Below, piece by piece: positions 1 to 64,000 of a stretch of DNA of 64,000 bases (positions within the stretch are counted from its first letter, which is position 1; each line of letters opens with the position of its first letter). The notes below the pieces were generated by a model. It had not been told where the DNA came from. It ran no database searches and was given only the letters and a program-made list of their open reading frames with translations. The DNA comes from Thermoflexus sp. Its GTDB lineage: Bacteria > Chloroflexota > Anaerolineae > Aggregatilineales > Aggregatilineaceae. The stretch covers positions 300 through 64,299 of the forward strand of contig DYGX01000017.1 in assembly GCA_020724465.1 (NCBI GenBank), written 5' to 3'. A program made the translations under genes and the position numbers.

Positions 1-195
1 GGACTGGTGCTGGGGAGCGTGTTGGTGCTGCTGTGGCCGGTCGCGCCGCTGGCCGGGCTGCTGATCGCGCCGGTGGTCTACGGCGGGGTGCTGATCGCGC
101 TGCGGCCATTCCGGCCCGACGAGATGGCGCGCCTCGCGCCGCTGCTGCCGGGGCGGCTGCGTCGCTGGGCGACGCGCGGCGTCCAGGCGGGCTGA
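1..195 (+). CDS. C-terminal end of a multi-pass membrane protein, possibly a polysaccharide flippase (partial)
   Basis: Only the last 64 codons are inside the window, read in frame from base 1 to a TGA at 193-195. The peptide has a hydrophobic stretch of about 35 residues (LVLLWPVAPLAGLLIAP and following), enough for one or two membrane helices, then a short basic cytoplasmic tail rich in Arg and Leu. This layout fits the end of MATE/MurJ-like oligosaccharide flippases, whose last helix is often followed by such a tail, but many other membrane proteins end this way. A 9-bp inverted repeat follows at 214-236. The family call is a guess; the coding call is firmer. Confidence 0.45.
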   Translation, partial: GLVLGSVLVLLWPVAPLAGLLIAPVVYGGVLIALRPFRPDEMARLAPLLPGRLRRWATRGVQAG

Positions 196-213
196 GCATG
201 CCGCACAAACAAC

Positions 214-236
214 AAATCCGGCCCCATGCCGGATTT
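214..236 (-). terminator. Stem-loop downstream of the hypothetical gene at 337-684
   Basis: Perfect 9-bp arms AAATCCGGC / GCCGGATTT with a 5-nt loop. Read on the minus strand it is followed by TTGTTGTTTG, a broken T tract, so it could end transcription of the leftward gene about 100 bp upstream. On the plus strand no T run follows. Confidence 0.4.
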
Positions 237-336
237 GCGCCCCCTCGATAAGCAGTTTTCCTTAAAGTTCAGCAAGGTTTCTCGACGGTCGGGTTCTATC
301 GTCCAATATCAGTTTTTCGGCGAAGCCACGCGGCGC

Positions 337-684
337 TCAGTCTGCGCGCGCCGCTTCCGCACCCACAGCCGCCGTCTCGCGGGGGAGCATCACGATCTTC
401 AGCCCGCGCTCTTCAATCAGGCGGCGAATGATGGGGTTGCTGTGCACCGGCACCACCATGGTGCGATCGCCTTTGGTCAGCTCAAAATGATAGACATCGA
501 CCCGGCGCACGCCCGCGTGCCAGTGCTCTTCCAGGCCAATGACCGGGCTGAGTTCCCAGCCATCCGCAAGAAAACCAAGCAAGACATCCGCCGGGGCGTA
601 GTGCTGCGAGGATGGGGACCAGTGCCGCTTGGTGTCGGTGGTCCTCAGTTCAGCTTCTAAGAAACTCGGTCGCTGCCCTGCCAT
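337..684 (-). CDS. Hypothetical protein, 115 aa
   Basis: Function not recognised. The ATG at 684 was chosen because AAGGAGG lies about 8 bases before it; an in-frame ATG 30 bases further upstream lacks such a site. The protein is soluble, without signal peptide or membrane segment. A central block has several aromatic residues and His (HWSPSSQHY, EEHWHAGV) followed by a beta-strand-like segment (RVDVYHFELTKGDRTMVVPV) and an Ala-rich tail. It stands alone, convergent with the flippase-like end and divergent from asnS. Confidence 0.6.
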   Translation of the reverse strand: MAGQRPSFLEAELRTTDTKRHWSPSSQHYAPADVLLGFLADGWELSPVIGLEEHWHAGVRRVDVYHFELTKGDRTMVVPVHSNPIIRRLIEERGLKIVMLPRETAAVGAEAARAD

Positions 685-834
685 ACATCCAACCTCCTTC
701 AAGCCACAGTGCAAAGACTCATTCCATTACGCCAGACCCCCTGAGTGCATTGACAGCTCACATGGCCCGCCTGGGCGCCTTCGGCGCCCAGACCGGATGC
801 CGCGGCCCCGGCGCGTCTCCGGCGAGGGGTGTCC

Positions 835-863
835 TTGACCGCCTCTGGACCGCAGGCTAGAAT
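835..863 (+). promoter_or_regulatory. Sigma70-like promoter of asnS
   Basis: TTGACC at 835-840 and TAGAAT at 858-863 with a 17-bp spacer. Predicted start near 870, giving a leader of about 40 nt. No terminator or leader ORF lies between it and asnS. Confidence 0.65.
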
Positions 864-911
864 ACGCTCTAACTCATTTCAAATTATAGCATACACGAAA
901 AGGGAAGCTAC

Positions 912-2249
<1,338 letters not shown>

Positions 2250-2268
2250 CCCTGCGGCCGGATGCCCC

Positions 2269-3009
2269 GTGAGCCAGCCCGCCACCATTCACGACCAGCG
2301 CCGCCTGATCCGTCAGCTTCTCGATGACAGCAGCCCGTCGGACGCGCCGACCGCCTATTACGCGCTCTTCCACCCCGCCGCCCGCTCGACGCTGGTCACG
2401 CGGACGGATGCCGCCGGGCGCGTGCTGGGGTTCGCCGGGCGCTTCCAGACCGGCATCGACCTCTTCCGCCCGCTGGTGACGCTGCGCTGCCGCAGCGCTG
2501 AGGTCGCCGCCGGGCTGCTGGCCGATCTGCTCCAGCCGGGCCGCCCGTATATCCTGTTCGCCAGCCTCAACCAGTTCCCGCTGGTGGGGGGCAGCTTGCA
2601 GATCGCCAACGAGCAGATTCTGCACATCTACCGGCTGGATATTGCGCGCTTCCAGCCGGAGATCAACGTGCTGGTGCAGTGCAGCCAGGCCGAAGACGGG
2701 CTGCCGCGCTGCCGGATCGAATCCGGCGGGCAGCAGGCGCTCGCGGGGGTCAACTGGCAAAGCCCGGCCTTCGCCGAAATCTACGTGCAGACCGATCCGG
2801 CCGCCCGCCAGCGCGGGTGGGGGCGCAGCGTCGCCTCGGCCATCACCGAAACGGTTGTGCGCAGCGGGCGCGTCCCGATCTATCTGGTGGATCAGGACAA
2901 CGAGCCATCGCGCCGCCTGGCGGAGAGCCTGGGCTACGTCGATACCGGCGCGCGCCAGATCTCGGCTGACGCGGTCTACCTGGGACACCCGAACGATCCG
3001 GAGCGCTGA
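2269..3009 (+). CDS. GNAT family N-acetyltransferase-like protein, 246 aa
   Basis: Starts at GTG 2269, 19 bases after asnS, so likely co-transcribed. The N-terminal part (about 1-150) has no clear motif. The C-terminal part (about 155-246) looks like half a GNAT fold: a strand (AFAEIYVQTD), a pyrophosphate-binding-loop-like segment ARQRGWGRSVASAITETV corresponding to the Q/RxxGxG/A motif of acetyl-CoA binding, then VPIYLVDQDNEPSRRLAESLGY, the usual last strand and helix with N..S..L...GY. The substrate cannot be told from sequence. Acetyltransferase fold is confident; activity is inferred. Confidence 0.8.
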   Translation: MSQPATIHDQRRLIRQLLDDSSPSDAPTAYYALFHPAARSTLVTRTDAAGRVLGFAGRFQTGIDLFRPLVTLRCRSAEVAAGLLADLLQPGRPYILFASLNQFPLVGGSLQIANEQILHIYRLDIARFQPEINVLVQCSQAEDGLPRCRIESGGQQALAGVNWQSPAFAEIYVQTDPAARQRGWGRSVASAITETVVRSGRVPIYLVDQDNEPSRRLAESLGYVDTGARQISADAVYLGHPNDPER

Positions 3010-3048
3010 CCGGCTGCCGGACGCGCCGCGAAGAGGAGTGCCAGAACG

Positions 3049-4431
3049 GTGACGGTCGACTTCACGATGCAATTTCCGGCGGGGTTCCTGTGGGGCGCGG
3101 CGACGGCGGCGCACCAGGTCGAGGGTGGCAACACCAACAACACCTGGCATGCCTGGGAGCAGGCCGGCGGGCGCGTCTATCAGAACCAGACGCACGGGCT
3201 GGCCTGCGATTGGTGGGGCGGGCGCTACCTCGAAGACTTCGACCGTGCCGCCGAGCTGCACCACAACGCGCACCGCTTCTCGGTTGAGTGGAGCCGCATC
3301 GAGCCGGAAGAAGGGCGCTTCGACGACCGCGCGCTGGCCGTTTACGCGGACATGATCGCGGCGCTGCGGGCGCGCGGCATGGAACCGATGGTCACGCTCC
3401 ACCATTTTACCGATCCGCTCTGGCTGGCCGAGCAGGGCGGCTGGACCAACCCGCAGACGGTAGACCGCTTCGCGCGCTTCGTGCGGGTGGTGGTCGAGGC
3501 GCTGGGCGCAAACGTGCGCCTGTGGTGCACCATCAACGAGCCGATGGTCTACGCCTCGCAGGGCTATTTGCTGGGGCGCTTTCCGCCGGGGCGCCGCAGC
3601 CTGGGCGCGATGTTCCGCGTCGCCGAGCATCTGCTGCGCGGGCACGCCGCCGCCTACCACGCGATCAAAGAGATCGACCCTGAGGCCGAAGTCGGCTTCG
3701 CCAAGCACCAGCTCAGCCTGAAAACGCCGTTTCCGCACGCGCTGCACTACGGCGCGCTGCGGCTGGTGCGCTCGGTGTTCAACCGCGCTTTTGTCGAAGC
3801 GATCACCACCGGCGAGCTGCGGCTGCTGCGGCGCCGGGTCCGCGTGCCCGAAGCGCGGGACACGCTCGACTGGATCGGCCTGAACTATTACTACCGCTTC
3901 CAGGTGTCGCTTCACCCGTTTTCGCCGCGCCAGCTTTTTCTGCGCCAGACCGCCCCGCGCGACGGGATACGCGGGCCGGGCGACGTGGGCGAGATCTGGC
4001 CGGAAGGGTTGTTCGAGCAGATCAAATGGCTGTGCCAGACCACCGGCAAGCCGCTGTATATCACCGAGAACGGCGTGCCCGATCCCGACGACGCGCTGCG
4101 GCGGCTGCATCTGGTGCGCAGCCTGCGCAGCGTGTGGAAAGCCATCATGCACAATTACCCGGTGCGCGGCTATCTGTACTGGACGCTGGTCGACAACTTC
4201 GAGTGGGCCGAGGGCTACGACCCGCGCTTTCGCTTCGGGCTGTTCGCCTGCGATCCGGACACGCAGCAGCGAACACCGCGCCCCAGCGCCGCGATCTACG
4301 GCGAGATCTGCGCGGCCAACGCGCTCAGCAGCGCCACCATCCGCCGCGCCATCCCCGCCGACGAATTCGACGCGCTGTTTCCCGGCGTGCCGGTCCAGCC
4401 GCAGGTGACGCTGCCGCCGCGCGGCACGTAG
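3049..4431 (+). CDS. Glycoside hydrolase family 1 (beta-glucosidase/beta-glycosidase)
   Basis: 460-aa TIM-barrel glycosidase. The opening FPAGFLWGAATAAHQVEGG is the GH1 N-terminal signature, with Gln and His of the glycone site. The acid/base Glu is in CTINEPMVY (E164) and the nucleophile Glu in YITENGVPD (E340); YLYWTLVDNFEWAEGY supplies the Trp and Glu-Trp pair of the sugar-binding site. No signal peptide, so it acts in the cytoplasm on imported oligosaccharides. Start is GTG 3049 with AAGAGGAG upstream; an ATG at 3067 is a possible later start. The region after the second GH1 helix is somewhat short compared with plant or clostridial enzymes. Exact substrate unknown. Confidence 0.93.
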   Translation: MTVDFTMQFPAGFLWGAATAAHQVEGGNTNNTWHAWEQAGGRVYQNQTHGLACDWWGGRYLEDFDRAAELHHNAHRFSVEWSRIEPEEGRFDDRALAVYADMIAALRARGMEPMVTLHHFTDPLWLAEQGGWTNPQTVDRFARFVRVVVEALGANVRLWCTINEPMVYASQGYLLGRFPPGRRSLGAMFRVAEHLLRGHAAAYHAIKEIDPEAEVGFAKHQLSLKTPFPHALHYGALRLVRSVFNRAFVEAITTGELRLLRRRVRVPEARDTLDWIGLNYYYRFQVSLHPFSPRQLFLRQTAPRDGIRGPGDVGEIWPEGLFEQIKWLCQTTGKPLYITENGVPDPDDALRRLHLVRSLRSVWKAIMHNYPVRGYLYWTLVDNFEWAEGYDPRFRFGLFACDPDTQQRTPRPSAAIYGEICAANALSSATIRRAIPADEFDALFPGVPVQPQVTLPPRGT

Positions 4432-4461
4432 CCGCCCGCGCCGCGAGAGCAGGGGGTGAAG

Positions 4462-5697
4462 ATGCTGAGGACAACGCTCGTGCAGCGGCTGGCCGGCGCG
4501 CTCGCCGTGGGGACGGTGCTGGCCGCCTGCGGCGGGGACGCCCCGGCACCCGCCACACCACGCGCCACCATCACGCCGGAGCCGGTTGCCTGGCAACGTC
4601 CCGCCGGGCCGGTCCAGGTCGAGGGCTTCGCCCGCGCCCGCCTGACAGGCATGATGCGCCAGCACCAGGCGACCGTCAACAGCATTGCCTTCGCCGCCAA
4701 CGGCACGCGCATGGCAACCGCCTCCGCCGACCAGACGGTGATCGTCTGGAACCTGGCCAACGGCGAGCCGCTGTTTGTGCGCGGCGAGACCCCGGCGCGT
4801 TACGTCTTCTTCGGGCCGGGCGACGAGACGCTGATCACGGTGGCCCGCGATGGGCAGGCGCAGATCTGGTCGATGGACCTCAGCCCGCCGCGCGAGTTGC
4901 AGGCGATCGAGAGCTTCGGCGGGCACGACGAACCCGCCGGTCTGGTGGCGCAGTCCCCAGACCGGTCGCTGCTGGCGTTTGGCACGCTGAGCGGGCGCAT
5001 CCGCCTGTGGCGCGTGCCGGACGCGGCGATCGCCGCCGACCTGCCGGGGCACAGCGACGTGATCCAGGCGCTGGTCTTCTCGCCGGACGGCGCGCTGCTG
5101 GCGTCGACCAGCGCGGACAGGGGCGTGCGTGTCTGGACGCTGCCCGGCGGAGAACTGCTCCACGACCTGAGCAGCGACGATCCGACGCTGCACGTCGCCT
5201 TCTCGCCCGACGGGCGCACCCTGGCCGTCGCCCGCTCCAATGCGCTGGAGCTGTGGGACCTGGCGAGCGGCGAGCAGCTTGTCGCGCTCGGCACGGCGGA
5301 CTACGCGCTGGCCGGGGCGCTGGCCTTCTCGCCGGATGGGGCGCTGCTGGCAGGCTGCGGGCAGTCGGGCGTGGTGGGAGTCTGGCGCGCGGCAGACGGA
5401 GAGTTCCTGGGCGGGCTGCCGCTCAACGCCGCGGGCTGCGCCGGTCTCGCCTTTGGGACAGATGGCCGCCTGCTGGCGACCCTGCCCGCCGGGGGGCGTG
5501 ATATCCTGCTGTGGAACGTCACGCGCATCACCGAGGACGTCCCGCCGGAACGGAAGATCCTCGACCAGCGACGCCGCGAGAATCTGGGGCTGCCGTCGGC
5601 GGCGCGGTTCTACGATCTGACCTGGTCGCCAGACGGGCGCTTTATCGCGCTGCTGGACGAGCTGGGGCCGATCTATCTGCTCAGCGCGGCGGAATGA
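4462..5697 (+). CDS. WD40-repeat lipoprotein, 411 aa
   Basis: N-terminal signal peptide with lipobox (VLAAC, Cys about residue 22) followed by a Gly/Asp/Ala/Pro-rich linker, so the mature protein should be lipid-anchored outside the membrane. The rest is a beta-propeller with about seven WD40-like blades: repeated units such as VNSIAFAANGTRMATASADQ..VIVWNL, VFSPDGALLASTSADRGVRVW and AFSPDGALLAGCGQSGVVGVW. Such proteins are scaffolds; no enzymatic motif is seen. ATG 4462 is chosen because AGGGGGTG sits just before it; GTG 4456 is an equal alternative. It follows the glycosidase by 30 bases and may share its transcript. Confidence 0.85.
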   Translation: MLRTTLVQRLAGALAVGTVLAACGGDAPAPATPRATITPEPVAWQRPAGPVQVEGFARARLTGMMRQHQATVNSIAFAANGTRMATASADQTVIVWNLANGEPLFVRGETPARYVFFGPGDETLITVARDGQAQIWSMDLSPPRELQAIESFGGHDEPAGLVAQSPDRSLLAFGTLSGRIRLWRVPDAAIAADLPGHSDVIQALVFSPDGALLASTSADRGVRVWTLPGGELLHDLSSDDPTLHVAFSPDGRTLAVARSNALELWDLASGEQLVALGTADYALAGALAFSPDGALLAGCGQSGVVGVWRAADGEFLGGLPLNAAGCAGLAFGTDGRLLATLPAGGRDILLWNVTRITEDVPPERKILDQRRRENLGLPSAARFYDLTWSPDGRFIALLDELGPIYLLSAAE

Positions 5698-5779
5698 CAG
5701 ATCCGGCCACCCGAAAACCCTTCTCGCCGCGGCGAGGGAAAAGGGGCCGGGGATGGGGACAAACAGCCCATCATACGCT

Positions 5780-6409
5780 CTAGCGCCGGGCCAGGCGCGC
5801 CATGACCGCCTCGCGGATGGCGGCCTGCACCGCCGCGATATCTCCCTCGCCGGGGATGCTGACCCAACGCTCCGGTTCCTGGGCGATCAACGCCTGATAC
5901 CCTTCGCGCACGCGGCGGTGAAACGCCAGCCCGGCGGCATCCAGGCGGTTCCACTCGGCGCCGACACGCGACGCCTGCGCGCGACGCGCCAGCCCTGCCT
6001 CAACCGACACGTCCAGATAGAGCGTCAGATCAGGCTGCAGGCCGCCGGTGGCGAAGGCCAGGATCTGCCGCAGAGTGGGCAGGTCCAGCCCGCGCCCGTA
6101 CCCCTGATAGGCCAGCGTGCTGTCGGCGTAGCGGTCGCAGATCACGATCTCGCCGCGCTCCAGCCGGGGCCGGATCTCCTGGGCGACAAGCTGCGCGCGC
6201 GAGGCGGCGTAGAGCAGAATCTCGGTGTGGGGGTGCATCTCGACGTTGCGCAGGTCGTGCAGCACCTGGCGGATCTGGTCGCCGATGGGCGTGCCGCCCG
6301 GCTCGCGCGTGGCGAAGACGCGATAGCCCAGGGAACACAGATGCTCCACCAGCAGCGGAACCTGGGTCGACTTGCCGCTGCCGTCCGGTCCTTCAAACGT
6401 GATGAACAC
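5780..6409 (-). CDS. tmk: Thymidylate kinase
   Basis: 209-aa P-loop kinase that phosphorylates dTMP to dTDP using ATP. Starting at GTG 6409 it reads VFITFEGPDGSGKST, with the Walker A loop at residues 7-15. The DRY-type motif is CDRYADSTLAYQGYGRGL, the dTMP-binding segment is TREPGGTPIGDQIR, and the LID region is RRAQASRVGAEWNRLD. Both the P-loop and LID arrangement are complete, so the enzyme looks active. An in-frame ATG 72 bases upstream lies inside the neighbouring gene and would add residues with no counterpart in the family. It lies 16 bases downstream of the membrane-anchored gene and probably shares its promoter. Confidence 0.92.
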   Translation of the reverse strand: MFITFEGPDGSGKSTQVPLLVEHLCSLGYRVFATREPGGTPIGDQIRQVLHDLRNVEMHPHTEILLYAASRAQLVAQEIRPRLERGEIVICDRYADSTLAYQGYGRGLDLPTLRQILAFATGGLQPDLTLYLDVSVEAGLARRAQASRVGAEWNRLDAAGLAFHRRVREGYQALIAQEPERWVSIPGEGDIAAVQAAIREAVMARLARR

Positions 6410-6425
6410 TGCGCCTGCCCGCTGC

Positions 6426-6926
6426 CTACTGCACCGCAAAATCAAACGATTCGCGCCGCGCCTGCACCAACGGCAGGCCAAGCGGGCGCGAATCGACCCA
6501 GGCCGTGACCTCGCCGGTATACGCGCCGGGCGTCACGGCTTCCAGCACGAAGACCACATCGAGCGTGTCGCCCGGCGCGATCTGCCGGTCCAGGCCATAT
6601 TCCTGCCACGCGCCCAGCACCGGATAGTCGCGCTCGCTCACCGGCAGGGTGGCTGGCTGGTCATCGACCAGGGTCTGGACCAGGGTTGCGCCGTCCAGCA
6701 GCCCGGCATCCAGCCCGACGCCGTTGAGCTGCACCGGATCGAGGCTCACGTTTTCGATGGTCACCTTGAGCGCCAGCGTCTCCCCCACAGCGAGGCGCGT
6801 CCGGTCGGCCTCGATGCGGGTCCGGATGCCGTTCGGCTCGCTGCCCAGCCAGACCAGCAGCGCGACCAGCACAGCGATCAGGACAATCAGGACCAGCACC
6901 GCGCTTGTGAAACACCCCCGTCTCAT
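6426..6926 (-). CDS. Membrane-anchored protein with extracytoplasmic beta-sandwich-like domain, 166 aa
   Basis: ATG 6926 is preceded by AAGGAGGGCAGG. Residues 8-28 form one membrane helix (FTSAVLVLIVLIAVLVALLVWL), with the remainder predicted outside. The outer part has the pattern of an Ig-like or CARDB-like domain: VGETLALKVTIENVSLDPV early and PGAYTGEVTAWVDSR late. No catalytic motif is visible. Such domains usually mediate protein contacts at the cell surface. It precedes tmk with a 16-base gap, and the promoter at 7007-7036 probably drives both. Confidence 0.7.
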   Translation of the reverse strand: MRRGCFTSAVLVLIVLIAVLVALLVWLGSEPNGIRTRIEADRTRLAVGETLALKVTIENVSLDPVQLNGVGLDAGLLDGATLVQTLVDDQPATLPVSERDYPVLGAWQEYGLDRQIAPGDTLDVVFVLEAVTPGAYTGEVTAWVDSRPLGLPLVQARRESFDFAVQ

Positions 6927-7006
6927 TCTCCTGCCCTCCTTAGCCGCCCGGTCGAGCCGGGTGGATCGACAGCCCAGACGCATCGGACGCACCGGCTGCA
7001 CAGAGG

Positions 7007-7036
7007 ATTGTACTGGGGGGATGCGCCGCGCGGCAA
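7007..7036 (-). promoter_or_regulatory. Sigma70-like promoter for the 6926-5780 gene pair
   Basis: On the minus strand TTGCCG and TACAAT are separated by 18 bp, with a predicted start near 7000. It lies just beyond the terminator of the preceding leftward gene. Confidence 0.5.
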
Positions 7037-7065
7037 CTTGCCGCCAGCGCCGCGCGCCAGGCAGC

Positions 7066-7092
7066 AAAAAGGCGGGGATGCCTCACCCCGCC
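7066..7092 (-). terminator. Intrinsic terminator of the R3H/AAA ATPase gene
   Basis: Minus-strand hairpin GGCGGGG...TCCCCGCC followed directly by TTTTTG. It lies about 30 bases past the stop codon at 7124. Confidence 0.85.
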
Positions 7093-7123
7093 CCAATGAA
7101 CTGCTCCGGCAGCCTGACCGCGC

Positions 7124-8803
7124 TTACGGGCCGACCGGCTCGTCGCGGAAGATGCGCACGCGGCGGTTGGGTTCCTGCCCGTAGCTGTGCGAGACCAGCC
7201 GCGCCGCGCGCACCATCTCGTGCTGTTTGCGGCGGATCTGCGCCGACTGCGGCGACAGATCGATCGAGCGCGCGCCATTGCGAATCCGGCGGATCGCCTG
7301 CTCGACCTCAAGCATCGCCCGCCCAAAAGGGTCGAGTTCATCATCTCCGTACAACTGGAAGACATCGACCAGGAAATCTTCCATCTGGGTCACGGTGTTG
7401 GCCCGCAGCACGTAGATCGAAACCCCGCGTCGCTCGGCGTCCACGATCAGGCGCGGGCGCCGGCGGTAGTAGTTTTTGAGCGTTACGATGGCCTGCGCCT
7501 GGTCCAGGTCGTCGACGATCTCGACCGGGACGTGAAGCTGCCGGGCGACCTGCGCCAGACGGTTGCGCGCCACGCCATAGGGATAGACGCGCAGGGTTTG
7601 CATGCCGCGCCCGGCCGTCTGGGTGGACGGCTCATACGCGCCGCTCTGCGCGTCCGTCCCGTAGAGGCGGTCGTGTCCGGCACCGCGCGGAACCCGCGCG
7701 CCAGCCGGCTCGCGCCCCCCGGCGCGCCCGTCGCCCCGCCCGCCGTTGCGCTGCCCGAAGATGCGCTGCTCCGGCTGCGCGGACTCGATCGTGATCTCGC
7801 CGTTTTCCTGGCGGGTGCGGATCTCAACCGGCAGGGGGCGCCCGCGCAGGTTGGCGTCGACCGCCGCGGCCACGTCGTCGAGCACGACCAGACGGTTGCG
7901 CGTCTGGATCTCGATCAGCACGTTGAAGGTCGGGGGCGCGCGGCGTTCCAGCACGGTCTTCTGCGTCCCACGGCGGCGCGCTTCCTCGTCGGAGAGCGTC
8001 ACCGATTCGATGCCGCCGACCAGGTCAGACAGCGTCGGGTTGAGCAGCAGGTTGTCAAGCGTGTTGCCGTGCGCCGTGCCGATCAACTGCACGCCGCGCT
8101 CGGCAATGGTGCGCGCTGCCTGCGCTTCAAGCTCGCGCCCAATCTCGTCGATGACGATGGTCTCGGGGTTGTGGTTCTCCACCGCCTCGATCATCACCTC
8201 GTGCTGGAGCAGTGGCTTGGCGACCTGCATGCGCCGCGCCCGCCCAATCGCCGGATGCGGCACGTCGCCGTCGCCGCCGATCTCGTTCGAGGTATCGACG
8301 ATCACCACCCGGCGCGATTCGGCCAGGACACGCGCCGCTTCGCGCAACAGGGTGGTTTTACCCACGCCGGGCGGGCCGAGCAGCAAGACGTTGTTGCCAG
8401 CCTCGATGATGTCCTGGATGATGTCGATCGTGCCGTAGACGGCGCGACCCACGCGGCAGGTCAGCCCCACGATGTCCCCGCGGCGGTTGCGGATCGCGCT
8501 GATGCGGTGCAGCGTGCGCTCGATCCCGGCGCGGTTGTCGTCGTCGAAGGCGCCCAGGCGCTGGGCGACATAGTCGATCATGTCGGCGGTGACTTCGTGC
8601 TCATCCAGCACCACCTCGCCATCGACGAAGCGCGCGGTGGGCACCCGCCCCAGGTCCAGGATCACTTCCAGCAGGTCGTCATCATGACGGCCGACCGCTT
8701 CGAGCGCCCGAACCAGGCTTCCGGGCAAGACCGCTTTGAGTTTTTCCAGATCGTCTGTGATTCGACGTTCCATAGTTTTGTGTTGGATGATAGATTCGGT
8801 CAC
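7124..8803 (-). CDS. R3H domain protein with SpoIIIAA-like AAA ATPase domain
   Basis: About 559 aa. The N-terminal two-thirds is an AAA ATPase of the SpoIIIAA/Ycf45 type: Walker A GPPGVGKTT, Walker B IVIDEIGRE, and the downstream sensor-like GTAHGNTLDNLLLNPTL. A low-complexity Arg/Gly linker follows, then a domain with LRVYPYGVARNRLAQVARQL and a C-terminal R3H single-strand nucleic-acid-binding motif around RKQHEMVRAARLVSHSYG. Proteins of this make-up occur in cyanobacteria, plastids and Chloroflexota; their cellular role is not settled, but binding of nucleic acid coupled to ATP hydrolysis is likely. The start is unsure: GTG 8803 is used; ATG 8773 is also possible. Confidence 0.85.
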   Translation of the reverse strand: MTESIIQHKTMERRITDDLEKLKAVLPGSLVRALEAVGRHDDDLLEVILDLGRVPTARFVDGEVVLDEHEVTADMIDYVAQRLGAFDDDNRAGIERTLHRISAIRNRRGDIVGLTCRVGRAVYGTIDIIQDIIEAGNNVLLLGPPGVGKTTLLREAARVLAESRRVVIVDTSNEIGGDGDVPHPAIGRARRMQVAKPLLQHEVMIEAVENHNPETIVIDEIGRELEAQAARTIAERGVQLIGTAHGNTLDNLLLNPTLSDLVGGIESVTLSDEEARRRGTQKTVLERRAPPTFNVLIEIQTRNRLVVLDDVAAAVDANLRGRPLPVEIRTRQENGEITIESAQPEQRIFGQRNGGRGDGRAGGREPAGARVPRGAGHDRLYGTDAQSGAYEPSTQTAGRGMQTLRVYPYGVARNRLAQVARQLHVPVEIVDDLDQAQAIVTLKNYYRRRPRLIVDAERRGVSIYVLRANTVTQMEDFLVDVFQLYGDDELDPFGRAMLEVEQAIRRIRNGARSIDLSPQSAQIRRKQHEMVRAARLVSHSYGQEPNRRVRIFRDEPVGP

Positions 8804-8854
8804 TGTGTGTTCTTCGGCCCGCAGTCTACCGGCGGGCATCGGTCTGACGAGATG

Positions 8855-9823
8855 CTACTGACCATCTCGATTATACGGCTGAAAATGGATCGGTCCGTCA
8901 ACCGCCGGTGTCTGGCGGCGGTTCGGCTCCAGCGCGGCGACCGCGTTCAACTCAGGCCGCTCGGCGCGCACGACGGTGTATTTAACCAGCAAGGCCTGAT
9001 GCGCCCATGGCAAGAACCCCTCTTGCTCCAGCACGCCGCGCAGCCAGTCCTGATAGGCGCGGGCGTAGACGTACACCGGTCGCTCGGCAGCGTTCGGGAT
9101 CAGCATCAGGGCCGAGCGCATGACCGCCGCCGCCTGATCGTAGACTTCCGGATGGAAGTACGGCTTGATCACGATGCCACGTTTGCCTTCCACCACCGCC
9201 AGAAAACCCGCGATCTGCCCGTCGCGCTCGTAGACCAGCCCGTTCTCCGCCCGTTCGGGCAGCGGATCGGCCTGCTGAAGCAGGCGCGGGACCGTGTTGG
9301 TATGCAGCAGCGTGATGGCGAACGTGTCGCTGTCCAGCGCGGGCCGCAGCACGCCCGGATCGCCGGACGTGACCGCCGCCGGCGCGCGCCGCAGCAACAC
9401 CTGGCGCGAGTAAACGGCAAACCCGGCCAGGCGGAAGGCGACAAATGCCGGGTGGTCTTCCGCGATTTCCGCGCAGACCAGATGCGCGCCTCGCCGCCCT
9501 GCCTGTCCGACGACGGCGTCCAGCAGGCGCGCCCACTCGCGGCAGTTGCCCTCTTCCGGTTCGGGCGCCAGGAACGAGAACTGAGCGATCGGATCGCCCA
9601 GACGGTGCCGGAACTGGCCGACATACCCGCCCTGCCCATTCCGCAAGATGAGGGTCGGCGCGCCCAGGTCGGTCAGCGGGACGGCAGCCAGCGCCGCCTC
9701 TTCAACCCCGCTGATCCCATCGGTCAGCGCGCTCACCATGTCGAGCGGCAGACTGCGCCCGGCCAGACGCCGGACGAGCAAGATGTCGAGCGCCGATACC
9801 GCGCGCGGCTCGGACTTTCCCAC
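8855..9823 (-). CDS. GNAT-like protein, 322 aa, function unknown
   Basis: Starts at GTG 9823 with AGGGGAG about 10 bases upstream. Two acetyltransferase-like halves are suggested. The first (about 50-145) contains GRRGAHLVCAEIAEDHPAFVAFRLAGFAVYSRQ, which looks like the last helix and strand of a GNAT fold. The second (about 155-300) contains NGLVYERDGQIAGFLAVVEGKRGIVIKPYFHP, the central strands of a GNAT, and ends with a GF-x-pwA segment. A clear acetyl-CoA loop is lacking, so activity is doubtful. The gene is transcribed leftwards from a promoter at 10003-10032 through a structured leader. Confidence 0.65.
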   Translation of the reverse strand: MGKSEPRAVSALDILLVRRLAGRSLPLDMVSALTDGISGVEEAALAAVPLTDLGAPTLILRNGQGGYVGQFRHRLGDPIAQFSFLAPEPEEGNCREWARLLDAVVGQAGRRGAHLVCAEIAEDHPAFVAFRLAGFAVYSRQVLLRRAPAAVTSGDPGVLRPALDSDTFAITLLHTNTVPRLLQQADPLPERAENGLVYERDGQIAGFLAVVEGKRGIVIKPYFHPEVYDQAAAVMRSALMLIPNAAERPVYVYARAYQDWLRGVLEQEGFLPWAHQALLVKYTVVRAERPELNAVAALEPNRRQTPAVDGPIHFQPYNRDGQ

Positions 9824-10002
9824 TGTCGTTACACTCCCCTTCCCTGACCCGGTGCCACAGCCGGAGAGCGCACAACAAGCGCCGCACCGCCCTTATCCAG
9901 CGCAGCGTTCTCTCTCGACAAGTTGCCGTGAAACCTTGTCAGGGGCTTTTCCGCACGGAACTGACGGAAAGAGAATGGGAAGCATCGTTTCATCTTGTCC
10001 CA
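9824..10002 (-). other. Structured 5' leader of the GNAT-like gene
   Basis: About 170 nt lie between the predicted start near 9996 and the GTG at 9823. On the minus strand there are two clear hairpins: CTTTCCG ... CGGAAAAG (9971-9946) and GACAAG ... CTTGTC (9940-9917). No terminator follows and no known riboswitch consensus was recognised. Confidence 0.4.
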
Positions 10003-10032
10003 ATTTTAACATCAGGTTCCGGAGCCTGACAA
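10003..10032 (-). promoter_or_regulatory. Sigma70-like promoter of the GNAT-like gene
   Basis: Minus strand TTGTCA (10032-10027), 18-bp spacer, TAAAAT (10008-10003). Confidence 0.5.
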
Positions 10033-10075
10033 TACCGGGTCATTAGAGTCCTGTTTAAAAACCACGGCGATCTCA

Positions 10076-10106
10076 TAAAAAATGTTGAGGGCGGCATGCG
10101 CCGCCC
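10076..10106 (-). terminator. Intrinsic terminator of the SIMPL-domain gene
   Basis: Minus-strand hairpin GGGCGGC/GCCGCCC with a 4-nt loop, then TCAACATTTTTT. It starts 26 bases after the stop codon at 10132. Confidence 0.8.
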
Positions 10107-10131
10107 CCACGCTGCGTCATGCAAAGGGCGG

Positions 10132-10860
10132 TTACTCCACCGCGTAGGTGATGGTGATCGACATGCTGACGCTCAGCGCCCCCTGCTCGATCGGCGGAGC
10201 ACCCGCGCCGCCCGCGCCACCACGACCGTAGAAGTCGCCCATGACGGACACCTCAGGGCCTTCGACCACCCGCAGCGGCTCGCCCACCGTCAGGCCGAGC
10301 AGCGAGGCGATCTCCTCGGCGCGCGCCCGGGCATCGGCGATCGCCAGCTCGCGCGCGTCGCTCTCCAGCGCGGCCCGGTCGGCGATGTTGAACTCGACGA
10401 AGTTCACGATGTTCGCGCCGGCGTCCACCGCTTCGGCGATCAGCTCGCCCACCTGGTCGGTATCACGCACGCGCACGTTCACGCTGCTCGACACGCGATA
10501 GGTCGGCTCACCACGCCCTTCAGGGCCGCCGCCATAGTAGTCCTGGTAGATCGAGAAGTAGTTGGTCTGGATGTCCGCTTCGGCAATCCCGGCCTCGCGC
10601 AGCGCTGCAATCACCGCGCTCAGGCGCGTGTTGGCCTCTTCCAGAGCCACCTGCACATCCGTGTTGCTGGTTTCGACCCCCAGCCCAACACGGGCGATGT
10701 CCGGCGAGCCATACGCGACGCCGTAGCCTGTGACCGTGATCGAACGCTGGCCGGACGGCTCCTGCGCGGCAACCGACCCGCCGGACAGCGCCGCGCTGCC
10801 CAACACCGGTACCGCCAGCATCACCAGCGCCGCGGCGACAAGCATGATCCTCTTCAACAT
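10132..10860 (-). CDS. Secreted SIMPL domain (DUF541) protein
   Basis: 242 aa. ATG 10860 follows AAGGAGAGG at a good distance. Residues 1-35 are a signal peptide (LVAAALVMLAVPVLGSAAL, cleavage probably near VAAQ). The rest is one SIMPL/DUF541 domain: SITVTGYGVAYGSPDIARVGLGVE is the typical opening, ALREAGIAEADIQTNYFSI the conserved LxxxGIxxxDIxTxxxSI helix-strand, and LAIADARARAEEIASLLGLTVGEPL the characteristic A...AR.KAE..A...G...G. The end SVSMSITITYAVE also fits. Family members are periplasmic or surface proteins of poorly known role (oxidative-stress and interaction proteins). A terminator follows immediately. Confidence 0.9.
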   Translation of the reverse strand: MLKRIMLVAAALVMLAVPVLGSAALSGGSVAAQEPSGQRSITVTGYGVAYGSPDIARVGLGVETSNTDVQVALEEANTRLSAVIAALREAGIAEADIQTNYFSIYQDYYGGGPEGRGEPTYRVSSSVNVRVRDTDQVGELIAEAVDAGANIVNFVEFNIADRAALESDARELAIADARARAEEIASLLGLTVGEPLRVVEGPEVSVMGDFYGRGGAGGAGAPPIEQGALSVSMSITITYAVE

Positions 10861-11126
10861 GGGTTTCCTCTCCTTATGAGATTGCGAGCGATACCAACGA
10901 CACGGGCAGGCGACCTGCCGTGATACATAGGATCGTAGCAGAACCAGCACCGGCGCTGCCGCACGGCCAGACACCGGCCACTGTGTGACTGCCTGCCGCG
11001 AGTCAGACGCTTGGACGCTGCCAAAAGTTCCATGCAGGCCAACGCAGGCGGCGGATCGCTTGACGCGCACGGCGCGATCGGCGACACTTTCCCCGGTGTC
11101 GATCGGCGCCGTGAAGGAAAACACGG

Positions 11127-11819
11127 ATGCTGTTCTACGGGATTCTCGTACTGGCGGTGGGGGTGGGACTGCTGGCGGCGACCGCAGCCCTGGCGCGCGC
11201 GCTGCACCGCCGTTACGGCACGCCCTACGCCCTGCTAACCGTCGGCGTGATCACCTACACCGGCGCGCTGGCCGTGCAGTACGTGCTCCTGAGCACCTTC
11301 GGCGGCCCGTTGCTCGATCTGCTGGCGGTGCGCGCCGTGGTGTTCGGGTTGCTGGCCGGGTTCAGCGAGGAAATCGCCCGGCTGCTCGGCTACCAGTACC
11401 TGGCGCGCGGCGCGGTCACGCGGCCCCACGCGCTGATGATCGGGCTGGGGCACGGCGCGGTCGAGACGATCTACACCGGGGTGCTGGCGGCCGGGGTGGG
11501 GCTGTCGCTGCTGGGTTATGGCGCCGGGCGGCCCGACGATGCGGGGGCGCTGGTCAGCGGCGCGCTGGCCGAGGCGCTGGCGGGCGTGCTGCCGCTGGCG
11601 CAGCACGCGGCGCTGAGCTGGCTGGTGCTTCAGGTGTTTCTGCGCGGGGAGATCGGCTGGCTGTTCGGCGCGATCTTCCTGCACGCCGCCAGCGAGATCA
11701 TGGTTGTGCTGCTGGGTCCGGATGCCGGCTGGGCGCTGGCCGCCTGGCGCGCCGTGGTCGCGCTGATCGGCCTGCTGATTATCGCCACAATCCAGCCGCG
11801 GCACGCCGCAGAAGGATGA
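11127..11819 (+). CDS. YhfC-like multi-pass membrane protein (putative intramembrane metallopeptidase)
   Basis: 230 aa with about seven hydrophobic segments. It carries the motif set of the YhfC family, distant relatives of CAAX proteases: GFSEEIARLLGYQYL (paired Glu and Arg), MIGLGHGAVETIYTG (Gly-His and Glu), and HAALSWLVLQVFLRG with a later FLHAASEIMVV. These polar residues within helices could bind a metal ion. Substrate unknown. It precedes the 93-aa gene by nine bases, so the two likely form an operon. A weak promoter-like pair (TTGACG, 17 bp, GACACT) is at 11060-11088. Confidence 0.8.
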   Translation: MLFYGILVLAVGVGLLAATAALARALHRRYGTPYALLTVGVITYTGALAVQYVLLSTFGGPLLDLLAVRAVVFGLLAGFSEEIARLLGYQYLARGAVTRPHALMIGLGHGAVETIYTGVLAAGVGLSLLGYGAGRPDDAGALVSGALAEALAGVLPLAQHAALSWLVLQVFLRGEIGWLFGAIFLHAASEIMVVLLGPDAGWALAAWRAVVALIGLLIIATIQPRHAAEG

Positions 11820-11828
11820 CCGCAGGCG

Positions 11829-12110
11829 ATGCCCGCTCCACTGCTCAGCCGCGAGGAATGGGAGACGCTGACCCGGCTCTACGCCGCGGGACAGCGCGGG
11901 ATCGACGCGCAGGGCGGGCGCTATCCGGCGGCGGGGCCGTGGGCTGCCCTGCGCGCGCTGCGCGATGCCGATCCACCCCTGGCGCGCGAGCTGTTCCGCC
12001 GCGACGAGTCCGCGCAAACCCTGGTCTTCTACGTGGCGATCACGGAAGCCGGCCAGCACTACTACGAGAAGAACCGCCGCCTGTATAACCTGTTCTATCC
12101 CCCGCGCTGA
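11829..12110 (+). CDS. Small hypothetical protein, 93 aa
   Basis: Not recognised. Soluble and mainly helical, with charged heptad-like segments (REEWETLTRLYAAGQRGI, AALRALRDADPPLARELFRR) and an aromatic C-terminus (QHYYEKNRRLYNLFYPPR). The last part resembles the wing of a winged-helix protein, but this is only an impression. It follows the YhfC-like gene by nine bases and the codon use matches the surrounding genes. Confidence 0.6.
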   Translation: MPAPLLSREEWETLTRLYAAGQRGIDAQGGRYPAAGPWAALRALRDADPPLARELFRRDESAQTLVFYVAITEAGQHYYEKNRRLYNLFYPPR

Positions 12111-12158
12111 CGCCAGTTTTTATTCGATCTTAATCCTCGTTTTATTGTACTTATATTC

Positions 12159-12187
12159 TTGACCGGTATCCTACAGGTGAGTTTATT
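12159..12187 (+). promoter_or_regulatory. Possible promoter of the pilin-like gene
   Basis: TTGACC at 12159 and TTTATT at 12182 with 17-bp spacing, inside an AT-rich 90-bp gap between GC-rich genes. The -10 element is poor. Confidence 0.35.
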
Positions 12188-12209
12188 CGGATTCATCTAG
12201 GGTACCGGC

Positions 12210-12875
12210 ATGATACAGCAACTCCGATCCGCAACACAGGCGCGCGAGCAAGGGCAAGGGCTGGTTGAATACGCGCTGCTGCTGACGCTGGTGAGCATCG
12301 CGGCGCTGCTCGCCGTCGAAGGGTTCGGCCTGAGCCTGGAACAGGAATACTGCAAGGTTCTGAACGCGTTGGGGACGACTGAGGCGTTCTGCGCCACGGG
12401 CCAGGACGGCGATCCCGGCCTGCCGGAAGAGGAAGGCGGCCCCGGCACGCCAGACGACAGGGGCCATGATCCCGGCCCCGGCGACGAACCGGGTCCAGGC
12501 GACAGTGACGAGGGGCTGCCGACGCCTCAGCCGCCTTCGCCGCCGCAAGAGCCTGAGAACCCGCCCGACAGCCAGGATCCGCTCCCCGGCGTCATCACGC
12601 TGTTCCAGGTACAGGCCAACAGGAACCAGGGCAGGGTGTGGTTCACGGCGCAGTTCAACGGGGGTTATCAGCCGAACGTCGTGCTGACCGCCTATCTCGA
12701 TGGTCAATCGAAAATCATGATGGAAGACAACGGCAACAAGTACCGGGCGGACTGGCAGAGCGTGACTTTCCCCGCCGAATTGCGGATCACCGCGACGGAT
12801 TACGCGGGGCGGTACGCCGACGCCGAGCTGCGTTACACCATCACCGGGAACGAGCACGGCAGGGTCGACGACTGA
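12210..12875 (+). CDS. Flp-type pilin N-terminus fused to a Pro/Gly linker and an Ig-like C-terminal domain
   Basis: 221 aa. Residues 14-35 (GQGLVEYALLLTLVSIAALLAV) match the class III (Flp/Tad) prepilin signal: a short basic leader, Gly cleavage site, Glu at +5 and Tyr at +6, then a hydrophobic helix. Ordinary Flp pilins stop at 50-70 residues. Here there are two Cys (residues 49 and 61) that may form a disulfide, then about 65 residues rich in Pro, Gly, Asp and Glu, then about 80 residues that look like a beta-sandwich (RVWFTAQFNGGYQPNVVLTAYLDG...LRITATDYAGRYADAELRYTI). No tad secretion genes are in the window, so the assembly machinery must be elsewhere. A strong terminator follows. Confidence 0.8.
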   Translation: MIQQLRSATQAREQGQGLVEYALLLTLVSIAALLAVEGFGLSLEQEYCKVLNALGTTEAFCATGQDGDPGLPEEEGGPGTPDDRGHDPGPGDEPGPGDSDEGLPTPQPPSPPQEPENPPDSQDPLPGVITLFQVQANRNQGRVWFTAQFNGGYQPNVVLTAYLDGQSKIMMEDNGNKYRADWQSVTFPAELRITATDYAGRYADAELRYTITGNEHGRVDD

Positions 12876-12900
12876 GGCTGTTCCCCACACCAGCGCGCGA

Positions 12901-12927
12901 AACCGGGCGGCAGCGCCCGGTTTTTGT
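12901..12927 (+). terminator. Intrinsic terminator of the pilin-like gene
   Basis: Perfect 9-bp stem AACCGGGCG / CGCCCGGTT with loop GCAG, running into TTTTTGTTTG. Confidence 0.92.
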
Positions 12928-13029
12928 TTGCGCCGAACCATAGGACATTGCGCGCCAATGCGGTAGTATTGACGGCTGTACTGGCGAGGTCTGCCCTCGA
13001 TACACCGCAACCGCACAGGGGGTTAAGCG

Positions 13030-14097
13030 ATGAATCTGGAAGACCAGGCCCACATGCAGGCGCTGGATCCCGAAAACATGCTGGGGCACATCGACGCGCT
13101 GGCCGATCAGATCGAGCGCGCCTGGGCGCACGCGCAGGCGTCCCCGCTTCCTGAGACGCACCGCGCCCCGCGCCAGATCGTGCTGACGGGGATGGGCGGC
13201 TCGGCCATCGGTGGCGACCTGACGGCGGCGCTGCTGGCGGCCACCTCGCCGGTGCCGTTCCAGGTGGTGCGCGCCTACGATCTGCCTGCCTGGGTTCGGG
13301 GGCCGGACACGCTGGTGATCGCCAGCAGCCATTCGGGCAACACGGAAGAAACGCTGGCCGCCGCCGATCAGGCGCTGGCGCGCGGGGTTCGCCTGCTGGC
13401 GATCACGACCGGCGGCGCCCTGGCCGCTCACGCGCAGCGCCACGGCTATCCACTGTGGCAGTTCGACTACGCCAGCCAGCCGCGCGCGGCGCTGGGATGG
13501 AGCTTTGGCCTGCTGATCGGGCTGGCGCACCGGCTGGGGCTGGCGCCCGCGCTCGAAGCCGACGTGGCGGAAAGCGTCGCCCTGCTGCGCGACAGGCGCG
13601 CGATCTACGGCGCGGGCAGCCCTCTGAGCGCCAACCCGGCCAAGCGCACCGCCGGTCAGATGATGGGCCGCGTGCCGCTGATCTTCGGCGCCGGGATCTT
13701 CGAACCGGTCGCGCGGCGCTGGAAAGCGCAGTTCAACGAGAACGCCAAGTCGTGGGCCGAATTCGAGCCGCTGCCCGAAGCCGATCACAACGTGGTAGCG
13801 GCGATGGGCTTTCCGATGGATCACGGCGTTCAGCTTGCGGCGCTGTTCATCACCTCGCGCCAGCACGATCATCCGCGCGTGCGGCTGCGCCACGAGCTGA
13901 CCTTCAAGCTCTGCCTGCAAAACGGCATCATGGCCGACACCTTCCAGCCTGAAGGCCAGAGCAGGCTGGCGCAGATGCTGCACGCGATCCAGTTTGGCGA
14001 CTATCTGAGCTATTACACGGCCATCGCCTACGCAGTCGACCCGACCGCCATCCCGCAGATCGCCGAGTTGAAAACGCTGCTGGCTGAACATGGCTAA
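13030..14097 (+). CDS. Bifunctional phosphoglucose/phosphomannose isomerase
   Basis: 355 aa, the usual size for the archaeal/bacterial PGI/PMI family, which interconverts fructose 6-phosphate with glucose 6-phosphate or mannose 6-phosphate. N-terminal SIS domain: IVLTGMGGSAIGGDL, the phosphate-binding loop, and VIASSHSGNTEETL, the Ser/Thr-rich loop. Second SIS domain: WKAQFNENAKSWAEFEPLPEADHN, holding the catalytic Glu and His typical of this family. Cytoplasmic. It links glycolysis and gluconeogenesis to mannose-containing sugar synthesis. Start at ATG 13030 after GGGGTTAAGCG. Confidence 0.92.
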   Translation: MNLEDQAHMQALDPENMLGHIDALADQIERAWAHAQASPLPETHRAPRQIVLTGMGGSAIGGDLTAALLAATSPVPFQVVRAYDLPAWVRGPDTLVIASSHSGNTEETLAAADQALARGVRLLAITTGGALAAHAQRHGYPLWQFDYASQPRAALGWSFGLLIGLAHRLGLAPALEADVAESVALLRDRRAIYGAGSPLSANPAKRTAGQMMGRVPLIFGAGIFEPVARRWKAQFNENAKSWAEFEPLPEADHNVVAAMGFPMDHGVQLAALFITSRQHDHPRVRLRHELTFKLCLQNGIMADTFQPEGQSRLAQMLHAIQFGDYLSYYTAIAYAVDPTAIPQIAELKTLLAEHG

Positions 14098-14192
14098 CCA
14101 TCCTGCAGACAACCGTCCTGCCCTGGCCGCCCGGCGGTCTCAGGGCCGTCATCGTGCCCGCTGCATAGAGCCATTGTGGAGGGAATTCGAGC

Positions 14193-15290
14193 ATGTCACC
14201 CAAGCAGTCTGAACACGTCCGTCTGTTTATTCCCGGTCCGGTTGAAGTGCGCGAGGAAATACTTGAGGCACAGGCGGAGTGGATGATCGGCCATCGCTCG
14301 TCGGCCTTTGCCGAGTTGTATGCGCGCCTGCAGCCCAAGCTCCAGCAAACCTTCTACACCTCGAACCCGGTTTACATCTACACGTCATCGGGCACCGGGG
14401 TCTGGGAATCGGCCTCGCGCTGCGCGGTGCGCGACGATCGCAAGATCCTGCACCTGACCTGCGGCGCCTTCAGCGAGCGCTGGGCCGAAGTCAGCCAGTT
14501 GAACGGGAAGCAGGTGGACGTGCTGGCGGCGGAGTGGGGCCAGGCCAACAGGCCAGAGCAGCTCGCCGAGGCGCTGCGCCGGTCGGAGTACGACGCCGTC
14601 GCGGTTGTGATGAACGAGACCAGCACCGGCGTGATGAACCCCGTGGCCGAATACGCCGAGATTCTTAAGGATTACCCGGACACCCTGTTCCTGGTGGACG
14701 TGGTGAGCTGCTACGCCGGCGTGAAGATCCCGGTGGACGAGTGGGGTATCGACGTCTGCCTGACCAGCACGCAGAAAGCCTTCGCGCTGCCGCCGGGAAT
14801 GGCCTTCGGCGCGGTGTCGCCTGCCGTGTTGGAGCGAGCCAGGCAGGTCACGAACCGCGGCTACTATTTCGACGTGCTGGAGATCGACCGTCACCACCAG
14901 AAGAACAACACCCCCGCCACCCCGCCGATCGCGCTGATGTACGCCGCCGACCGCCAGCTTGACGACATCCTGGCGGAAGGGCTGGAGAATCGCTTTGCGC
15001 GGCACGTGAAGATGCAGCAGATGACGCACGAGTGGGTCCGCCGCGCGGGGTTCGAGCTGTTCTCGGAAGAGGGCTACCACTCGCCGACTGTCACCAACGT
15101 GCGCAACACGCGCGGGATCGACGTGAGCGCGCTCAACAGCTTCTTGAAAAAGCGCGGCATGATGATCTCCAACGGCTACGGCAAGCTCAAGGACAAGGCG
15201 TTCCGCATCGCGCATATGGGCGATACCCAGCCGGAGCACCTGGAAGAGCTGTTCGCGGCCATGGACGAGTTCCTGGCGCAAGAGGGCTGA
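14193..15290 (+). CDS. Class V aminotransferase (serine-pyruvate/phosphoserine type)
   Basis: 365-aa PLP enzyme of the alanine-glyoxylate/serine-pyruvate aminotransferase branch. Features: FIPGPVEVREEIL near the start, YTSSGTGVWESA for the PLP phosphate, VMNETSTGVMNP, LVDVVSCYAG with the Asp that contacts the pyridine nitrogen, and CLTSTQKAFALPPG with the Schiff-base Lys. The next gene, four bases downstream, is serA, so this enzyme probably takes the SerC role, transaminating 3-phosphohydroxypyruvate to phosphoserine. This is inferred from context; glyoxylate transamination is the alternative. GTGGAGGGAATTCGAGC precedes the ATG. Confidence 0.88.
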   Translation: MSPKQSEHVRLFIPGPVEVREEILEAQAEWMIGHRSSAFAELYARLQPKLQQTFYTSNPVYIYTSSGTGVWESASRCAVRDDRKILHLTCGAFSERWAEVSQLNGKQVDVLAAEWGQANRPEQLAEALRRSEYDAVAVVMNETSTGVMNPVAEYAEILKDYPDTLFLVDVVSCYAGVKIPVDEWGIDVCLTSTQKAFALPPGMAFGAVSPAVLERARQVTNRGYYFDVLEIDRHHQKNNTPATPPIALMYAADRQLDDILAEGLENRFARHVKMQQMTHEWVRRAGFELFSEEGYHSPTVTNVRNTRGIDVSALNSFLKKRGMMISNGYGKLKDKAFRIAHMGDTQPEHLEELFAAMDEFLAQEG

Positions 15291-15294
15291 GGCC

Positions 15295-16266
15295 ATGAGC
15301 TATTTCGTACTCATTCCCGACGATCTGGAGCCGGAAGGGCTGGAATACCTGCGCTCGCGGTCCGATTTCGAGGTCTACGCGCCGGGCAAGATGACGCGCG
15401 AAGAAACGCTGGCGCACATCGGGCGAGCGGACGGGATGATCGTGCGCAGCAGCACACGGGTGGACGCCGAACTGCTCGATCACGCGCCCAATCTCAAGGT
15501 TGTCGTGCGGGCCGGGGTCGGCGTGGACAACATCGACCTGGCCGCCTGCACCGCGCGCAAGATCGTGGTGATGAACGCGCCGGACGGCAACACCGTCTCG
15601 ACGGCCGAGCTGGCGTTCGGGCTGATGCTGGCGCTGGCGCGCCACATCCCCCAGGCGGACGCGTCGATGCGGGCCGGGCTGTGGGAGCGCAAGAAGTTCA
15701 TGGGCACGGAGCTGCGCGGCAAGACGCTCGGCATCATCGGGCTGGGGCGCGTGGGTCGCGCGCTGGCCGAGCGGGCGCAGGCGTTCGGCATGACCGAGAT
15801 CGCCTACGACCCGTTCGTGCCGGAGCGGCTCGCCAAACACCTGGGGCTGCCGCTGGTCCCGCGCGTCGAGGAGCTGTACGCCCGCGCCGATTTCATCTCG
15901 CTGCACGCGCTCATCACGCCCGAAACGGAAGGCATGATCAACGCCGAGGCTATCGCCAAGATGAAGCCGGGCGTGCGGATCATCAACGCGGCGCGCGGCA
16001 AGCTGGTCAACAGCGCGGACCTGGCCGAGGCGCTGCGCAGCGGGCGGGTGGCCGGCGCGGCTATCGATGTCTACGAAGTCGAGCCGCCGCCGCCGGATAA
16101 CCCATTGCTGGGCCTGCCCAACGTGATCTACACCCCGCACCTGGGCGCCAGCACCTACGAGGCGCAGGCCGCGGTCGGCATCCAGGCCGCCGAAGAGCTG
16201 GTGCACTATCTGCTCGAAGGCAGGGTCGAGAACCTGCGCAACAAGGAGCTGCTCGAGCAGTTTTAG
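15295..16266 (+). CDS. serA: D-3-phosphoglycerate dehydrogenase, short form
   Basis: 323-aa 2-hydroxyacid dehydrogenase catalysing the first step of serine synthesis, oxidation of 3-phosphoglycerate with NAD+. The NAD-binding Rossmann motif is LGIIGLGRVGRALAERAQ, followed by an acidic position about 18 residues later (YDPFV). Catalytic residues: Arg in INAARGKLVN, Glu in AIDVYEVEPPPP and His in TPHLGAST. The protein ends shortly after the substrate domain and lacks the ACT and ASB domains that give serine feedback in E. coli or Mycobacterium enzymes, so feedback control through ACT is absent. Related dehydrogenases (glyoxylate, hydroxypyruvate) cannot be fully excluded, but pairing with a class V aminotransferase supports SerA. 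Confidence 0.88.
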   Translation: MSYFVLIPDDLEPEGLEYLRSRSDFEVYAPGKMTREETLAHIGRADGMIVRSSTRVDAELLDHAPNLKVVVRAGVGVDNIDLAACTARKIVVMNAPDGNTVSTAELAFGLMLALARHIPQADASMRAGLWERKKFMGTELRGKTLGIIGLGRVGRALAERAQAFGMTEIAYDPFVPERLAKHLGLPLVPRVEELYARADFISLHALITPETEGMINAEAIAKMKPGVRIINAARGKLVNSADLAEALRSGRVAGAAIDVYEVEPPPPDNPLLGLPNVIYTPHLGASTYEAQAAVGIQAAEELVHYLLEGRVENLRNKELLEQF

Positions 16267-16290
16267 CGCGGCACCCATCCCCCCGCGATG

Positions 16291-16325
16291 CGCCGCGATC
16301 CGGCTCTGGATCGCGGCGTTGTCTT
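16291..16325 (+). terminator. Intrinsic terminator of the serine operon
   Basis: Perfect 11-bp stem CGCCGCGATCC / GGATCGCGGCG with a 6-nt loop, followed by TTGTCTTG. Confidence 0.85.
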
Positions 16326-16398
16326 GTGGGGCGGCTGCACGGCCCGCTCAAGATGTGGTATAAACAGGGCGACCTGTACAGTCTGTTGAGAGTGTCGT

Positions 16399-17544
16399 AT
16401 GCCTGACGATCCGCACCGGCCACCGTCTGCCTCGCGCCCCGAGGGCGGCCCTGCGCGGCGCTCGCCGTTTGACGGGTTTTCGCGCGATGAGTTCGAATTC
16501 CGCCGCTTCGACACGGACGACCTGCTTGGGCAGACCGCGCCGCGCGACGAGCAGACGCGGGCGTCGTCCGAGGACGCGGAGCGCGACGAGGGCGACGCGG
16601 ACGAAGACCCCGTCGAGGCTGCCGATCCGGACCTGTTCATGGCGGTGACGGTCGACGGCCAGACGCTGAAAGCATCACCTGCCCCGCCGATCACGCTGGC
16701 GCCGCGCCGCAGCGGAGCACAAGCCCGCGCCGCGCGGACGCGCCGGCGGAAGCCGCCGGCGGCGGCTTCTACGGGCTTGCAGGCCCTGCGCACGATCCTG
16801 ATGGTGCTGGCCGCTGCGATCCTGGTCTCGACCATCTTCTCGCTGTGGACGCGCCCGACCTTCCTGCCCGACAACTTCCGCGCCGGGCTGAATCAGGTGC
16901 AGGCGACGCAACATCTGATCAACATCCAGCCCTCGCCCCTGCCCACAGACGTGCGCGAGGTGCGCATCGGGATCGTGGCTGGGCACAGCGGCACGCCCCA
17001 GGACGAGACCTTCAACGAGGACCCCGGCGCCGTCTGTCCCGACGGCCTGACCGAGCTGAGCATCAACACCACGGTGGCGCGCCTGGTCGTCGCGGCGCTG
17101 CAACGCGAGTCCTACACGGTCGATCTGCTGGAAGAGTTCGACCCGCGCCTGAAGAATTACCGGGCCGACGCGCTCGTGTCGATCCACACCAACGACTGCT
17201 CGGACTACGGCCCGGCCGGGACGGGCTACAACGCGGCCTCGGCGGCGGCGCGCCAGACCACACGCGGCGCCGACGAGCGCCTGCTCAACTGCCTGATCAG
17301 CCAGTATGGGGCGACGACCGGGCTGCCGCGCCATTACGGCATCACCAACGATATGACGCTCTATCACACGTTTTCCGAAGTCTCCAGCGACACGCCAACC
17401 GTGATCATCGAGCTGGGCTATATGCGCAACGACCGCGAAATTCTGACGCAGCGCCCGGAGCTGGTTGCGCAGGGTGTCGCCAACGGGCTCCGCTGCTTTC
17501 TGCGGCCGGACATCTACGGCAGCCCGCCGGTGGCCGGGCAGTAG
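16399..17544 (+). CDS. Membrane-anchored N-acetylmuramoyl-L-alanine amidase (Amidase_3)
   Basis: 381 aa. The first 130 residues are a charged, disordered cytoplasmic part rich in Asp, Glu and Arg; one membrane helix follows (ILMVLAAAILVSTIFSLW). The outer C-terminal domain is a zinc amidase of the AmiC/CwlM type, which cuts the amide bond between muramic acid and the stem peptide. The metal and catalytic positions are present: His in GIVAGHSG, Glu in LTELSINT, His in LVSIHTNDC, and Glu in VIIELGYMRNDREIL. Four Cys in the domain might form disulfides. The following genes (glutaredoxin, M23 peptidase) are close by, suggesting an envelope cluster. Confidence 0.9.
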   Translation: MPDDPHRPPSASRPEGGPARRSPFDGFSRDEFEFRRFDTDDLLGQTAPRDEQTRASSEDAERDEGDADEDPVEAADPDLFMAVTVDGQTLKASPAPPITLAPRRSGAQARAARTRRRKPPAAASTGLQALRTILMVLAAAILVSTIFSLWTRPTFLPDNFRAGLNQVQATQHLINIQPSPLPTDVREVRIGIVAGHSGTPQDETFNEDPGAVCPDGLTELSINTTVARLVVAALQRESYTVDLLEEFDPRLKNYRADALVSIHTNDCSDYGPAGTGYNAASAAARQTTRGADERLLNCLISQYGATTGLPRHYGITNDMTLYHTFSEVSSDTPTVIIELGYMRNDREILTQRPELVAQGVANGLRCFLRPDIYGSPPVAGQ

Positions 17545-17598
17545 GCGCTCGACCGTGGCTTTGCTTCACCTGCATCTGCGAGGAGTGAACCCGACCCG

Positions 17599-17928
17599 AT
17601 GGACTATGAGATCGTGATGTACAGCCGCTTCTCACCCTGCCCCTATGTGCGCACTGCCAAACGCCTGCTCGAGCGCGAAGGCATCCCGTACCGTGAGATT
17701 TACATCGACGCAGACCCGGCCGCCAAACAGCGTGTGATCGAGTGGACCGGCTTCCAGTCCGTCCCGACGATCATCCTGGCGCTTCCAGGGGAGCTTGTCC
17801 CCTACGAGCCGCCGCAACCCCTCGCGCCCGGCGCCAGCCCGCGCGGGATCGATCGCGGCACGATGATCACCGAGCCGAGCGAAACGCAGCTCGAGAACTG
17901 GCTGCGCCAGCACGGATGGATCGAGTAA
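17599..17928 (+). CDS. Glutaredoxin family protein with CPYV active site
   Basis: 109-aa thioredoxin-fold protein. Strand one and active site read EIVMYSRFSPCPYVRTAKRLLEREG; the motif is CPYV where classical glutaredoxins have CPYC, so only the N-terminal Cys is present as in monothiol members. The cis-Pro loop is FQSVPTIIL. The usual TGG/GGxdD glutathione-binding segment near the C-terminus is replaced by a longer GASPRGIDRG loop, so glutathione binding is doubtful. It lies between the amidase and an M23 peptidase with 16-54 base gaps. Cytoplasmic. Confidence 0.85.
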   Translation: MDYEIVMYSRFSPCPYVRTAKRLLEREGIPYREIYIDADPAAKQRVIEWTGFQSVPTIILALPGELVPYEPPQPLAPGASPRGIDRGTMITEPSETQLENWLRQHGWIE

Positions 17929-17944
17929 ACCCGCCGGAGCGAGT

Positions 17945-18694
17945 ATGCTGAGCCGCGCCCCAAGCCGCTTCCGCCGGCTGCCGCGCTGGGGCCAGGCGCT
18001 GGTTGTGTTGCTCGGTCTGGGCGGGACGGTGGGCATCGGCGCGCTGGCGGTCTTCCTCTATAGCCAGACGCAGAGCAACAGCGGCGCTGTGATCCGCCGC
18101 TGGTTCGCCGACCCGGCCAGCCGCCGCGCGCTGATCACCGCCCTGCGCGAGCCGTGCCCCGGCGCGCCGTTCCTGCTGCCGACCGACGGGCTGATCGGCC
18201 TGCTGTGGCGCGACCCGGCCGGCCCGTACCACATCTTCCGCCGGCACACCGGGCTGGATATTTTCGGCGATGGCGCGCCGGGGACCGTCCCGGTCGTGGC
18301 CGCTTACGAGGGCTATCTGACGCGGCTCGACGGCTGGCTGTCGAGCGTGATCATCCGCCACGACGATCCGCTGCGCCCCGGCCACACCATCTGGACCTAC
18401 TATACGCACATGGCCTCGCGCGACGGGCGCACGTCCTACATCCTGGATGCGTTCCCACCGGGCACGTTCGAGGTGTGGGTCGAGCAGGGGACGCTACTCG
18501 GCTATCAGGGCGATTACAGCGGCGGGGCGCTGCCGGTCGGGATGCACCTGCACTTCAGCATCGTCGAAAGCGAGCCGGACGGGTCGTTTAAGAACGAGGC
18601 GCACCTGACGAACACGCTCGATCCCTCGCCCTATCTGGGGATGCCGCTCAATATTGACAGCCGCCCCGCCCGCCCAATCACCTGCCAGAGTTGA
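17945..18694 (+). CDS. Membrane-anchored M23-family peptidase-like protein
   Basis: 249 aa, with one membrane helix near the N-terminus (QALVVLLGLGGTVGIGALAVFLY) and an outer LytM/M23-like domain. The family motifs can be traced: H-x-G-x-D as RRHTGLDIFGD, the central TYYTHMA (normally YxHL/M) and the final HLHFSIV (HxH). These supply the zinc ligands, so hydrolysis of peptidoglycan cross-bridges is plausible. The spacing between motifs is longer than in lysostaphin-type enzymes. It starts 16 bases after the glutaredoxin gene and probably shares its transcript. Confidence 0.85.
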   Translation: MLSRAPSRFRRLPRWGQALVVLLGLGGTVGIGALAVFLYSQTQSNSGAVIRRWFADPASRRALITALREPCPGAPFLLPTDGLIGLLWRDPAGPYHIFRRHTGLDIFGDGAPGTVPVVAAYEGYLTRLDGWLSSVIIRHDDPLRPGHTIWTYYTHMASRDGRTSYILDAFPPGTFEVWVEQGTLLGYQGDYSGGALPVGMHLHFSIVESEPDGSFKNEAHLTNTLDPSPYLGMPLNIDSRPARPITCQS

Positions 18695-18727
18695 TCGCCC
18701 GGCACAGCAGAGAAAGGGCATCCGCCG

Positions 18728-19048
18728 GTGAAAATCCTGGCCCTGGAAATTGAGAATCCCGACGCCTCGCCGGACGACTTCCAGCCGCACCTGATTGCCG
18801 AGGCGCGGCGCGTCTGGGCGCTGTATCTGGAAGGCACGCTGCGCGAGATCTACTTCCGCGCCGATCGCTCGCTGGCTGTGCTGGTGCTGGAATGCGCGGA
18901 TGAAGCGCAGGCCCGCGCCGCGCTGGACTCGCTGCCGCTGGTCCAGGCGGGTTTGATCTCGTTCGAGGTGATCCCGCTCGTCCCGTATCCGGGGCTGGCG
19001 CGGCTGTTCGCGGACGCGCCCTGGCCCCCCGCGCCGAGGCAGTATTGA
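18728..19048 (+). CDS. Small protein of muconolactone isomerase/YciI-like ferredoxin fold
   Basis: 106 aa, starting at GTG 18728 after GAAAGGGCATCCGCCG. The pattern KILALEIEN ... EARRVWALYLEGTLREIYFRADRSLAVLVLECADEAQARAALDSLPLVQAGLISFEVIPL is that of a dimeric alpha/beta-barrel: a first strand, a helix carrying the W-x-L-Y-x-x-G motif, R-x-x-x-x-A-V-L as the middle strand, and a P-L-V-xx-G loop. Such proteins range from isomerases to enzymes of unknown reaction, so the substrate is open. The gene's stop codon overlaps the -35 element of the tRNA-Ser promoter. Confidence 0.75.
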   Translation: MKILALEIENPDASPDDFQPHLIAEARRVWALYLEGTLREIYFRADRSLAVLVLECADEAQARAALDSLPLVQAGLISFEVIPLVPYPGLARLFADAPWPPAPRQY

Positions 19049-19073
19049 CCCACCCCAGGCGCGCCGCTATAAT
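19045..19073 (+). promoter_or_regulatory. Sigma70 promoter of tRNA-Ser
   Basis: TTGACC at 19045-19050, 17-bp spacer, perfect TATAAT at 19068-19073; the start is expected near 19080, six bases before the mature tRNA. Confidence 0.8.
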
Positions 19074-19085
19074 GGCCGTGCGAAC

Positions 19086-19178
19086 GGAGAGGTAGCATAG
19101 TCTGGCCTAATGCGCGCGCCTGGAGAGCGCGTGAGCGGTCATTCCGCTCCGCGGGTTCGAATCCCGCCCTCTCCGCCA
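19086..19178 (+). tRNA. tRNA-Ser (anticodon GGA)
   Basis: Acceptor arms GGAGAGG (19086-19092) and CCTCTCC (19168-19174) pair perfectly; discriminator G at 19175 and encoded CCA at 19176-19178. The anticodon stem CGCGC/GCGCG encloses CTGGAGA, so the anticodon is GGA at 19122-19124, reading UCC and UCU. A long variable arm (GAGCGG...CCGCTC) follows, as in serine tRNAs, and the T arm reads GCGGGTTCGAATCCCGC. Its own promoter lies directly upstream. The next gene starts 68 bases downstream. Confidence 0.97.
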
Positions 19179-19246
19179 GGACGATCCCTCACAACGGCAG
19201 CCGGACCGGCCTGCCGTTTGTGCTTCCCGCGCATCAGGAGACACCG

Positions 19247-19879
19247 ATGATCCCCCTTGAGGTTGCCCGCACGTTCTACGCTGATCGTGACCCGGTGCAC
19301 GACTTCGACCACGTGCTGCGCGTGCTGGTCCTGGCCCGCCGCATCGCCCAGGCCGAAGGCGCAGACCTGGCAATTGTTGAGACAGCGGTGCTGCTGCACG
19401 ATATTCACCGCGTGACGGAAGACGAGGCGGCTCCCGGCGCCGGGCCGGATCACGCGCGGCTGGCTGCGGATCAGGCGCGCACCATCCTGGCCGCGCTCGA
19501 TCCCGCGCCGTCCCCGGCGTTCATTGAAGCCGTGGCCCACGCTATCGCCGCGCACCGCTTTCGCGGCACCGTTGAGCCGCAGACACTGGAAGCCAGATGC
19601 GTGTTCGATGCGGATAAGCTAGACGCGATCGGGGCCATCGGCGTCGCCCGCGCCTATGCCTATGGAGCGCGCAACGGTCAGAAGCTGTGGGGCGAGGTCC
19701 CCGCCGGATACGACGGCGCGAGTCCGGATCACACGCCGCATCACGAGTTTGTCTACAAGCTGGCGCGCATCCCTGACCGGCTGATGACCGAGACGGGGCG
19801 CACCATCGCGCGCGAGCGCGCCGCCTTTATGCGCGCTTTCTTCGAGCGCCTGGCTGCCGAAGTGCACGGAGACGCATAG
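19247..19879 (+). CDS. HD domain phosphohydrolase
   Basis: 210 aa. ATG 19247 follows AGGAGACACCG, better supported than an in-frame codon 27 bases earlier. The metal-binding motif is intact: H in DFDHVLRVLVLAR, the HD pair in AVLLHDIHRV, a later His in VAHAIAAHRFRG and the Asp in VFDADKLDAIGAIGVARAY. This arrangement is that of YedJ/YpgQ-like HD proteins, which hydrolyse nucleotides or other phosphate esters using divalent metal. Cytoplasmic. The true substrate is unknown. Confidence 0.88.
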   Translation: MIPLEVARTFYADRDPVHDFDHVLRVLVLARRIAQAEGADLAIVETAVLLHDIHRVTEDEAAPGAGPDHARLAADQARTILAALDPAPSPAFIEAVAHAIAAHRFRGTVEPQTLEARCVFDADKLDAIGAIGVARAYAYGARNGQKLWGEVPAGYDGASPDHTPHHEFVYKLARIPDRLMTETGRTIARERAAFMRAFFERLAAEVHGDA

Positions 19880-19920
19880 CACAACACCGTCCGGCACCTA
19901 CCAATGGGTGCGGACGGTGG

Positions 19921-19961
19921 AAAAAACAAAAAAACAACGCCCGATCGGGAAGATGGGGCGC
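19921..19961 (-). terminator. Intrinsic terminator of the FmdB-like gene
   Basis: Minus-strand hairpin with arms CGCCCC / GGGCG, followed by TTGTTTTTTTGTTTTTT. A second inverted repeat (ACCGTCCG...CGGACGGT, 19887-19920) lies beyond it. Confidence 0.75.
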
Positions 19962-19987
19962 TGTGTGTCGGTGTGTGAGCGCGAGGA

Positions 19988-20194
19988 TCACTCGCTGTCC
20001 GACGACTTGTCACCCGATGTGCGATGATCGGTGACGTAGAACCCGCTGCCTTTGAACACGATCCCCACCGGGCCGATCAACCGGCGCACCGCACCGCCGC
20101 ACTCCGGGCAGAGCGTGATGGGTGCGTCGTGAAAGTGCTGGGTCCGCTCGAACTGCACCCCACACTCTTCACACCGGTATGAGTACCGAGGCAT
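19988..20194 (-). CDS. FmdB-family zinc ribbon protein
   Basis: 68 aa. ATG 20194 is chosen as AGGAGG lies six bases before it; the GTG just upstream is too close. The protein opens MPRYSYRCEECGVQFE and has a second CxxC in LCPECGGAVRRLIGP, four Cys that form the zinc ribbon of the FmdB/CxxC_CXXC_SSSS family, and ends in an acidic Ser/Asp-rich tail. Family members are small putative regulatory or RNA-associated proteins; first named in the formamide operon but role not settled. Confidence 0.9.
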   Translation of the reverse strand: MPRYSYRCEECGVQFERTQHFHDAPITLCPECGGAVRRLIGPVGIVFKGSGFYVTDHRTSGDKSSDSE

Positions 20195-20308
20195 CACACA
20201 CCTCCTGACACCCTCGTTGCTTCCACCCGCCTATTTTACACCGCTATCGTTAGAGATGAATAAGAGGTCTATCAGAATCTGCCGCACACGGCGCCCGCCG
20301 CCCATCGA

Positions 20309-20337
20309 TTGCAGGATCCCCCTGGGTGCGGTACGAT
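20309..20337 (+). promoter_or_regulatory. Sigma70-like promoter of the LysM/M23 gene
   Basis: TTGCAG, 17-bp spacer, TACGAT; the start is expected near 20344, leaving a 40-nt leader. Confidence 0.5.
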
Positions 20338-20384
20338 CCCCGGCTTCAAGGGGGAGCAGACGGCATGGCAGGGAGTTGCGCGGA

Positions 20385-21899
20385 ATGACGCTCGAACCCG
20401 AAAACCACCCGGATCACGGCGCCAAGAGCGAGCCATCCAGCCTGGACGAACGGCTGCGGCGCGAGGAGCCGCCGGTTTCCGACGACGACACCAGCCCCAG
20501 CCGCCGGCTGGCTGCTGCCCAACACCTGGCCGCCGAAGAACCCCCGCTCGCCGACGGCGACACCCAGCCGCGCCCCGCCGTGCGGGTGTCCGAGCACCTA
20601 CTGGCCGAGGAGCCGCCGGTTTCTGATGAAGACACCAGCCCATCGCGGCCCTCGCGTCCGGCGCTTCCCGCCCCGCCAGCGCCGCGCGGGCCGGGACGGG
20701 TGTTGTGGATCACGGTTTCGCTGGCTGCCATCCTGTTGATCGCCGTCGGGGTGGGCATCATCGTGAATGCGGCGCTGTCGGAGCCGGCTCCGCCCGCCGC
20801 GCCGACAGAAGCGGCAGCCGCCGTCACGCCAACCGGAACCGACGCCCCCCTGGCCGTTCGCGAGGTGGCGACCGCCGCGCCCACACCGGCCGCCAGCGCG
20901 ACCCCCGCCGCCGTTGCTCAGGCCGGGGTCGAAACCGGGACGGTGCCTGCCCCGCTGGTCCTGCCGACGGCTGCCGCAGACGAGATCGCCGCCGCGCTGC
21001 TGACGCCCGCCGCCAGCCAGCCGCAGACGCGCGTCATCCGGCGCGACGCGGCGCCCTTCACCGTCCGCCCGGACAACAAGCGCGCCGGGGTGATCGTGTA
21101 CACCGTTCAGCCCGGCGACACGCTCGAATCGATCACCAGGCAATTTGGCCTCAAGGACCATTACACCCTGATCTGGTCGAACAGCTCCAACAAACTCGCC
21201 GAGCTGGCCCCCGGCACGCAGATCAACATCCTGCCGGAAGACGGGGTGTACCACGAGGTGACCGAGGAAATCACCATCCGGGAGCTGGCCGAGAAATACG
21301 GCGTCGATCCCTACGACATCATCGACTCGGAATACAACGAAACGCTGTTCGGCTCCGTGCCGGATACGCGCCTGCCGAAAGGGCTGTGGGTCGTGGTGCC
21401 CGGCGGCGAAGGCGAGCGCTTCAACGCCCGAATCGCCGGCGCCGGGACCTTCACCGAGGGCGGCACGGCGGGCGGCCTGCTGAGCGGGACCTACTCACTG
21501 TGGGGCTGCACCGCCAACCTGGAAGGCGGGACCGAGCCGTACAACCGCCCGCTGACCGGCTACACCTGGATGCGCGGCTTCATCCCCGGCTATCACGACG
21601 GGGTCGACCTGGCCGGGCGGCCCGACCAGCCGGTGATGGCGGCGGGGGCAGGGACCGTGGTCTACGCGGGGTGGAACAACAATGGCTACGGGCGTGTGGT
21701 GGTCATCGCGCACAGCGCGTCGTTCAGCCTGTACGGGCACCTCAATTCGATCAATGTGCGCTGCGGGCAGTACGTCTCGCAGGGCACGGTGATCGGAGGG
21801 ATGGGCAACACCGGCAACAGCTCCGGCACGCATCTCCATTTCGAGGTTCGCGACGTCGATTTCAACCCGGTCAACCCGCAGAACTATGTCGGCTTCTGA
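20385..21899 (+). CDS. Membrane-anchored peptidase with LysM and M23 domains and N-terminal 24-aa repeats
   Basis: 504 aa. The cytoplasmic N-terminus holds three copies of a 24-residue unit beginning EEPP(V/L)(S/A)D at residues 27, 51 and 75. One membrane helix follows (ITVSLAAILLIAVGVGIIV, about 109-127), then an Ala/Thr/Pro-rich linker, then a LysM module (VIVYTVQPGDTLESITRQFGL) that binds glycan, a second degenerate LysM-like stretch (TIRELAEKYGVDPYDII) and a C-terminal M23 domain. The zinc motifs are complete: YHDGVDLAGR, SLYGHLNSI and GTHLHFEVRD. It should cut peptidoglycan cross-links outside the membrane. Its end overlaps the next gene by 14 bases. Confidence 0.92.
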   Translation: MTLEPENHPDHGAKSEPSSLDERLRREEPPVSDDDTSPSRRLAAAQHLAAEEPPLADGDTQPRPAVRVSEHLLAEEPPVSDEDTSPSRPSRPALPAPPAPRGPGRVLWITVSLAAILLIAVGVGIIVNAALSEPAPPAAPTEAAAAVTPTGTDAPLAVREVATAAPTPAASATPAAVAQAGVETGTVPAPLVLPTAAADEIAAALLTPAASQPQTRVIRRDAAPFTVRPDNKRAGVIVYTVQPGDTLESITRQFGLKDHYTLIWSNSSNKLAELAPGTQINILPEDGVYHEVTEEITIRELAEKYGVDPYDIIDSEYNETLFGSVPDTRLPKGLWVVVPGGEGERFNARIAGAGTFTEGGTAGGLLSGTYSLWGCTANLEGGTEPYNRPLTGYTWMRGFIPGYHDGVDLAGRPDQPVMAAGAGTVVYAGWNNNGYGRVVVIAHSASFSLYGHLNSINVRCGQYVSQGTVIGGMGNTGNSSGTHLHFEVRDVDFNPVNPQNYVGF

Positions 21900-22911
21900 C
21901 GAGCGTACCGAGGTCGCCGATGACCGCGCCCGGTGGCCGGTCATCGGGCACGGGTGGGCCGTGGACCACCTGGCCCGCGCCCTGCGCCACGGGCGCGCCC
22001 GCCACGCGTACCTGTTCGCCGGGCCGGGGCGCATCGGCAAAACCCGGCTGGCGCTGGCTTTCGCGGCGGCGCTCAACTGCACCGGGCCGGAGCCGCCCTG
22101 CGGAGAGTGCCGCGCCTGCAAGCTGACCCTCAAACGCGCGCACCCGGACGTGATGATCCTGGAAGCGGCGCGGGAAGGCGGCACGCTGAAGATCGACGAG
22201 GTGCGCGATCTCCAGCAGATCCTGGCGCTGCGGCCCTACGAGGCGCGCTATCGCGTGGCGATCCTGCGCAACTTTCACCAGGCCACCCCGGCAGCCGAAG
22301 ATGCCCTGCTGAAAACCCTCGAAGAACCCGCGCCCAGCACCGTCCTGCTGATCACCGCGGACAGCACCGACCGCCTGCTGCCCACCATCGTCTCGCGCTG
22401 CCAGACGCTGCATCTGCGCCCGCTGCCCATCGAGACGGTGCGCGCCGCGCTGGAACGCGAGCGGGGCGTCGATCCCGCCATGGCCCGCGAGCTGGCCCAA
22501 CTTTCCGGCGGGCGCATCGGGTGGGCGTTGGCGGCGTGCGAAGACCCCGCCGAACGCGCTACCCGCGACGAGGCGATCACGCTGCTGATCACGGCGCTGC
22601 AGGGCACGCGCCACGAGCGGTTCGCCCTGGTCGAGCGGCTCGCCAACGACAAGCCCGCGCTGCTAATCTGGCTTGGCTACTGGCTGGGCTTCTGGCGCGA
22701 CGTGCTGCTAGCGGCGTGCAACAGCCGCGCCCCGCTCACCAACATCGACCACGACGACACCATTCGCGACCTGGCCGCCCGCGCCGGGCACGAGGCCGCG
22801 CTCCGCGCCCTGGACGCGACCCGGCGGACGATCAGCGCGCTGGACCGCAACGTCAACATCCGGCTGGCGCTGGAAGTGTTGATGCTCGACTATCCGCCTG
22901 CGCACGCCTGA
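21886..22911 (+). CDS. holB: DNA polymerase III subunit delta prime
   Basis: 341 aa. AAA+ clamp-loader subunit. The P-loop-like segment is LFAGPGRIGKTRLALAFA; the zinc-binding Cys cluster is CGECRACKLT, after an earlier Cys (NCTGPEPPC). The delta-prime signature is seen in FHQATPAAEDALLKTLEEPAPSTVLLIT and the sensor SRCQTLHLRPL (SRC motif). A C-terminal collar region follows. It helps open and load the beta clamp. The gene overlaps the peptidase by 14 bases and sits next to the origin, convergent with dnaA. Confidence 0.92.
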   Translation: MSASDERTEVADDRARWPVIGHGWAVDHLARALRHGRARHAYLFAGPGRIGKTRLALAFAAALNCTGPEPPCGECRACKLTLKRAHPDVMILEAAREGGTLKIDEVRDLQQILALRPYEARYRVAILRNFHQATPAAEDALLKTLEEPAPSTVLLITADSTDRLLPTIVSRCQTLHLRPLPIETVRAALERERGVDPAMARELAQLSGGRIGWALAACEDPAERATRDEAITLLITALQGTRHERFALVERLANDKPALLIWLGYWLGFWRDVLLAACNSRAPLTNIDHDDTIRDLAARAGHEAALRALDATRRTISALDRNVNIRLALEVLMLDYPPAHA

Positions 22912-23051
22912 TCGGCCTTCCGCGCCGGTTATCAACACCGCGCCCCAGGATCAGATCCCTCATGACGAGTTTCTTTTTTAGAATAGTCGAAGCAGTAGGG
23001 CGTGTGGACATGTTGAAAAGCTCGCGCCAGATGCGTGCCCGGCATGACCCG

Positions 23052-23063
23052 CCAGATATGGGG
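23052..23063 (+). repeat. CCAGATATGGGG element 1
   Basis: GCCAGATATGGGGC; the reverse complement of the core occurs at 23445-23459 (GCCCCCATATCTGGC). A further copy of the C-rich form (CCCCCAGATAT) is at 23266-23276 and a looser one (CGATATATGGGGG) at 23628-23640. Confidence 0.6.
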
Positions 23064-23148
23064 CCGTATATATGGCCGGGGTGCATCGGATCGGCACCCA
23101 CATCTACCCCCCACCGCGACTAGCCTCGCAAAATGACCTCCGCTAGCT

Positions 23149-23170
23149 TGTCGACAGCCCCTGTCGACAA
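23149..23170. repeat. Perfect inverted pair of TTGTCGACAG boxes
   Basis: TTGTCGACAG, a 2-3 base spacer of C, CTGTCGACAA. It joins directly the first composite module. Confidence 0.7.
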
Positions 23171-23190
23171 CCGGCAGCGGTTATCCACAG
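23161..23190 (+). repeat. oriC composite module A
   Basis: CTGTCGACAA, ten GC-rich bases, TTATCCACAG. The same 10+10+10 layout recurs at 23316 and 23511. Confidence 0.75.
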
Positions 23191-23265
23191 TGTTGACAGC
23201 CAGCGATCGGATGCTTGCGGGCGCTTTGGCGGGCCGCCGCTATATCGGTCCGTACGGCGCTACTA

Positions 23266-23276
23266 CCCCCAGATAT
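23266..23276 (+). repeat. CCCCCAGATAT element 2
   Basis: CCCCCAGATAT followed by CGG; identical 11-mer at 39776-39786 and, inverted, at 25691-25701. Confidence 0.6.
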
Positions 23277-23315
23277 CGGATCGCGCGGGCGGGGCCTGCC
23301 CGCGCTGCGCACAGC

Positions 23316-23345
23316 TTGTCAACAGCCTGCGGTGGCTATCCACAC
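23316..23345 (+). repeat. oriC composite module B
   Basis: TTGTCAACAG, ten GC-rich bases, CTATCCACAC. Same layout as module A, with each box one or two bases off consensus. Confidence 0.7.
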
Positions 23346-23444
23346 CCGCTGCGCACAGCGTGCACCGGCGAGGAATCTGCGCGCTGGTCGCGCCGCGCGC
23401 TGCGGCGCGAGCGGCCCTGTATGCGGGCGCAGCGCGATGATTCG

Positions 23445-23459
23445 GCCCCCATATCTGGC
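23445..23459 (-). repeat. CCAGATATGGGG element 3 (inverted)
   Basis: Reads GCCAGATATGGGGGC on the minus strand, matching element 1 over 13 bases. Confidence 0.6.
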
Positions 23460-23510
23460 GCAGGGCGCCGTGTGCGGCGCGGCATGTTAAAACAACGGGC
23501 AGCGATAGCG

Positions 23511-23540
23511 CTGTCGACAAAGCGGGCGGGTTATCCACAG
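23511..23540 (+). repeat. oriC composite module C
   Basis: CTGTCGACAA, ten GC-rich bases, TTATCCACAG. Both boxes are identical to those of module A while the spacer differs. Confidence 0.75.
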
Positions 23541-23585
23541 AGAGGCTGGCGCGTGCGAACTGACCGGCGCAGGGTCATCCGCCGG

Positions 23586-23620
23586 AAAAACTAACGCCGC
23601 GCGGGGTTGGACGCGGCGCG
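23586..23620 (-). terminator. Intrinsic terminator of dnaA
   Basis: Minus-strand hairpin with arms CGCCGCG / CGCGGCG followed by TTAGTTTTTC, about 50 bases after the dnaA stop. Confidence 0.75.
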
Positions 23621-23667
23621 GCGGAGGCGATATATGGGGGATGGGGAATCCGATATGCAACCCGGGG

Positions 23668-25317
23668 TCAGTTCGGCATGTGGTAGAGCTGCTGGCGGAT
23701 AAGGTTGAGTTCCTGGCGCAGCGATTCGTCGAGCGCGATCTCCCCGGCGATCTTCTGGTAGCCGTGCAGGATGGTGCTGTGGTTGCGCCCGCCCAGCGCC
23801 TCACCGATCTGAGGCAGCGAGGCGTCGGTTTCCTCGCGGGCCAGATACATCGCGATCTGGCGCGCCCGGACGACCTCTTTGGTGCGGCGCTTGCTGAGCA
23901 GATCGTCGAGCGAAAGCTGGTGGTAGGTGGCGGTCGCCTTCAACACATCGGCGACGTTGGTCTTGCGGCGTTTGGGCGGCGTCGCGGTGCGCTGCAGGGC
24001 CTGCGCGACCAGGGCTTCGGTCAGCGGCTGCCTGGTGAGCGTGGCGCGCGCCGTAACCTGGGTGAGCAGCCCTTCCAGCTCGTGGACGTTGCTCGCTTCG
24101 TGCCGCGCGATAGCCTCGGCGACGGCTGCAGGCAGCGCAATCCCCTGCTGGGCGGACTTGGCCTGAACGATCTTCAGGCGCGTTTCGTAGTCCGGCGGTT
24201 GCAGATCGGCCAGCAGCCCGCCTTCAAGCCGCGCCCGCAGCCGCACGTCGAGGCCGGGGATGTCGCGCGGCTGCGCGTGGCAGGCAACCACGATCTGCCC
24301 GTGATTGGCGTAGATAGCGTTGAAGGTGTGGAAGAACTCCTCTTCGGTGCTGGTCTTGCCGGCCAGGAAGTGGAAGTCGTCGAGCAAGAGGACTTCGGCG
24401 CCCCGGTGCCTGGCGCGGAACTCGTCCATCGTCTTGGCGCGGATGGCCGCGACCAGCTCGTTGGTAAAGGCTTCGGCGGTGAGGTAGATCACCTGGCGCC
24501 CTGCCGCCGCGCAGGCCTGACCGATGGCGTTCAGCAGGTGCGTCTTGCCCAGCCCGACATCGCCGTAGATCACCAGCGGGTTGTACTTCGGCTCGGCGCT
24601 CTCGGCGACGGCCTGCGCCGCCATCCACGCGAACTGGTTGCCCGGCCCGGTCACGAACGACGCGAAGGTATAGCGGCGGTCGAGCCTGGGCATCTCCAGC
24701 GGCGGCAGCGGGCCGGGATGGCTGCGGCGAATCTCGTTGAAGCGCGGGTCCCACTCCGAATAGTCCGGCTCGGCGGCGCGCGCCGGCGCCACCGGCCCCG
24801 GGGCGGAAACCGGATCGGCCGCAGCGGTCGGGGTCGCCGCTGGATCGGTTGCGGCGGGGCGCTTGGTGCGGATCCGGCGCTTGGGACGCGGCACGGCGGG
24901 GCTGGTCGGGCGTGCCGGCGCACGATCCGCCGCCGCCGTCCCGGTTTTGCTCACCACGCGAGCGGCCGGGTCCGGCGCTTCGCTGGCGACCGGGGTCGCT
25001 TCGGCGGCTTCGCCGGCAGGTTCGGCGAAGAGCGGGCCGGTCTCAGGCAGGTCGGGGTGTTTGCGGTTGGGCAGGAAGACCACGAAATTGACCTGGGCCG
25101 TCTGGCCGTAGATGGTCGAGAGCGTCTGCGTAATGAGATGTTTGAGGTGCCTGTCCAGCCAGTCTTTCGCGTAGGCGTGCCGCACCCGGATGGTAAAGAG
25201 ACCCTCGTCATAGGCCAGCAGCTCCGAGCCTTTCAACCAGGTGTCGAAGGTCGCGCGGTTGAGCTGAAGTTGAAGCTGGCCGAGCGTGGCCTGCCATGCC
25301 TGTTTCGGTTCGAGCAT
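23668..25317 (-). CDS. dnaA: Chromosomal replication initiator DnaA
   Basis: 549 aa. ATG 25317 (MLEPKQAWQATLGQLQLQL) gives the usual N-terminal domain I, including FDTWLKGS; a start 117 bases upstream would add unmatched residues. Domain II is a long Ala/Pro-rich linker (about residues 110-215). Domain III has Walker A YGDVGLGKTHLLNAIG, where GGVGLGKT is more usual, Walker B LLLDDFHFLAGK, and the helical initiator segment. Domain IV ends with the DNA-binding helix-turn-helix and the signature GEALGGRNHSTILHGYQKI, where GGRDHTTVLH is standard. It opens the origin lying downstream of its own gene. A terminator separates it from the box cluster. Confidence 0.95.
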   Translation of the reverse strand: MLEPKQAWQATLGQLQLQLNRATFDTWLKGSELLAYDEGLFTIRVRHAYAKDWLDRHLKHLITQTLSTIYGQTAQVNFVVFLPNRKHPDLPETGPLFAEPAGEAAEATPVASEAPDPAARVVSKTGTAAADRAPARPTSPAVPRPKRRIRTKRPAATDPAATPTAAADPVSAPGPVAPARAAEPDYSEWDPRFNEIRRSHPGPLPPLEMPRLDRRYTFASFVTGPGNQFAWMAAQAVAESAEPKYNPLVIYGDVGLGKTHLLNAIGQACAAAGRQVIYLTAEAFTNELVAAIRAKTMDEFRARHRGAEVLLLDDFHFLAGKTSTEEEFFHTFNAIYANHGQIVVACHAQPRDIPGLDVRLRARLEGGLLADLQPPDYETRLKIVQAKSAQQGIALPAAVAEAIARHEASNVHELEGLLTQVTARATLTRQPLTEALVAQALQRTATPPKRRKTNVADVLKATATYHQLSLDDLLSKRRTKEVVRARQIAMYLAREETDASLPQIGEALGGRNHSTILHGYQKIAGEIALDESLRQELNLIRQQLYHMPN

Positions 25318-25690
25318 CTGAGCGCGTCCTGCTTCCCGTGCGATCGATTGGCCTGTCGACGGCGACAAAAAGCCCCCAGAGACACCGTCGAAGGGTGCAC
25401 TACGGCAGTCATTTATCCCGTTGAACTGCTGCAATGTTTGCGATAGTCGGAGCAGCGGCGCGAGTGGGGCCGGTTGAAATTGTGGGTTTGCATCCGGTTG
25501 CTGGCCGATGCTGGCTCCGACTGGAGTACCCCGATTCTACTCGATGAAGGGCCAGAAATTCAATCGGAATCGGGCTTTGAACCTTAAAGAATTCGTTTTT
25601 TTAAGATTCGCGAGAGTCGATTCCAGGTTTGAATCTAGCAAGTGCTGAAAGCCTGTAGAGTCGCACAGAGTCACACTGAACCTAAACGCC

Positions 25691-25701
25691 ATATCTGGGG
25701 G
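25691..25701 (-). repeat. CCCCCAGATAT element 4 (inverted), upstream of dnaA
   Basis: CCATATCTGGGGG on the plus strand; the extended minus reading CCCCCAGATATGGCG joins both forms of the element. Confidence 0.6.
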
Positions 25702-25925
25702 TGAAGCGCGGCGGGATGGTGAATTTGTTGGGGAATGCGGGTTATGTGGGAAAAATCGGGCTTATCCCACCTTAAAATTCACGGCCCGAGTCAAAACTTT
25801 AAGGTTTGAATTTTTTATACCGCGTCGTGAATCTGGCGGGCGCGCGCCGGCGCCGGAGTGTGTTTTTGAGGGAATCAGCGCCGGGATTTGGGATTCTTTT
25901 GCGCCGGTGCGGACCCCGTCAATCA

Positions 25926-25953
25926 CCAACCCGGAGGCCTGGCTCCGGGTTGG
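25926..25953 (-). terminator. GC-rich stem-loop after the hypothetical gene
   Basis: Perfect 11-bp arms CCAACCCGGAG / CTCCGGGTTGG with a 6-nt loop, 31 bases past the stop of the leftward gene at 25985. No clear T run follows, so termination is uncertain. Confidence 0.45.
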
Positions 25954-25984
25954 CGATCTGCCAGGGTAATTCGTTTGGCTCCGG

Positions 25985-26605
25985 TCAGACGCGGTGCTCG
26001 TCGCCAGGCAGGCCGAAGGTGTAGCCGCGATGTTTGGGGTCGAAGGCCATCGCCAGGGTGGTGTGATCGCGCGTGTGCCAGGTCGTGACGATGTCTTTCG
26101 TGAAGCTGTAGAGCAGCTCCCACGCCAGCGCCTCGAAGTCGGTATGCGCGATCGAGTCCTGCTGCTTGGGCCAGCCGTAGCCCCAGGCGAACCAGGAATC
26201 GTCCTGGAAGATGATGAAGTCGTAGAAAGCCACGGCCTGCGGGTCATCGGTGAGGAAGACGGCGATGCGCCCGCACGGCTCTTTGAACTGGATCGGCGGG
26301 ATGCGTGCTTCATCTGCGGCGTTGGGCCGGGCGAAGTGCAGCATCGGCACGAAGATGATGCTCCAGTCTTCGATGTAGATTTGCAGCGCTTCACGGTCCC
26401 CGCCGGATGGATGCTTCAGGCGGCGCGATTTGCCGATGCCGGGCGTGCCGCGCGTGCTGATCTCGGCCAGTGCTTTTTCCAGCGCCGCAAACAAGCGAGC
26501 TGTGAACTCTTGCAGCGTGGCGTTGAGCCGCTCGCGGGTTTGCTCGCGCTCGCGCATAATCCGGTCGAGTGAATCGAACATCTTGAGGCGATCTTCAGGA
26601 TTCAC
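25985..26605 (-). CDS. Hypothetical soluble protein next to oriC, 206 aa
   Basis: Function not recognised. GTG 26605 is preceded by GAGGAG seven bases upstream. The N-terminal 60 residues are a charged helix (EDRLKMFDSLDRIMREREQTRERLNATLQEFTARL) with coiled-coil character. The rest is rich in aromatic residues and looks alpha/beta (IEDWSIIFVPMLHFARP, IAVFLTDDPQAVAFYDFIIFQDDSWFAWGYGW). It has no membrane segment. It lies between the dnaA upstream region and an aminotransferase, transcribed in the same direction as dnaA. Confidence 0.65.
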   Translation of the reverse strand: MNPEDRLKMFDSLDRIMREREQTRERLNATLQEFTARLFAALEKALAEISTRGTPGIGKSRRLKHPSGGDREALQIYIEDWSIIFVPMLHFARPNAADEARIPPIQFKEPCGRIAVFLTDDPQAVAFYDFIIFQDDSWFAWGYGWPKQQDSIAHTDFEALAWELLYSFTKDIVTTWHTRDHTTLAMAFDPKHRGYTFGLPGDEHRV

Positions 26606-26724
26606 GGTGCGACTCCTCGTTTCCGTTCGTGTCACAAGCCGATAGGGATCACCGCCGAGCATTTTCCGCCAAGTCATGGCGCGCGGCAAGCGCCCCGCGA
26701 CGCATGCCCCCCAGGCGGCGCGGC

Positions 26725-27885
26725 CTAGCCGTAACGCTGCATGAAGCGGCGCATCCGCTCCAGGGCTTCCTCGAGTTTCTCGTAGGACGTAGCATAGCAG
26801 GCCCGCACAAAGCCCGCGCCCGTTCTGCCGAACGCGCTGCCGGGGATGACCGCGACGCGCTCTTCCTTGAGCAGCTTCTCGCAGAACGTCTCGTCGTCCA
26901 TGCCCGAGGCGCGGATATCCGGAAAGGCGTAGAACGCGCCGCGCGGCTCGAAGCAGGTCAGGCCCAGTTCGTTGAATCCGTCGACGACCAGGCGGCGCCG
27001 CCGGTCATATTCCGCCCGCATGCGCTCGACCTCGTCGTCCACTTCTGCCAGCGTTTCGGCGACTGCGATCTGCGCGGTGGTCGGCGCGGACATGATGGTG
27101 TACTGGTGGATTTTGCGCATCGCGGCGATGATCTCCGCCGGGCCGACCGCGTAGCCCAGGCGCCAGCCGGTCATGGCGTGGCTCTTGCTGAACCCGCTCA
27201 GCACCAGCGTGCGGGGGCGCATCTTGGGCAGGGTGGCGAAGTGCGTGTGCTGGATGCCGTAAACCAGCCGGTCGTAGATTTCATCGGAAATGACGAACAA
27301 GTCATGCCGCTCGGCGACGGCTGCGATCTCCAGCAGCCGCTGCTGTGTCAGGACGGCGCCGGTCGGGTTGTTGGGGTAGCCGATCAGGAGCGCCTTGGTC
27401 CGCGGCGTAATGGCCTGCTCGATCTCCTCGCCGGTGACCTGAAAGTCGTGCTCGGGGTAGGTGTCGATGACCACCGGCACGCCCCCCGCGAAGACCACTT
27501 CGGGTGCGTAAGAGACGAAGCATGGATGCGGCACGATCACCTCATCGCCGGGGTTGACCAGCGCGGTCAGCGCCAGGTAGAGCGCCTCGCTGACGCCGAC
27601 GGTGATCAGGATCTCGGTTTCCGGGTCGTAGTGAATCCCGTAGAGGCGCTCAAGATAAGCCGAGACTGCCTGCCGCAGTTCGATGGTTCCGCTGTTGCTG
27701 GTGTAGTGGGTATGCCCGGCTTCCAGCGAGCGGATGCCCGCCTGGATCACGGCGCGCGGCGTGACGAAATCCGGCTCGCCAATGCCGAGCGAGATCACAT
27801 CATCCATGGTCGCGCTGATGTCGAAAAAGCGGCGGATGCCGGACGGGGGAACGGACAGAACACGCTGAGAGATGAAATCACGCAT
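26725..27885 (-). CDS. Class I/II aminotransferase (aspartate/aromatic type)
   Basis: 386-aa PLP enzyme of fold type I. PLP contacts: YPNNPTGAVL (Asn), ISDEIYDRLVYG (Asp and Tyr), and the Schiff-base Lys in SGFSKSHAMTGWRLGY, with the C-terminal substrate Arg in GFVRACYA. It opens SVPPSGIRRFFDISATMDDVISLGIGEPDFVTP, typical of the AspC/PatA branch that uses aspartate, alanine or aromatic amino acids with 2-oxoglutarate. The precise substrate cannot be told. The promoter region at 27914-27936 contains an inverted repeat at the expected start of transcription. Confidence 0.9.
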   Translation of the reverse strand: MRDFISQRVLSVPPSGIRRFFDISATMDDVISLGIGEPDFVTPRAVIQAGIRSLEAGHTHYTSNSGTIELRQAVSAYLERLYGIHYDPETEILITVGVSEALYLALTALVNPGDEVIVPHPCFVSYAPEVVFAGGVPVVIDTYPEHDFQVTGEEIEQAITPRTKALLIGYPNNPTGAVLTQQRLLEIAAVAERHDLFVISDEIYDRLVYGIQHTHFATLPKMRPRTLVLSGFSKSHAMTGWRLGYAVGPAEIIAAMRKIHQYTIMSAPTTAQIAVAETLAEVDDEVERMRAEYDRRRRLVVDGFNELGLTCFEPRGAFYAFPDIRASGMDDETFCEKLLKEERVAVIPGSAFGRTGAGFVRACYATSYEKLEEALERMRRFMQRYG

Positions 27886-27914
27886 CGGAAAGCTCCTGAC
27901 CAGAGAAAGAAATC

Positions 27915-27936
27915 TACTCGGGGCGTACCGAGTATA
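27915..27936 (-). promoter_or_regulatory. -10 element and inverted repeat at the aminotransferase start
   Basis: Minus-strand TATACT (27936-27931) overlaps an inverted repeat TACTCGG / CCGAGTA with a 6-bp centre (27915-27934). A good -35 is not seen. The repeat could be an operator or an mRNA hairpin. Confidence 0.4.
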
Positions 27937-27969
27937 GCATGATTCAGCGCGGGGCCATGGGATCCGCGA

Positions 27970-29937
27970 TCAGCCCGCATGAACCGGCTCGCAGGCCGAG
28001 ATGGGCAGCGTGCCGGCTTCGTAGTTAATGAACCCGCCGTTCGCAGCCGGTTCGTACAGCCCAAAGCGCACCGCAATCGCGCCGCGCTTGCGCGGCAGGA
28101 TATAGTCGTCCTCGACGCTCTGGCCGGGCAGCCACTGCGGAAAGGCATAGACTCCGTACACCGGGGACCGCATATCCGCCTGGGCCAGCGGCGGGCCGGG
28201 ATCCTCGCCCAGCAGGTGGACAAAGACGCTGAGACTGCGGTCCGGCAGGCTCTCCACATGCCAGATCACATGCAGCACGATCGCAGCGTCGTCGCAGCGC
28301 AGCCAGGCGGCACGCACGCCGATCCCGCCCGCCAGGGGCGTGATGCCCAGATCGCCGGTGGTATCCAGCCTCGGCGCGCGGTCGATCGCCACGTAGCCGG
28401 GCGCGCCGGAGCGCACATAGAACGTTCCAATCCGGTCCGTCCACCATGTCGACGGCGGGCCGAAGACGCTCGGCCACGGCGGGGGAAAGGTATAGAACGT
28501 CTCCGGCTCGGTCAGGATGGCATACCCCTCGTCCAGCAGGCGACGCAGATCCGCTTTGTGATGGACGACCAGCAGATCGGCGTACTGGCGCGTCACCAGC
28601 CGGGCATAGGACGCCGCCGCGTAGCGCGGACCCCAGGGATAGAACACCGCGACGCGCTCGCCCTGGGGGATGTGCTCCAGCCGTGCGATCGTTTCGACGC
28701 CGCTCGGCTCGCGCACCAGTTCGTCGACAAACGGGTAATGCGTGATGCCCAGCGCGACCGCCCAGGCAGCCAGCCCGGCAGCTCCGGCACTCAGAGCGCG
28801 TGGGTGACGGCGCGCCAGCCCGTCGAGCGCCAGCACGACGCCGAAGACCAGCGCCGGCACCACCGGCATCAGCACAGCTTCGGGCATCACAGCGGTGTGA
28901 AACGCGACGGCGAACGCTGTCGGCCCCACCGCGGCCAGAGCCATCAGGCGGGCGGCCCGGCGCCGCTCCGTAACCGTCATGGCGAGCGCCAGCGCGGCCA
29001 GCGCCGCCAGCAGCCCTGGCAGCGTCAGCTCTGTCGCCAGGATGCCGGCGCTGCGGCGAGCGTTGTCGAGCCAGCCCGCGGCGTCCGGGGGCAGCGTCAT
29101 CAGCCAGGACGCCTCGCGCCCGGTGAACTCAATCCACAAGCCGCGCCAGGTCCCCGGCTCGCCATATACCCATTCCGCCCCCTGCCACGCGCGCAGCGGC
29201 AAATATATATAAGGTATGAAGCCCAGCGCGGCGAGGCCGGTTGCCGCCAGCAGAGTTGGCCCCCAGCGCACCGGCTCGTCGCGGCGGTGCAGCCAGGCCG
29301 CGGCCAGCGCCGCCGGCGCGACGAACGCCACCGCCCGATGATGCGCCACGCCGATCCCGCCCAGCAGCGCCAGCATCAACACGCGGCGCCGCCAGCCCCA
29401 GGCGCCCCGCCACGGACCCGGCCACAGCGCAATTGTCAGGATCACCATAGTGATCGCCAGGCTCATGCTGTACACTTCCGCGACGACGTTGTGCACCCAG
29501 ATCGAGCGCGCCAGCCCCACCACGCCCGCGCCCAGCGCGGCCAGCGCCGGTCGCCCCGTCAGGCGCCACACCAGCGCCGCGAACGCGGCCAGCGCCACCA
29601 GGCCCCAGGCCAGGGCGTACAGGCTGGCGGCGGCGGCAGGCTCCACGCCCGCCAGACGCAGCGGCAGGGTGAACAGATTGCCCAGCACGGCGAAAAGGGG
29701 ATAGCCGGTGTGATGAATCGTGCCCCAGACGTTCAGCGCCACCTGGATTTCGCTGACATCTTTGATATATTCGTTTTTGAGTCGCAGCTCTGGCGAGCGC
29801 CGCTCGTCGAAGCTGCCGGCGATGTGGGTTTGCAGGGTGAGAGCATAGGCTGCACCCAGCCCGCACACCACGAGCGCGATCAGCGCCACCCGGACGAGCG
29901 CGGTCCATCGCGGCGGCGCGACTGAAGATGGAAGCAT
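27970..29937 (-). CDS. DUF2723-like multi-pass membrane protein (glycosyltransferase-C-like)
   Basis: 655 aa, about ten or eleven membrane helices in the first 420 residues and a soluble C-terminal part. The N-terminal DVSEIQVALNVWGTIHHTGYPLFAVLGNLF matches the conserved opening of DUF2723 proteins, with an acidic pair on the outer loop after helix 1 and the HxTGYP motif. These resemble protein mannosyltransferases and other GT-C enzymes using lipid-linked sugar donors. The C-terminal 150 residues (GIGVRAAWLRCDDAAIVLHVIWH...FVHLLGEDPGPPLAQADMRSPVYG) look like a beta-sandwich found at the end of many Chloroflexota membrane proteins. Start ATG 29937; a TACAAT is placed 37 bases upstream. Acceptor unknown. 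Confidence 0.75.
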   Translation of the reverse strand: MLPSSVAPPRWTALVRVALIALVVCGLGAAYALTLQTHIAGSFDERRSPELRLKNEYIKDVSEIQVALNVWGTIHHTGYPLFAVLGNLFTLPLRLAGVEPAAAASLYALAWGLVALAAFAALVWRLTGRPALAALGAGVVGLARSIWVHNVVAEVYSMSLAITMVILTIALWPGPWRGAWGWRRRVLMLALLGGIGVAHHRAVAFVAPAALAAAWLHRRDEPVRWGPTLLAATGLAALGFIPYIYLPLRAWQGAEWVYGEPGTWRGLWIEFTGREASWLMTLPPDAAGWLDNARRSAGILATELTLPGLLAALAALALAMTVTERRRAARLMALAAVGPTAFAVAFHTAVMPEAVLMPVVPALVFGVVLALDGLARRHPRALSAGAAGLAAWAVALGITHYPFVDELVREPSGVETIARLEHIPQGERVAVFYPWGPRYAAASYARLVTRQYADLLVVHHKADLRRLLDEGYAILTEPETFYTFPPPWPSVFGPPSTWWTDRIGTFYVRSGAPGYVAIDRAPRLDTTGDLGITPLAGGIGVRAAWLRCDDAAIVLHVIWHVESLPDRSLSVFVHLLGEDPGPPLAQADMRSPVYGVYAFPQWLPGQSVEDDYILPRKRGAIAVRFGLYEPAANGGFINYEAGTLPISACEPVHAG

Positions 29938-30050
29938 AGGGCGAACCTTCGGTAGCCGGCAGCGCACACCCGGATTGTACCATTCCAGGGGCGCACCCGC
30001 TGCGGCAGGCAGCGGCTCCCCAAATACCCGATGAGAAAGTGAGGTCAGCT

Positions 30051-30746
30051 ATGGTGGCTGACAGATTGATTGACTGCATGCAGGCCGTCCCGCTGTTTCG
30101 CGAGCTGCCCCCGGATGCGCTCGGCCCGGTCTGCGATCAGGCACGGCGCTTCACACTCAAACAGGGCGAACTCCTGTTTCAGAAGGGGGACCCCGGCAAC
30201 GCGATGTTCATTATCGAGTCCGGCAGCCTGCGCGTCTACACGTTGGGCGAAGCAGAGCGCCAGGTGCTGCTGGACGTGCTCGGACCCGGCGACGTGCTGG
30301 GCGAGCTGGCGCTGCTCGATGGGCGCCCGCGCACGGCCTATGCCCAGGCCGAGACGGACTGCGAGATCGTGGCGCTGGATCGCGAGCCGTTTCTCGCGTA
30401 CCTGCGCGAGCATCCGGAGACGGCGATCGCGCTGCTGAGCACCCTCAGCGCGCGCCTGCGCCAGACCGTCATCCAGGCCGAGTCGACTGTCGCGCACGGC
30501 AGCGCGTCGCGTCTGGCGCACGTGATCCTGTTCCTGGCCGATCGCGACGGCGAGCCGGTCCAGGGGCTGGTGACGTCGCGCCTGAACCGCAAGGATATTG
30601 CCGCGGCGATTGGCACCAGCGAGGAATGGGTCATGCAGGCGCTGACCGAGTGGAGCCGCGACGGGATCATCGGCATGACCGGGCCGCGCCGGCTGATTCT
30701 GCACGATGTCGAGGCGCTGCGGGCGATCGCAGAGCGGAAAGAGTGA
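30051..30746 (+). CDS. Crp/Fnr-family transcriptional regulator
   Basis: 231 aa. ATG 30051 is preceded by GAGG six bases away. Residues 10-125 form a cyclic-nucleotide-binding jelly roll: LKQGELLFQKGDPGNAMFIIESGSLRVY and GPGDVLGELALLDGRPRTAYAQAET, which is the phosphate-binding cassette (GELALLDxxPRTA) with the key Arg, so a cyclic nucleotide may be bound. The C-terminal winged helix is VTSRLNRKDIAAAIGTSEEWVMQALTEWSRDGII. No iron-sulfur Cys set, so Crp-like rather than Fnr-like. It is divergent from the DUF2723 gene, which it might control; this is inferred. Confidence 0.88.
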   Translation: MVADRLIDCMQAVPLFRELPPDALGPVCDQARRFTLKQGELLFQKGDPGNAMFIIESGSLRVYTLGEAERQVLLDVLGPGDVLGELALLDGRPRTAYAQAETDCEIVALDREPFLAYLREHPETAIALLSTLSARLRQTVIQAESTVAHGSASRLAHVILFLADRDGEPVQGLVTSRLNRKDIAAAIGTSEEWVMQALTEWSRDGIIGMTGPRRLILHDVEALRAIAERKE

Positions 30747-30762
30747 GCGCCGCGCGAACACG

Positions 30763-30805
30763 AGGCCCCACCCAACCTGGTGCGTGCTCGCGATTGGGTG
30801 GGGCT
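30763..30805. terminator. Stem-loop between the convergent regulator and spoVS genes
   Basis: Arms GGCCCCACCCAA / TTGGGTGGGGC with an 18-nt loop. It lies between two converging genes and may serve both, though no T run follows on either strand. Confidence 0.45.
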
Positions 30806-30869
30806 GAGGTCTGGGCAAATTCGGTGGTGGGGCCAGGGGGACAAACAACGGGCTTAGGCCGGGCGCGCC

Positions 30870-31196
30870 TCAGCGCGGCTCGACCACCATCCTCACTGCT
30901 GTGCGCTCCTGGTCGTCAATGACTACCTCGGTGAAATAGGGAATGGCGATGACGTCGATGTTGTCCTCGCGCAAATAGCCACGCGCGATCGCCACAGCCT
31001 TGATAGCCTGGTTGACCGCGCCCGCCCCGATGGCCTGAACTTCAGCGCGCTGGTGCTCGCGTATGACGCCTGCGATCGCACCGGCGACCGCCGTCGAGCG
31101 CGAGCGCGCCGAAACTTTGATGATGTCAGCCGCGTCGGGTTTCTGTGAGAGAAGATCGTCGTCCGGAGCCAGATCGGGAGGATGAGATGGTTGCAT
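30870..31196 (-). CDS. spoVS: Stage V sporulation protein S
   Basis: 108 aa. ATG 31196 has GAGGGGG five bases upstream. After about 22 variable residues the sequence IIKVSARSRSTAVAGAIAGVIREH, QAIGAGAVNQAIKAVAIARGYL and DVIAIPYFTEVVIDDQERTAVRMVVEP is nearly complete for the Alba-like SpoVS family. In Bacillus it affects septation and coat assembly; members in non-sporulating Thermus and Chloroflexota probably bind nucleic acid. A promoter (TTGGCC, 17 bp, TACAAT) lies at 31283-31311. Confidence 0.95.
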   Translation of the reverse strand: MQPSHPPDLAPDDDLLSQKPDAADIIKVSARSRSTAVAGAIAGVIREHQRAEVQAIGAGAVNQAIKAVAIARGYLREDNIDVIAIPYFTEVVIDDQERTAVRMVVEPR

Positions 31197-31282
31197 GGTA
31201 GCCCCCTCAGGACTTGAGTGATACGTGCAAGTGATTACGGGCAAATGTTTTCGTGCAATCCAAAACTGTCTAGCGTGCTTTC

Positions 31283-31311
31283 ATTGTACCCAATTTCACC
31301 AAATAGGCCAA
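31283..31311 (-). promoter_or_regulatory. Sigma70-like promoter of spoVS
   Basis: Minus strand TTGGCC (31311-31306), 17-bp spacer, TACAAT (31288-31283); predicted start near 31276, leader about 80 nt. Confidence 0.6.
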
Positions 31312-31379
31312 TGGTCCCATCGGCCGCAGCGGCGCCCGAAAACAGGGGCGCGCCACGCCCAGGCCAGGTATGCAAAGGT

Positions 31380-31408
31380 TTGCAATGACGGCGGAAGATT
31401 GCTATAGT
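31380..31408 (+). promoter_or_regulatory. Sigma70-like promoter of the cold-shock-domain gene
   Basis: TTGCAA, 17-bp spacer, TATAGT. The leader to the ATG at 31533 is about 118 nt, long as in many cold-shock mRNAs. Confidence 0.6.
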
Positions 31409-31532
31409 ACCTGCTATTCTGGCGTTCTTGCCGGGATATTTTCAACATTTTTATTCGAAATTAACCGCGGCGCACTATGCTGAGCATAGGCGAAGTAGAG
31501 GACCTTTTCGGGGGTCGAAGGATAGTTCGCTT

Positions 31533-31751
31533 ATGATGATCCACACGGAGCGTGTTCAGGGGACAGTTGCCGCCTTTGATCGTTTCGACGGCGCGGGGAT
31601 CATCCGGCTGCCGGACGGGCGGGAAGCCCTGGTGCGCTATTCGGCGATTCGAGGCGACGGCGTCCGCTGCCTGCGCGAGGGGGATCAGGTGTCCTTCCTG
31701 CTGCAAGAGACGTCGCGCGGTCTGTACGCGGTCTGCGTCGAGCAAGAGTAA
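31533..31751 (+). CDS. Cold-shock-domain-like small protein
   Basis: 72 aa. It begins MMIHTERVQGTVAAFDRFDGAGII; the strand pattern V-x-G-x-V-x-x-F-D-x-x-x-G-x-G-x-I matches RNP1 of Csp proteins (KGFGFI replaced by GAGII). RNP2 is weak (EALVRYSAI where VFVHxSAI is usual), followed by LREGDQVSFLLQETSRGLYAVCV, the typical last strands. It probably binds single-stranded RNA or DNA. The start follows AAGGA by ten bases; ATG 31536 is equally possible. Confidence 0.75.
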   Translation: MMIHTERVQGTVAAFDRFDGAGIIRLPDGREALVRYSAIRGDGVRCLREGDQVSFLLQETSRGLYAVCVEQE

Positions 31752-31964
31752 ACGCGTTTCGACGGCAGCGGCGCCCGGCCCTGCCTGCAACCCTCTACAC
31801 CATACCCCGGCACGTTCGTCTCGCGTGTTTCTGCTGCCATGCGCTAAAATCAGCCTGTTCACCTTGCGACTGGCGGGGTCGCGCCGACCCCGTTTGTGGT
31901 TATTCCGTCCGCACGTTTGACTGCGCCGGCGCCCGCCGGTGCAGTTCGAGGGAGCACAAAGCCT

Positions 31965-33608
31965 ATGCAACCTTTGAAAGTCATTCCCCTGGGCGGGCTG
32001 GGGGAGATCGGCAAGAACATGATGCTGCTGGAGTACGGCGACGAAGGGATGATTATCGACGTCGGCATCATGTTCCCCGAAAACGATATGCTGGGCATCG
32101 ACTACATCATCCCGGACTTCGGCTATGTCGTCGAGCGCCTGGCAGAGGGCCTGCACATCCGGGGCATTGTGGTCACGCACGGCCATGAAGATCACACCGG
32201 CGCGATCGGCCACGTGCTGGACTCGATCAGCGCGCCGGTCTACGCAACCGCGCTGACCGCCGGCCTGCTGGAGATCAAGATGCGCCAGTCCGGCCACAGC
32301 GACCACCCGCTGATCATCTTTCGCGCGGGGGACACGCTCGACCTGGGCGTGTTTCAGGTCGAAACCTTCCACGTCTGCCACAGCATCCCGGACGGCGTGG
32401 GGCTGGGCATCACAACCCCGGTCGGGCTGATCGTGCATTCCAGCGACTTCAAGTTTGATCACACGCCGGTCGACGGCTGGCCGCCGGACTTCGCCAAGCT
32501 GGCGGAGTTTTCGAAGCGGGGCGTGCTGGCGCTGCTGTCGGACAGCACCAACGCCGACAACCCCGGCTGGACGCCATCCGAGAGCGTGATCGACGCCGCG
32601 TTCGACGAGGTCTTCCGCAGCGCGCGCGGTCGTGTGATCGTCGCCACCTTCGCCTCGTTGATCTCGCGCATCCAGCAGGTGGCGAGCGCCGCCGAGCGGC
32701 ACGGGCGCAAGATGGCGATCGCCGGGTTCAGCATGCAGGAATACATCAAAGTCGCCACGCGGCTCGGCTATCTGAACCTGCCCCCCGACGTGATGATCAA
32801 CATCGAGCAGGCCAACAAAATGCCGCCGAGCAAAGTCGTCATTATGGCAACCGGCACGCAGGGCGAGCCGTCGGCGGTGCTGGGCCGGCTGGCCTGGGGG
32901 CGCCACCGCCTGCTGGAAGTCGAACACGGCGACACGGTGATCATGTCGGCGCACCCCATCCCCGGCAACGAAGAACTGGTCCACCGCACGATGAACAAGC
33001 TCATCCAGCGCGGCGCGACGGTCATCTACGATCCGCTGCTGCCGGTGCATGTTTCTGGCCATGCCAGCCGCGAAGAACTGAAGCTGCTGATCAACCTGGT
33101 GCGCCCCAAGTTCTTCATCCCGGTCCACGGCGAGCTGCGCCATCTGACCGAGCACGGCCGGCTGGCCGAGTCGCTCGGCATCCTGCCCAAGAACATCGCG
33201 GTGGTCGAGAACGGGACGGTGATCGAGTTGACGCCCGACTCGCTGACCGTCGGCGAGCGCGTGCCCGGCGGGTATGTCTTCGTCGATGGCGCGGGCGTGG
33301 GCGACGTCGGGCCGATCGTCATGCGCGACCGCGAGATCCTGGGGCGCGATGGCTTTGTCGCCGTGCAGGTGCTGATCGACCGTCAGACGCGGGAGCTGAT
33401 CGAGCCGCCCGAGTTCGTCTCGCGCGGGTTTGTCTTCCTGCGCGAAGCGACCGAGCTGCTAGACGCCGCCGAGCGGCTGATCGAGGAGATCGTCGCCACC
33501 AGCCCGGACGGCGACCTGACCCGCACCATCCAGGACGCGCTCTCGCGCCTGTTCTACAACGAGACCAAGCGCCGCCCGATGACGTTCGCCTTCGTCAAGC
33601 AGATCTGA
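31965..33608 (+). CDS. rnj: Ribonuclease J
   Basis: 547-aa metallo-beta-lactamase/beta-CASP nuclease, cytoplasmic, acting in mRNA decay and rRNA maturation. It opens LKVIPLGGLGEIGKNMMLLEYG; the zinc site is VVTHGHEDHTGAIGH, with later ligands in VHSSDFKFDHTP and FIPVHGELRHL. The beta-CASP block includes LLSDSTNADNPGWTPSE and VIMATGTQGEPSAVLGR, and VIMSAHPIPGNE. All motifs needed for endo- and 5'-exonuclease action are in place. ATG 31965 has GAGGGAG upstream. A very strong terminator follows. Confidence 0.96.
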   Translation: MQPLKVIPLGGLGEIGKNMMLLEYGDEGMIIDVGIMFPENDMLGIDYIIPDFGYVVERLAEGLHIRGIVVTHGHEDHTGAIGHVLDSISAPVYATALTAGLLEIKMRQSGHSDHPLIIFRAGDTLDLGVFQVETFHVCHSIPDGVGLGITTPVGLIVHSSDFKFDHTPVDGWPPDFAKLAEFSKRGVLALLSDSTNADNPGWTPSESVIDAAFDEVFRSARGRVIVATFASLISRIQQVASAAERHGRKMAIAGFSMQEYIKVATRLGYLNLPPDVMINIEQANKMPPSKVVIMATGTQGEPSAVLGRLAWGRHRLLEVEHGDTVIMSAHPIPGNEELVHRTMNKLIQRGATVIYDPLLPVHVSGHASREELKLLINLVRPKFFIPVHGELRHLTEHGRLAESLGILPKNIAVVENGTVIELTPDSLTVGERVPGGYVFVDGAGVGDVGPIVMRDREILGRDGFVAVQVLIDRQTRELIEPPEFVSRGFVFLREATELLDAAERLIEEIVATSPDGDLTRTIQDALSRLFYNETKRRPMTFAFVKQI

Positions 33609-33614
33609 CGCGCT

Positions 33615-33656
33615 CGCCGGGGTGCGCCGGGTGCCGGGCGCACCCCGGCGCTCTTT
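33615..33656 (+). terminator. Intrinsic terminator of rnj
   Basis: Perfect 14-bp stem CGCCGGGGTGCGCC / GGCGCACCCCGGCG with an 8-nt loop, then CTCTTTC. Confidence 0.85.
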
Positions 33657-33786
33657 CGCCCGCCGGCGCCGATTTGCCAGCAATCTGCAGCCTCTGCATA
33701 ATAGGGAAGCCGGGGCGGATCCCGCCCCCGCTGGCGGAAAAGCAACCGGCAGCCTGGATTTTGCGACAGAACACCGAGGGACGATT

Positions 33787-34797
33787 GTGCGCTTCTTTCC
33801 GGTGAACCCAACCCGCTTCGGCCTATCTGCGGCGCTGGCGATGGGGATCCTCGCCGCGCTGCTGGCCGGCTGCGGCGGTGACGACAGCGCGTCCAGCGCG
33901 TCGGGCAGCCTGCCTGCCAGAGACGGTCCCGCTGCCAATACCAGCGGCGGCAGCGTCCTGGCCGCGCAGGAAAACCCGCCGCAGATCACGCCGACCAACC
34001 TTTCGCCCCAGGGCGAGCCGCTGGCGGCCACGGTCAACGGCGCGCCGATCACCATCGCCGAGCTTGAGCGCGAGCGCGACCGGCGCATGATGGGCCTGAC
34101 GGTGGAGCCGGCCACGCAGGACGCCTTTACCGCGACCGTGCTGCAAAGCCTGATCGACCTGCGCCTGATCGAGCAGGCCGCCGAACAGGCCGGGATCGTC
34201 GTGACCGACGCGGAGATCGACAACGAGCTGGCGATCCAGGCCGAGCTGGCGGCGGCGAACAACACCACGCTCGAGCAGGTGCTGGCCGACCAGCTCTACA
34301 CGATGGACGAATACCGCGAGGCCACGCGCCAGATGCTGCTGTGGAACAAGGTCAGCCAGATGGTGACGGCCAACGTCTCGACGGTGACGCTTCAGGTGCA
34401 CTCGCGGCATATCCTGGTCAAAGACGAGGCGCTGGCACGCGAGCTGCTGGCGCAGATCCAGGCGGGCACGGCGGCGTTCGAGGACCTGGCGCGGCAGTAC
34501 TCGCTCGACAGCTCCAGCGCCCACAACGGCGGCGACCTGGACTGGGTGGGCCGGGGCGACCTGCTTCAGCCCGAAGTGGAAGCGGCCATCTTCGCGCTCC
34601 AACCGGGCGAGCTGGCGCCGCAGCCGGTCCGCAGCAGCCTGGGCTATCACATCATCCAGACTCTCGAGACGGCCGAGGGCCGCCCGCTGGACCCGGCGGC
34701 GCTTGCCCAGCAGAAGGAGCAGGCGTTCTTGCGCTGGCTGGACGATCAGCGGGCCGCGGCGGACATCCGGATCTTTGACGTCTCTGGCGCGCAGTAG
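33787..34797 (+). CDS. Peptidyl-prolyl isomerase lipoprotein (SurA/PrsA-like foldase)
   Basis: 336 aa from GTG 33787, with GAGGGA upstream. Signal peptide with lipobox LLAGC, then a Ser/Ala-rich linker. An N-terminal SurA-type chaperone segment (ATVNGAPITIAELERERDRRMM; LQSLIDLRLIEQAAEQAGIVVTDAEIDNEL) is followed by a parvulin PPIase domain: VHSRHILVKDEALARELLAQIQAGTAAFEDLARQYSLD, GGDLDWVGRGDLLQPEVEAAIFALQPGEL and SLGYHIIQTLE. It should help fold secreted proteins at the outer face of the membrane. An upstream in-frame start would remove the signal peptide from the N-terminus. Confidence 0.9.
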   Translation: MRFFPVNPTRFGLSAALAMGILAALLAGCGGDDSASSASGSLPARDGPAANTSGGSVLAAQENPPQITPTNLSPQGEPLAATVNGAPITIAELERERDRRMMGLTVEPATQDAFTATVLQSLIDLRLIEQAAEQAGIVVTDAEIDNELAIQAELAAANNTTLEQVLADQLYTMDEYREATRQMLLWNKVSQMVTANVSTVTLQVHSRHILVKDEALARELLAQIQAGTAAFEDLARQYSLDSSSAHNGGDLDWVGRGDLLQPEVEAAIFALQPGELAPQPVRSSLGYHIIQTLETAEGRPLDPAALAQQKEQAFLRWLDDQRAAADIRIFDVSGAQ

Positions 34798-34831
34798 GCG
34801 TCGCCCACACAGGGGGGAGGGCAGCGACCCG

Positions 34832-35713
34832 ATGCGGGGAGCCAACATTCTGTTCAACCTGATCACCTTTATCTTCGTCGTCCTGACGCTGGTGGTGCTG
34901 GTCTACGCCCTGGCGATCGCGGGGGGGATGGTCGAGCCGCCCTTCCTGGCGCCGCCGACCGATTTCCCGACGCCGACGCTGGTCGACGATCTGGACGAGG
35001 AGCTGCCGACCCCGTTCCTGCCGACTTTCACACCGTCTCACACACCTGAGCCGACCGCAACGCCGGAGCCGTCGGCGACCCCGCCGCCTCCCACGCCCGA
35101 GCCGACCGTACCGCCCACCGACGAGGCCGCCCCCGAGGGCGGCGGAGCAGAGCAGCCGGGCGAATCCGGGCAGGATGGTGTCGGGAGCGCAGCACTAGCC
35201 GCGCTCCCTGGCTTTACGGCCACGGCGCCCCCGGCCGCGGCGCCGCGCCGCAGCCCTACGCCGACGATCACGCTGACGCCCGGCCCGCCGCCGACCAGCA
35301 CCGTCACGCCCACGCCGCCCGGCCCGCCCCCCTCGACGCTCTCGCCGTTTCCGTTCATCGTCCAGCCCGGAACGCCCCTGCTGCGCGAAAGCTTTGCCGA
35401 CGGGACGACCGGCTGCGCATGGCAGGGGCTGGCGGGGACGGTGGTTGACCAGCGCGGAGAGGCCGTCGTCGGCGTCGAGGTGCGCGTGAGCGGGGACACG
35501 ATCGGCGAGCAGATCGCGCTCTCCGGCACCGACACCGACTACGGCCCCTCGGGCTGGGAAGTGCGCGTGTCCGGTGCACCGGGCGCCGGGCGCTACACAG
35601 TGTCGCTGTGGTCGGGCGGCAGGGCGGTCTCGCCGGGGGTGGAAGTCCAGTTTCCGGGAACCTGCGCGCAGAACCTGGCGCTGGTCAATTTCGTCCAGAC
35701 CCGGACGTTCTGA
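34832..35713 (+). CDS. Single-pass membrane protein with Thr/Pro linker and Ig-like C-terminal domain (paralog 1)
   Basis: 293 aa. One N-terminal helix (LITFIFVVLTLVVLVYALAIA), then about 150 residues of Thr/Pro/Glu-rich linker and a C-terminal domain of about 100 residues with two Cys (TTGCAWQGLAGTVVDQRGEAVVGVEVRVSG and GTCAQNLALVNFVQTRTF). The domain resembles carboxypeptidase-regulatory-like or similar beta-sandwiches. It is a tandem paralog of the next gene. Function unknown; outer-surface location inferred. AGGGGGGAGGGCAGCG lies upstream of ATG 34832. Confidence 0.78.
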   Translation: MRGANILFNLITFIFVVLTLVVLVYALAIAGGMVEPPFLAPPTDFPTPTLVDDLDEELPTPFLPTFTPSHTPEPTATPEPSATPPPPTPEPTVPPTDEAAPEGGGAEQPGESGQDGVGSAALAALPGFTATAPPAAAPRRSPTPTITLTPGPPPTSTVTPTPPGPPPSTLSPFPFIVQPGTPLLRESFADGTTGCAWQGLAGTVVDQRGEAVVGVEVRVSGDTIGEQIALSGTDTDYGPSGWEVRVSGAPGAGRYTVSLWSGGRAVSPGVEVQFPGTCAQNLALVNFVQTRTF

Positions 35714-35753
35714 GCGCGGTCTGCCCGCCGGTTCAGGGATAGAGGCACAAGGT

Positions 35754-36551
35754 ATGGCGTCCAGGCGAAACTCACCGGTGTTCGATGTGATCACGGCGCT
35801 GTTCGTGGTGCTGACCGTGCTGGCGTTGGGTCTGATCGTGCTGATCGCCAGCGATCCGCAGACGGCGCTCAACCCCTTCCCGCCGCCAACCATCGCGCCG
35901 CGCGTCATCCTGCCGACCGCCACCCTGACTCCGACGCCGACCGATACCCCGCTGCCCACCGCCACACCCACCGCCAGCGCGACGCCAACCGCATCCGCCA
36001 CGCCGACCGAGACGCCAACCGCCACACCCACCGACACGCCGACCGTCACGCCCACGCCGGTGCTGTCGGGCGCGCTGTCGCGGCTCCCCGCCGGGGAACT
36101 GAGCACCTTCACGCCGCTTCCCCCGCTCGATGATGGCAGCGGCGGGGCGATCCCCGGCAGCGCGGGCGGTCCCGCAGCCATGCCGACGCGCTCGCCCTTC
36201 CCCTTTGACCCGCTGCCGGTGCGCTACACGGCCAACGACAACGAGCAGGGCTGCCAGTGGCGCAGCATCGCCGGGACGCTGACGACGCTCAGCGGCGATC
36301 CGGTTGTGGGCCTGGCGGTGCTGGTCGAAGGCGAGACCTTTCGCCAGGTGGTCTACTCCGGCGGGGCCGAGCGGTGGGGCGCGAGCGGCTTCGAGGCGCG
36401 GCTGGGGTCCGCGCCGCGCGCGGCGAGCTACACCGTTCAGGTGCTCGGCCCAACCGGCGCGCCCATCTCGCCGCCGGTGACGGTCGAGACGGGCAGCACG
36501 TGCCAGACCAATATCGCGCGCATCGACTTCGTGCAGAACCACGCCTTTTGA
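35754..36551 (+). CDS. Single-pass membrane protein with Thr/Pro linker and Ig-like C-terminal domain (paralog 2)
   Basis: 265 aa, 40 bases after paralog 1. N-terminal helix VITALFVVLTVLALGLIVLIA, a linker made of near-perfect PT-rich repeats (TATPTASATPT type), and a C-terminal domain matching paralog 1: QGCQWRSIAGTLTTLSGDPVVGLAVLVEG, GASGFEARLGSAPRAASYTVQVLG, and STCQTNIARIDFVQNHAF. The two Cys positions and the last FVQ-x-x-x-F are kept. A gene duplication is clear. The repeat tract could vary in length by slippage. Confidence 0.8.
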   Translation: MASRRNSPVFDVITALFVVLTVLALGLIVLIASDPQTALNPFPPPTIAPRVILPTATLTPTPTDTPLPTATPTASATPTASATPTETPTATPTDTPTVTPTPVLSGALSRLPAGELSTFTPLPPLDDGSGGAIPGSAGGPAAMPTRSPFPFDPLPVRYTANDNEQGCQWRSIAGTLTTLSGDPVVGLAVLVEGETFRQVVYSGGAERWGASGFEARLGSAPRAASYTVQVLGPTGAPISPPVTVETGSTCQTNIARIDFVQNHAF

Positions 36552-36621
36552 GCGCCCGCGCGCGGGGCGACTGTGCCGGGTCAGAACGGCGGTAGATCGC
36601 CCCGCGAGCCGCGCTTCGCGG

Positions 36622-36650
36622 TTGACAACCCCCTGTGAATCCGCTAAGAT
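36622..36650 (+). promoter_or_regulatory. Sigma70 promoter of the SRP RNA
   Basis: Perfect TTGACA, 17-bp spacer, TAAGAT; predicted start near 36657, about 40 bases before the outer stem of the RNA. Confidence 0.75.
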
Positions 36651-36696
36651 GCAGCCATCGTCGCCTGATGCGAGGCTGCGTTTTGCATGCTCGACC

Positions 36697-36846
36697 AGCG
36701 GGTGATTGCTGGCAAGTTGCTCGGACTGGGTCCTGCGCGGCAGGGCATCCGAACCGTGTCAGGGCCGGAAGGCAGCAGCACTAAGGATTTCCCCCTGGGT
36801 GCCGCAGGAGTGCCTGGCCCGAGCAGCCTGCTCGCAATCCCCGCTG
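36697..36846 (+). ncRNA. ffs: Signal recognition particle RNA (4.5S-like)
   Basis: The domain IV core is unmistakable at 36748-36790: CCGTGTCAGGGCCGGAAGG followed by CAGCAGCACTAAGGA, the asymmetric loop and tetraloop region that binds Ffh. Flanking strands pair: TGCTCGG (36718-36724) with CCGAGCA (36819-36825). Beyond this, CAGCGGG-T-GATTGC (36697-36710) can pair with GCAATC-CCCGCTG (36834-36846), so the RNA may be about 150 nt, longer than the E. coli type. A consensus promoter lies upstream. The exact ends are uncertain; the minimal RNA is 36718-36825. Confidence 0.93.
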
Positions 36847-36872
36847 TTGCGTTAAGGGGCTAGCCTCTGACT

Positions 36873-37946
36873 GTGGATGCTCCATCTCCGAACATCCAGC
36901 GCCTGCCGGGGCGGTTGATCACCGGCGCGGGGATCGCGCTTGGCGCGGCGCTTGTGGTGGCTGTGGCTGCCTACACGGTGTACCGGCTCACCTACACGCG
37001 TGTGACGCTGTCCATCGGCGAGCAGACACAGCGGGTCGAGACGCGCGCCTCGACCGTTGGCGAGCTGCTCGCCGAGTCGAAGATCGTGCTCAACCCCGGC
37101 GACATCGTCTCGCCCGCGCCCGATACGCCGCTGGAGCGCGGAATGACAATCGCCATCCATCGCGCGCATTACGTCGGCCTCGAGGCCGATGGCGAGGTGC
37201 GCCGCGTGCGCACCCAGGCGATCCACCCGCTCGATATTCTCCGCGAACAGGGGATCCAGGTCGGCAGCCGGGACATCGTGCGCATCGACGGGCACGACTG
37301 GCGGCTGGAGACTCTGGAGCGCGCCCCCTGGGACGAGCCGCCGCTGAGCATCTACGTGATGCGCACCGCCACCCTGCACGTGATGGACAGCGGCACCTTG
37401 CGCGTGATCCACACCACACAGCCGGACGTCGGGCGGGCGCTCGACGCGGCAGGCTACGAGCTGTATCTGGCCGACAGCGCCGAGCCAGGCTTCAGCACGC
37501 CGGTCGAGGATGGGATGACCGTTCGCCTCAACCGCTCGCAGCCGGTCACGATCGTGGTGGATGGGCGGACGCTGCACACCCGTGGCACCGGCCTGACGGT
37601 GGCCGACATCCTGGCATCCGCCGGGATCGCGCCGGTTGGGGAAGATTACACCGAGCCGCCGCTCGAAGCGCGCTTCGAGGCCGGGACGAGCATCCGTCTG
37701 GTGCGGGTGGTCGAGCGGCTGGAGCTGGAAAGCGAGCCGATCCCCTTCATGTCTGTCTACCGGCCCGATTTTTCGCTCGCGGCGGGCGCGCTGCGCGTCG
37801 ATCAGCCGGGCCGCCCTGGGGAGCGGGTGCGCCAGGTGCGCGTGCGTTACGAGGACACGACCGCCGTGGAGCGCACGGTGATCGCGGATGATGTTAAGGC
37901 CCGCCCGCGCGCCCAAGTGATTGCCTACGGGGTCCGGCCCGGCTAA
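36873..37946 (+). CDS. YabE-like protein with DUF348 (ubiquitin-like) repeats and a G5 domain
   Basis: 357 aa from GTG 36873. One membrane helix (ITGAGIALGAALVVAVAAYTVY), then three DUF348-type units (VTLSIGEQTQRVETRASTVGELLAESKIVL; ATLHVMDSGTLRVIHTTQPDVGRALDAAGYEL; VTIVVDGRTLHTRGTGLTVADILASAGI) and a G5 domain near the end (RVVERLELESEPIPFMS ... VRVRYEDTTAVERTVIADDVKARPRAQVIAYG). In YabE and Rpf proteins a 3D or lytic transglycosylase domain follows; here it is missing, so the protein probably only binds the wall. It precedes rsmA, as yabE precedes ksgA in Firmicutes. Confidence 0.88.
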   Translation: MDAPSPNIQRLPGRLITGAGIALGAALVVAVAAYTVYRLTYTRVTLSIGEQTQRVETRASTVGELLAESKIVLNPGDIVSPAPDTPLERGMTIAIHRAHYVGLEADGEVRRVRTQAIHPLDILREQGIQVGSRDIVRIDGHDWRLETLERAPWDEPPLSIYVMRTATLHVMDSGTLRVIHTTQPDVGRALDAAGYELYLADSAEPGFSTPVEDGMTVRLNRSQPVTIVVDGRTLHTRGTGLTVADILASAGIAPVGEDYTEPPLEARFEAGTSIRLVRVVERLELESEPIPFMSVYRPDFSLAAGALRVDQPGRPGERVRQVRVRYEDTTAVERTVIADDVKARPRAQVIAYGVRPG

Positions 37947-38001
37947 CCCCCGCTGCCCGCCGCCACCGTCTTTTCCCCGACTCCACCGAAACGAGCGAGT
38001 G

Positions 38002-38826
38002 ATGAACGACCGCGAGCTGCTGCACTTTCACGCCATTCACCCCAAAAAGAGCCTGGGGCAGAACTTTCTGCACGACCCGCACGCGCTGGAGAAGATCGTC
38101 GAGATCGCGGATCTGCCGCCCGGCGCGGAAGTGCTGGAGATCGGGGCAGGGACGGGCAACCTGACGCGCGTCCTGGCGCAGCATGCGGGGCGGCTGGTCG
38201 CCGTCGAGACGGACGAGCGCATGCTGCCGATTTTGCGCGCGCAGTTTGGCGGCGTGCCGTCGGTGGAGCTGGTTCACGCCGATATCCTGGCGCTGGACCT
38301 GGCCGCGCTGTTCGACGAGCGCCCGTACTACGTCGTCGCCAACCTGCCCTACTACATCACCAGCGCGATTCTGCGCCACCTGCTGGAAGGGCATCCGCGC
38401 CCTCAGCGGCTGGTGATCACCGTCCAGCGCGAGGTGGCAGACCGCCTGATCGCCCAGCCGGACGACATGAGCCTGCTGACCGTCAGCGTGCAGTTCTACG
38501 GCGAGCCGCGTCTCATGATGCGCCTCAACCCGGCGGCGTTCTGGCCGCGCCCGGATGTCGAGTCGGCAGTGGTGCGCATCGACGTCTATCCGCGCCCCCC
38601 GGTTGAGGTGCCGGATGAAGCGACGTTCTTTCGCGCGGTGCGGGCCGGTTTCAGCCAGAAGCGCAAGCAGCTTCGCAACGCCCTCGCCGGCGGCCTGCGA
38701 ATCGACAAGACAGCGGCGGACGCGCTGCTGGCGCAGGCCGGGATCGAGCCGCACCGGCGCGCCGAGACGCTGACGCTTGAGGAATGGGCGGCGCTGGCCC
38801 GCGCGCTGGCCGCAGCAGGGTTGTGA
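38002..38826 (+). CDS. rsmA: 16S rRNA dimethyladenosine transferase
   Basis: 274 aa. KsgA family: it dimethylates two adenosines in the 3' terminal hairpin of 16S rRNA late in 30S assembly. It opens IHPKKSLGQNFLHDPHALEKIV, has the SAM-binding motif VLEIGAGTGNLTRVL with the acidic VAVETDERM, the catalytic NLPYYITSAILRHLLE (N-L-P-Y), and the C-terminal region FFRAVRAGFSQKRKQLRNAL. ATG 38002 follows GAGCGAGTG. It converges on the next lipoprotein gene with a nine-base gap. Confidence 0.96.
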   Translation: MNDRELLHFHAIHPKKSLGQNFLHDPHALEKIVEIADLPPGAEVLEIGAGTGNLTRVLAQHAGRLVAVETDERMLPILRAQFGGVPSVELVHADILALDLAALFDERPYYVVANLPYYITSAILRHLLEGHPRPQRLVITVQREVADRLIAQPDDMSLLTVSVQFYGEPRLMMRLNPAAFWPRPDVESAVVRIDVYPRPPVEVPDEATFFRAVRAGFSQKRKQLRNALAGGLRIDKTAADALLAQAGIEPHRRAETLTLEEWAALARALAAAGL

Positions 38827-38835
38827 GCGCGGCAG

Positions 38836-39645
38836 TCAGTTGAGCACCAGCCGGCTTTCGGCGAAGGCCGTAAAGGCCACCGTGTTCGGCCCTTGTGGAA
38901 TCGCCTTGACCGTCACCGAGAGCGACTCGCCCGGCTGGATCTGGCGCGACCGGTCCAGATACACCTGGCGGAAACCGGTCACCTGCCCTTCCTTATCCAG
39001 CAGCGTCAGCGTGACGACGATTCGATCCGCCGGGTAGCGGCTCTTGTTGAGGATCGAGAGCGTGATCTGGTACAGGTCGTAGACGAACACGCCCGACGTC
39101 TGGTTGAGGACGAGGTCGGCATAGCGTTGCTCGACGGCTTCCGCGACGCGGCCCGATGCCACAAACGCCGCTGCCTGGGCGTATCCTTCGGGGACGCTGT
39201 CGAACAGCACGCGGTAGGGGCCTTGCAGGCCCGCTGGAAGAAGCTGGCGCGCCAGGAACGACTGCCCGCTGGCGAGGACGGTCCCATCCTGGCTCAGCAG
39301 TTGAACTGTGACCACGACCTGCTCTACAGGCACGTCGAGGCGGTTCTGCACCTGACCCAGACAGACCAGGCTGCCAACCGGGGTCTCATAGCACGCCGGG
39401 CCGCTGACCGCCAGGTAAAGCATCAGCGGTGGGCCGAGTCCGTCGACGGAGAGCAGCGGCGTCGCTGTACCGACCCCCCACAGGCCGGGCGTTAGCGTCG
39501 GGGGTAGCAGGGTATAGCCAAATAACGGAAGCGTAGGCTCCCGTGTCGGGGGGGGTGGGGGCGTCTCAGAAGACCATAACTGGCCGCAGCCTGCAACCAG
39601 AAACCCCACCCAAATCCACAACCAACGCCAGCATCGCCGTTGCAT
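38836..39645 (-). CDS. Lipoprotein with FxLYD-like repeats, 269 aa
   Basis: Signal peptide with lipobox VAGC (Cys 20), a Pro/Thr linker, then two similar beta-rich units: one around LVCLGQVQNRLDVPVEQVVVTVQLLSQDGTVLAS and another around LYQITLSILNKSRYPADRIVVTLTLLDKEGQVTG. Each reads like the FxLYD/DUF3426 fold (N-x-x-x-x-P-V-x-x-V-x-V-x-x-x-L-x-D-x-x-G), which is a common extracytoplasmic module without enzymatic role. The gene is convergent with rsmA. A TATAAT on the minus strand at 39701-39696 lies 51 bases before the start. Confidence 0.7.
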   Translation of the reverse strand: MQRRCWRWLWIWVGFLVAGCGQLWSSETPPPPPTREPTLPLFGYTLLPPTLTPGLWGVGTATPLLSVDGLGPPLMLYLAVSGPACYETPVGSLVCLGQVQNRLDVPVEQVVVTVQLLSQDGTVLASGQSFLARQLLPAGLQGPYRVLFDSVPEGYAQAAAFVASGRVAEAVEQRYADLVLNQTSGVFVYDLYQITLSILNKSRYPADRIVVTLTLLDKEGQVTGFRQVYLDRSRQIQPGESLSVTVKAIPQGPNTVAFTAFAESRLVLN

Positions 39646-39775
39646 AGCTCGCGCGGAAATCCATCATTTTCCAAAAACAGGCCAGATTATCCCACATTAT
39701 AGCCTATGTGGAATATCCGGAAACCGACAGAATCGGCCAAATTCCCAAATCTGGGCACCTCTGAGGCGGAGCGAC

Positions 39776-39786
39776 CCCCAGATATA
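39776..39786 (+). repeat. CCCCCAGATAT element 5
   Basis: Same 11-mer as in the origin (23266) and, inverted, upstream of dnaA (25691). Confidence 0.55.
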
Positions 39787-39838
39787 GTACGAAGGTCTTA
39801 GAAGGGTGGCGGAGCTATCGGCGCTGCGCGGGCCGGCT

Positions 39839-39866
39839 TTGACGGGCGAGGCGTTTATGGTAAAAT
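39839..39866 (+). promoter_or_regulatory. Sigma70-like promoter of the CNNM/CBS gene
   Basis: TTGACG, 16-bp spacer, TAAAAT; predicted start near 39873. Confidence 0.5.
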
Positions 39867-40091
39867 TCCTGCATAATGGCGCTGCCCCGGCAGCGTCCAG
39901 CCAGAGAGACCTAGCGAACGTCATCGTGTCAGACGACTTATCCGACCAACCTCCCTCTCGACGCAGCCGAAACCCAGGGCGTGCCGTGCGCGTGCGGCAT
40001 GGCCGCGAGCCATCCCTGACGGCTCCGGCACGCGCCCGCCTGGCGGCTGCCATGCACCACCCACCTCAAACAGGAGTGAAGGACAACTCGC

Positions 40092-41438
40092 GTGGACGAT
40101 AGCTTAACCGGCTTAGTTGTGCTGGGAGCCTTCATCGCGCTCAATGCAGCCTCGAAGATGGCCTATGTCGCGCTGATCAATGCCAGCCGCTCGACGCTCC
40201 GCGAACTGGCGGATGAGGGGAACAGACGGGCCGAAGGCGCGCTGACCCTGGCCAATGACGCGACGCGCCTGCTCGCCTCGCAGCAGTTGATCGACCTGCT
40301 GCTGCGCTTCGCGATTGCGCTGGTGACGGCGGTTGTGCTGGTTCCGCCGCTGCGCGCCGCGTTGATCGACGCCGCGCTGTCGCCGGCGGTCGCCAGCCTG
40401 CTGAGCTACGGCGGGATACTGCTCCTGGTGGCGATGTTCACCCTGATCTTCGGCGAGATGCTCCCGGCCAATATCGCATTGGGTCACGCCACGCAGATCG
40501 CGCTGTGGTCGGTGGGGCCGATCAACGCACTGTCGCGTGTGCTGGCTCCGGCGCTGCGCGCCATGCAGTGGATCAGCGGGCGGTTCGCCGCGCCGTTTGT
40601 CGAGCGCCGCGCGTCGGCGCTGGTCACCGAGGAAGAGATCATGATGCTGGTCGACGCCGGGTCCGAGGGCGGCGCGATCGAAGACGAAGAAAAAGAGATG
40701 ATCTACTCGATCTTCCAGTTCGGTGACACGCTCACGCGCGAGGTGATGGTTCCGCGCATCGACATGGTGGCGCTGGAGATCAACACGCCGCTGAAGGATG
40801 CCCTTAACGTGATCGTGGAGGCGGGCCATTCGCGCATTCCGGTCTATGAGGAGTCAATCGACCATATCCGCGGCCTGCTGTATGCCAAGGACCTGCTCCA
40901 GGCCTGGCGCGACGGGCAGCTCGACCGCCCGATCCGCGAAATGCTGCGCCCGGCATATTTCGTCCCGGAATCGAAGAAAGCGGTCGACCTGCTGACCGAT
41001 CTGCAACAGCGCAAGATTCACCTGGCGATTGTGGTGGACGAGTACGGCGGCACCGCCGGCCTGGTGACGCTCGAAGACCTGATCGAGGAGATCGTGGGCG
41101 AGATCCGCGACGAGTACGATGTCAACGAGCAGGAAGCGTACCAGCAGATCAGCGAGCACGAATACCTTTTTGACGCCGGGATCGATCTCGACGACTTCAA
41201 CCGTCTGCTGGGCGTCGCGTTGCCAACCGACGAAGGGGATACGCTCGGCGGTTACGTCTTCAGCAGGCTGGGCCGCGTGCCGCTGATCGGCGAGACGATT
41301 GACACGGAGCGGCTGCGGATCGAGGTGGTCGATGTGGACGACCGGCGCATCCGCAAGATCCGGGTGGTCGTCGAGCCGGAGCCATCGCGGCAAGAGATGG
41401 AAGACGCCCGCGACGAAGTCGCCGCGGCGCCCGATTGA
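40092..41438 (+). CDS. CNNM/CorC-type membrane protein with CBS pair
   Basis: 448 aa from GTG 40092 (AAGGA eight bases upstream). N-terminal CNNM/DUF21 domain with three or four helices, including LIFGEMLPANIALGHA, which matches the conserved GExxPK stretch with Lys replaced by Ala. Two CBS domains follow (LTREVMVPRIDMVALEINTPLKDALNVIVEAGHSRIPVYEE... and REMLRPAYFVPESKKAVDLLTDLQQRKIHLAIVVDEYGGTAGLVTLEDLIEEIVGEI), then a CorC/HlyC transporter-associated domain. These proteins are linked to Mg2+ export or metal homeostasis; older names call them hemolysins. Confidence 0.92.
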   Translation: MDDSLTGLVVLGAFIALNAASKMAYVALINASRSTLRELADEGNRRAEGALTLANDATRLLASQQLIDLLLRFAIALVTAVVLVPPLRAALIDAALSPAVASLLSYGGILLLVAMFTLIFGEMLPANIALGHATQIALWSVGPINALSRVLAPALRAMQWISGRFAAPFVERRASALVTEEEIMMLVDAGSEGGAIEDEEKEMIYSIFQFGDTLTREVMVPRIDMVALEINTPLKDALNVIVEAGHSRIPVYEESIDHIRGLLYAKDLLQAWRDGQLDRPIREMLRPAYFVPESKKAVDLLTDLQQRKIHLAIVVDEYGGTAGLVTLEDLIEEIVGEIRDEYDVNEQEAYQQISEHEYLFDAGIDLDDFNRLLGVALPTDEGDTLGGYVFSRLGRVPLIGETIDTERLRIEVVDVDDRRIRKIRVVVEPEPSRQEMEDARDEVAAAPD

Positions 41439-41634
41439 AGAGCGTTCGCCCGGCGCGAGCGCACGCCGTCGGGCTGGCGGTTCATCCTGTGATCGCGCAC
41501 CGGCCCCTGGGCTTGTCCTGGGGCCGCTTGTGTTTGGATCGGCGCACGCGGCGCAGATCGGGTATACTGGGCGATCCCTCGATGGCGTGCCGATCCTGTC
41601 TGGGCCGGCTCCAGTGAATGAACGAAGGACTCCT

Positions 41635-42084
41635 ATGACGAATGTGCCCCCTCTCCATCTCACCGACGACCGGCGCCGCCAGTTGATCGAAGCGGCGGCG
41701 GAAGCTCGCCAGCGGGCCTACGTCCCGTATTCGCACTATCCGGTCGGTGCGGCGATCCTCACCGCGTCCGGCGCGGTCGTCACCGGCTGCAACATTGAGA
41801 ACGCGAGCTACGGTGCGACCATTTGCGCCGAGCGGACCGCGGCGGTAAAGGCGGTCAGCGGGGGCGAAAACGGTTTTGAGGCGATCGCGGTGGTGACCAG
41901 CAACGGCGCCTCGCCGTGCGGGGTCTGCCGCCAGTTCCTCTACGAGTTCGGCCCGGAGATGGTCGTGATTCTGGCGGACGAGCAAGGCGCGGTGTGTTGG
42001 GAAGGCCCGCTGAGCGATCTGCTGCCGCTGGGGTTTGGCCCTGCCAAGCTGGCCGAGGGCCAACGAGAGGCCGCGCGCGACTGA
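41635..42084 (+). CDS. cdd: Cytidine deaminase
   Basis: 149 aa, the size of the homotetrameric class. It deaminates cytidine and deoxycytidine to uridine forms in pyrimidine salvage. Motifs: AYVPYSHYPVGAAILT, the substrate-binding GCNIENASYGATICAERTA with zinc Cys and catalytic Glu, and the second zinc pair SPCGVCRQFLYEF. ATG 41635 has GAAGGA upstream. Its TGA overlaps the ATG of recO by one base. Confidence 0.96.
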   Translation: MTNVPPLHLTDDRRRQLIEAAAEARQRAYVPYSHYPVGAAILTASGAVVTGCNIENASYGATICAERTAAVKAVSGGENGFEAIAVVTSNGASPCGVCRQFLYEFGPEMVVILADEQGAVCWEGPLSDLLPLGFGPAKLAEGQREAARD

Positions 42085-42851
42085 TGCCCCGCCCCGAGCG
42101 TGTCTTTCGGACCGAAGCCGTCATCTTGCGGCGCCAGGACTTCGGTGAGGCGGACCGCCTGCTGACCTTGCTGACGCCGGAGCACGGCAAGCTGCGCGCC
42201 ATCGCCAAAGGCGCGCGCAAGCCGACCGCGCGCAAGACCGGGCACGTCGAGCTATACACGCTGGTCGACATGCTGATCGCGCGCGGGCGCGAGCTGCACA
42301 TCGTCCAGCAGGCGGAGACGAAAGAGCCGTTCTTGCGGCTGCGCGAGGACCTGCTGCGCGGATCGTACGCGGCGTACCTGGTCGAGCTGCTGGACCGCTT
42401 CACCGCCGAGCAGGATCCGGGGCGCGGCGAGTTCCGGCTGCTGGTGCAGGCGCTCGGCTGGCTGTGCAACGAGGACGATCCCCGGCTGGTGGCGCGGTAC
42501 TACGAGCTGCGCCTGCTGGAGCTGGCCGGTTTCGCTCCGGCGCTGCACACCTGCGCCATCGGGCAAGAGCCGCTTGAACCGCGCGATCAATTCTTCAGCC
42601 CGGCTGATGGCGGCGTGGTCTGCCCGGATCATCGCGCCGGGCTGGATCGCGGTCTGCCGCTAAGCCTCACCGCGCTCAAGGTGCTGCGCCACTTGCAGCG
42701 CCAGCCGTGGCACGCCGTCCGCCAGCTTCAGGTGGGCGGCCCGCTCCACCAGGACCTGGAGCGGATGATGCACGCCTACATCGGCTATCTGCTGGAACAG
42801 CGCCTGCAAAGCGTGGAGTTTCTGCGCAAGCTGCGCCTGGAAGAGATGTAG
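42084..42851 (+). CDS. recO: DNA repair protein RecO
   Basis: 255 aa. The N-terminal OB fold reads RTEAVILRRQDFGEADRLLTLLTPEHGKLRAIAKGARKPTARKTGHVELYTLVDMLI, the standard RecO opening. A helical domain follows with LRGSYAAYLVELLDRFTAEQ, then a partial zinc-finger region (HTCAIGQEPL ... GGVVCPDHRA) with two Cys and one His where other RecO proteins have four Cys. It anneals single strands and helps load RecA with RecR. It is translationally coupled to cdd (TGATG). Confidence 0.92.
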   Translation: MPRPERVFRTEAVILRRQDFGEADRLLTLLTPEHGKLRAIAKGARKPTARKTGHVELYTLVDMLIARGRELHIVQQAETKEPFLRLREDLLRGSYAAYLVELLDRFTAEQDPGRGEFRLLVQALGWLCNEDDPRLVARYYELRLLELAGFAPALHTCAIGQEPLEPRDQFFSPADGGVVCPDHRAGLDRGLPLSLTALKVLRHLQRQPWHAVRQLQVGGPLHQDLERMMHAYIGYLLEQRLQSVEFLRKLRLEEM

Positions 42852-42938
42852 CGAGGGCTACGGTTCTACGCGTCCGCGAGGCGCGCGGCGAGCGCTTTCG
42901 CCGGGGGGTCTATGAACTGGATCGACATTCGCCCGCGA

Positions 42939-43067
42939 TCACACGCTCGCCGCCTGATAGAACAGCGCGAACGCCAGAATGGCGGCCAGCAGCAGGGTCA
43001 GTGCGATCCACAGCGATACAAAGCGGAGTTGGGGCGTAGTCTGCACGGGTCGTCTCCGTTCGCTCAT
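42939..43067 (-). CDS. Small single-pass membrane protein, 42 aa
   Basis: MSERRRPVQTTPQLRF, a basic N-terminus, followed by one clear membrane helix (VSLWIALTLLLAAILAFALFY) and the end QAASV. AGGA lies 12-15 bases before the ATG, a weak ribosome-binding site. It stands alone and convergent with recO. The N-in topology with positive residues is convincing for a small membrane protein, but expression is unproven. Confidence 0.45.
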   Translation of the reverse strand: MSERRRPVQTTPQLRFVSLWIALTLLLAAILAFALFYQAASV

Positions 43068-43234
43068 GACGGCGGGTGTCCTCATAGGGTAATACGCAGC
43101 GTGCGCCGAAAAGTCGCCGGGGGGCGCGGCAGCGTTGCCCAGCAGCCGCGCACGCGGTGGGCGGGCGGCGCCTTTCCGTAGAATTAGACGCCTGCGCGCG
43201 CACAAAAGTTCCTCATTCCCCGCCCGATTGCCTG

Positions 43235-43243
43235 TGTTATAAT
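43235..43243 (+). promoter_or_regulatory. Extended -10 promoter of glyQS
   Basis: TGTTATAAT (TGn plus perfect TATAAT at 43238-43243). No strong -35, as usual for extended -10 promoters. Predicted start near 43250, leader about 50 nt. Confidence 0.55.
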
Positions 43244-43298
43244 GCTCGCGATCTGCTCTCATCCACCGCCGGCAGGCGGGCTTGCGAGGATGAACCGG

Positions 43299-46200
43299 AT
43301 GACAAAGCCGCTTTCTTTCCAAGACGTGATCATGACGCTGCACCAGTTCTGGATGGCGCAGGGCTGCGTGATGTGGCAGCCGCACAACGTGCAAGTCGGC
43401 GCCGGAACAGGCAACCCGGCGACGCTGCTGGCTGTGCTGGGGCCGGAGCCGTGGCGCGTGGGCTATGTCGAGCCAAGCGTCCGCCCGGATGACGGCCGCT
43501 ATGGCGAAAACCCGAACCGCATGCAGCTTCACTACCAGTACCAGGTCATCCTCAAACCCGATCCGGGGAACCCGCAGGAGCTCTATCTGGCGAGCCTGGA
43601 AGCCCTGGGGATCGACCGGCGCGCGCACGACATCCGCTTTGTTGAAGACAACTGGGAATCGCCGGCGCTGGGCGCGTGGGGCCTGGGCTGGGAAGTCTGG
43701 CTGGACGGCCAGGAGATCACGCAGTTCACCTATTTCCAGCAAGCGGGCGGGATCACGCTGGACCCGGTCAGTGTCGAGATCACCTATGGGCTGGAGCGGA
43801 TCGTGCTGGCGCTGCAGGGCAAAAATTCAGTCTGGGAGATCGACTGGAACGATCGGGTCACCTATGGCGACCTGCGCCTGCAGAGCGAGATCGAGCACTG
43901 CCGCTATTACTTCGAGATCGCGGATGTGGCCGGGCTGAAGCAGACGTACGATGTCTACGAGCGCGAGGCGCAGCGCGCGCTGGCGGCAGGCGCGATCGCC
44001 CCGGCGTACGATTATGTGCTCAAATGCAGCCATCTGTTCAACGTGCTGGACACGCGCGGCGCGATCGGCGTGACGGAGCGCGCGGCCTACTTCCGCCGTA
44101 TGCGCGAGATGACGCGCCGGGTCGCGCTTGCCTACGCCGAGCAGCGCCAGCGCCTGGAGTATCCGCTGCTGGAGCGAGCGGCGGGCTGGGCGGAGACGAC
44201 TCAGCGCATCCGCACGCAGCCGGCCAGCGTGCCGCCGGCTGAGCCGTCGGACTTTTTGCTGGAGCTGGGCACCGAAGAGCTGCCCGCCGGCGATCTGGCG
44301 TCTGCACTGGCGCAGCTTGAGAGCGCCGTGCCCGCGCTGCTGGCCGAATTGCGGCTCGATCATGGCGAGGTGCGGGTGATGGGTACGCCGCGCCGCCTGG
44401 TGGTGCTGGTGCACGACCTGGCTCCACGCCAGCGCGACGAAGAGTCGTGGATCAAGGGGCCGCCCGCCGGGCGCGCGTTCGACAGCGACGGCCGCCCGAC
44501 GAAAGCAGCGGAAGGTTTCGCGCGCGGCAAGGGCGTGAGCGTAGACGCGCTCGAAGTGCGCGCGGTCGATGGCGGCGAGTACGTCGGCGCACTGGTGCGC
44601 CAGGCCGGGCGCCCGACGGTGGACGTGCTGGCCGAGGCGCTGCCGGACCTGATCGCCGGGGTGAAGTTCGCCAAGTCGATGCGCTGGAACGAGAGCGGCG
44701 TGAGCTTTTCGCGCCCGCTGCGCTGGATCGTGGCGCTGCTGGGCAGCCACCTGATCCCCTTCAGCTACGCCGGGGTCGATAGCGGCGCGACGACGCGCGG
44801 TATCCGCCCGCTTGGCTCGCCGGAGATTGTGCTGGGCAGCGTCAAGTCGTATTTCGAGGCGCTCGATGCGCAGGGCGTTATTCTGGACGTGCGCGCCCGG
44901 CGCGAGGCGATCCGCGCCCAGGCGCAGGCGCTGGCCGAAGAAGTGGGCGGGACGATCCCCGACGACGACGATCTGCTGGATGAGGTGACGAATCTGGTCG
45001 AGCGGCCCACCGCGCTGCGCGGCACGTTCGACCGCCGCTATCTGCATCTGCCGCGCGAAGTGCTGGTCGGCGTGATGCGCAAGCACCAACGGTATTTCCC
45101 GGTTGAGGATGCGCAGGGGCAACTGCTGCCCTATTTTATCGCGGTGCGCAACGGCGACGCGGAGCAGCTTGAGACGGTGATCGCCGGCAACGAGCACGTG
45201 CTGCACGCCCGCTTTGCCGACGCAGCCTATTTCTACCAGTCCGACACCCAGAAGCGGCTCGACGACTTTCTGCCGCGCCTGGAAACGCTGACCTTCCAGG
45301 AGAAGCTCGGCTCCATGCGCGACAAGACCGGGCGGCTGGTCGCGCTGGTGTCCCCACTGGGCGATCTGCTTGGCGTGCGCGGCGCGGATCTCGAGGCGGC
45401 GGCCCGCGCGGCGCAGCTTGCCAAAGCCGATCTCGCCACGCAGATGGTGGTGGAGATGACCTCGCTGCAAGGGAGCATGGGGCGCATCTACGCCCGCCAC
45501 CAGGGCGAGTCGGACGCGGTCGCCGACGCCATCTTCGAGCACTGGCTGCCACGCAGCGCGGGCGATATCCTGCCGCGCAGCGCGCCCGGCGTGTTGCTGG
45601 CCCTGGCCGACCGGCTCGACAGCCTGGTGGGGCTGTTTGCTGCCGGGCTGGCGCCGACTGCCAGCGCCGATCCCTTCGCGTTGCGGCGGGCGGCGCTGGG
45701 CGTGGTCCAGATCGTGCTGGAGCGCGGCCTCGATCTCGATCTGCACGAGGCGGTGCAGCGCGTGGCCGAAGTCCAGCCGCTGGATGTCAGCGAGGCGGTT
45801 CGGCGCGAGGTGGTGGACTTCATCGTCGGGCGGCTCGACGTGCTGCTCCACGAACAGGGCTGGCCCCACGACGTGATCGCGGCGGTGCTGGCCGAGCAGG
45901 GGCACAATCCGGCGCGGGCGCTGCAAGGCGTGCGCGAGCTGGCCGCCTGGGTCGAGCGCCCGGACTGGCCGCTGATCCTCGACAATTACGCGCGCTGCGT
46001 GCGCATCACGCGTGGGGACGCGGAACGGTACGCGGTCGATCCGGCGCGCTTCGAGGACGATGCCGAGCGCGCACTGTATGAGGCCCTGCAGGCTGCCACC
46101 GGGCAACTTGCGCCCGATGACAATGTGGACGCGTTCCTGACCGCGTTCGAGCCGCTGGTCCCGGTGATCCAGCGTTTCTTCGAGGCGGTGCTGGTCAACG

Positions 46201-46301
46201 CCGAGGACGAAGCGCTCCGCCGCAACCGTCACGGGTTGCTGCAAGCGGTCGCCGCGCTGGCGGATGGCCGCGCCGATCTGAGCGAGCTGGCGGGGTTCTG
46301 A
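43299..46301 (+). CDS. glyQS: Glycyl-tRNA synthetase, alpha and beta subunits fused
   Basis: 1000 aa. Residues 1-290 are the class II catalytic alpha subunit ([76 protein letters not shown]). A short linker leads to the beta subunit from about residue 323 ([24 protein letters not shown]), with the HD-like and anticodon-binding regions ([72 protein letters not shown]). In most bacteria glyQ and glyS are separate genes giving an alpha2beta2 enzyme; fused forms occur in Chlamydia and plastids. ATG 43299 has GAGG eight bases before it. No frameshift or stop interrupts the joint. Confidence 0.96.
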
Positions 46302-46309
46302 GCGAAGAG

Positions 46310-46427
46310 CAGCAAAGAACAGCTAAAGACAGCCAAAGACAGCCAAAGGCAGCGAAGAACAGTAAAGCGCTTTGCTGCTTTTAGCTGTATCTGGCTGTTT
46401 TTGGCTCCTTCTAGCTGCTTTTAGCCG
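46310..46427. repeat. Twelve decamer repeats forming a long inverted repeat
   Basis: Six direct copies of CAGCNAAAGA-like units (46310-46369) are followed by six units of the reverse form, NTTTTAGCTG-like (46370-46427). Aligned as a hairpin, each left unit faces a right unit with the same core (CAGCC opposite GGCTG, CAGCT opposite AGCTG). It begins nine bases past the glyQS stop and ends exactly at the -35 of the next promoter. Confidence 0.9.
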
Positions 46428-46456
46428 TTGACAACCGCGCGCCCGTTTCTTACAAT
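46428..46456 (+). promoter_or_regulatory. Consensus sigma70 promoter of the ABC-F leader
   Basis: Perfect TTGACA at 46428-46433, 17-bp spacer, TACAAT at 46451-46456. Start expected near 46463, 270 bases before the ABC-F start codon. Confidence 0.85.
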
Positions 46457-46529
46457 GAAGGGCGTCGGGGCGGGAGCGCGGCAAAGCGCTTGCCACTCCG
46501 TCTATCGTCGAGCGAGCGAAAGGTCACCT

Positions 46530-46559
46530 ATGGTGCGCAGCGAGGTTCCTCAGCGCTAA
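46530..46559 (+). CDS. Leader peptide ORF MVRSEVPQR
   Basis: Nine codons, ATG to TAA, preceded by AAAGG with a 6-base spacer. It lies in the transcribed leader of the ABC-F gene, upstream of a terminator. Codons cover GCGC...GAGG/CCTC...GCGC self-pairing (46534-46556), so a stalled ribosome would change the RNA fold. Translation is inferred. Confidence 0.55.
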   Translation: MVRSEVPQR

Positions 46560-46639
46560 GACCCCTTGGGCTGCTTGTGCTGACCTTGTCGCGCGCCACC
46601 TGACGTTTTGCTGCTTGCCGTCACATCACTGCCGACTTG

Positions 46640-46672
46640 CGCCGCACCGGGCTGTCCGGGGCGGCGTTTTTT
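46640..46672 (+). terminator. Intrinsic terminator inside the ABC-F leader
   Basis: Stem CGCCGCACCGG / CCGGGGCGGCG with one mismatch and a 5-nt loop, then TTTTTTG. It lies 60 bases before the ABC-F start. Confidence 0.85.
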
Positions 46673-46731
46673 GTTGGGTATCGCATCGCAGCCGGCAAGC
46701 AGCACGGATCGACGAGAAGGGCAAACCCGTT

Positions 46732-48387
46732 ATGCTAACCGTCTCCAACCTGAGCAAAACCTTCCCCGGCGCCGGTGCGCCGATCCTCGACCGGATCAGC
46801 TTCACCGTCAACGCGGGCGAGCGCGCCGGCCTGATCGGCCCGAACGGCGCGGGCAAAACCACCCTGCTGCGCCTGATCGTGGGTGAGATCGCGCCGGATG
46901 CGGGCAGCGTTCAGTTCAATCCGCCCGCGCTGCGCATCGGCTATCTGGCGCAGGGACTGAGCGTGCCGGACCATCGGACCGTGGGCGACGTGCTCTATCC
47001 CGACGCGGCGGCGTTGCGTGCCGCCGAAGCGGAGCTTGAGCGGCTGGCGGACGCGCTGGCCTCGGCCCCGGATGGCGCGCTGGATCGCCTGACGGCAGCG
47101 TACAGCGCCGCGCTGGAGCGTCTCGAAACGCTCAGCGCGCAGTTTGACCCGGCGACGGGCGAGCGGATTCTCGCCGGGCTGGGGCTGGCGGATGTCCCGC
47201 TCGACTGGCCGGCGGCGGCGCTCTCCGGCGGGCAGAAGACGCGCCTCGGATTGGCCGCGCTGCTGGTGCGCGATCCGCAGCTTTTGATCCTGGACGAGCC
47301 GACCAACCATCTCGACGTGACCGCGCTGGAGTGGCTTGAGGGATGGCTGGCGAGCTTCCCTGGCGGCGCGTTGATCGTCTCGCACGACCGTACCTTCCTC
47401 GACCAGACGGTGAACCGCATTGTCGCGCTGGACGATCACACGCACACGGCACGCGTCTTCGAGGGCACGTACAGCGACTATGTGGCGGCGGTCCAATCGG
47501 AGCTGGACCGGCAGTGGGCGCGCTGGCGCGATCAACAGGTGGAGATCGCGCGCTTGCAGAGCGACGCCCGGCAGACAATGGCGCGCGCGGTCCGCAAAGA
47601 GAACGCCACGAAGGACAGCACGCAGCGGCGCTATGCCCGCAAAGTCGCGCAGCGCGCCAAGGCGAAGGAAACGCGCCTGCGCCGCTATCTGGAAGCCGCC
47701 GAGCGGGTCGACAAGCCGCGCCAGACCTGGTCGCTCAAGCTCGACTTTGGCGATCTGCCGCCGACCGGGCAGGATGTGGCCTTGCTGGAAGACCTGGCGA
47801 TCGGCTACGACCCCGCCGCCCCGCTGCTGCGCGATCTGAATCTGACGCTGCGGGCGGGCGAGCGGGTCGCCGTGCTGGGTCCGAACGGTCACGGCAAGAG
47901 CACGCTGCTAAAGACCATCGTGGGCGAAGTGCCGCCGCTGGCCGGGCGCGTGCGGCTCGGCGCGAGCATCCGCATCGGCTATCTGGCGCAGGAGCAGGAG
48001 ATTCTGGACCCGGACAGCACCGCGCTGGCGATCATCCAGACCGAGGCGCCGTTGAATCACACCGACGCGCGCTCGTTCCTGCACTACTTCCTGTTCAGCG
48101 GGGATGACGTCTTCACGCCGGTGCGCGATCTGAGCTACGGCGAGCGGGCGCGGCTGATGCTGGCAGTGCTGGTGGCGCGCGGCGCGAACCTGCTGGTGCT
48201 GGACGAGCCGATCAACCATCTCGACGTCCCCTCGCGGGAGCAGTTCGAGCAGGCGCTGGCGGCCTTCCAGGGGAGCGTGCTGGCGGTGGTCCACGACCGC
48301 TATTTCGTGGATAAGTTCGCGACGACCGTCTGGCACATCGAAGACGGCAGGCTGACCGAGCACGTCCGCGAGCCGCTGCTGGCGTGA
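46732..48387 (+). CDS. ABC-F family ATPase (ribosome-associated)
   Basis: 551 aa, two ATPase domains without membrane segments. Domain 1: Walker A LIGPNGAGKTTLL, signature ALSGGQKTRLGLA, Walker B LLILDEPTNHLD. Domain 2: LGPNGHGKSTLL, signature DLSYGERARLMLA, Walker B LLVLDEPINHLD, where Thr of the usual DEPTNHLD is Ile. Between them a charged linker of about 70 residues (DRQWARWRDQQVEIARLQSDARQT...) forms the P-site tRNA interaction helix pair. Such proteins enter the ribosomal E site; some protect against antibiotics, others aid stalled ribosomes. The attenuator-like leader suggests the resistance-type role, by inference. Confidence 0.92.
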   Translation: MLTVSNLSKTFPGAGAPILDRISFTVNAGERAGLIGPNGAGKTTLLRLIVGEIAPDAGSVQFNPPALRIGYLAQGLSVPDHRTVGDVLYPDAAALRAAEAELERLADALASAPDGALDRLTAAYSAALERLETLSAQFDPATGERILAGLGLADVPLDWPAAALSGGQKTRLGLAALLVRDPQLLILDEPTNHLDVTALEWLEGWLASFPGGALIVSHDRTFLDQTVNRIVALDDHTHTARVFEGTYSDYVAAVQSELDRQWARWRDQQVEIARLQSDARQTMARAVRKENATKDSTQRRYARKVAQRAKAKETRLRRYLEAAERVDKPRQTWSLKLDFGDLPPTGQDVALLEDLAIGYDPAAPLLRDLNLTLRAGERVAVLGPNGHGKSTLLKTIVGEVPPLAGRVRLGASIRIGYLAQEQEILDPDSTALAIIQTEAPLNHTDARSFLHYFLFSGDDVFTPVRDLSYGERARLMLAVLVARGANLLVLDEPINHLDVPSREQFEQALAAFQGSVLAVVHDRYFVDKFATTVWHIEDGRLTEHVREPLLA

Positions 48388-48400
48388 GGCGTAAAGAATC

Positions 48401-48442
48401 AACCAGGGCGTGCAGTCGCTGAACCGCACGCCCTGGTTTTTC
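48401..48442. terminator. Bidirectional terminator between the ABC-F and E2 genes
   Basis: Perfect 13-bp arms AACCAGGGCGTGC / GCACGCCCTGGTT with a 12-nt loop; TTTTTC follows on the plus strand. It lies between converging genes. Confidence 0.9.
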
Positions 48443-48463
48443 TTCGCGCAACAATCGTGCTTG

Positions 48464-49852
48464 TTACTCCCACCCTTCCAGCCGCTTGACGATGTCCGCC
48501 ATGAACCAGTCGGCGGACGCGCCGTCCAGCACGCGGTGGTCGAACGTCAGCGTCAGATAGACCATCGGACGCACGGCGATCGCGTCGTCGTCCAGCACGA
48601 CGACCCGCTTCTGGATCGCGCCGACGCCCAGGATAGCGGTCTGCGGCTGGTTGATGATCGGCGTGGCGAACAGGCTGCCCGCGACGCCGTGATTGGTGAT
48701 GGTGAACGTGCCGCCCTGGACCTCGTCGGGCTGCAAGGCGTTCTGCCGGGCGCGGCCCGCCAGGTCGTTGATCTGCCGAGCAAGCCCGATCAGCGACAGC
48801 TCGTCGGCGCGCTTGATGACCGGCACGATCAACCCTTCGTCGAGCGCCGTGGCGATCCCCAGGTTGACTTCCGGCTTGAGCAAAATGCCGTCGTCGGTCC
48901 ACTCGCTGTTGACCAGCGGGTGGCGGCGCAGGGCTTCGGCGGTCGCGGCGGCGAAATAGGCGGTGAAGGTCAGGTTGACACCCCGCGCGGCGAAATCCGC
49001 CTTGTGCGCCTCGCGGTGGGCGACCACGCGGCTCAGATCCGCCTCGAAGACGGTCGTGACGTGCGGCGCGGTTTGGAGCTTGCTGCGGACCATATGCTCG
49101 GCGATACGGCGGCGCATGGTCGAGAGCGGGATCAGCTCGCCGGGCTTGCCTGGCGCGGGCGGCGCCTTGTGCACGTGGTCGGCGGGCGCGGGACGGGCCT
49201 GCTCTGCGGCGGGCGCGGCAGCCGGTTTTTGGTACAGGTCGTCGGTCGGCTTGAACAGATCGCCGGTGCCGGGCTGTTCCCAGGGCGGAAGTTCCACCTC
49301 GGCGGTCTGGGGCGCGCCGCGCTCAAGATAGGCCAGGACGTCTTTCTTGGTCACGCGGCCGCCGCGCCCCGTGCCGCGCACCCGGCTCAGATCGATGTTG
49401 TGCTCTGCCGCCATGCGCGCTACCACCGGCGTGACGTGCGGCATCCCCGCGCGGTTCCCGCTCGACGAATCACCCCCGGCACGCGGGGGCGCGGCACCGG
49501 CCTGTTGCGCGGCGATCGCCTGCGGCGCCTGCCCGGTGACCGGCTCCGGCACGGACTCGGACGGCGGGGCGTGGTGCGTCTCGGCGGGCGGCGCCTGGGC
49601 CGGGATTTCCTCGCCCGGCTGCCCGATGACCGCCAGCACCGTTCCGGCGGGGACGGTCTGCCCCTCGCTGACGTAGATTTTCAGCAGCGTGCCGCTCGCC
49701 GAAGCGGTGACCTCGGACGTGACTTTGTCGGTTTCGACTTCGAGCAGCGGCTCGTATTCCCTGACCGGGTCGCCTTCCTGCTTGAGCCACCGGCCAACGG
49801 TCCCCTCAACCACACTCTCGCCCATCTGGGGCATGATCACGCTGGTTGGCAT
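48464..49852 (-). CDS. 2-oxoacid dehydrogenase E2 (dihydrolipoyl acyltransferase)
   Basis: 462 aa. Lipoyl domain at 1-80 with the modified Lys in EVETDKVTSEV; a Pro/Ala linker; a peripheral subunit-binding domain (VTPVVARMAAEHNIDLSRVRGTGRGGRVTKKDVLAYL); a second linker; and the acyltransferase core with the catalytic motif LTLTFDHRVLDGASADWFM (His and Asp) and GTFTITNHGVAGSLFATPIINQPQTAILGVG. Together with E1 alpha and beta upstream it makes a pyruvate or branched-chain 2-oxoacid dehydrogenase complex. GAGGGAG lies before ATG 49852. The E3 gene is not in the window. Confidence 0.93.
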   Translation of the reverse strand: MPTSVIMPQMGESVVEGTVGRWLKQEGDPVREYEPLLEVETDKVTSEVTASASGTLLKIYVSEGQTVPAGTVLAVIGQPGEEIPAQAPPAETHHAPPSESVPEPVTGQAPQAIAAQQAGAAPPRAGGDSSSGNRAGMPHVTPVVARMAAEHNIDLSRVRGTGRGGRVTKKDVLAYLERGAPQTAEVELPPWEQPGTGDLFKPTDDLYQKPAAAPAAEQARPAPADHVHKAPPAPGKPGELIPLSTMRRRIAEHMVRSKLQTAPHVTTVFEADLSRVVAHREAHKADFAARGVNLTFTAYFAAATAEALRRHPLVNSEWTDDGILLKPEVNLGIATALDEGLIVPVIKRADELSLIGLARQINDLAGRARQNALQPDEVQGGTFTITNHGVAGSLFATPIINQPQTAILGVGAIQKRVVVLDDDAIAVRPMVYLTLTFDHRVLDGASADWFMADIVKRLEGWE

Positions 49853-49865
49853 CGCCGTCGCTCCC

Positions 49866-50852
49866 TCAGTACGCCGCCAGGTCGCGGATGGCGTCCGCGA
49901 TGGTGTCCGGGTTCGGCATATAGAAGTCTTGCATCGTGTGGGCGAACGGCACGCCCGGCCGGTCGGGGCCGGTCAGGCGGCGGATCGGCCCGTCCATGTA
50001 CTCGAACGCCTCGTCGCTGAGCAGCGCCGCGATCTCCGCGCCATATCCCAGAAAGCGGTTGTCCTCGTACACGATCAGCGCCTTGCCGGTCTTCTTGAAC
50101 GACTCCAGCACGGTTTTTGTGTCCAGCGGGACAAGCGTGCGCAGGTCGACCACCTGGCAGGAAATCCCGTCCCGTTGGGCGACCATCTCCGCCGCCTGAA
50201 GCACGTAGTAATGCATCATGCCATAGGCGTAGACGGTGACATCCGTGCCCTCGCGCGTCACCGCCGCCGGACCGATCGGAACGGTGTACTCGCCGGGGGG
50301 CACCTCGCCTTTGATCAGGCGATAGCCCTTTTTCGGCTCGAAGACCATCACCGGGTTCGGGTCGCGCACGGCGCTTTTCAGCAGCCCTTTGGCGTCGTAA
50401 GGATTGCTGGGGACGACGATCTTCAAGCCCGGCCGGTGCGCGAAGAACGCCTCGACGCTCTGCGAGTGATACAGCCCGCCGCCGATCCCGCCGCCATAGG
50501 GCGCGCGGATAACCATCGGCACGTTCCAGTCGCCGCCGGTGCGGTAGTAGATCAGCGCTGCTTCGTTGACGATCTGGTTGAAGGCCGGGAAGATGTAGTC
50601 CGCGAACTGGATCTCGCAGATCGGGCGCATCCCCACCATCGCCGCGCCGATGCCGATCGCGACGATGCTCAGCTCGGCCAGCGGGGAGTCGATCACCCGG
50701 TCGGGGCCGTACTTGTCATACAGACCCTGCGTGGCGCGGAACACGCCGCCGCGCCGCCCGACGTCCTCGCCGGTGATGAAGACGCGCTCGTCGCGCTCCA
50801 TCTCCTCGTCCATGGCCTGGCGCAGGGCTTCGATCAAGGTGATTTCAGGCAT
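49866..50852 (-). CDS. 2-oxoacid dehydrogenase E1 beta subunit
   Basis: 328 aa. Transketolase-like pyrimidine-binding domain and C-terminal domain. Typical segments: EMERDERVFITGEDVGRRGGVFRATQGLYDKYGPDRVIDSPLAE, IQFADYIFPAFNQIVNEAA, RAPYGGGIGGGLYHSQSVEAFF and VPSNPYDAKGLLKSAVRDPNPV. It pairs with E1 alpha to bind thiamine diphosphate and decarboxylate the 2-oxoacid. Lies 13 bases upstream of the E2 gene and 73 after E1 alpha. Confidence 0.94.
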   Translation of the reverse strand: MPEITLIEALRQAMDEEMERDERVFITGEDVGRRGGVFRATQGLYDKYGPDRVIDSPLAELSIVAIGIGAAMVGMRPICEIQFADYIFPAFNQIVNEAALIYYRTGGDWNVPMVIRAPYGGGIGGGLYHSQSVEAFFAHRPGLKIVVPSNPYDAKGLLKSAVRDPNPVMVFEPKKGYRLIKGEVPPGEYTVPIGPAAVTREGTDVTVYAYGMMHYYVLQAAEMVAQRDGISCQVVDLRTLVPLDTKTVLESFKKTGKALIVYEDNRFLGYGAEIAALLSDEAFEYMDGPIRRLTGPDRPGVPFAHTMQDFYMPNPDTIADAIRDLAAY

Positions 50853-50925
50853 TCAGTTCCAGCTCCTCAAATAAACACATCCCTGGTGGCGGCGCTCAGC
50901 CGCGTAACGATTTTTTTCCTCAGTA

Positions 50926-51951
50926 TCAGACCCGGTCGTCCGGCGCGAAGACGGGGAAGAGCGTGTCTTCGGGCGGCGGATAGGGCGCGGCTTCGGCGGC
51001 GGCGTGCGCCTCGTCCACTTCCTGGCGCACCCGCTCTTCGATCTCCGCGATGGCGTCGTCGTCCAGCAGGCCGCGCTCGCGCAGGTAGACCTGGAAGCGG
51101 AGAATCGCGTCACGCTTCTTCCACTCCTCGACCTCGTCGCGCGAGCGGTAGGTGCGGTCGTCGTCGTCGGACGAGTGCGGCACCGGGCGGTAGGTCTTGG
51201 CTTCGACCAGGGTCGCGCCCTGGCCGGAGCGCGCCCGCTCGACGGCCTCGCGCATGACGCAGTACGAGGCGAGCACGTCGTTTCCGTCCACGATGGCGCC
51301 CGCGATGCCGAACATCGGCGCGCGGTCGGCCACGTTGGGGACCGCCATCTGCAGGTGAACGGGCACGGAGATGGCGTAAATGTTGTTCTGAACCAGGCAG
51401 ACCAGCGGGAGCTGGTGGACCCCGGCCCAGTTAAGCCCTTCGTAAAAATCGCCTTCGCTGGTCGAGCCTTCACCCAGGGTCACGATCACAACGCGATCGT
51501 CGCCGCGCAGCTTGCAGGCCAGCGCCGCGCCTGCCGCCTGGGGGACCTGCGTGGCAACCGGGCTGGACGACGAGAGCATGCCCAGCTTGCGGCTGCTCCA
51601 GTGCGAGGGCATCTGGCGCGAGCCGCTGGTCGGCTCGCCGGCCTTGCCGAACACGGCCAGCATGAAATCGAGCGGGGTCAGGCCCAGCGAGAGGCTGAAG
51701 GCCAGATCGCGGTAATACAGCGACGCGTAGTCATGGCCGCGCCGCATGGCGTAAGCCGCGCCGACCTGCACGCCCTCGTGCCCGATGCCCGAGATGTGAA
51801 AGGCGATCTTGCCCTGGCGGTGCAGAATCCAGACGCGCTCGTCCAGCCGCCGGGCGCGCACCATCTGCCAGTACATCTCCAGCAGCGTCTGATCGTCCAG
51901 ATCAATCCCCGTGTCATCGATCTGGTGCGCGGTCTGTAAATCGGTGGCCAT
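50926..51951 (-). CDS. 2-oxoacid dehydrogenase E1 alpha subunit (branched-chain type)
   Basis: 341 aa. Thiamine diphosphate-binding motif GDDRVVIVTLGEGSTSEGDFYEGLNWA...LVCLVQNNIYAIS (GDG replaced by GEG, then NN). The phosphorylation-loop equivalent TYRPVPHSSDDDDRTYRS matches branched-chain oxoacid dehydrogenase alpha subunits (PHSSDDD) more closely than pyruvate dehydrogenase. The opening LLEMYWQMVRARRLDERVWILHRQGKIAFHISGIGHEGVQVG is also of that type. Substrate assignment as branched-chain is therefore favoured but not proven. ATG 51951 has TAGGAG upstream; a TATAAT on the minus strand at 52091-52086 may be its -10. Confidence 0.92.
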   Translation of the reverse strand: MATDLQTAHQIDDTGIDLDDQTLLEMYWQMVRARRLDERVWILHRQGKIAFHISGIGHEGVQVGAAYAMRRGHDYASLYYRDLAFSLSLGLTPLDFMLAVFGKAGEPTSGSRQMPSHWSSRKLGMLSSSSPVATQVPQAAGAALACKLRGDDRVVIVTLGEGSTSEGDFYEGLNWAGVHQLPLVCLVQNNIYAISVPVHLQMAVPNVADRAPMFGIAGAIVDGNDVLASYCVMREAVERARSGQGATLVEAKTYRPVPHSSDDDDRTYRSRDEVEEWKKRDAILRFQVYLRERGLLDDDAIAEIEERVRQEVDEAHAAAEAAPYPPPEDTLFPVFAPDDRV

Positions 51952-52234
51952 AGGCTGCTCCTAAAACTAAGTGTCGGGAGAAGTGCGGATCGACTGTGTG
52001 GGGCCAGCAGAGGGGGCGGTGATGGGGTGAATGGCGCTACACGCAGCACCCAGGCGGTGGGACTCTGACTGGCCCGTTTGATCCGATTATATACGATAAT
52101 GATGAAAATATCCGACTTTATTGCCCGTGCGCCGGGCCGCGTTCCCCTCTGGCGCAACGGCTCCCCGCCCCGTACAATGAGGGGTTGGCTTGTTTGTGGA
52201 TTGCCTGGCTTGCTGATCGAAAGCAGAGTGATAC

Positions 52235-53542
52235 GTGTCTGACCCGCTCCCCACGCCGCCCGGCGCGGCGGCGCTCTCACCGGCGGCGCGCGAGCGCGCT
52301 TACCGGCGCAATTTCGCGGTATTCCTGGCGGATTTCGTGCTGTTCACGATCGGGATCAGCCTGATCGGCGCGACGACGGTCATCCCCGATTTCATCCGCC
52401 GCCTGACCGACGTCGAAGTGCTGATCGCGCTCTCCAGCCAGATGTTCGAGATCCTCTGGCTGCTGCCGCAGCTTTTGATCGCCCGGCGGCTGGTGCAGGT
52501 GCGCCACAAGAAGTGGTGGTTTGTCGGGCCGAACCTGGCCGCGCGCCCGATGCTCGTGCTGTATGCTCTGCTGATCGTGCTGGCCGGGGCGGAGCGCCCC
52601 GGGCTGCTTCTGGGCGGCTTCCTGCTGTTCTACGGGCTGGCGGCGCTGGGAGATGGCTTGGTCGGCGTGCCGTGGCTGGACCTCGTCGGGAGCAGCCTGG
52701 ACGACCGGCGGCGGGCGCGTCTGTTCGGCTACGGGAACGCGGCGGTCGGCGTGGCGATGCTGGGGCTGGCCCCGGCGGTGCGGCTGATCCTGGATCACGA
52801 CGGGCTGGGGTTTCCCAATAATTACGCGCTGCTTTTCGCCCTGGCCGGGGCGTTGATGCTGGCGACGATCCCCTTCACGCTGTTCATCAAAGAGCTGCCG
52901 GGCGGCGAGCCGCGCGCCACCATGCCCAGCCTGCGCGAGTATCTGCCGGAGCTGGGACGCGTCTTGCGGCACGACGGACCGTTCCGCGCCATGATCACCG
53001 CCCGCCTGCTGTCCAGCCTGTACCTGATGGCCGCGCCGTTCTACATCGGCTATGGCACCGAGGTGCTCGGCATGGCGAGCAGCGTGGCGGTCAGCCACCT
53101 GCTTTTCATGCAGACCCTGGGCGGTGTGGCCGGCGCGCTGCTGTTTTCGCGCCTGGGCGAGCGCCGCACCCTGCGCTTCATCCGCATCGCGATGGGCGTC
53201 GCGCTCGCGCAGGTGACGCTGGCGCTGACCGCCGGCGCGTTGGGACCGGCCCCGCTCTATCTAGCGTTCGCAGCGGGCGGCTTCGTCCAGGGGTCGCTGG
53301 GCATCAGCTTCATGAACTGGGTCATCATCTACAGCACGCCCGACCAGCGCCCGATCTATTCCGGATTGTTCAATTCGATTTCGGCTGTGTCGCTGCTCAG
53401 CGCGCCGCTGATCGGCGGGACGCTGGTCGAGGAACTGGGCTATCAGGCGGTCTTTGTAGCGGCGCTGATGGTGATGGCGGGCGGGCTGTGGGTCGCGCTG
53501 CGCTATGTGCAGCCGCCGAAAGAAGCCGCGCAGCCAGCCTGA
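52235..53542 (+). CDS. MFS transporter
   Basis: 435 aa from GTG 52235 (GCAGAG seven bases upstream). Twelve probable membrane segments, with a cytoplasmic loop after helix 6 (FIKELPGGEPRATMPSLREYLPELGRVLRHDGP). The loop between helices 2 and 3 has RRLVQVRHKKWW, and SSLDDRRRARLFGYGNA follows helix 4; both resemble the MFS_1 subgroup often found in Chloroflexota without known substrate. Helices 11-12 have SAPLIGGTLVEELGYQAVFVAALMVMAGGLWVALRY. A TACAAT lies at 52173-52178. Transported compound unknown. Confidence 0.85.
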   Translation: MSDPLPTPPGAAALSPAARERAYRRNFAVFLADFVLFTIGISLIGATTVIPDFIRRLTDVEVLIALSSQMFEILWLLPQLLIARRLVQVRHKKWWFVGPNLAARPMLVLYALLIVLAGAERPGLLLGGFLLFYGLAALGDGLVGVPWLDLVGSSLDDRRRARLFGYGNAAVGVAMLGLAPAVRLILDHDGLGFPNNYALLFALAGALMLATIPFTLFIKELPGGEPRATMPSLREYLPELGRVLRHDGPFRAMITARLLSSLYLMAAPFYIGYGTEVLGMASSVAVSHLLFMQTLGGVAGALLFSRLGERRTLRFIRIAMGVALAQVTLALTAGALGPAPLYLAFAAGGFVQGSLGISFMNWVIIYSTPDQRPIYSGLFNSISAVSLLSAPLIGGTLVEELGYQAVFVAALMVMAGGLWVALRYVQPPKEAAQPA

Positions 53543-53602
53543 ACGGGTGGCAGGGCGTGCCAGCCGCCCGCCCCGCCGGTTGGGTGACGTCGCCTGAACC
53601 GG

Positions 53603-55090
53603 TCAGTCACAGCTCGCTGTCACGATGGCCTGCTCGCCGCCCGGCAGCGCCGCCGGGTCCAGCCAGACCAGGCTGAACCGTTCCTCGCCCTTCCACGCCT
53701 GCGCGCGCTGCTCCGCAGCACCGGTTTCCAGATCGAGCGCCCACAGCGTGCTTTCGCCTGTGTCCGGGTCTGCTGCCAGCGCGTAGAGCGTGTGACCGTG
53801 CAGCAGGGCATACATCGGCGCCAGCTCCGTCCACAGACGCTCGTCCAGCCTTCCGAGCACGGCGCTCACGCGCAGGATGCCGCCTGCCTCGCCGGGGCGA
53901 TAGAGGTACACGAAGCCGTCGCGCGCGCCGGCGACCTCAAGCGCGACGCCCGGCTTGCCGAGCGGGCGGTCTTCTTCATCCTTTAGCTCGAAGCCGCGCC
54001 AGGGGTTGAAGGCGAGGTCGGACAGGCTGAAGCGATAGACATGCTGCCCGTCGACGACGTAAACCGCGCCTCGCGTGGTATCCCAGGCGGCGCGATACAC
54101 AGCCCCATCAGGCATCGCGCCGAGCCTGCGATCGGTGACGTACTCCCCCAGGTAGGTGTCGAACAGGCCGAGCCAGGTCTCGCCCGCGTCGTGGCGCAGC
54201 GTGGCGACGTATCGCCCCTCCGGCGAGGGGAAGTGTTGCACCGCGGCGGTGGCGGTGGACACCGGGATCGCCTGGCCGAGATCGAGCGTGTCCGCCGGGC
54301 GCACCTCGATCTGTCCCGATGGCGCCTCGCCCGGCCTGGCCTGCCAGCTTGCGACGATCAGATTCTCGCCATCCGGCGCGGCGGTGACTACCTCGCCCGG
54401 CATCTTCACCGGGCAGGCGCGTGCGTCCGCCAGGTCCAGCCGCAGCGTGCTGAACGCGCCTGCCTCGTCCAGCGCATCGAGGAACAGCGCGTCCCCGCGT
54501 GGCGCGGCGGTCGCCCGGACGAGCGACGGCTGCGACGCGCCGATCTGCCATGCGGCGGCGGTGTCAAGCGTCGCGGGGTCGATCACGCGCAGCGCGCCGC
54601 CGGCGCTCAACAACGCGAGGTACGGCCTGACCGTGAACGCCAGCACCTCGAAGTTCGCACCGTGCGCCGATAACACGTCGCGGAGCATGCGCTCGCCGCT
54701 CGGCTGGATGTGGAACCAGCGCCCATCGTACTCCGACGAGCCGTTGACGATCCCCAGGTAATGCACGAGGCCCGGCTCGCCATCCGGCGCGGGGTGGTAA
54801 ACAACCTGATCGAACGGCACATACTGGCCCGTGTTCGTTTCGAAATAGCGTGTCAGCTCAAAGCCCGGCGTGGGATGCGCAGGCGGCTCCGCCGGGCGCA
54901 TAAAGTCTTCCAACGCCGCCATCGAGAGAGCGCCGAGCAGGACAGAGTCGTCCACAAGTTCCAGTTCGCCGTCCAGCCCTGGCCCGACGATGACGATCCG
55001 GCTGGCGGGGCCTTTCGCGGAAGCGAATCCCGGCAGCGCAAGCGCCACCAGTGCCGCGAGCACCAAAGCGAGTCCGATGCGTGTGCGCAT
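53603..55090 (-). CDS. Secreted protein with beta-propeller-like repeats, 495 aa
   Basis: ATG 55090 (MRTRIGLAL) is favoured by GGAG eight bases before it. Signal peptide: IGLALVLAALVALALPGFASA, then the mature part. It consists of beta-rich segments with recurring patterns (GRYVATLRHDAGETWLGLFDTYLGEYVTD, AVYVVDGQHVYRFSLSDL, GHTLYALAADPDTGESTLWALDLETG), as in irregular beta-propellers. No catalytic motif. It is the last gene of the sigma/anti-sigma operon, 17 bases after the anti-sigma gene, so it might be a surface sensor or a target of that system (inferred). Confidence 0.75.
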   Translation of the reverse strand: MRTRIGLALVLAALVALALPGFASAKGPASRIVIVGPGLDGELELVDDSVLLGALSMAALEDFMRPAEPPAHPTPGFELTRYFETNTGQYVPFDQVVYHPAPDGEPGLVHYLGIVNGSSEYDGRWFHIQPSGERMLRDVLSAHGANFEVLAFTVRPYLALLSAGGALRVIDPATLDTAAAWQIGASQPSLVRATAAPRGDALFLDALDEAGAFSTLRLDLADARACPVKMPGEVVTAAPDGENLIVASWQARPGEAPSGQIEVRPADTLDLGQAIPVSTATAAVQHFPSPEGRYVATLRHDAGETWLGLFDTYLGEYVTDRRLGAMPDGAVYRAAWDTTRGAVYVVDGQHVYRFSLSDLAFNPWRGFELKDEEDRPLGKPGVALEVAGARDGFVYLYRPGEAGGILRVSAVLGRLDERLWTELAPMYALLHGHTLYALAADPDTGESTLWALDLETGAAEQRAQAWKGEERFSLVWLDPAALPGGEQAIVTASCD

Positions 55091-55107
55091 GATGCGATCT
55101 CCTATGC

Positions 55108-55893
55108 TCACTCCAACGATTCAGCGATGCGGCGCGCGTCATCCAGTGTCAGGTTGCCTTCCAGGCGATAGGTCACGCTGTCCTGCTCCCAGATCAGGAC
55201 CGGCGTGGTGACGGCCAGGCGCAGCGGCTCGCCCGGCCCGGCGGGAATCACGAGCACGTGCGGCTCGGTCACCCACAGCGCCGGATGCCCCCCGACCGAC
55301 GTGCCTTCGATTGGGGCCTCGAATTTCAGCGCCAGGTTGCCCGGTCCCAGCGCGTAGAGGCTCAGGCGCACCGCGCCGGGGTCGCCCGGCTCCAGCCAGG
55401 CCAGCGCCACCGTTGCGCCGTCCGGCGTGGGGACGAAGACGCGATCGGGCGGGCCCAGATCGGGCGGATAGGCGGGCAGGCGGATCGGGAAGGGGGCCGC
55501 CTGACGCGCGGCGTCGAGCGTGGTCTCGCCGGGCAGGTCCAGCACGGACGGCAGCGCACCCGGCGCCAGAGGCCAGAGGGGGCTTTCCGTTGCGGCGGGC
55601 GTCCCGGTCGGTGACTCGACGAAGCGCACCGCGCCGATCTGCAAAAAGTCCAGCGCGCGGCTGCGCAGATCGGGGATCAGCAGCACGGCCAGCAGCAGCG
55701 CGATCGCGGCAACGGCCGCGGCGCGGATGGCTCCGGCGCCGGCGCGCATCCGGGGCCGGTCCAGCCGCGCCCGCACCTGCCCGGCGATGTCCGGCGTCGG
55801 GGGGAACGCCAGGCGGCGGCTCAACAGATCGACGCGCATCTCCCACGTCTCGTCGTCATCTGGCAAACCGGTCGGGACAGGGTGCTTGCTCAC
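55108..55893 (-). CDS. Probable anti-sigma factor (single-pass membrane protein)
   Basis: 261 aa, GTG 55893 overlaps the sigma factor stop by four bases (GTGA). About 65 cytoplasmic residues (TWEMRVDLLSRRLAFPPTPDIAGQVRARLDRP) precede a helix (AAAVAAIALLLAVLLIP), followed by an outer domain that contains two similar strands (GETTLDAARQAAPFPIRLPAYPPDLGPPDRVFVPT and RLEGNLTLDDARRIAESL). The outer domain resembles DUF4367, seen in other anti-sigma proteins. No zinc HCxxC motif is present. The coupling to the sigma gene is the main evidence. Confidence 0.75.
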   Translation of the reverse strand: MSKHPVPTGLPDDDETWEMRVDLLSRRLAFPPTPDIAGQVRARLDRPRMRAGAGAIRAAAVAAIALLLAVLLIPDLRSRALDFLQIGAVRFVESPTGTPAATESPLWPLAPGALPSVLDLPGETTLDAARQAAPFPIRLPAYPPDLGPPDRVFVPTPDGATVALAWLEPGDPGAVRLSLYALGPGNLALKFEAPIEGTSVGGHPALWVTEPHVLVIPAGPGEPLRLAVTTPVLIWEQDSVTYRLEGNLTLDDARRIAESLE

Positions 55894-56450
55894 AGGCTCC
55901 GTCCTTCTACCAGCAGCGGAAAATCGTGCAGCACCACGCCTTTGAGCCGCCGCAGCGCCCGGCTCAACCGCGATTTGACCGTGCCTGGCGCCACGTCGAG
56001 CACCTCGGCAGTCTCCTGGACCGACAGCTCCAGAAAGTAGCGCAAGTAGATGATCTCCTGCTCCTGCGGCTCCAGGCGCCGGATCGCGGCCCACAACGCC
56101 TGCGCTTCGAGGTGCGCCAGCTCGTCGCTTTCGGCGCTGGCGACGCTCTCCGGCGCGCTGGTGAGCCAGTGCCGGGCGGCAGCCAGATAGCGGGCGAAGG
56201 AGCGCCGCTGGTTGCGCGCCAGGTTGCGGGCGATGCGCAGCACCCACGGGCGGAATGGGCGCGCGGGGTCGAAGCGGCTAAGCTGCCGGTAGGCCCGCAG
56301 AAAGGTGTCCTGCGCCACATCCTGCGCGGCGTCGGCGTCGCCCACGATCAGATACGCCAGCCGGAAGACCGCATCTTCATGCTGGCGGACCAGCTTTTCA
56401 TAGGCCGCGTGGTCGCCGCCCTGGGCGCGCACGATCCAGTCTGATTCCAA
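55890..56450 (-). CDS. RNA polymerase ECF sigma factor
   Basis: 186 aa, beginning at TTG 56450 with AAAGG ahead. Region 2 reads YEKLVRQHEDAVFRLAYLIVGDADAAQDVAQDTFLRAYRQLSRFDPARPFRPWVLRIARNLA, including DAxDxxQ-like and the -10-binding RPWLxRIARN part. Region 4 has LEPQEQEIIYLRYFLELSVQETAEVLDVAPGTVKSRLSRALRRLK, the helix-turn-helix for the -35. It matches SigW/ECF41-like sizes without an extra C-terminal domain. The next two genes overlap or follow within 17 bases. Its target promoters are not visible here. Confidence 0.93.
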   Translation of the reverse strand: MESDWIVRAQGGDHAAYEKLVRQHEDAVFRLAYLIVGDADAAQDVAQDTFLRAYRQLSRFDPARPFRPWVLRIARNLARNQRRSFARYLAAARHWLTSAPESVASAESDELAHLEAQALWAAIRRLEPQEQEIIYLRYFLELSVQETAEVLDVAPGTVKSRLSRALRRLKGVVLHDFPLLVEGRSL

Positions 56451-56539
56451 GCGCCGTGCCTTTCGCGTCTGCGCTGTCTGAACGGCCGCGTTTCACTAAC
56501 CTTACACCGGGTGTGGCCTGGGGGTTCCATTTTGGGGGA

Positions 56540-56568
56540 AACAAAACGGGCCGGTGCCACCCGGCCCG
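56540..56568 (-). terminator. Intrinsic terminator of the MFS transporter at 57927
   Basis: Minus-strand hairpin CGGGCCGG / CCGGCCCG with a 6-nt loop, followed by TTTTG; 12 bases past the stop at 56581. It separates this gene from the sigma operon. Confidence 0.9.
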
Positions 56569-56580
56569 GCAAGGCTGCGG

Positions 56581-57927
56581 TCAGTCGGCGGCTGCCGGCT
56601 GCGGAGGGCGCGCGTCGAGGTCGTCGCGGGCCAGCGCGGCGTAGTCGGGCAGGTCGGCTTCCATGCGGCGGGTGCTGCGGCGACTGTAGACGAAAGCGGT
56701 GAGCAGCGTGATCGCGCTGCCCGCTGTGAGCATGATCAGGCCCATGCCCGCGCCCGGCGCTCTGCCGACCAGCGGCGCGACCAGGTCCCAGCCGGGGCCG
56801 CCGACCGCCGGCTCGAAGACGCGGTCGGCCAGCGGCCCGACCAGCGCGAATGCGACCGGCATCAGCCCGATCGAAACCTGGCTCAGCGCGGCAAACACGC
56901 GCCCCTGCAGATCCGGCGGTATCTTCGCCTGCATGATCGACATAAACGAGGCATTGACCATCGGCAGGGGCAACATCAGCGTGAACAACACCGCGCCCAT
57001 CGCCAGCGGCGAGCGGCTGACGCCGTACAGCGCCAGGCAGGCGCCGGATAGCCCGATCCCCGGCATGATGGTGTGGATGCGGGGCCGGGTGCCGCCCCAG
57101 GCGCTCATGATCACCCCGCCGACGATCGCGCCGCTGCTCATCACGCCGAGCAGCGTGCCGAGCGTCGCCTCGCTGCGCGTAATGGTCAGGATGTACGGCG
57201 TGTTGAGGGCGAACGTCCCGCCGATCAGAAAGTTGACCAGCGACACGTAGAGCGCCATCGACAGCAAGATCGGGCGCGAGCGCAGATAGCGGAAGCCGAC
57301 CAGCGCTTCGCGCCACAGCGCCCCGCGCATCGCCCGCCCTTCTTCGGTGGCCTGAGGCTGGGGGATGTGAACGAGCAGCACGACCAGCGCCGCAACCCCG
57401 AAGGTGGCGAGATCGATCAGCATCACGCCTGTGGCGCCGACCACGGTAAACAGCAGCCCGGCCAGCACCGGCGCGACGATCCCGGAAGTGGGCCCGGTCA
57501 ACTGCTGGAGCGCGTTGGCGCGGTCGCGGTGCGCATCGGGAACGAGCATGGTGATCGAGGCGTCGAAGGCCGGGCTTTGAAACATGGCGAAGAACGCCTG
57601 GATGAACGTGACGACGTACAGCAGCCACAGTTCGAAGGTGCCGGTCGCGAAGCTGACCAGCAGGACCGCCGTCCCGGCAGCCTGGCCGATATCAGCGATC
57701 AAGATCACGTAGCGCCGGTTCCAGCGGTCGGCAAAGACTCCGGCCACGCTGGCGGACAGCAGTGAGGGCAGGGTCGAGAAGAAGGCGGTCAGCGCCAGCG
57801 GGGTTGCCTGGTTGGTATCGGTGAAGACTCTGATCCCGATCGCCAGGCTGGTCATCCGGCTACCGATCAGCGATAGGACCTGGGTGGCGATCAGGATGTA
57901 AAAAGTTTGGAGCGGAGAGATCCGCAT
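56581..57927 (-). CDS. MFS exporter of the EntS/MFS_3 type
   Basis: 448 aa with twelve predicted membrane segments. It opens FYILIATQVLSLIGSRMTSLAIGIRVF; the loop between helices 2 and 3 is AGVFADRWNRRYVILIADIGQA, the MFS motif A variant (G-x-x-x-D-R-x-x-R-R). FQSPAFDASITMLVPDAHRDRANALQQL after helix 4 is typical of the EntS/macrolide-efflux branch, and MNASFMSIMQAKIPPDLQGRVFA-like sequence recurs in the second half. Likely drug or siderophore export; substrate unknown. GAGAG lies directly before the ATG. Confidence 0.9.
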   Translation of the reverse strand: MRISPLQTFYILIATQVLSLIGSRMTSLAIGIRVFTDTNQATPLALTAFFSTLPSLLSASVAGVFADRWNRRYVILIADIGQAAGTAVLLVSFATGTFELWLLYVVTFIQAFFAMFQSPAFDASITMLVPDAHRDRANALQQLTGPTSGIVAPVLAGLLFTVVGATGVMLIDLATFGVAALVVLLVHIPQPQATEEGRAMRGALWREALVGFRYLRSRPILLSMALYVSLVNFLIGGTFALNTPYILTITRSEATLGTLLGVMSSGAIVGGVIMSAWGGTRPRIHTIMPGIGLSGACLALYGVSRSPLAMGAVLFTLMLPLPMVNASFMSIMQAKIPPDLQGRVFAALSQVSIGLMPVAFALVGPLADRVFEPAVGGPGWDLVAPLVGRAPGAGMGLIMLTAGSAITLLTAFVYSRRSTRRMEADLPDYAALARDDLDARPPQPAAAD

Positions 57928-57995
57928 GCTCTCTTATCCATGACAGCCAGCAAGAATTAAAGTGTCCGTTGAGCTATAGTACCAGGGTATACGAT

Positions 57996-58054
57996 TTGAT
58001 CAAAATTTTCAAGTACAATCTTGAATTTCATGTATGATCAAGCAAGATTTCTTG
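57996..58054. repeat. Cluster of CTTGA/TCAAG inverted repeats
   Basis: TTTTCAAG, TACAAT, CTTGAATT (58006-58027) lies within TTGATC (57996-58001) and GATCAA (58036-58041); CAAGATTTCTTG (58043-58054) follows. The arrangement looks like operator sites in a divergent promoter region. Confidence 0.5.
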
Positions 58055-58159
58055 AGCTGGGGATTAAGGACGGGCGCGGGCCTCGCCGCCGGACGCGGGC
58101 GCGCGGCGGCAAAAAGGTAAAAATTGTGAAGACGGCCTGTTATTTTATATTTAGGTGAG

Positions 58160-58165
58160 TATAAT
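58160..58165 (+). promoter_or_regulatory. -10 element of the cytochrome oxidase operon
   Basis: Perfect TATAAT; the -35 region (CTGTTA, 17 bp away) is poor, so an activator may be needed. Confidence 0.45.
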
Positions 58166-58371
58166 ATTCTATAAACTGAGATTCGGTACGGTCCACAACC
58201 AAGACGCGTCACCTTCCCGCGGCCCCGCATCCTTTCCCGGTGACGACCCCAACCCGTAACGTGTTCCGGTTGCGGCCGCTGCGATGAGCAGTGGCGCCGT
58301 GTCTTGAGAGCGGATCGGTGCCGGATCGTGGCGTCAGCGCGATGCGCTTAGGACAGGTCAGGTGAAGTCGT

Positions 58372-59457
58372 ATGACGCAACTCGTTCGCAGCCGGTGGCT
58401 GCTGGTCGTGGTGGGCGGCGGGGTCTTGGCCCTGGCCGCAGCCGTTCCGCAGGTTGCCTGGGCGCATGGCCCGGCAGATGGCGGCGCGCCGATCGACACG
58501 GTGCGGGAACTGTTCAACATCACCCTGCTGATGGCGATCCCCATCTTTCTGCTGGTCGAAGGCTTGATCATTTATGCGATCTGGCGCTATCGCCGCCGGC
58601 ATCGCGACGAGATGCCCGAACAGGTCCACGGCAACACGGCGCTGGAAATCACCTGGACGGTGCTGTCGTTCGTCATCATCGGCGTGCTGTTCGTGCTGAC
58701 CCTGCGCGCGCTTCAGACTGCCTATCGGGCCGAGGCCGACCAGGACGAAACGGTGCCGGATTACGCCATCACCGTGACTGGCTACACCTTCAACTGGGAC
58801 TATGAATACTACATCGGCCAGGATCAGCCGACCGGCGTGCGCACCACCCGCCGCCTGACTGTCCCGACCGATCGCAACGTGCTGCTGACGATCACCTCGC
58901 GCGACGTACAGCACAGCTTCTGGGTGCCCGCGCTGGCGGGCAAGGTGGATGCCATTCCCGGCTACCAGAACACGATGTGGCTGCGCGTCCGCGAGCCGGG
59001 CCTGTACACCGGCAACTGCGCCGAGTATTGCGGCCTGCTGCACCACAACATGCTGATTGAGGTCGAAGCCCTGCCGCCCGACGAGTTCGACCGCTGGCTG
59101 ACCGAACGGATGGCCGGAGCGGGCGCCTTTGTGCCGATTGGCGACGATCTGGACAGCGAATTGCCGGACGGCGATGCTGCTTCGGGCGAGACCGTTTTCC
59201 ACGAGTTGGGCTGCGATCACTGCCACACTGACCGCGACAGCGCCGGACCGGCCCTGCCCGGGATGGGCCAGCGCGCGGTCGAGCACGGCGCGGCGCACGG
59301 TGGCATGAGCGCGGAGCAATACCTGCGCGAGTCGATTCTGAACCCGTGCGCGTATCAGGTTCCAGGCTTCAACTGCGTGGTGATGCCGTCGGATTACGGT
59401 CAGAAGCTGGATGCCCAGGCGCTGGCCGACTTGATCGCTTTTCTGCAAAGCCAGTAA
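58372..59457 (+). CDS. ctaC: Cytochrome c oxidase subunit II with fused cytochrome c domain
   Basis: 361 aa. Signal peptide (LLVVVGGGVLALAAAVPQVAWA), then two membrane helices (ITLLMAIPIFLLVEGLIIYAIW and LEITWTVLSFVIIGVLFVLTL) and the outer CuA domain. The CuA ligands are HSFW, GNCAEYCGLLHHNM (two Cys, Glu, His, Met). The C-terminal 100 residues form a class I cytochrome c with haem motif LGCDHCHT and probable axial Met in VVMPSDYG. Thus the oxidase is of caa3 type, taking electrons directly through its own cytochrome. AGGTGA lies before the ATG. Confidence 0.96.
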   Translation: MTQLVRSRWLLVVVGGGVLALAAAVPQVAWAHGPADGGAPIDTVRELFNITLLMAIPIFLLVEGLIIYAIWRYRRRHRDEMPEQVHGNTALEITWTVLSFVIIGVLFVLTLRALQTAYRAEADQDETVPDYAITVTGYTFNWDYEYYIGQDQPTGVRTTRRLTVPTDRNVLLTITSRDVQHSFWVPALAGKVDAIPGYQNTMWLRVREPGLYTGNCAEYCGLLHHNMLIEVEALPPDEFDRWLTERMAGAGAFVPIGDDLDSELPDGDAASGETVFHELGCDHCHTDRDSAGPALPGMGQRAVEHGAAHGGMSAEQYLRESILNPCAYQVPGFNCVVMPSDYGQKLDAQALADLIAFLQSQ

Positions 59458-59502
59458 CGCGGCTTTGCGCCCGCTCCATCCAGTTAAGTAGCGGAGTATC
59501 GT

Positions 59503-61146
59503 ATGGCGACTCTTGCAACCCACCCCACCACACGCCGGCCACAGAGCAAGCTGCTCGAGTGGATTACAACGGTCGATCATAAGAAGATCGGGATCATGTA
59601 CGTCCTGACGACGCTGACGTTCTTCGTCATCGGCGTCGCGATGGCGCAGGTGATGCGCGCCGAGCTGACCGCGCCCGGCGGCCAGTTCGTCAGCGCGGAC
59701 ACCTACAACCAGCTCTTTTCGATGCATGGGACGACCATGATCTTCCTGTTCATCATCCCGATCGGCGCCGGGCTGGCGAACTACGCCGTGCCGCTGCTGA
59801 TCGGCGCGCGCGATATGGCCTTCCCGCGCCTGAACGCCCTGAGCTATTGGCTGCTGCTGTTCGGCGGGCTGACCGTCTACAGCGGGTTCCTGGTGGATGG
59901 CGGTGCGGCCGCCAACGGCTGGACAGCCTACCCGCCCCTGAGCAGCAAGCAGTTCTCGCCCGGCGCGGGTACGGACCTGTGGCTGATCGGCCTGGCGCTG
60001 ACCGGAACCTCGTCGCTCATCGGGTCGATCAACTTCATCGTGACCATCACCCGCATGCGCGCGCCGGGCATGACCTGGATGAAGATGCCGATGTTCGTCT
60101 GGACGACCCTGACGATGGCCTTCATGATCCTGCTCGGCACGCCGATTCTGACCGGCGGCATGGCGATGTTGCTGGCGGACCGCAACCTGGGGACGCAGTT
60201 CTTCTCGGTCGAGGCGGGCGGCGACCCGGTGCTGTGGCAGCATCTGTTCTGGTTCTACTCGCACCCGGCGGTCTACATCATTATCCTGCCGGCGATGGGC
60301 TGCGTGTCCGAAGTGCTGCCGGTGTTTTCGCGGAAGCCCCTGTTCGGCTACACCGCGATGGTGGCCTCGACCATCGCGATTGGCGTGCTGGGCTTCACCA
60401 CCTGGTCGCACCACATGTTCACCGTGGGCCTGCCCCGCCCGATCGAGGCCATCTTCGTCTTCTCCACAATGCTGATCGCCGTCCCGACCGGGGTGAAGGT
60501 TTTCAACTGGGTCTTCACCATGATCGGCGGGTCGCTGCATTTCGCCACGCCGATGCTCTACGCCATCGGCTTCCTCGTCTCGTTCCTGATCGGCGGCATC
60601 ACGGGTGTCTTCCAGGCGATCCTGCCGATTGACGAGATGGTGCACGACTCGTACTGGATCGTCGCGCACTTCCACTACACGCTCTTTGGTGGCGGCGCGT
60701 TTGGCATCTTCGCGGGCCTGTACTACTGGTGGCCCAAGATGTTCGGCCACAAGCTCGACGAGAAGATCGGGAAGCTCCAGTTCTGGACGCTGTTCATTGG
60801 CTTCCACGTTACCTACTTCCCGATGCACATCCTGGGCCTGATGGGGATGCCGCGCCGCATCTACGACTACCCGGCGGACCGGGGCTGGACCGGATTGAAC
60901 GTGCTGTCGACGGCGGGCGGGGTGCTGATGGGCATCTCGGTCATTCTGCTGGTCTACAACATCTTCTACAGCGCGCGGCGGCGCGTGCCGGCGGGGAATG
61001 ACCCGTGGGAAGGCGACACGCTGGAATGGACGACGACCTCGCCGCCGCCCGAGCACAACTTCGACACCATTCCGGTGGTGCACAGCCTGCGTCCGGCGCG
61101 CGATGCCCGGCTCGGCCTGGTTCCTGAGGGGGAGAAATCCGCATGA
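59503..61146 (+). CDS. ctaD: Cytochrome c oxidase subunit I
   Basis: 547 aa, twelve helices. Haem-copper ligands: [11 protein letters not shown] (haem a His), [18 protein letters not shown] (CuB His and the cross-linked Tyr), [11 protein letters not shown] (two CuB His) and [15 protein letters not shown] (haem a3 and haem a His). Where A1 oxidases have the D-channel Glu in HPEVY, this one has YSHPAVY, the mark of type A2 enzymes such as Thermus and Rhodothermus caa3. It reduces oxygen to water and pumps protons. Ends overlapping subunit III by four bases. Confidence 0.97.
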
Positions 61147-61976
61147 CGACTGACCTGAGCGTGGCGCCCGACGATCTGCAGGAGCACGTTTCCGAGGACG
61201 AGTTCATCGAAAACGGGCACGCCATCCCGGCTGATGGACACGATCCGGAACACGAGATTCATCTGCCCCAGCCCAGCGCGGCGCCGATCATCGTCGCGGG
61301 CGGGTCGCTGTTGTTGCTGCTGGCGCTGCTGAACCCGCTCTTTTTGCTGGGGGCGCTCCCGGTGCTGGCCTATGGCACCTGGCGGATGATCCACTTCCCC
61401 GAATTCGACCTGAGCGCCAAGTGGCTTCCCCCGCTCAGCGATCGCAAGTTCGGGATGTGGATTTTCCTGGCGTCCGAGGTGATGTTTTTCTCGTCGCTCA
61501 TCGGCGGCTTTATCTACTTCAAGCTGTCGCGTGGCTTCGAGGAAGCGCAGGAGATCCTCAGCCTGCCGCTGGCGACGGTCGGCACGTCGGTGCTGATCGT
61601 CAGCAGCTTCGCGGTCGTGATGGGCCTTGAGGCGCTCCAGGCGGACGACCGCCGCGTCTTCCGCAACTGGATGCTGGTTGTGCTGGTGCTGGGCGTGACC
61701 TTCCTGGGTATCCAGGCGTTTGAGTGGTACGAGCTGATGCATCATGATGTGACCGCCAGCGATCTGTTCGGCACGGCGTTCTACGTCACGACCGGCTTTC
61801 ACGGCCTGCACGTGCTGGGCGGCGTGATCTGGCTGGCGATTGTGCTCTACCGCACGCTGGTACAGGGCGTCTACACGGCAAAGAACTATCTCGGCGTCGA
61901 GTTGTTCGGCCTCTACTGGCACTTCGTCGATGTCGTCTGGATCGCGCTGTTCACCGTTATCTATCTGGTGCACTAG
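61143..61976 (+). CDS. ctaE: Cytochrome c oxidase subunit III
   Basis: 277 aa. ATG 61143 overlaps the subunit I stop (ATGA). The first 90 residues are an acidic tail and two added helices; then the usual subunit III core begins: [27 protein letters not shown] (Trp-Ile-x-Leu-x-Ser-Glu), [67 protein letters not shown] (the FHGxHV motif) and [24 protein letters not shown] at the C-terminus. It supports subunit I and proton uptake. Confidence 0.96.
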
Positions 61977-62003
61977 GCCGCAGCGAGGGGACGAGAGGGA
62001 GCT

Positions 62004-62621
62004 ATGGATCAGATGTTGCTCTGGATTGTTCTGTGGATCGCCAGCGGCGCGTTTGTCGGCGGCGTGGTGACCCCCGTGCTGGCGCAGGGCCGCCGTATCG
62101 ATGATTGGGCGGCGATGGCGCTCGGCCTGGTGGTGGGCGCGGTCGGGAACATATTGCTGCTGGTTCCGGTCTGGCTGGGGCTGACGCGCGTGGCGCCCGC
62201 CGAGGCGACTCACGGCCCGGCCTGGCAGCGTGACGCCGTGACGCTGGACGAGCTGCTTGCTGCCGAAGCCGCCGGTGCCAGCGTGGGATTGCCCGGCAAC
62301 CCGCTGGTCGCGCTGAAGCGCAACTTCTGGCCCGCGCCGCGCGCCGATCACGCGCACTCGCACCGCATGACCTACGTCGGCGTGTTTGTCGCCCTGGCGG
62401 TGGTGACGGCCATCGAAGTTCTGTTGAGCGTGCTCGACACGCGCGGCGACCTCGGCTTCTCGGTTGTCGCGCCGCTGGCGGCGCTCTCGACGCTGAAGAT
62501 CCTGCTGGTGGTGGCCTACTTCATGCACCTGCGCTGGGAGAACCGCTGGTTCACGCTGGTCTTCGTCGCGTCGGTCCCCTTCGCGGCGATGGTGCTGGTG
62601 GTGCTGGCGGCGGTGGCGTGA
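62004..62621 (+). CDS. Cytochrome c oxidase subunit IV-like protein
   Basis: 205 aa with five probable membrane helices. The first half (MLLWIVLWIASGAFVGGVVTPVLAQGRRIDDW..., GLVVGAVGNILLLVPVWLGL) is not found in the usual 100-residue subunit IV. The second half (YVGVFVALAVVTAIEVLLS, STLKILLVVAYFMHLRWENRWFTLVFVASVPFAAMVLVV) has the subunit IV pattern, including the K-x-x-x-V-x-x-Y-F-M-H-L motif. It follows subunit III by 27 bases. The extra N-terminal part may be fused from another small membrane protein. Confidence 0.85.
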   Translation: MDQMLLWIVLWIASGAFVGGVVTPVLAQGRRIDDWAAMALGLVVGAVGNILLLVPVWLGLTRVAPAEATHGPAWQRDAVTLDELLAAEAAGASVGLPGNPLVALKRNFWPAPRADHAHSHRMTYVGVFVALAVVTAIEVLLSVLDTRGDLGFSVVAPLAALSTLKILLVVAYFMHLRWENRWFTLVFVASVPFAAMVLVVLAAVA

Positions 62622-62649
62622 TTTGTACGATTCGACCGGAGCGAATTCG

Positions 62650-62678
62650 TTGACAGCCGCCGGGCGCGCCGCTATACT
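62650..62678 (+). promoter_or_regulatory. Consensus sigma70 promoter of the his operon
   Basis: Perfect TTGACA at 62650-62655, 17-bp spacer, TATACT at 62673-62678. The predicted start (62685-62686) falls on the ATG of the leader ORF. Confidence 0.85.
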
Positions 62679-62685
62679 GAACAGC

Positions 62686-62778
62686 ATGAAACCAAGCTTG
62701 CCGCACGTCCATGCGCACCATCATGCAAACCGCACCCCAGGCACCCGGCCCGGTGGTGATGGCTGCGTGCGCGCCTAG
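62686..62778 (+). CDS. Histidine-rich leader peptide of the his operon
   Basis: 30 codons from ATG 62686 to TAG 62776-62778. Residues 6-14 read PHVHAHHHA: five His in seven positions (7, 9, 11, 12, 13), extremely unlikely by chance and diagnostic of his-operon leader peptides that sense charged tRNA-His. The ATG coincides with the predicted start of transcription, so the ORF may be translated leaderless. The stop codon lies in a CCTAG/CTAGG hairpin upstream of a terminator and hisG. Confidence 0.8.
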   Translation: MKPSLPHVHAHHHANRTPGTRPGGDGCVRA

Positions 62779-62838
62779 CGAGCTTCTAGGTCACAGGCAT
62801 CCTGACGCCTCTCGGTCCGCCGAGGGGCGTTTTTGTTT
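62774..62838 (+). promoter_or_regulatory. Histidine attenuator hairpins
   Basis: Three overlapping stems follow the His codons: CCTAG/CTAGG (62774-62790), AGG...CAGG / CCTG...CCT (62788-62810) and the terminator (62805-62830). The second shares bases with both others, so they are mutually exclusive, as in known amino-acid attenuators. Confidence 0.7.
62805..62838 (+). terminator. Attenuator terminator before hisG
   Basis: 11-bp stem ACGCCTCTCGG / CCGAGGGGCGT (one G-U pair) with loop TCCG, followed by TTTTTGTTTG; 36 bases before the hisG start. Confidence 0.9.
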
Positions 62839-62873
62839 GGGCCGGTGTGCGCCGGTCGAGGAGAGAGCCTCTT

Positions 62874-63887
62874 ATGATGGAGCATCAAGTGCGGATCGCG
62901 CTGCCCAGCAAGGGCCGGATGGAAATCGAGACGCTGGAGTTTCTGGCAGGCTGCGGGCTGCGCGTGGATAAACGCAATCCACGCCAGTACACCGCCACCA
63001 TGCCCGCCCTGCCCGGCGTGCTGGTGCTGTTTCAGCGCGCCAGAGATATCCCGGTCAGCGTCGCGGCAGGCGACGTGGACCTGGGCATCACCGGTTATGA
63101 CGCGCTGGCCGAGACGATCGGCGGCGAGGCGGACACGATTGTGACCATTCACGACGCGCTGCGCTATGGCGATTGCGCGCTGGTCGTCGCGGTGCCGGAC
63201 GACTGGGACGAGGTGATCACCGCCCGCGATCTGGCCGCCCATGCCCGCCTGCGCCCTCTGCGCGTGGCGACCAAATACCCAAATCTCGTTGCGCGCTTTT
63301 TGCAACAGGCTGGCGCGGACTCCGTGCGCGTGGTGCTGGCGGATGGCGCGCTCGAATCGGCGCCGACGGTCGGCTACGCCGACTTCATCGCAGACATCAC
63401 CAGCACCGGCACGACGCTGCGCGAAAATCGCCTGCGCCCGCTGGAGGACGGCGTGATCCTCACCTCGCAGGCGATTTTGATCGGCAACCGCGCCGCGCTG
63501 TCCGACCGCGACGAGGTGCTGCATGTGGCGCGCAAGATGCTGGAGTTCATCGAAGCGCACCTGCGCGCCCGCGGCCAGTACATGATCTTCGCCAACATGC
63601 GCGGCGAGTCCGCCGAGGCGGTCGCGGCGCGTGTCTTCAGCCAGCCGGACCTGGGCGGCCTGCAAGGGCCGACCGTCGCCCAGATGATCACGCGCCAGGG
63701 CGCGGGGAACTGGTGGGCGATCAACCTGGTCACGTCCGCCGACAGGCTCTACGACGCCATCCAGCAAATCCGCGCTATCGACGGCAGCGGTGTTGTCGTG
63801 ACGCCGGTCACGTACATTTTTGAGGAACTACCCGAACGCTACCAGCGGCTGCTGGCAGCCCTAGACCGCGAGGAAGACTCCCGATGA
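62874..63887 (+). CDS. hisG: ATP phosphoribosyltransferase, long form
   Basis: About 337 aa. First enzyme of histidine synthesis: joins ATP and PRPP. It opens VRIALPSKGRMEIETLEFLAGCGL; VDLGITGYDALAE is the type of segment conserved in HisG, and the PRPP loop is YADFIADITSTGTTLRENRLRPLEDG with the D-x-x-x-T-G-T-T-L signature. Residues from about 245 (MIFANMRGESAEAVAARVF...GLQGPTVAQM) form the ACT-like regulatory domain of the long form, which senses histidine. ATG 62874 or the next codon 62877 both fit; GGAGAGAG is upstream. Expression is probably governed by the attenuator above. Confidence 0.94.
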   Translation: MMEHQVRIALPSKGRMEIETLEFLAGCGLRVDKRNPRQYTATMPALPGVLVLFQRARDIPVSVAAGDVDLGITGYDALAETIGGEADTIVTIHDALRYGDCALVVAVPDDWDEVITARDLAAHARLRPLRVATKYPNLVARFLQQAGADSVRVVLADGALESAPTVGYADFIADITSTGTTLRENRLRPLEDGVILTSQAILIGNRAALSDRDEVLHVARKMLEFIEAHLRARGQYMIFANMRGESAEAVAARVFSQPDLGGLQGPTVAQMITRQGAGNWWAINLVTSADRLYDAIQQIRAIDGSGVVVTPVTYIFEELPERYQRLLAALDREEDSR

Positions 63888-64000
63888 CTCCCACTGCGAT
63901 CCTGCCGATTTACGACGATCTGAGCGCCGCGCGGGCGAGCATTCTGCGTCGCGGCTCGCTGCGCGAGTTCGAGGTCCCGGCGCGTATCGCGGACAGCCTG
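63884..64000 (+). CDS. hisD: Histidinol dehydrogenase, N-terminal fragment
   Basis: Cut off by the window end after 39 codons. ATG 63884 overlaps the hisG stop (ATGA), showing translational coupling. The visible part, YDDLSAARASILRRGSLREFEVPARIADSL, fits the variable N-terminus of HisD, which oxidises histidinol to histidine. The usual place after hisG in his operons and the sequence pattern agree, but no diagnostic motif is yet reached. Confidence 0.7.
   Translation, partial: MTPTAILPIYDDLSAARASILRRGSLREFEVPARIADSL

Follow-up and report, generated by a model that had tools for sequence, protein, structure and literature searches.

A probable histidine leader-peptide attenuator with an apparently leaderless start upstream of hisG in Anaerolineae

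Known attenuators and the hisG upstream region

Attenuation of the his operon through translation of a leader peptide is textbook knowledge in Gammaproteobacteria, and the his leader peptide of Escherichia coli carries a run of seven His. His leader attenuators have also been predicted in some Firmicutes, i.e., the B. cereus group, Peptostreptococcaceae, and Erysipelotrichales (excerpts of PMC9413887). For Chloroflexi, no description of his attenuation was found in the literature searched, in which the 2010 survey of Lopatovskaya and colleagues is represented by its citation (in PMC4833913) and could list this phylum. Furthermore, S. meliloti rnTrpL starts with the ATG of trpL (PMC7298713), and polycysteine leaderless ORFs of mycobacteria have been reported as attenuators, going by a title cited in PMC13236596.

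In the window, as we call the whole stretch of 64,000 nucleotides that was analysed, the region upstream of hisG very probably holds a ribosome-mediated transcription attenuator of the his operon (Table 1). With gammaproteobacterial hisL (RF00514) this locus shares a His-codon leader peptide, predicted competing RNA strands, an intrinsic terminator, and hisG as the first gene, whereas it belongs to another phylum, its His codons are arranged in the alternating order HVHAHHH instead of hisL's run of seven, and its leader ORF apparently has neither 5'UTR nor Shine-Dalgarno sequence; the RF00514 His_leader model gave no match to the window leader even at E up to 10. With the Firmicutes predictions it has in common a His-rich leader, a terminator, and a predicted antiterminator upstream of his genes, the evidence being purely comparative, while those leaders carry three to five His codons in a row, belong to another phylum, and are presented in the excerpts of PMC9413887 with no mention of a leaderless start. 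The mycobacterial polycysteine ORFs (as titled in PMC13236596) and S. meliloti trpL (PMC7298713) resemble the predicted design in having the ATG at the 5' end, codons as the sensor, and an effect on the downstream operon; they concern other amino acids, operons, and phyla, and were experimentally tested, whereas the his leader described here is deduced from sequence.

Table 1. Coordinates of the his leader region and of two further leaders of the same genome
Feature	Position	Strand	Remarks
Sigma-70-type promoter, TTGACA-17-TATACT	62650-62678	+	11/12 consensus positions; relatives share the hexamers, their spacing, and their placement with respect to the leader ATG
Promoter elements	-35 TTGACA 62650-62655; -10 TATACT 62673-62678		17-nt spacer
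Putative transcription start	62685-62688	+	at or beside the A of the leader ATG; from -10 spacing
His leader-peptide ORF, MKPSLPHVHAHHHANRTPGTRPGGDGCVRA followed by stop	62686-62778	+	30 codons; His-rich ORF conserved in relatives
Control codons, also strand 1 of the RNA switch	62704-62724	+	His at 62704, 62710, 62716, 62719, 62722
Strand 2, CCCGGTGGTGATGG	62749-62762	+	predicted to pair either with the His codons or with the 5' arm of the terminator
Intrinsic terminator	62804-62838	+	stem-loop 62804-62831 and T tract
Terminator parts	5' arm 62804-62815 (strand 3); loop 62816-62819; 3' arm 62820-62831 (strand 4); T tract	+
Shine-Dalgarno-like GGAGAG of hisG	62860-62865	+	from sequence
hisG, ATP phosphoribosyltransferase, long form	62874-63887	+	PF01634, PF08029, TIGR00070
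hisD start	63884-64000	+	operon runs on past the window
metG (methionyl-tRNA synthetase) leader, Met-containing ORF and terminator	G000:C33:43386-43425	-	loci L179, L215; outside the window
proS (prolyl-tRNA synthetase) leader, P-T-P-S ORF and terminator	G000:C5:2305-2343	-	loci L168, L240; outside the window

Leader layout and its distribution among relatives

The initial annotation had described a consensus promoter, an ORF coding for PHVHAHHH, an intrinsic terminator, and then hisG, and each of these elements was recovered at the position given for it. Promoter sites as good as the one at 62650 are expected 0.3 times per 3 kb. Its -10 hexamer ends 7 nt before the leader ATG (62686) and its -35 hexamer begins 36 nt 5' of it, and because of this spacing of both hexamers to the ATG, transcription is expected to start on the leader ATG. 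The same 7-nt gap occurs in every relative of the same family, where it leaves no room for a Shine-Dalgarno sequence before the leader ATG and would make the leader ORF effectively leaderless. In most leader loci of other families the gap is 7-10 nt, and where it reaches 9-10 nt the 5'UTR would be about 2-3 nt. The leader mRNA thus seems to begin directly at its start codon, a point absent from the initial annotation. That annotation had also named a hisG promoter 3' of 62838 as an observation that would speak against attenuation, and the window scan found no promoter-like site between the terminator and hisG.

Downstream, the start codon of hisG is ATG 62874 or 62877. The regulatory domain attributed to HisG by the initial annotation was found as PF08029 at the C-terminus, so that feedback on the enzyme is plausible in addition to attenuation. 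In locus L165 (G000:C23:60000-75169), ORFs and NCBIfam matches gave the operon order hisG-hisD-hisC-hisB-two other genes-hisH-hisA-one other gene-hisF over 8 kb; the two non-pathway genes between hisB and hisH (L165:7267-8735) encode a 174-aa protein with no clear family and an ADP-ribosylglycohydrolase-like protein. Upstream of the promoter, 62004-62621 and the sequence ahead of it are taken up by co-directional genes for cytochrome oxidase. Among named sequences, the closest hisG (97% identity) belongs to a MAG that bears the label Anaerolinea sp., and almost every other match was to an Anaerolineae or Chloroflexi MAG, which supports the earlier assignment of this DNA to Chloroflexota.

The comparison of hisG upstream regions that had been proposed beforehand was carried out by gathering HisG relatives through protein search in genomes and inspecting the sequence upstream of each, and it bore out the presence of the His-rich ORF and the terminator. 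In the same family, promoter, His-rich ORF, and terminator were present in 15/15 distinct hisG loci. Of 109 hisG upstream regions, including those that lack a leader, 40 contain a short ORF in which some stretch of 8 residues has 4 or more His, against 0.2 expected from dinucleotide shuffles, while other residues were much nearer to the shuffled expectation (Ala, 25 vs. 16; Arg, 20 vs. 23). The leader reaches further families of the order and class (f3, f8, f16, f27, f33, f53, and f55; more weakly f6 and f58), and wherever the leader is convincing, a terminator precedes hisG as well.

In most sampled families devoid of the leader, hisG is not the first gene and follows a same-strand gene, which was HisRS/HisZ-like in three scanned loci of f2, f4, and f7, and encoded an ATP-grasp protein in one locus of f11; no His leader was found before the HisZ-like upstream gene in families with no hisG leader. 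The 20 hisG upstream regions sampled from the phylum's other classes yielded no convincing leader, and the single region that passed the His threshold (L155) did so with an 86-aa frame outside the leader layout. One MAG (Zod_Metabat.151) carries two hisG copies, each with its own His leader and terminator (L006 and L010). Additionally, a hisG fragment 85% identical to that of the window was observed on a contig labelled Candidatus Brocadiia (L019, JABWAY010000043.1), denoting either mis-binning or transfer.

Proposed RNA switch and alternative explanations

In the proposed mechanism, RNA polymerase would start at or beside the leader ATG and a ribosome would load straight onto the leaderless transcript. 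With ample His-tRNA, the ribosome would reach the stop codon at 62776, strand 2 would be taken by the His-codon strand 1 or by the ribosome itself, the terminator stem would form, and transcription would end before hisG. With scarce His-tRNA, the ribosome would stall on the five His codons, which fall within seven codons, and keep strand 1 open, leaving strand 2 free for the terminator 5' arm, so that polymerase would read into the his operon. Initiation at the ATG, translation of the leader, and the response to histidine are the steps that we infer.

The pairings that this mechanism calls for were followed across relatives. In an alignment of 15 relatives, 99.4% of the cells of the terminator helix are paired, and compensatory change is seen at three pairs. 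Downstream of the His codons, a GGTGGTGATGG-like segment is predicted to pair with them (1:2) and could pair with the 5' arm of the terminator as well (2:3); these pairings overlap in 37/42 loci. Members of the family conserve the 2:3 helix, yet covariation counting among them found no covariation in it; since per-locus dinucleotide-shuffle z-scores for the 2:3 duplex were also unimpressive, a cross-family permutation and a masking test were used as well. When partners were permuted over 21 groups, native pairings beat the cross-family permutations (1:2, z -5.5; 2:3, z -2.9).

For the masking test, each leader was folded as far as the terminator loop in three states: free of ribosomes, with a footprint covering the His codons, and with a footprint covering the stop codon. 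In these 42 loci, which are related to each other, and with a footprint of 30 nt that was our own choice, the mean in silico probability that the terminator 5' arm pairs upstream was 0.34 with no ribosome, 0.63 with the ribosome on the His codons, and 0.39 with the ribosome at the stop codon. Masking the His codons raised this upstream pairing in 38/42 leaders, and for one mid-cluster stall the change was 0.31 in native leaders vs. 0.03 +/- 0.03 when the stretch separating the His codons from the terminator was shuffled. The RNA tests excluded some loci whose His ORF is weak or doubtful (L053, L089, L112, L133, and L143) and a near-duplicate (L001). In this model, the response of the 42-leader set is the signature of a ribosome-mediated attenuator.

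In the window's own leader, the minimum-energy fold (z = -2.7 vs. shuffles) comprises a single long hairpin, which takes in the His codons, together with small local stems and the terminator; the 1:2 pairing has -25.2 kcal/mol (z -2.6). The three overlapping stem-loops of the initial annotation are an interpretation. Masking the His codons moved the upstream pairing of the terminator 5' arm only from 0.48 to 0.57, and in full-length equilibrium folding the terminator probability stayed at about 0.98-0.99 with the ribosome on any His codon, i.e., the predicted antiterminator of this copy, a weak one, does not outcompete the terminator at equilibrium. Antitermination here would therefore have to be kinetic, and since the terminator always dominates the full-length fold, the case for the mechanism draws on the relatives and on folding of the truncated leader, as during transcription. 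The attenuation logic put forward by the initial annotation is supported, with qualifications: as modelled, the relatives taken together give good support to an RNA switch, the switch is weak in the sequence of the window, whose own switching would be claimed on the strength of its relatives, and the response to histidine is a prediction.

A simpler explanation would be that the stem-loop merely terminates the upstream cytochrome oxidase genes, next to a coincidental His-rich ORF. These genes are co-directional, with their last nucleotide at 62621, and intrinsic terminators commonly separate operons; nevertheless, the promoter sits between the upstream gene and the terminator, the His-rich ORF lies between promoter and terminator in many species that differ in upstream sequence, and His is enriched (40 vs. 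0.2 expected). We regard this explanation as extremely unlikely. The ORF might instead encode a functional small protein, e.g., a metal-binding one, co-transcribed with the his operon; a precedent for trans activity of a leader peptide is peTrpL of Sinorhizobium meliloti (PMC7298713). Against this, the peptide varies outside the His cluster in sequence, ending, and length (16-34 residues among relatives), and its C-terminal part is as expected from RNA complementary to the His codons (GGTGGTGATGG), and we regard a functional peptide as very improbable.

It is likewise highly unlikely that the peptide is incidental and that promoter or terminator respond to another sensor, such as a T-box, a small-molecule riboswitch, or a repressor that binds DNA. 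T-boxes do exist in Chloroflexi (PMC3766115), and the excerpts of PMC9413887 report T-boxes or HisR in his operons of other phyla. However, at gathering score neither the window nor the leader loci matched an Rfam T-box or riboswitch, and at E up to 10 the window gave no leader family, just two sub-threshold matches to sRNA families, located on the terminator. Scans of the window and of relatives with the T-box covariance model were negative, and an Rfam scan of leader loci and leader-free loci matched no family. What is conserved is the set of His codons and an ATG at a fixed distance from the promoter.

Leaders before metG and proS and their meaning

A whole-genome pattern search for a promoter and an ATG at the his-leader spacing identified two more short, apparently leaderless ORFs followed by a terminator, before metG (MNEPAWTVVRASMHMRSLPWSGSSRRWRIACA) and proS (MMTILQVPTPSRVHSSATLRGASVS), both absent from the initial annotation. 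Among relatives, MMRM-RLPWS is retained in the metG leader and P-A/T-P-S-S in the proS leader; the -10-to-ATG spacing is 6-7 nt in the family, and a terminator was present in each leader examined. The masking test supports a switch for the proS leaders (change of 0.17 vs. 0.03 shuffled) and was negative for the metG leaders, so that the in silico support for a switch covers his and proS. A short ORF, MDHMTSRHETMRTYQVCMCLKRGR, with near-leaderless spacing before a gene (G000:C10:191522-191562, minus strand; L194) is possibly a further leader.

The case for his attenuation gains credibility from the leaders before metG and proS. Whether leaderless leader-peptide attenuation is a general amino acid-sensing device in this Anaerolineae lineage, serving his, metG, and proS and doing the work that T-boxes do elsewhere, is in our judgement an evenly balanced proposition. 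What would be new here, judging from the literature searched, is the phylum, the apparently leaderless leader mRNA, and the presence of similar leaders before two tRNA-charging genes of the same genome.

In brief, the attenuator proposed here would extend leader-peptide his attenuation to Chloroflexota, in several families of one class, with a design apparently devoid of 5'UTR, which would allow the first ribosome to bind the moment the RNA emerges. Moreover, the his, metG, and proS leaders suggest that ribosome-based sensing is also used in a phylum with T-boxes.
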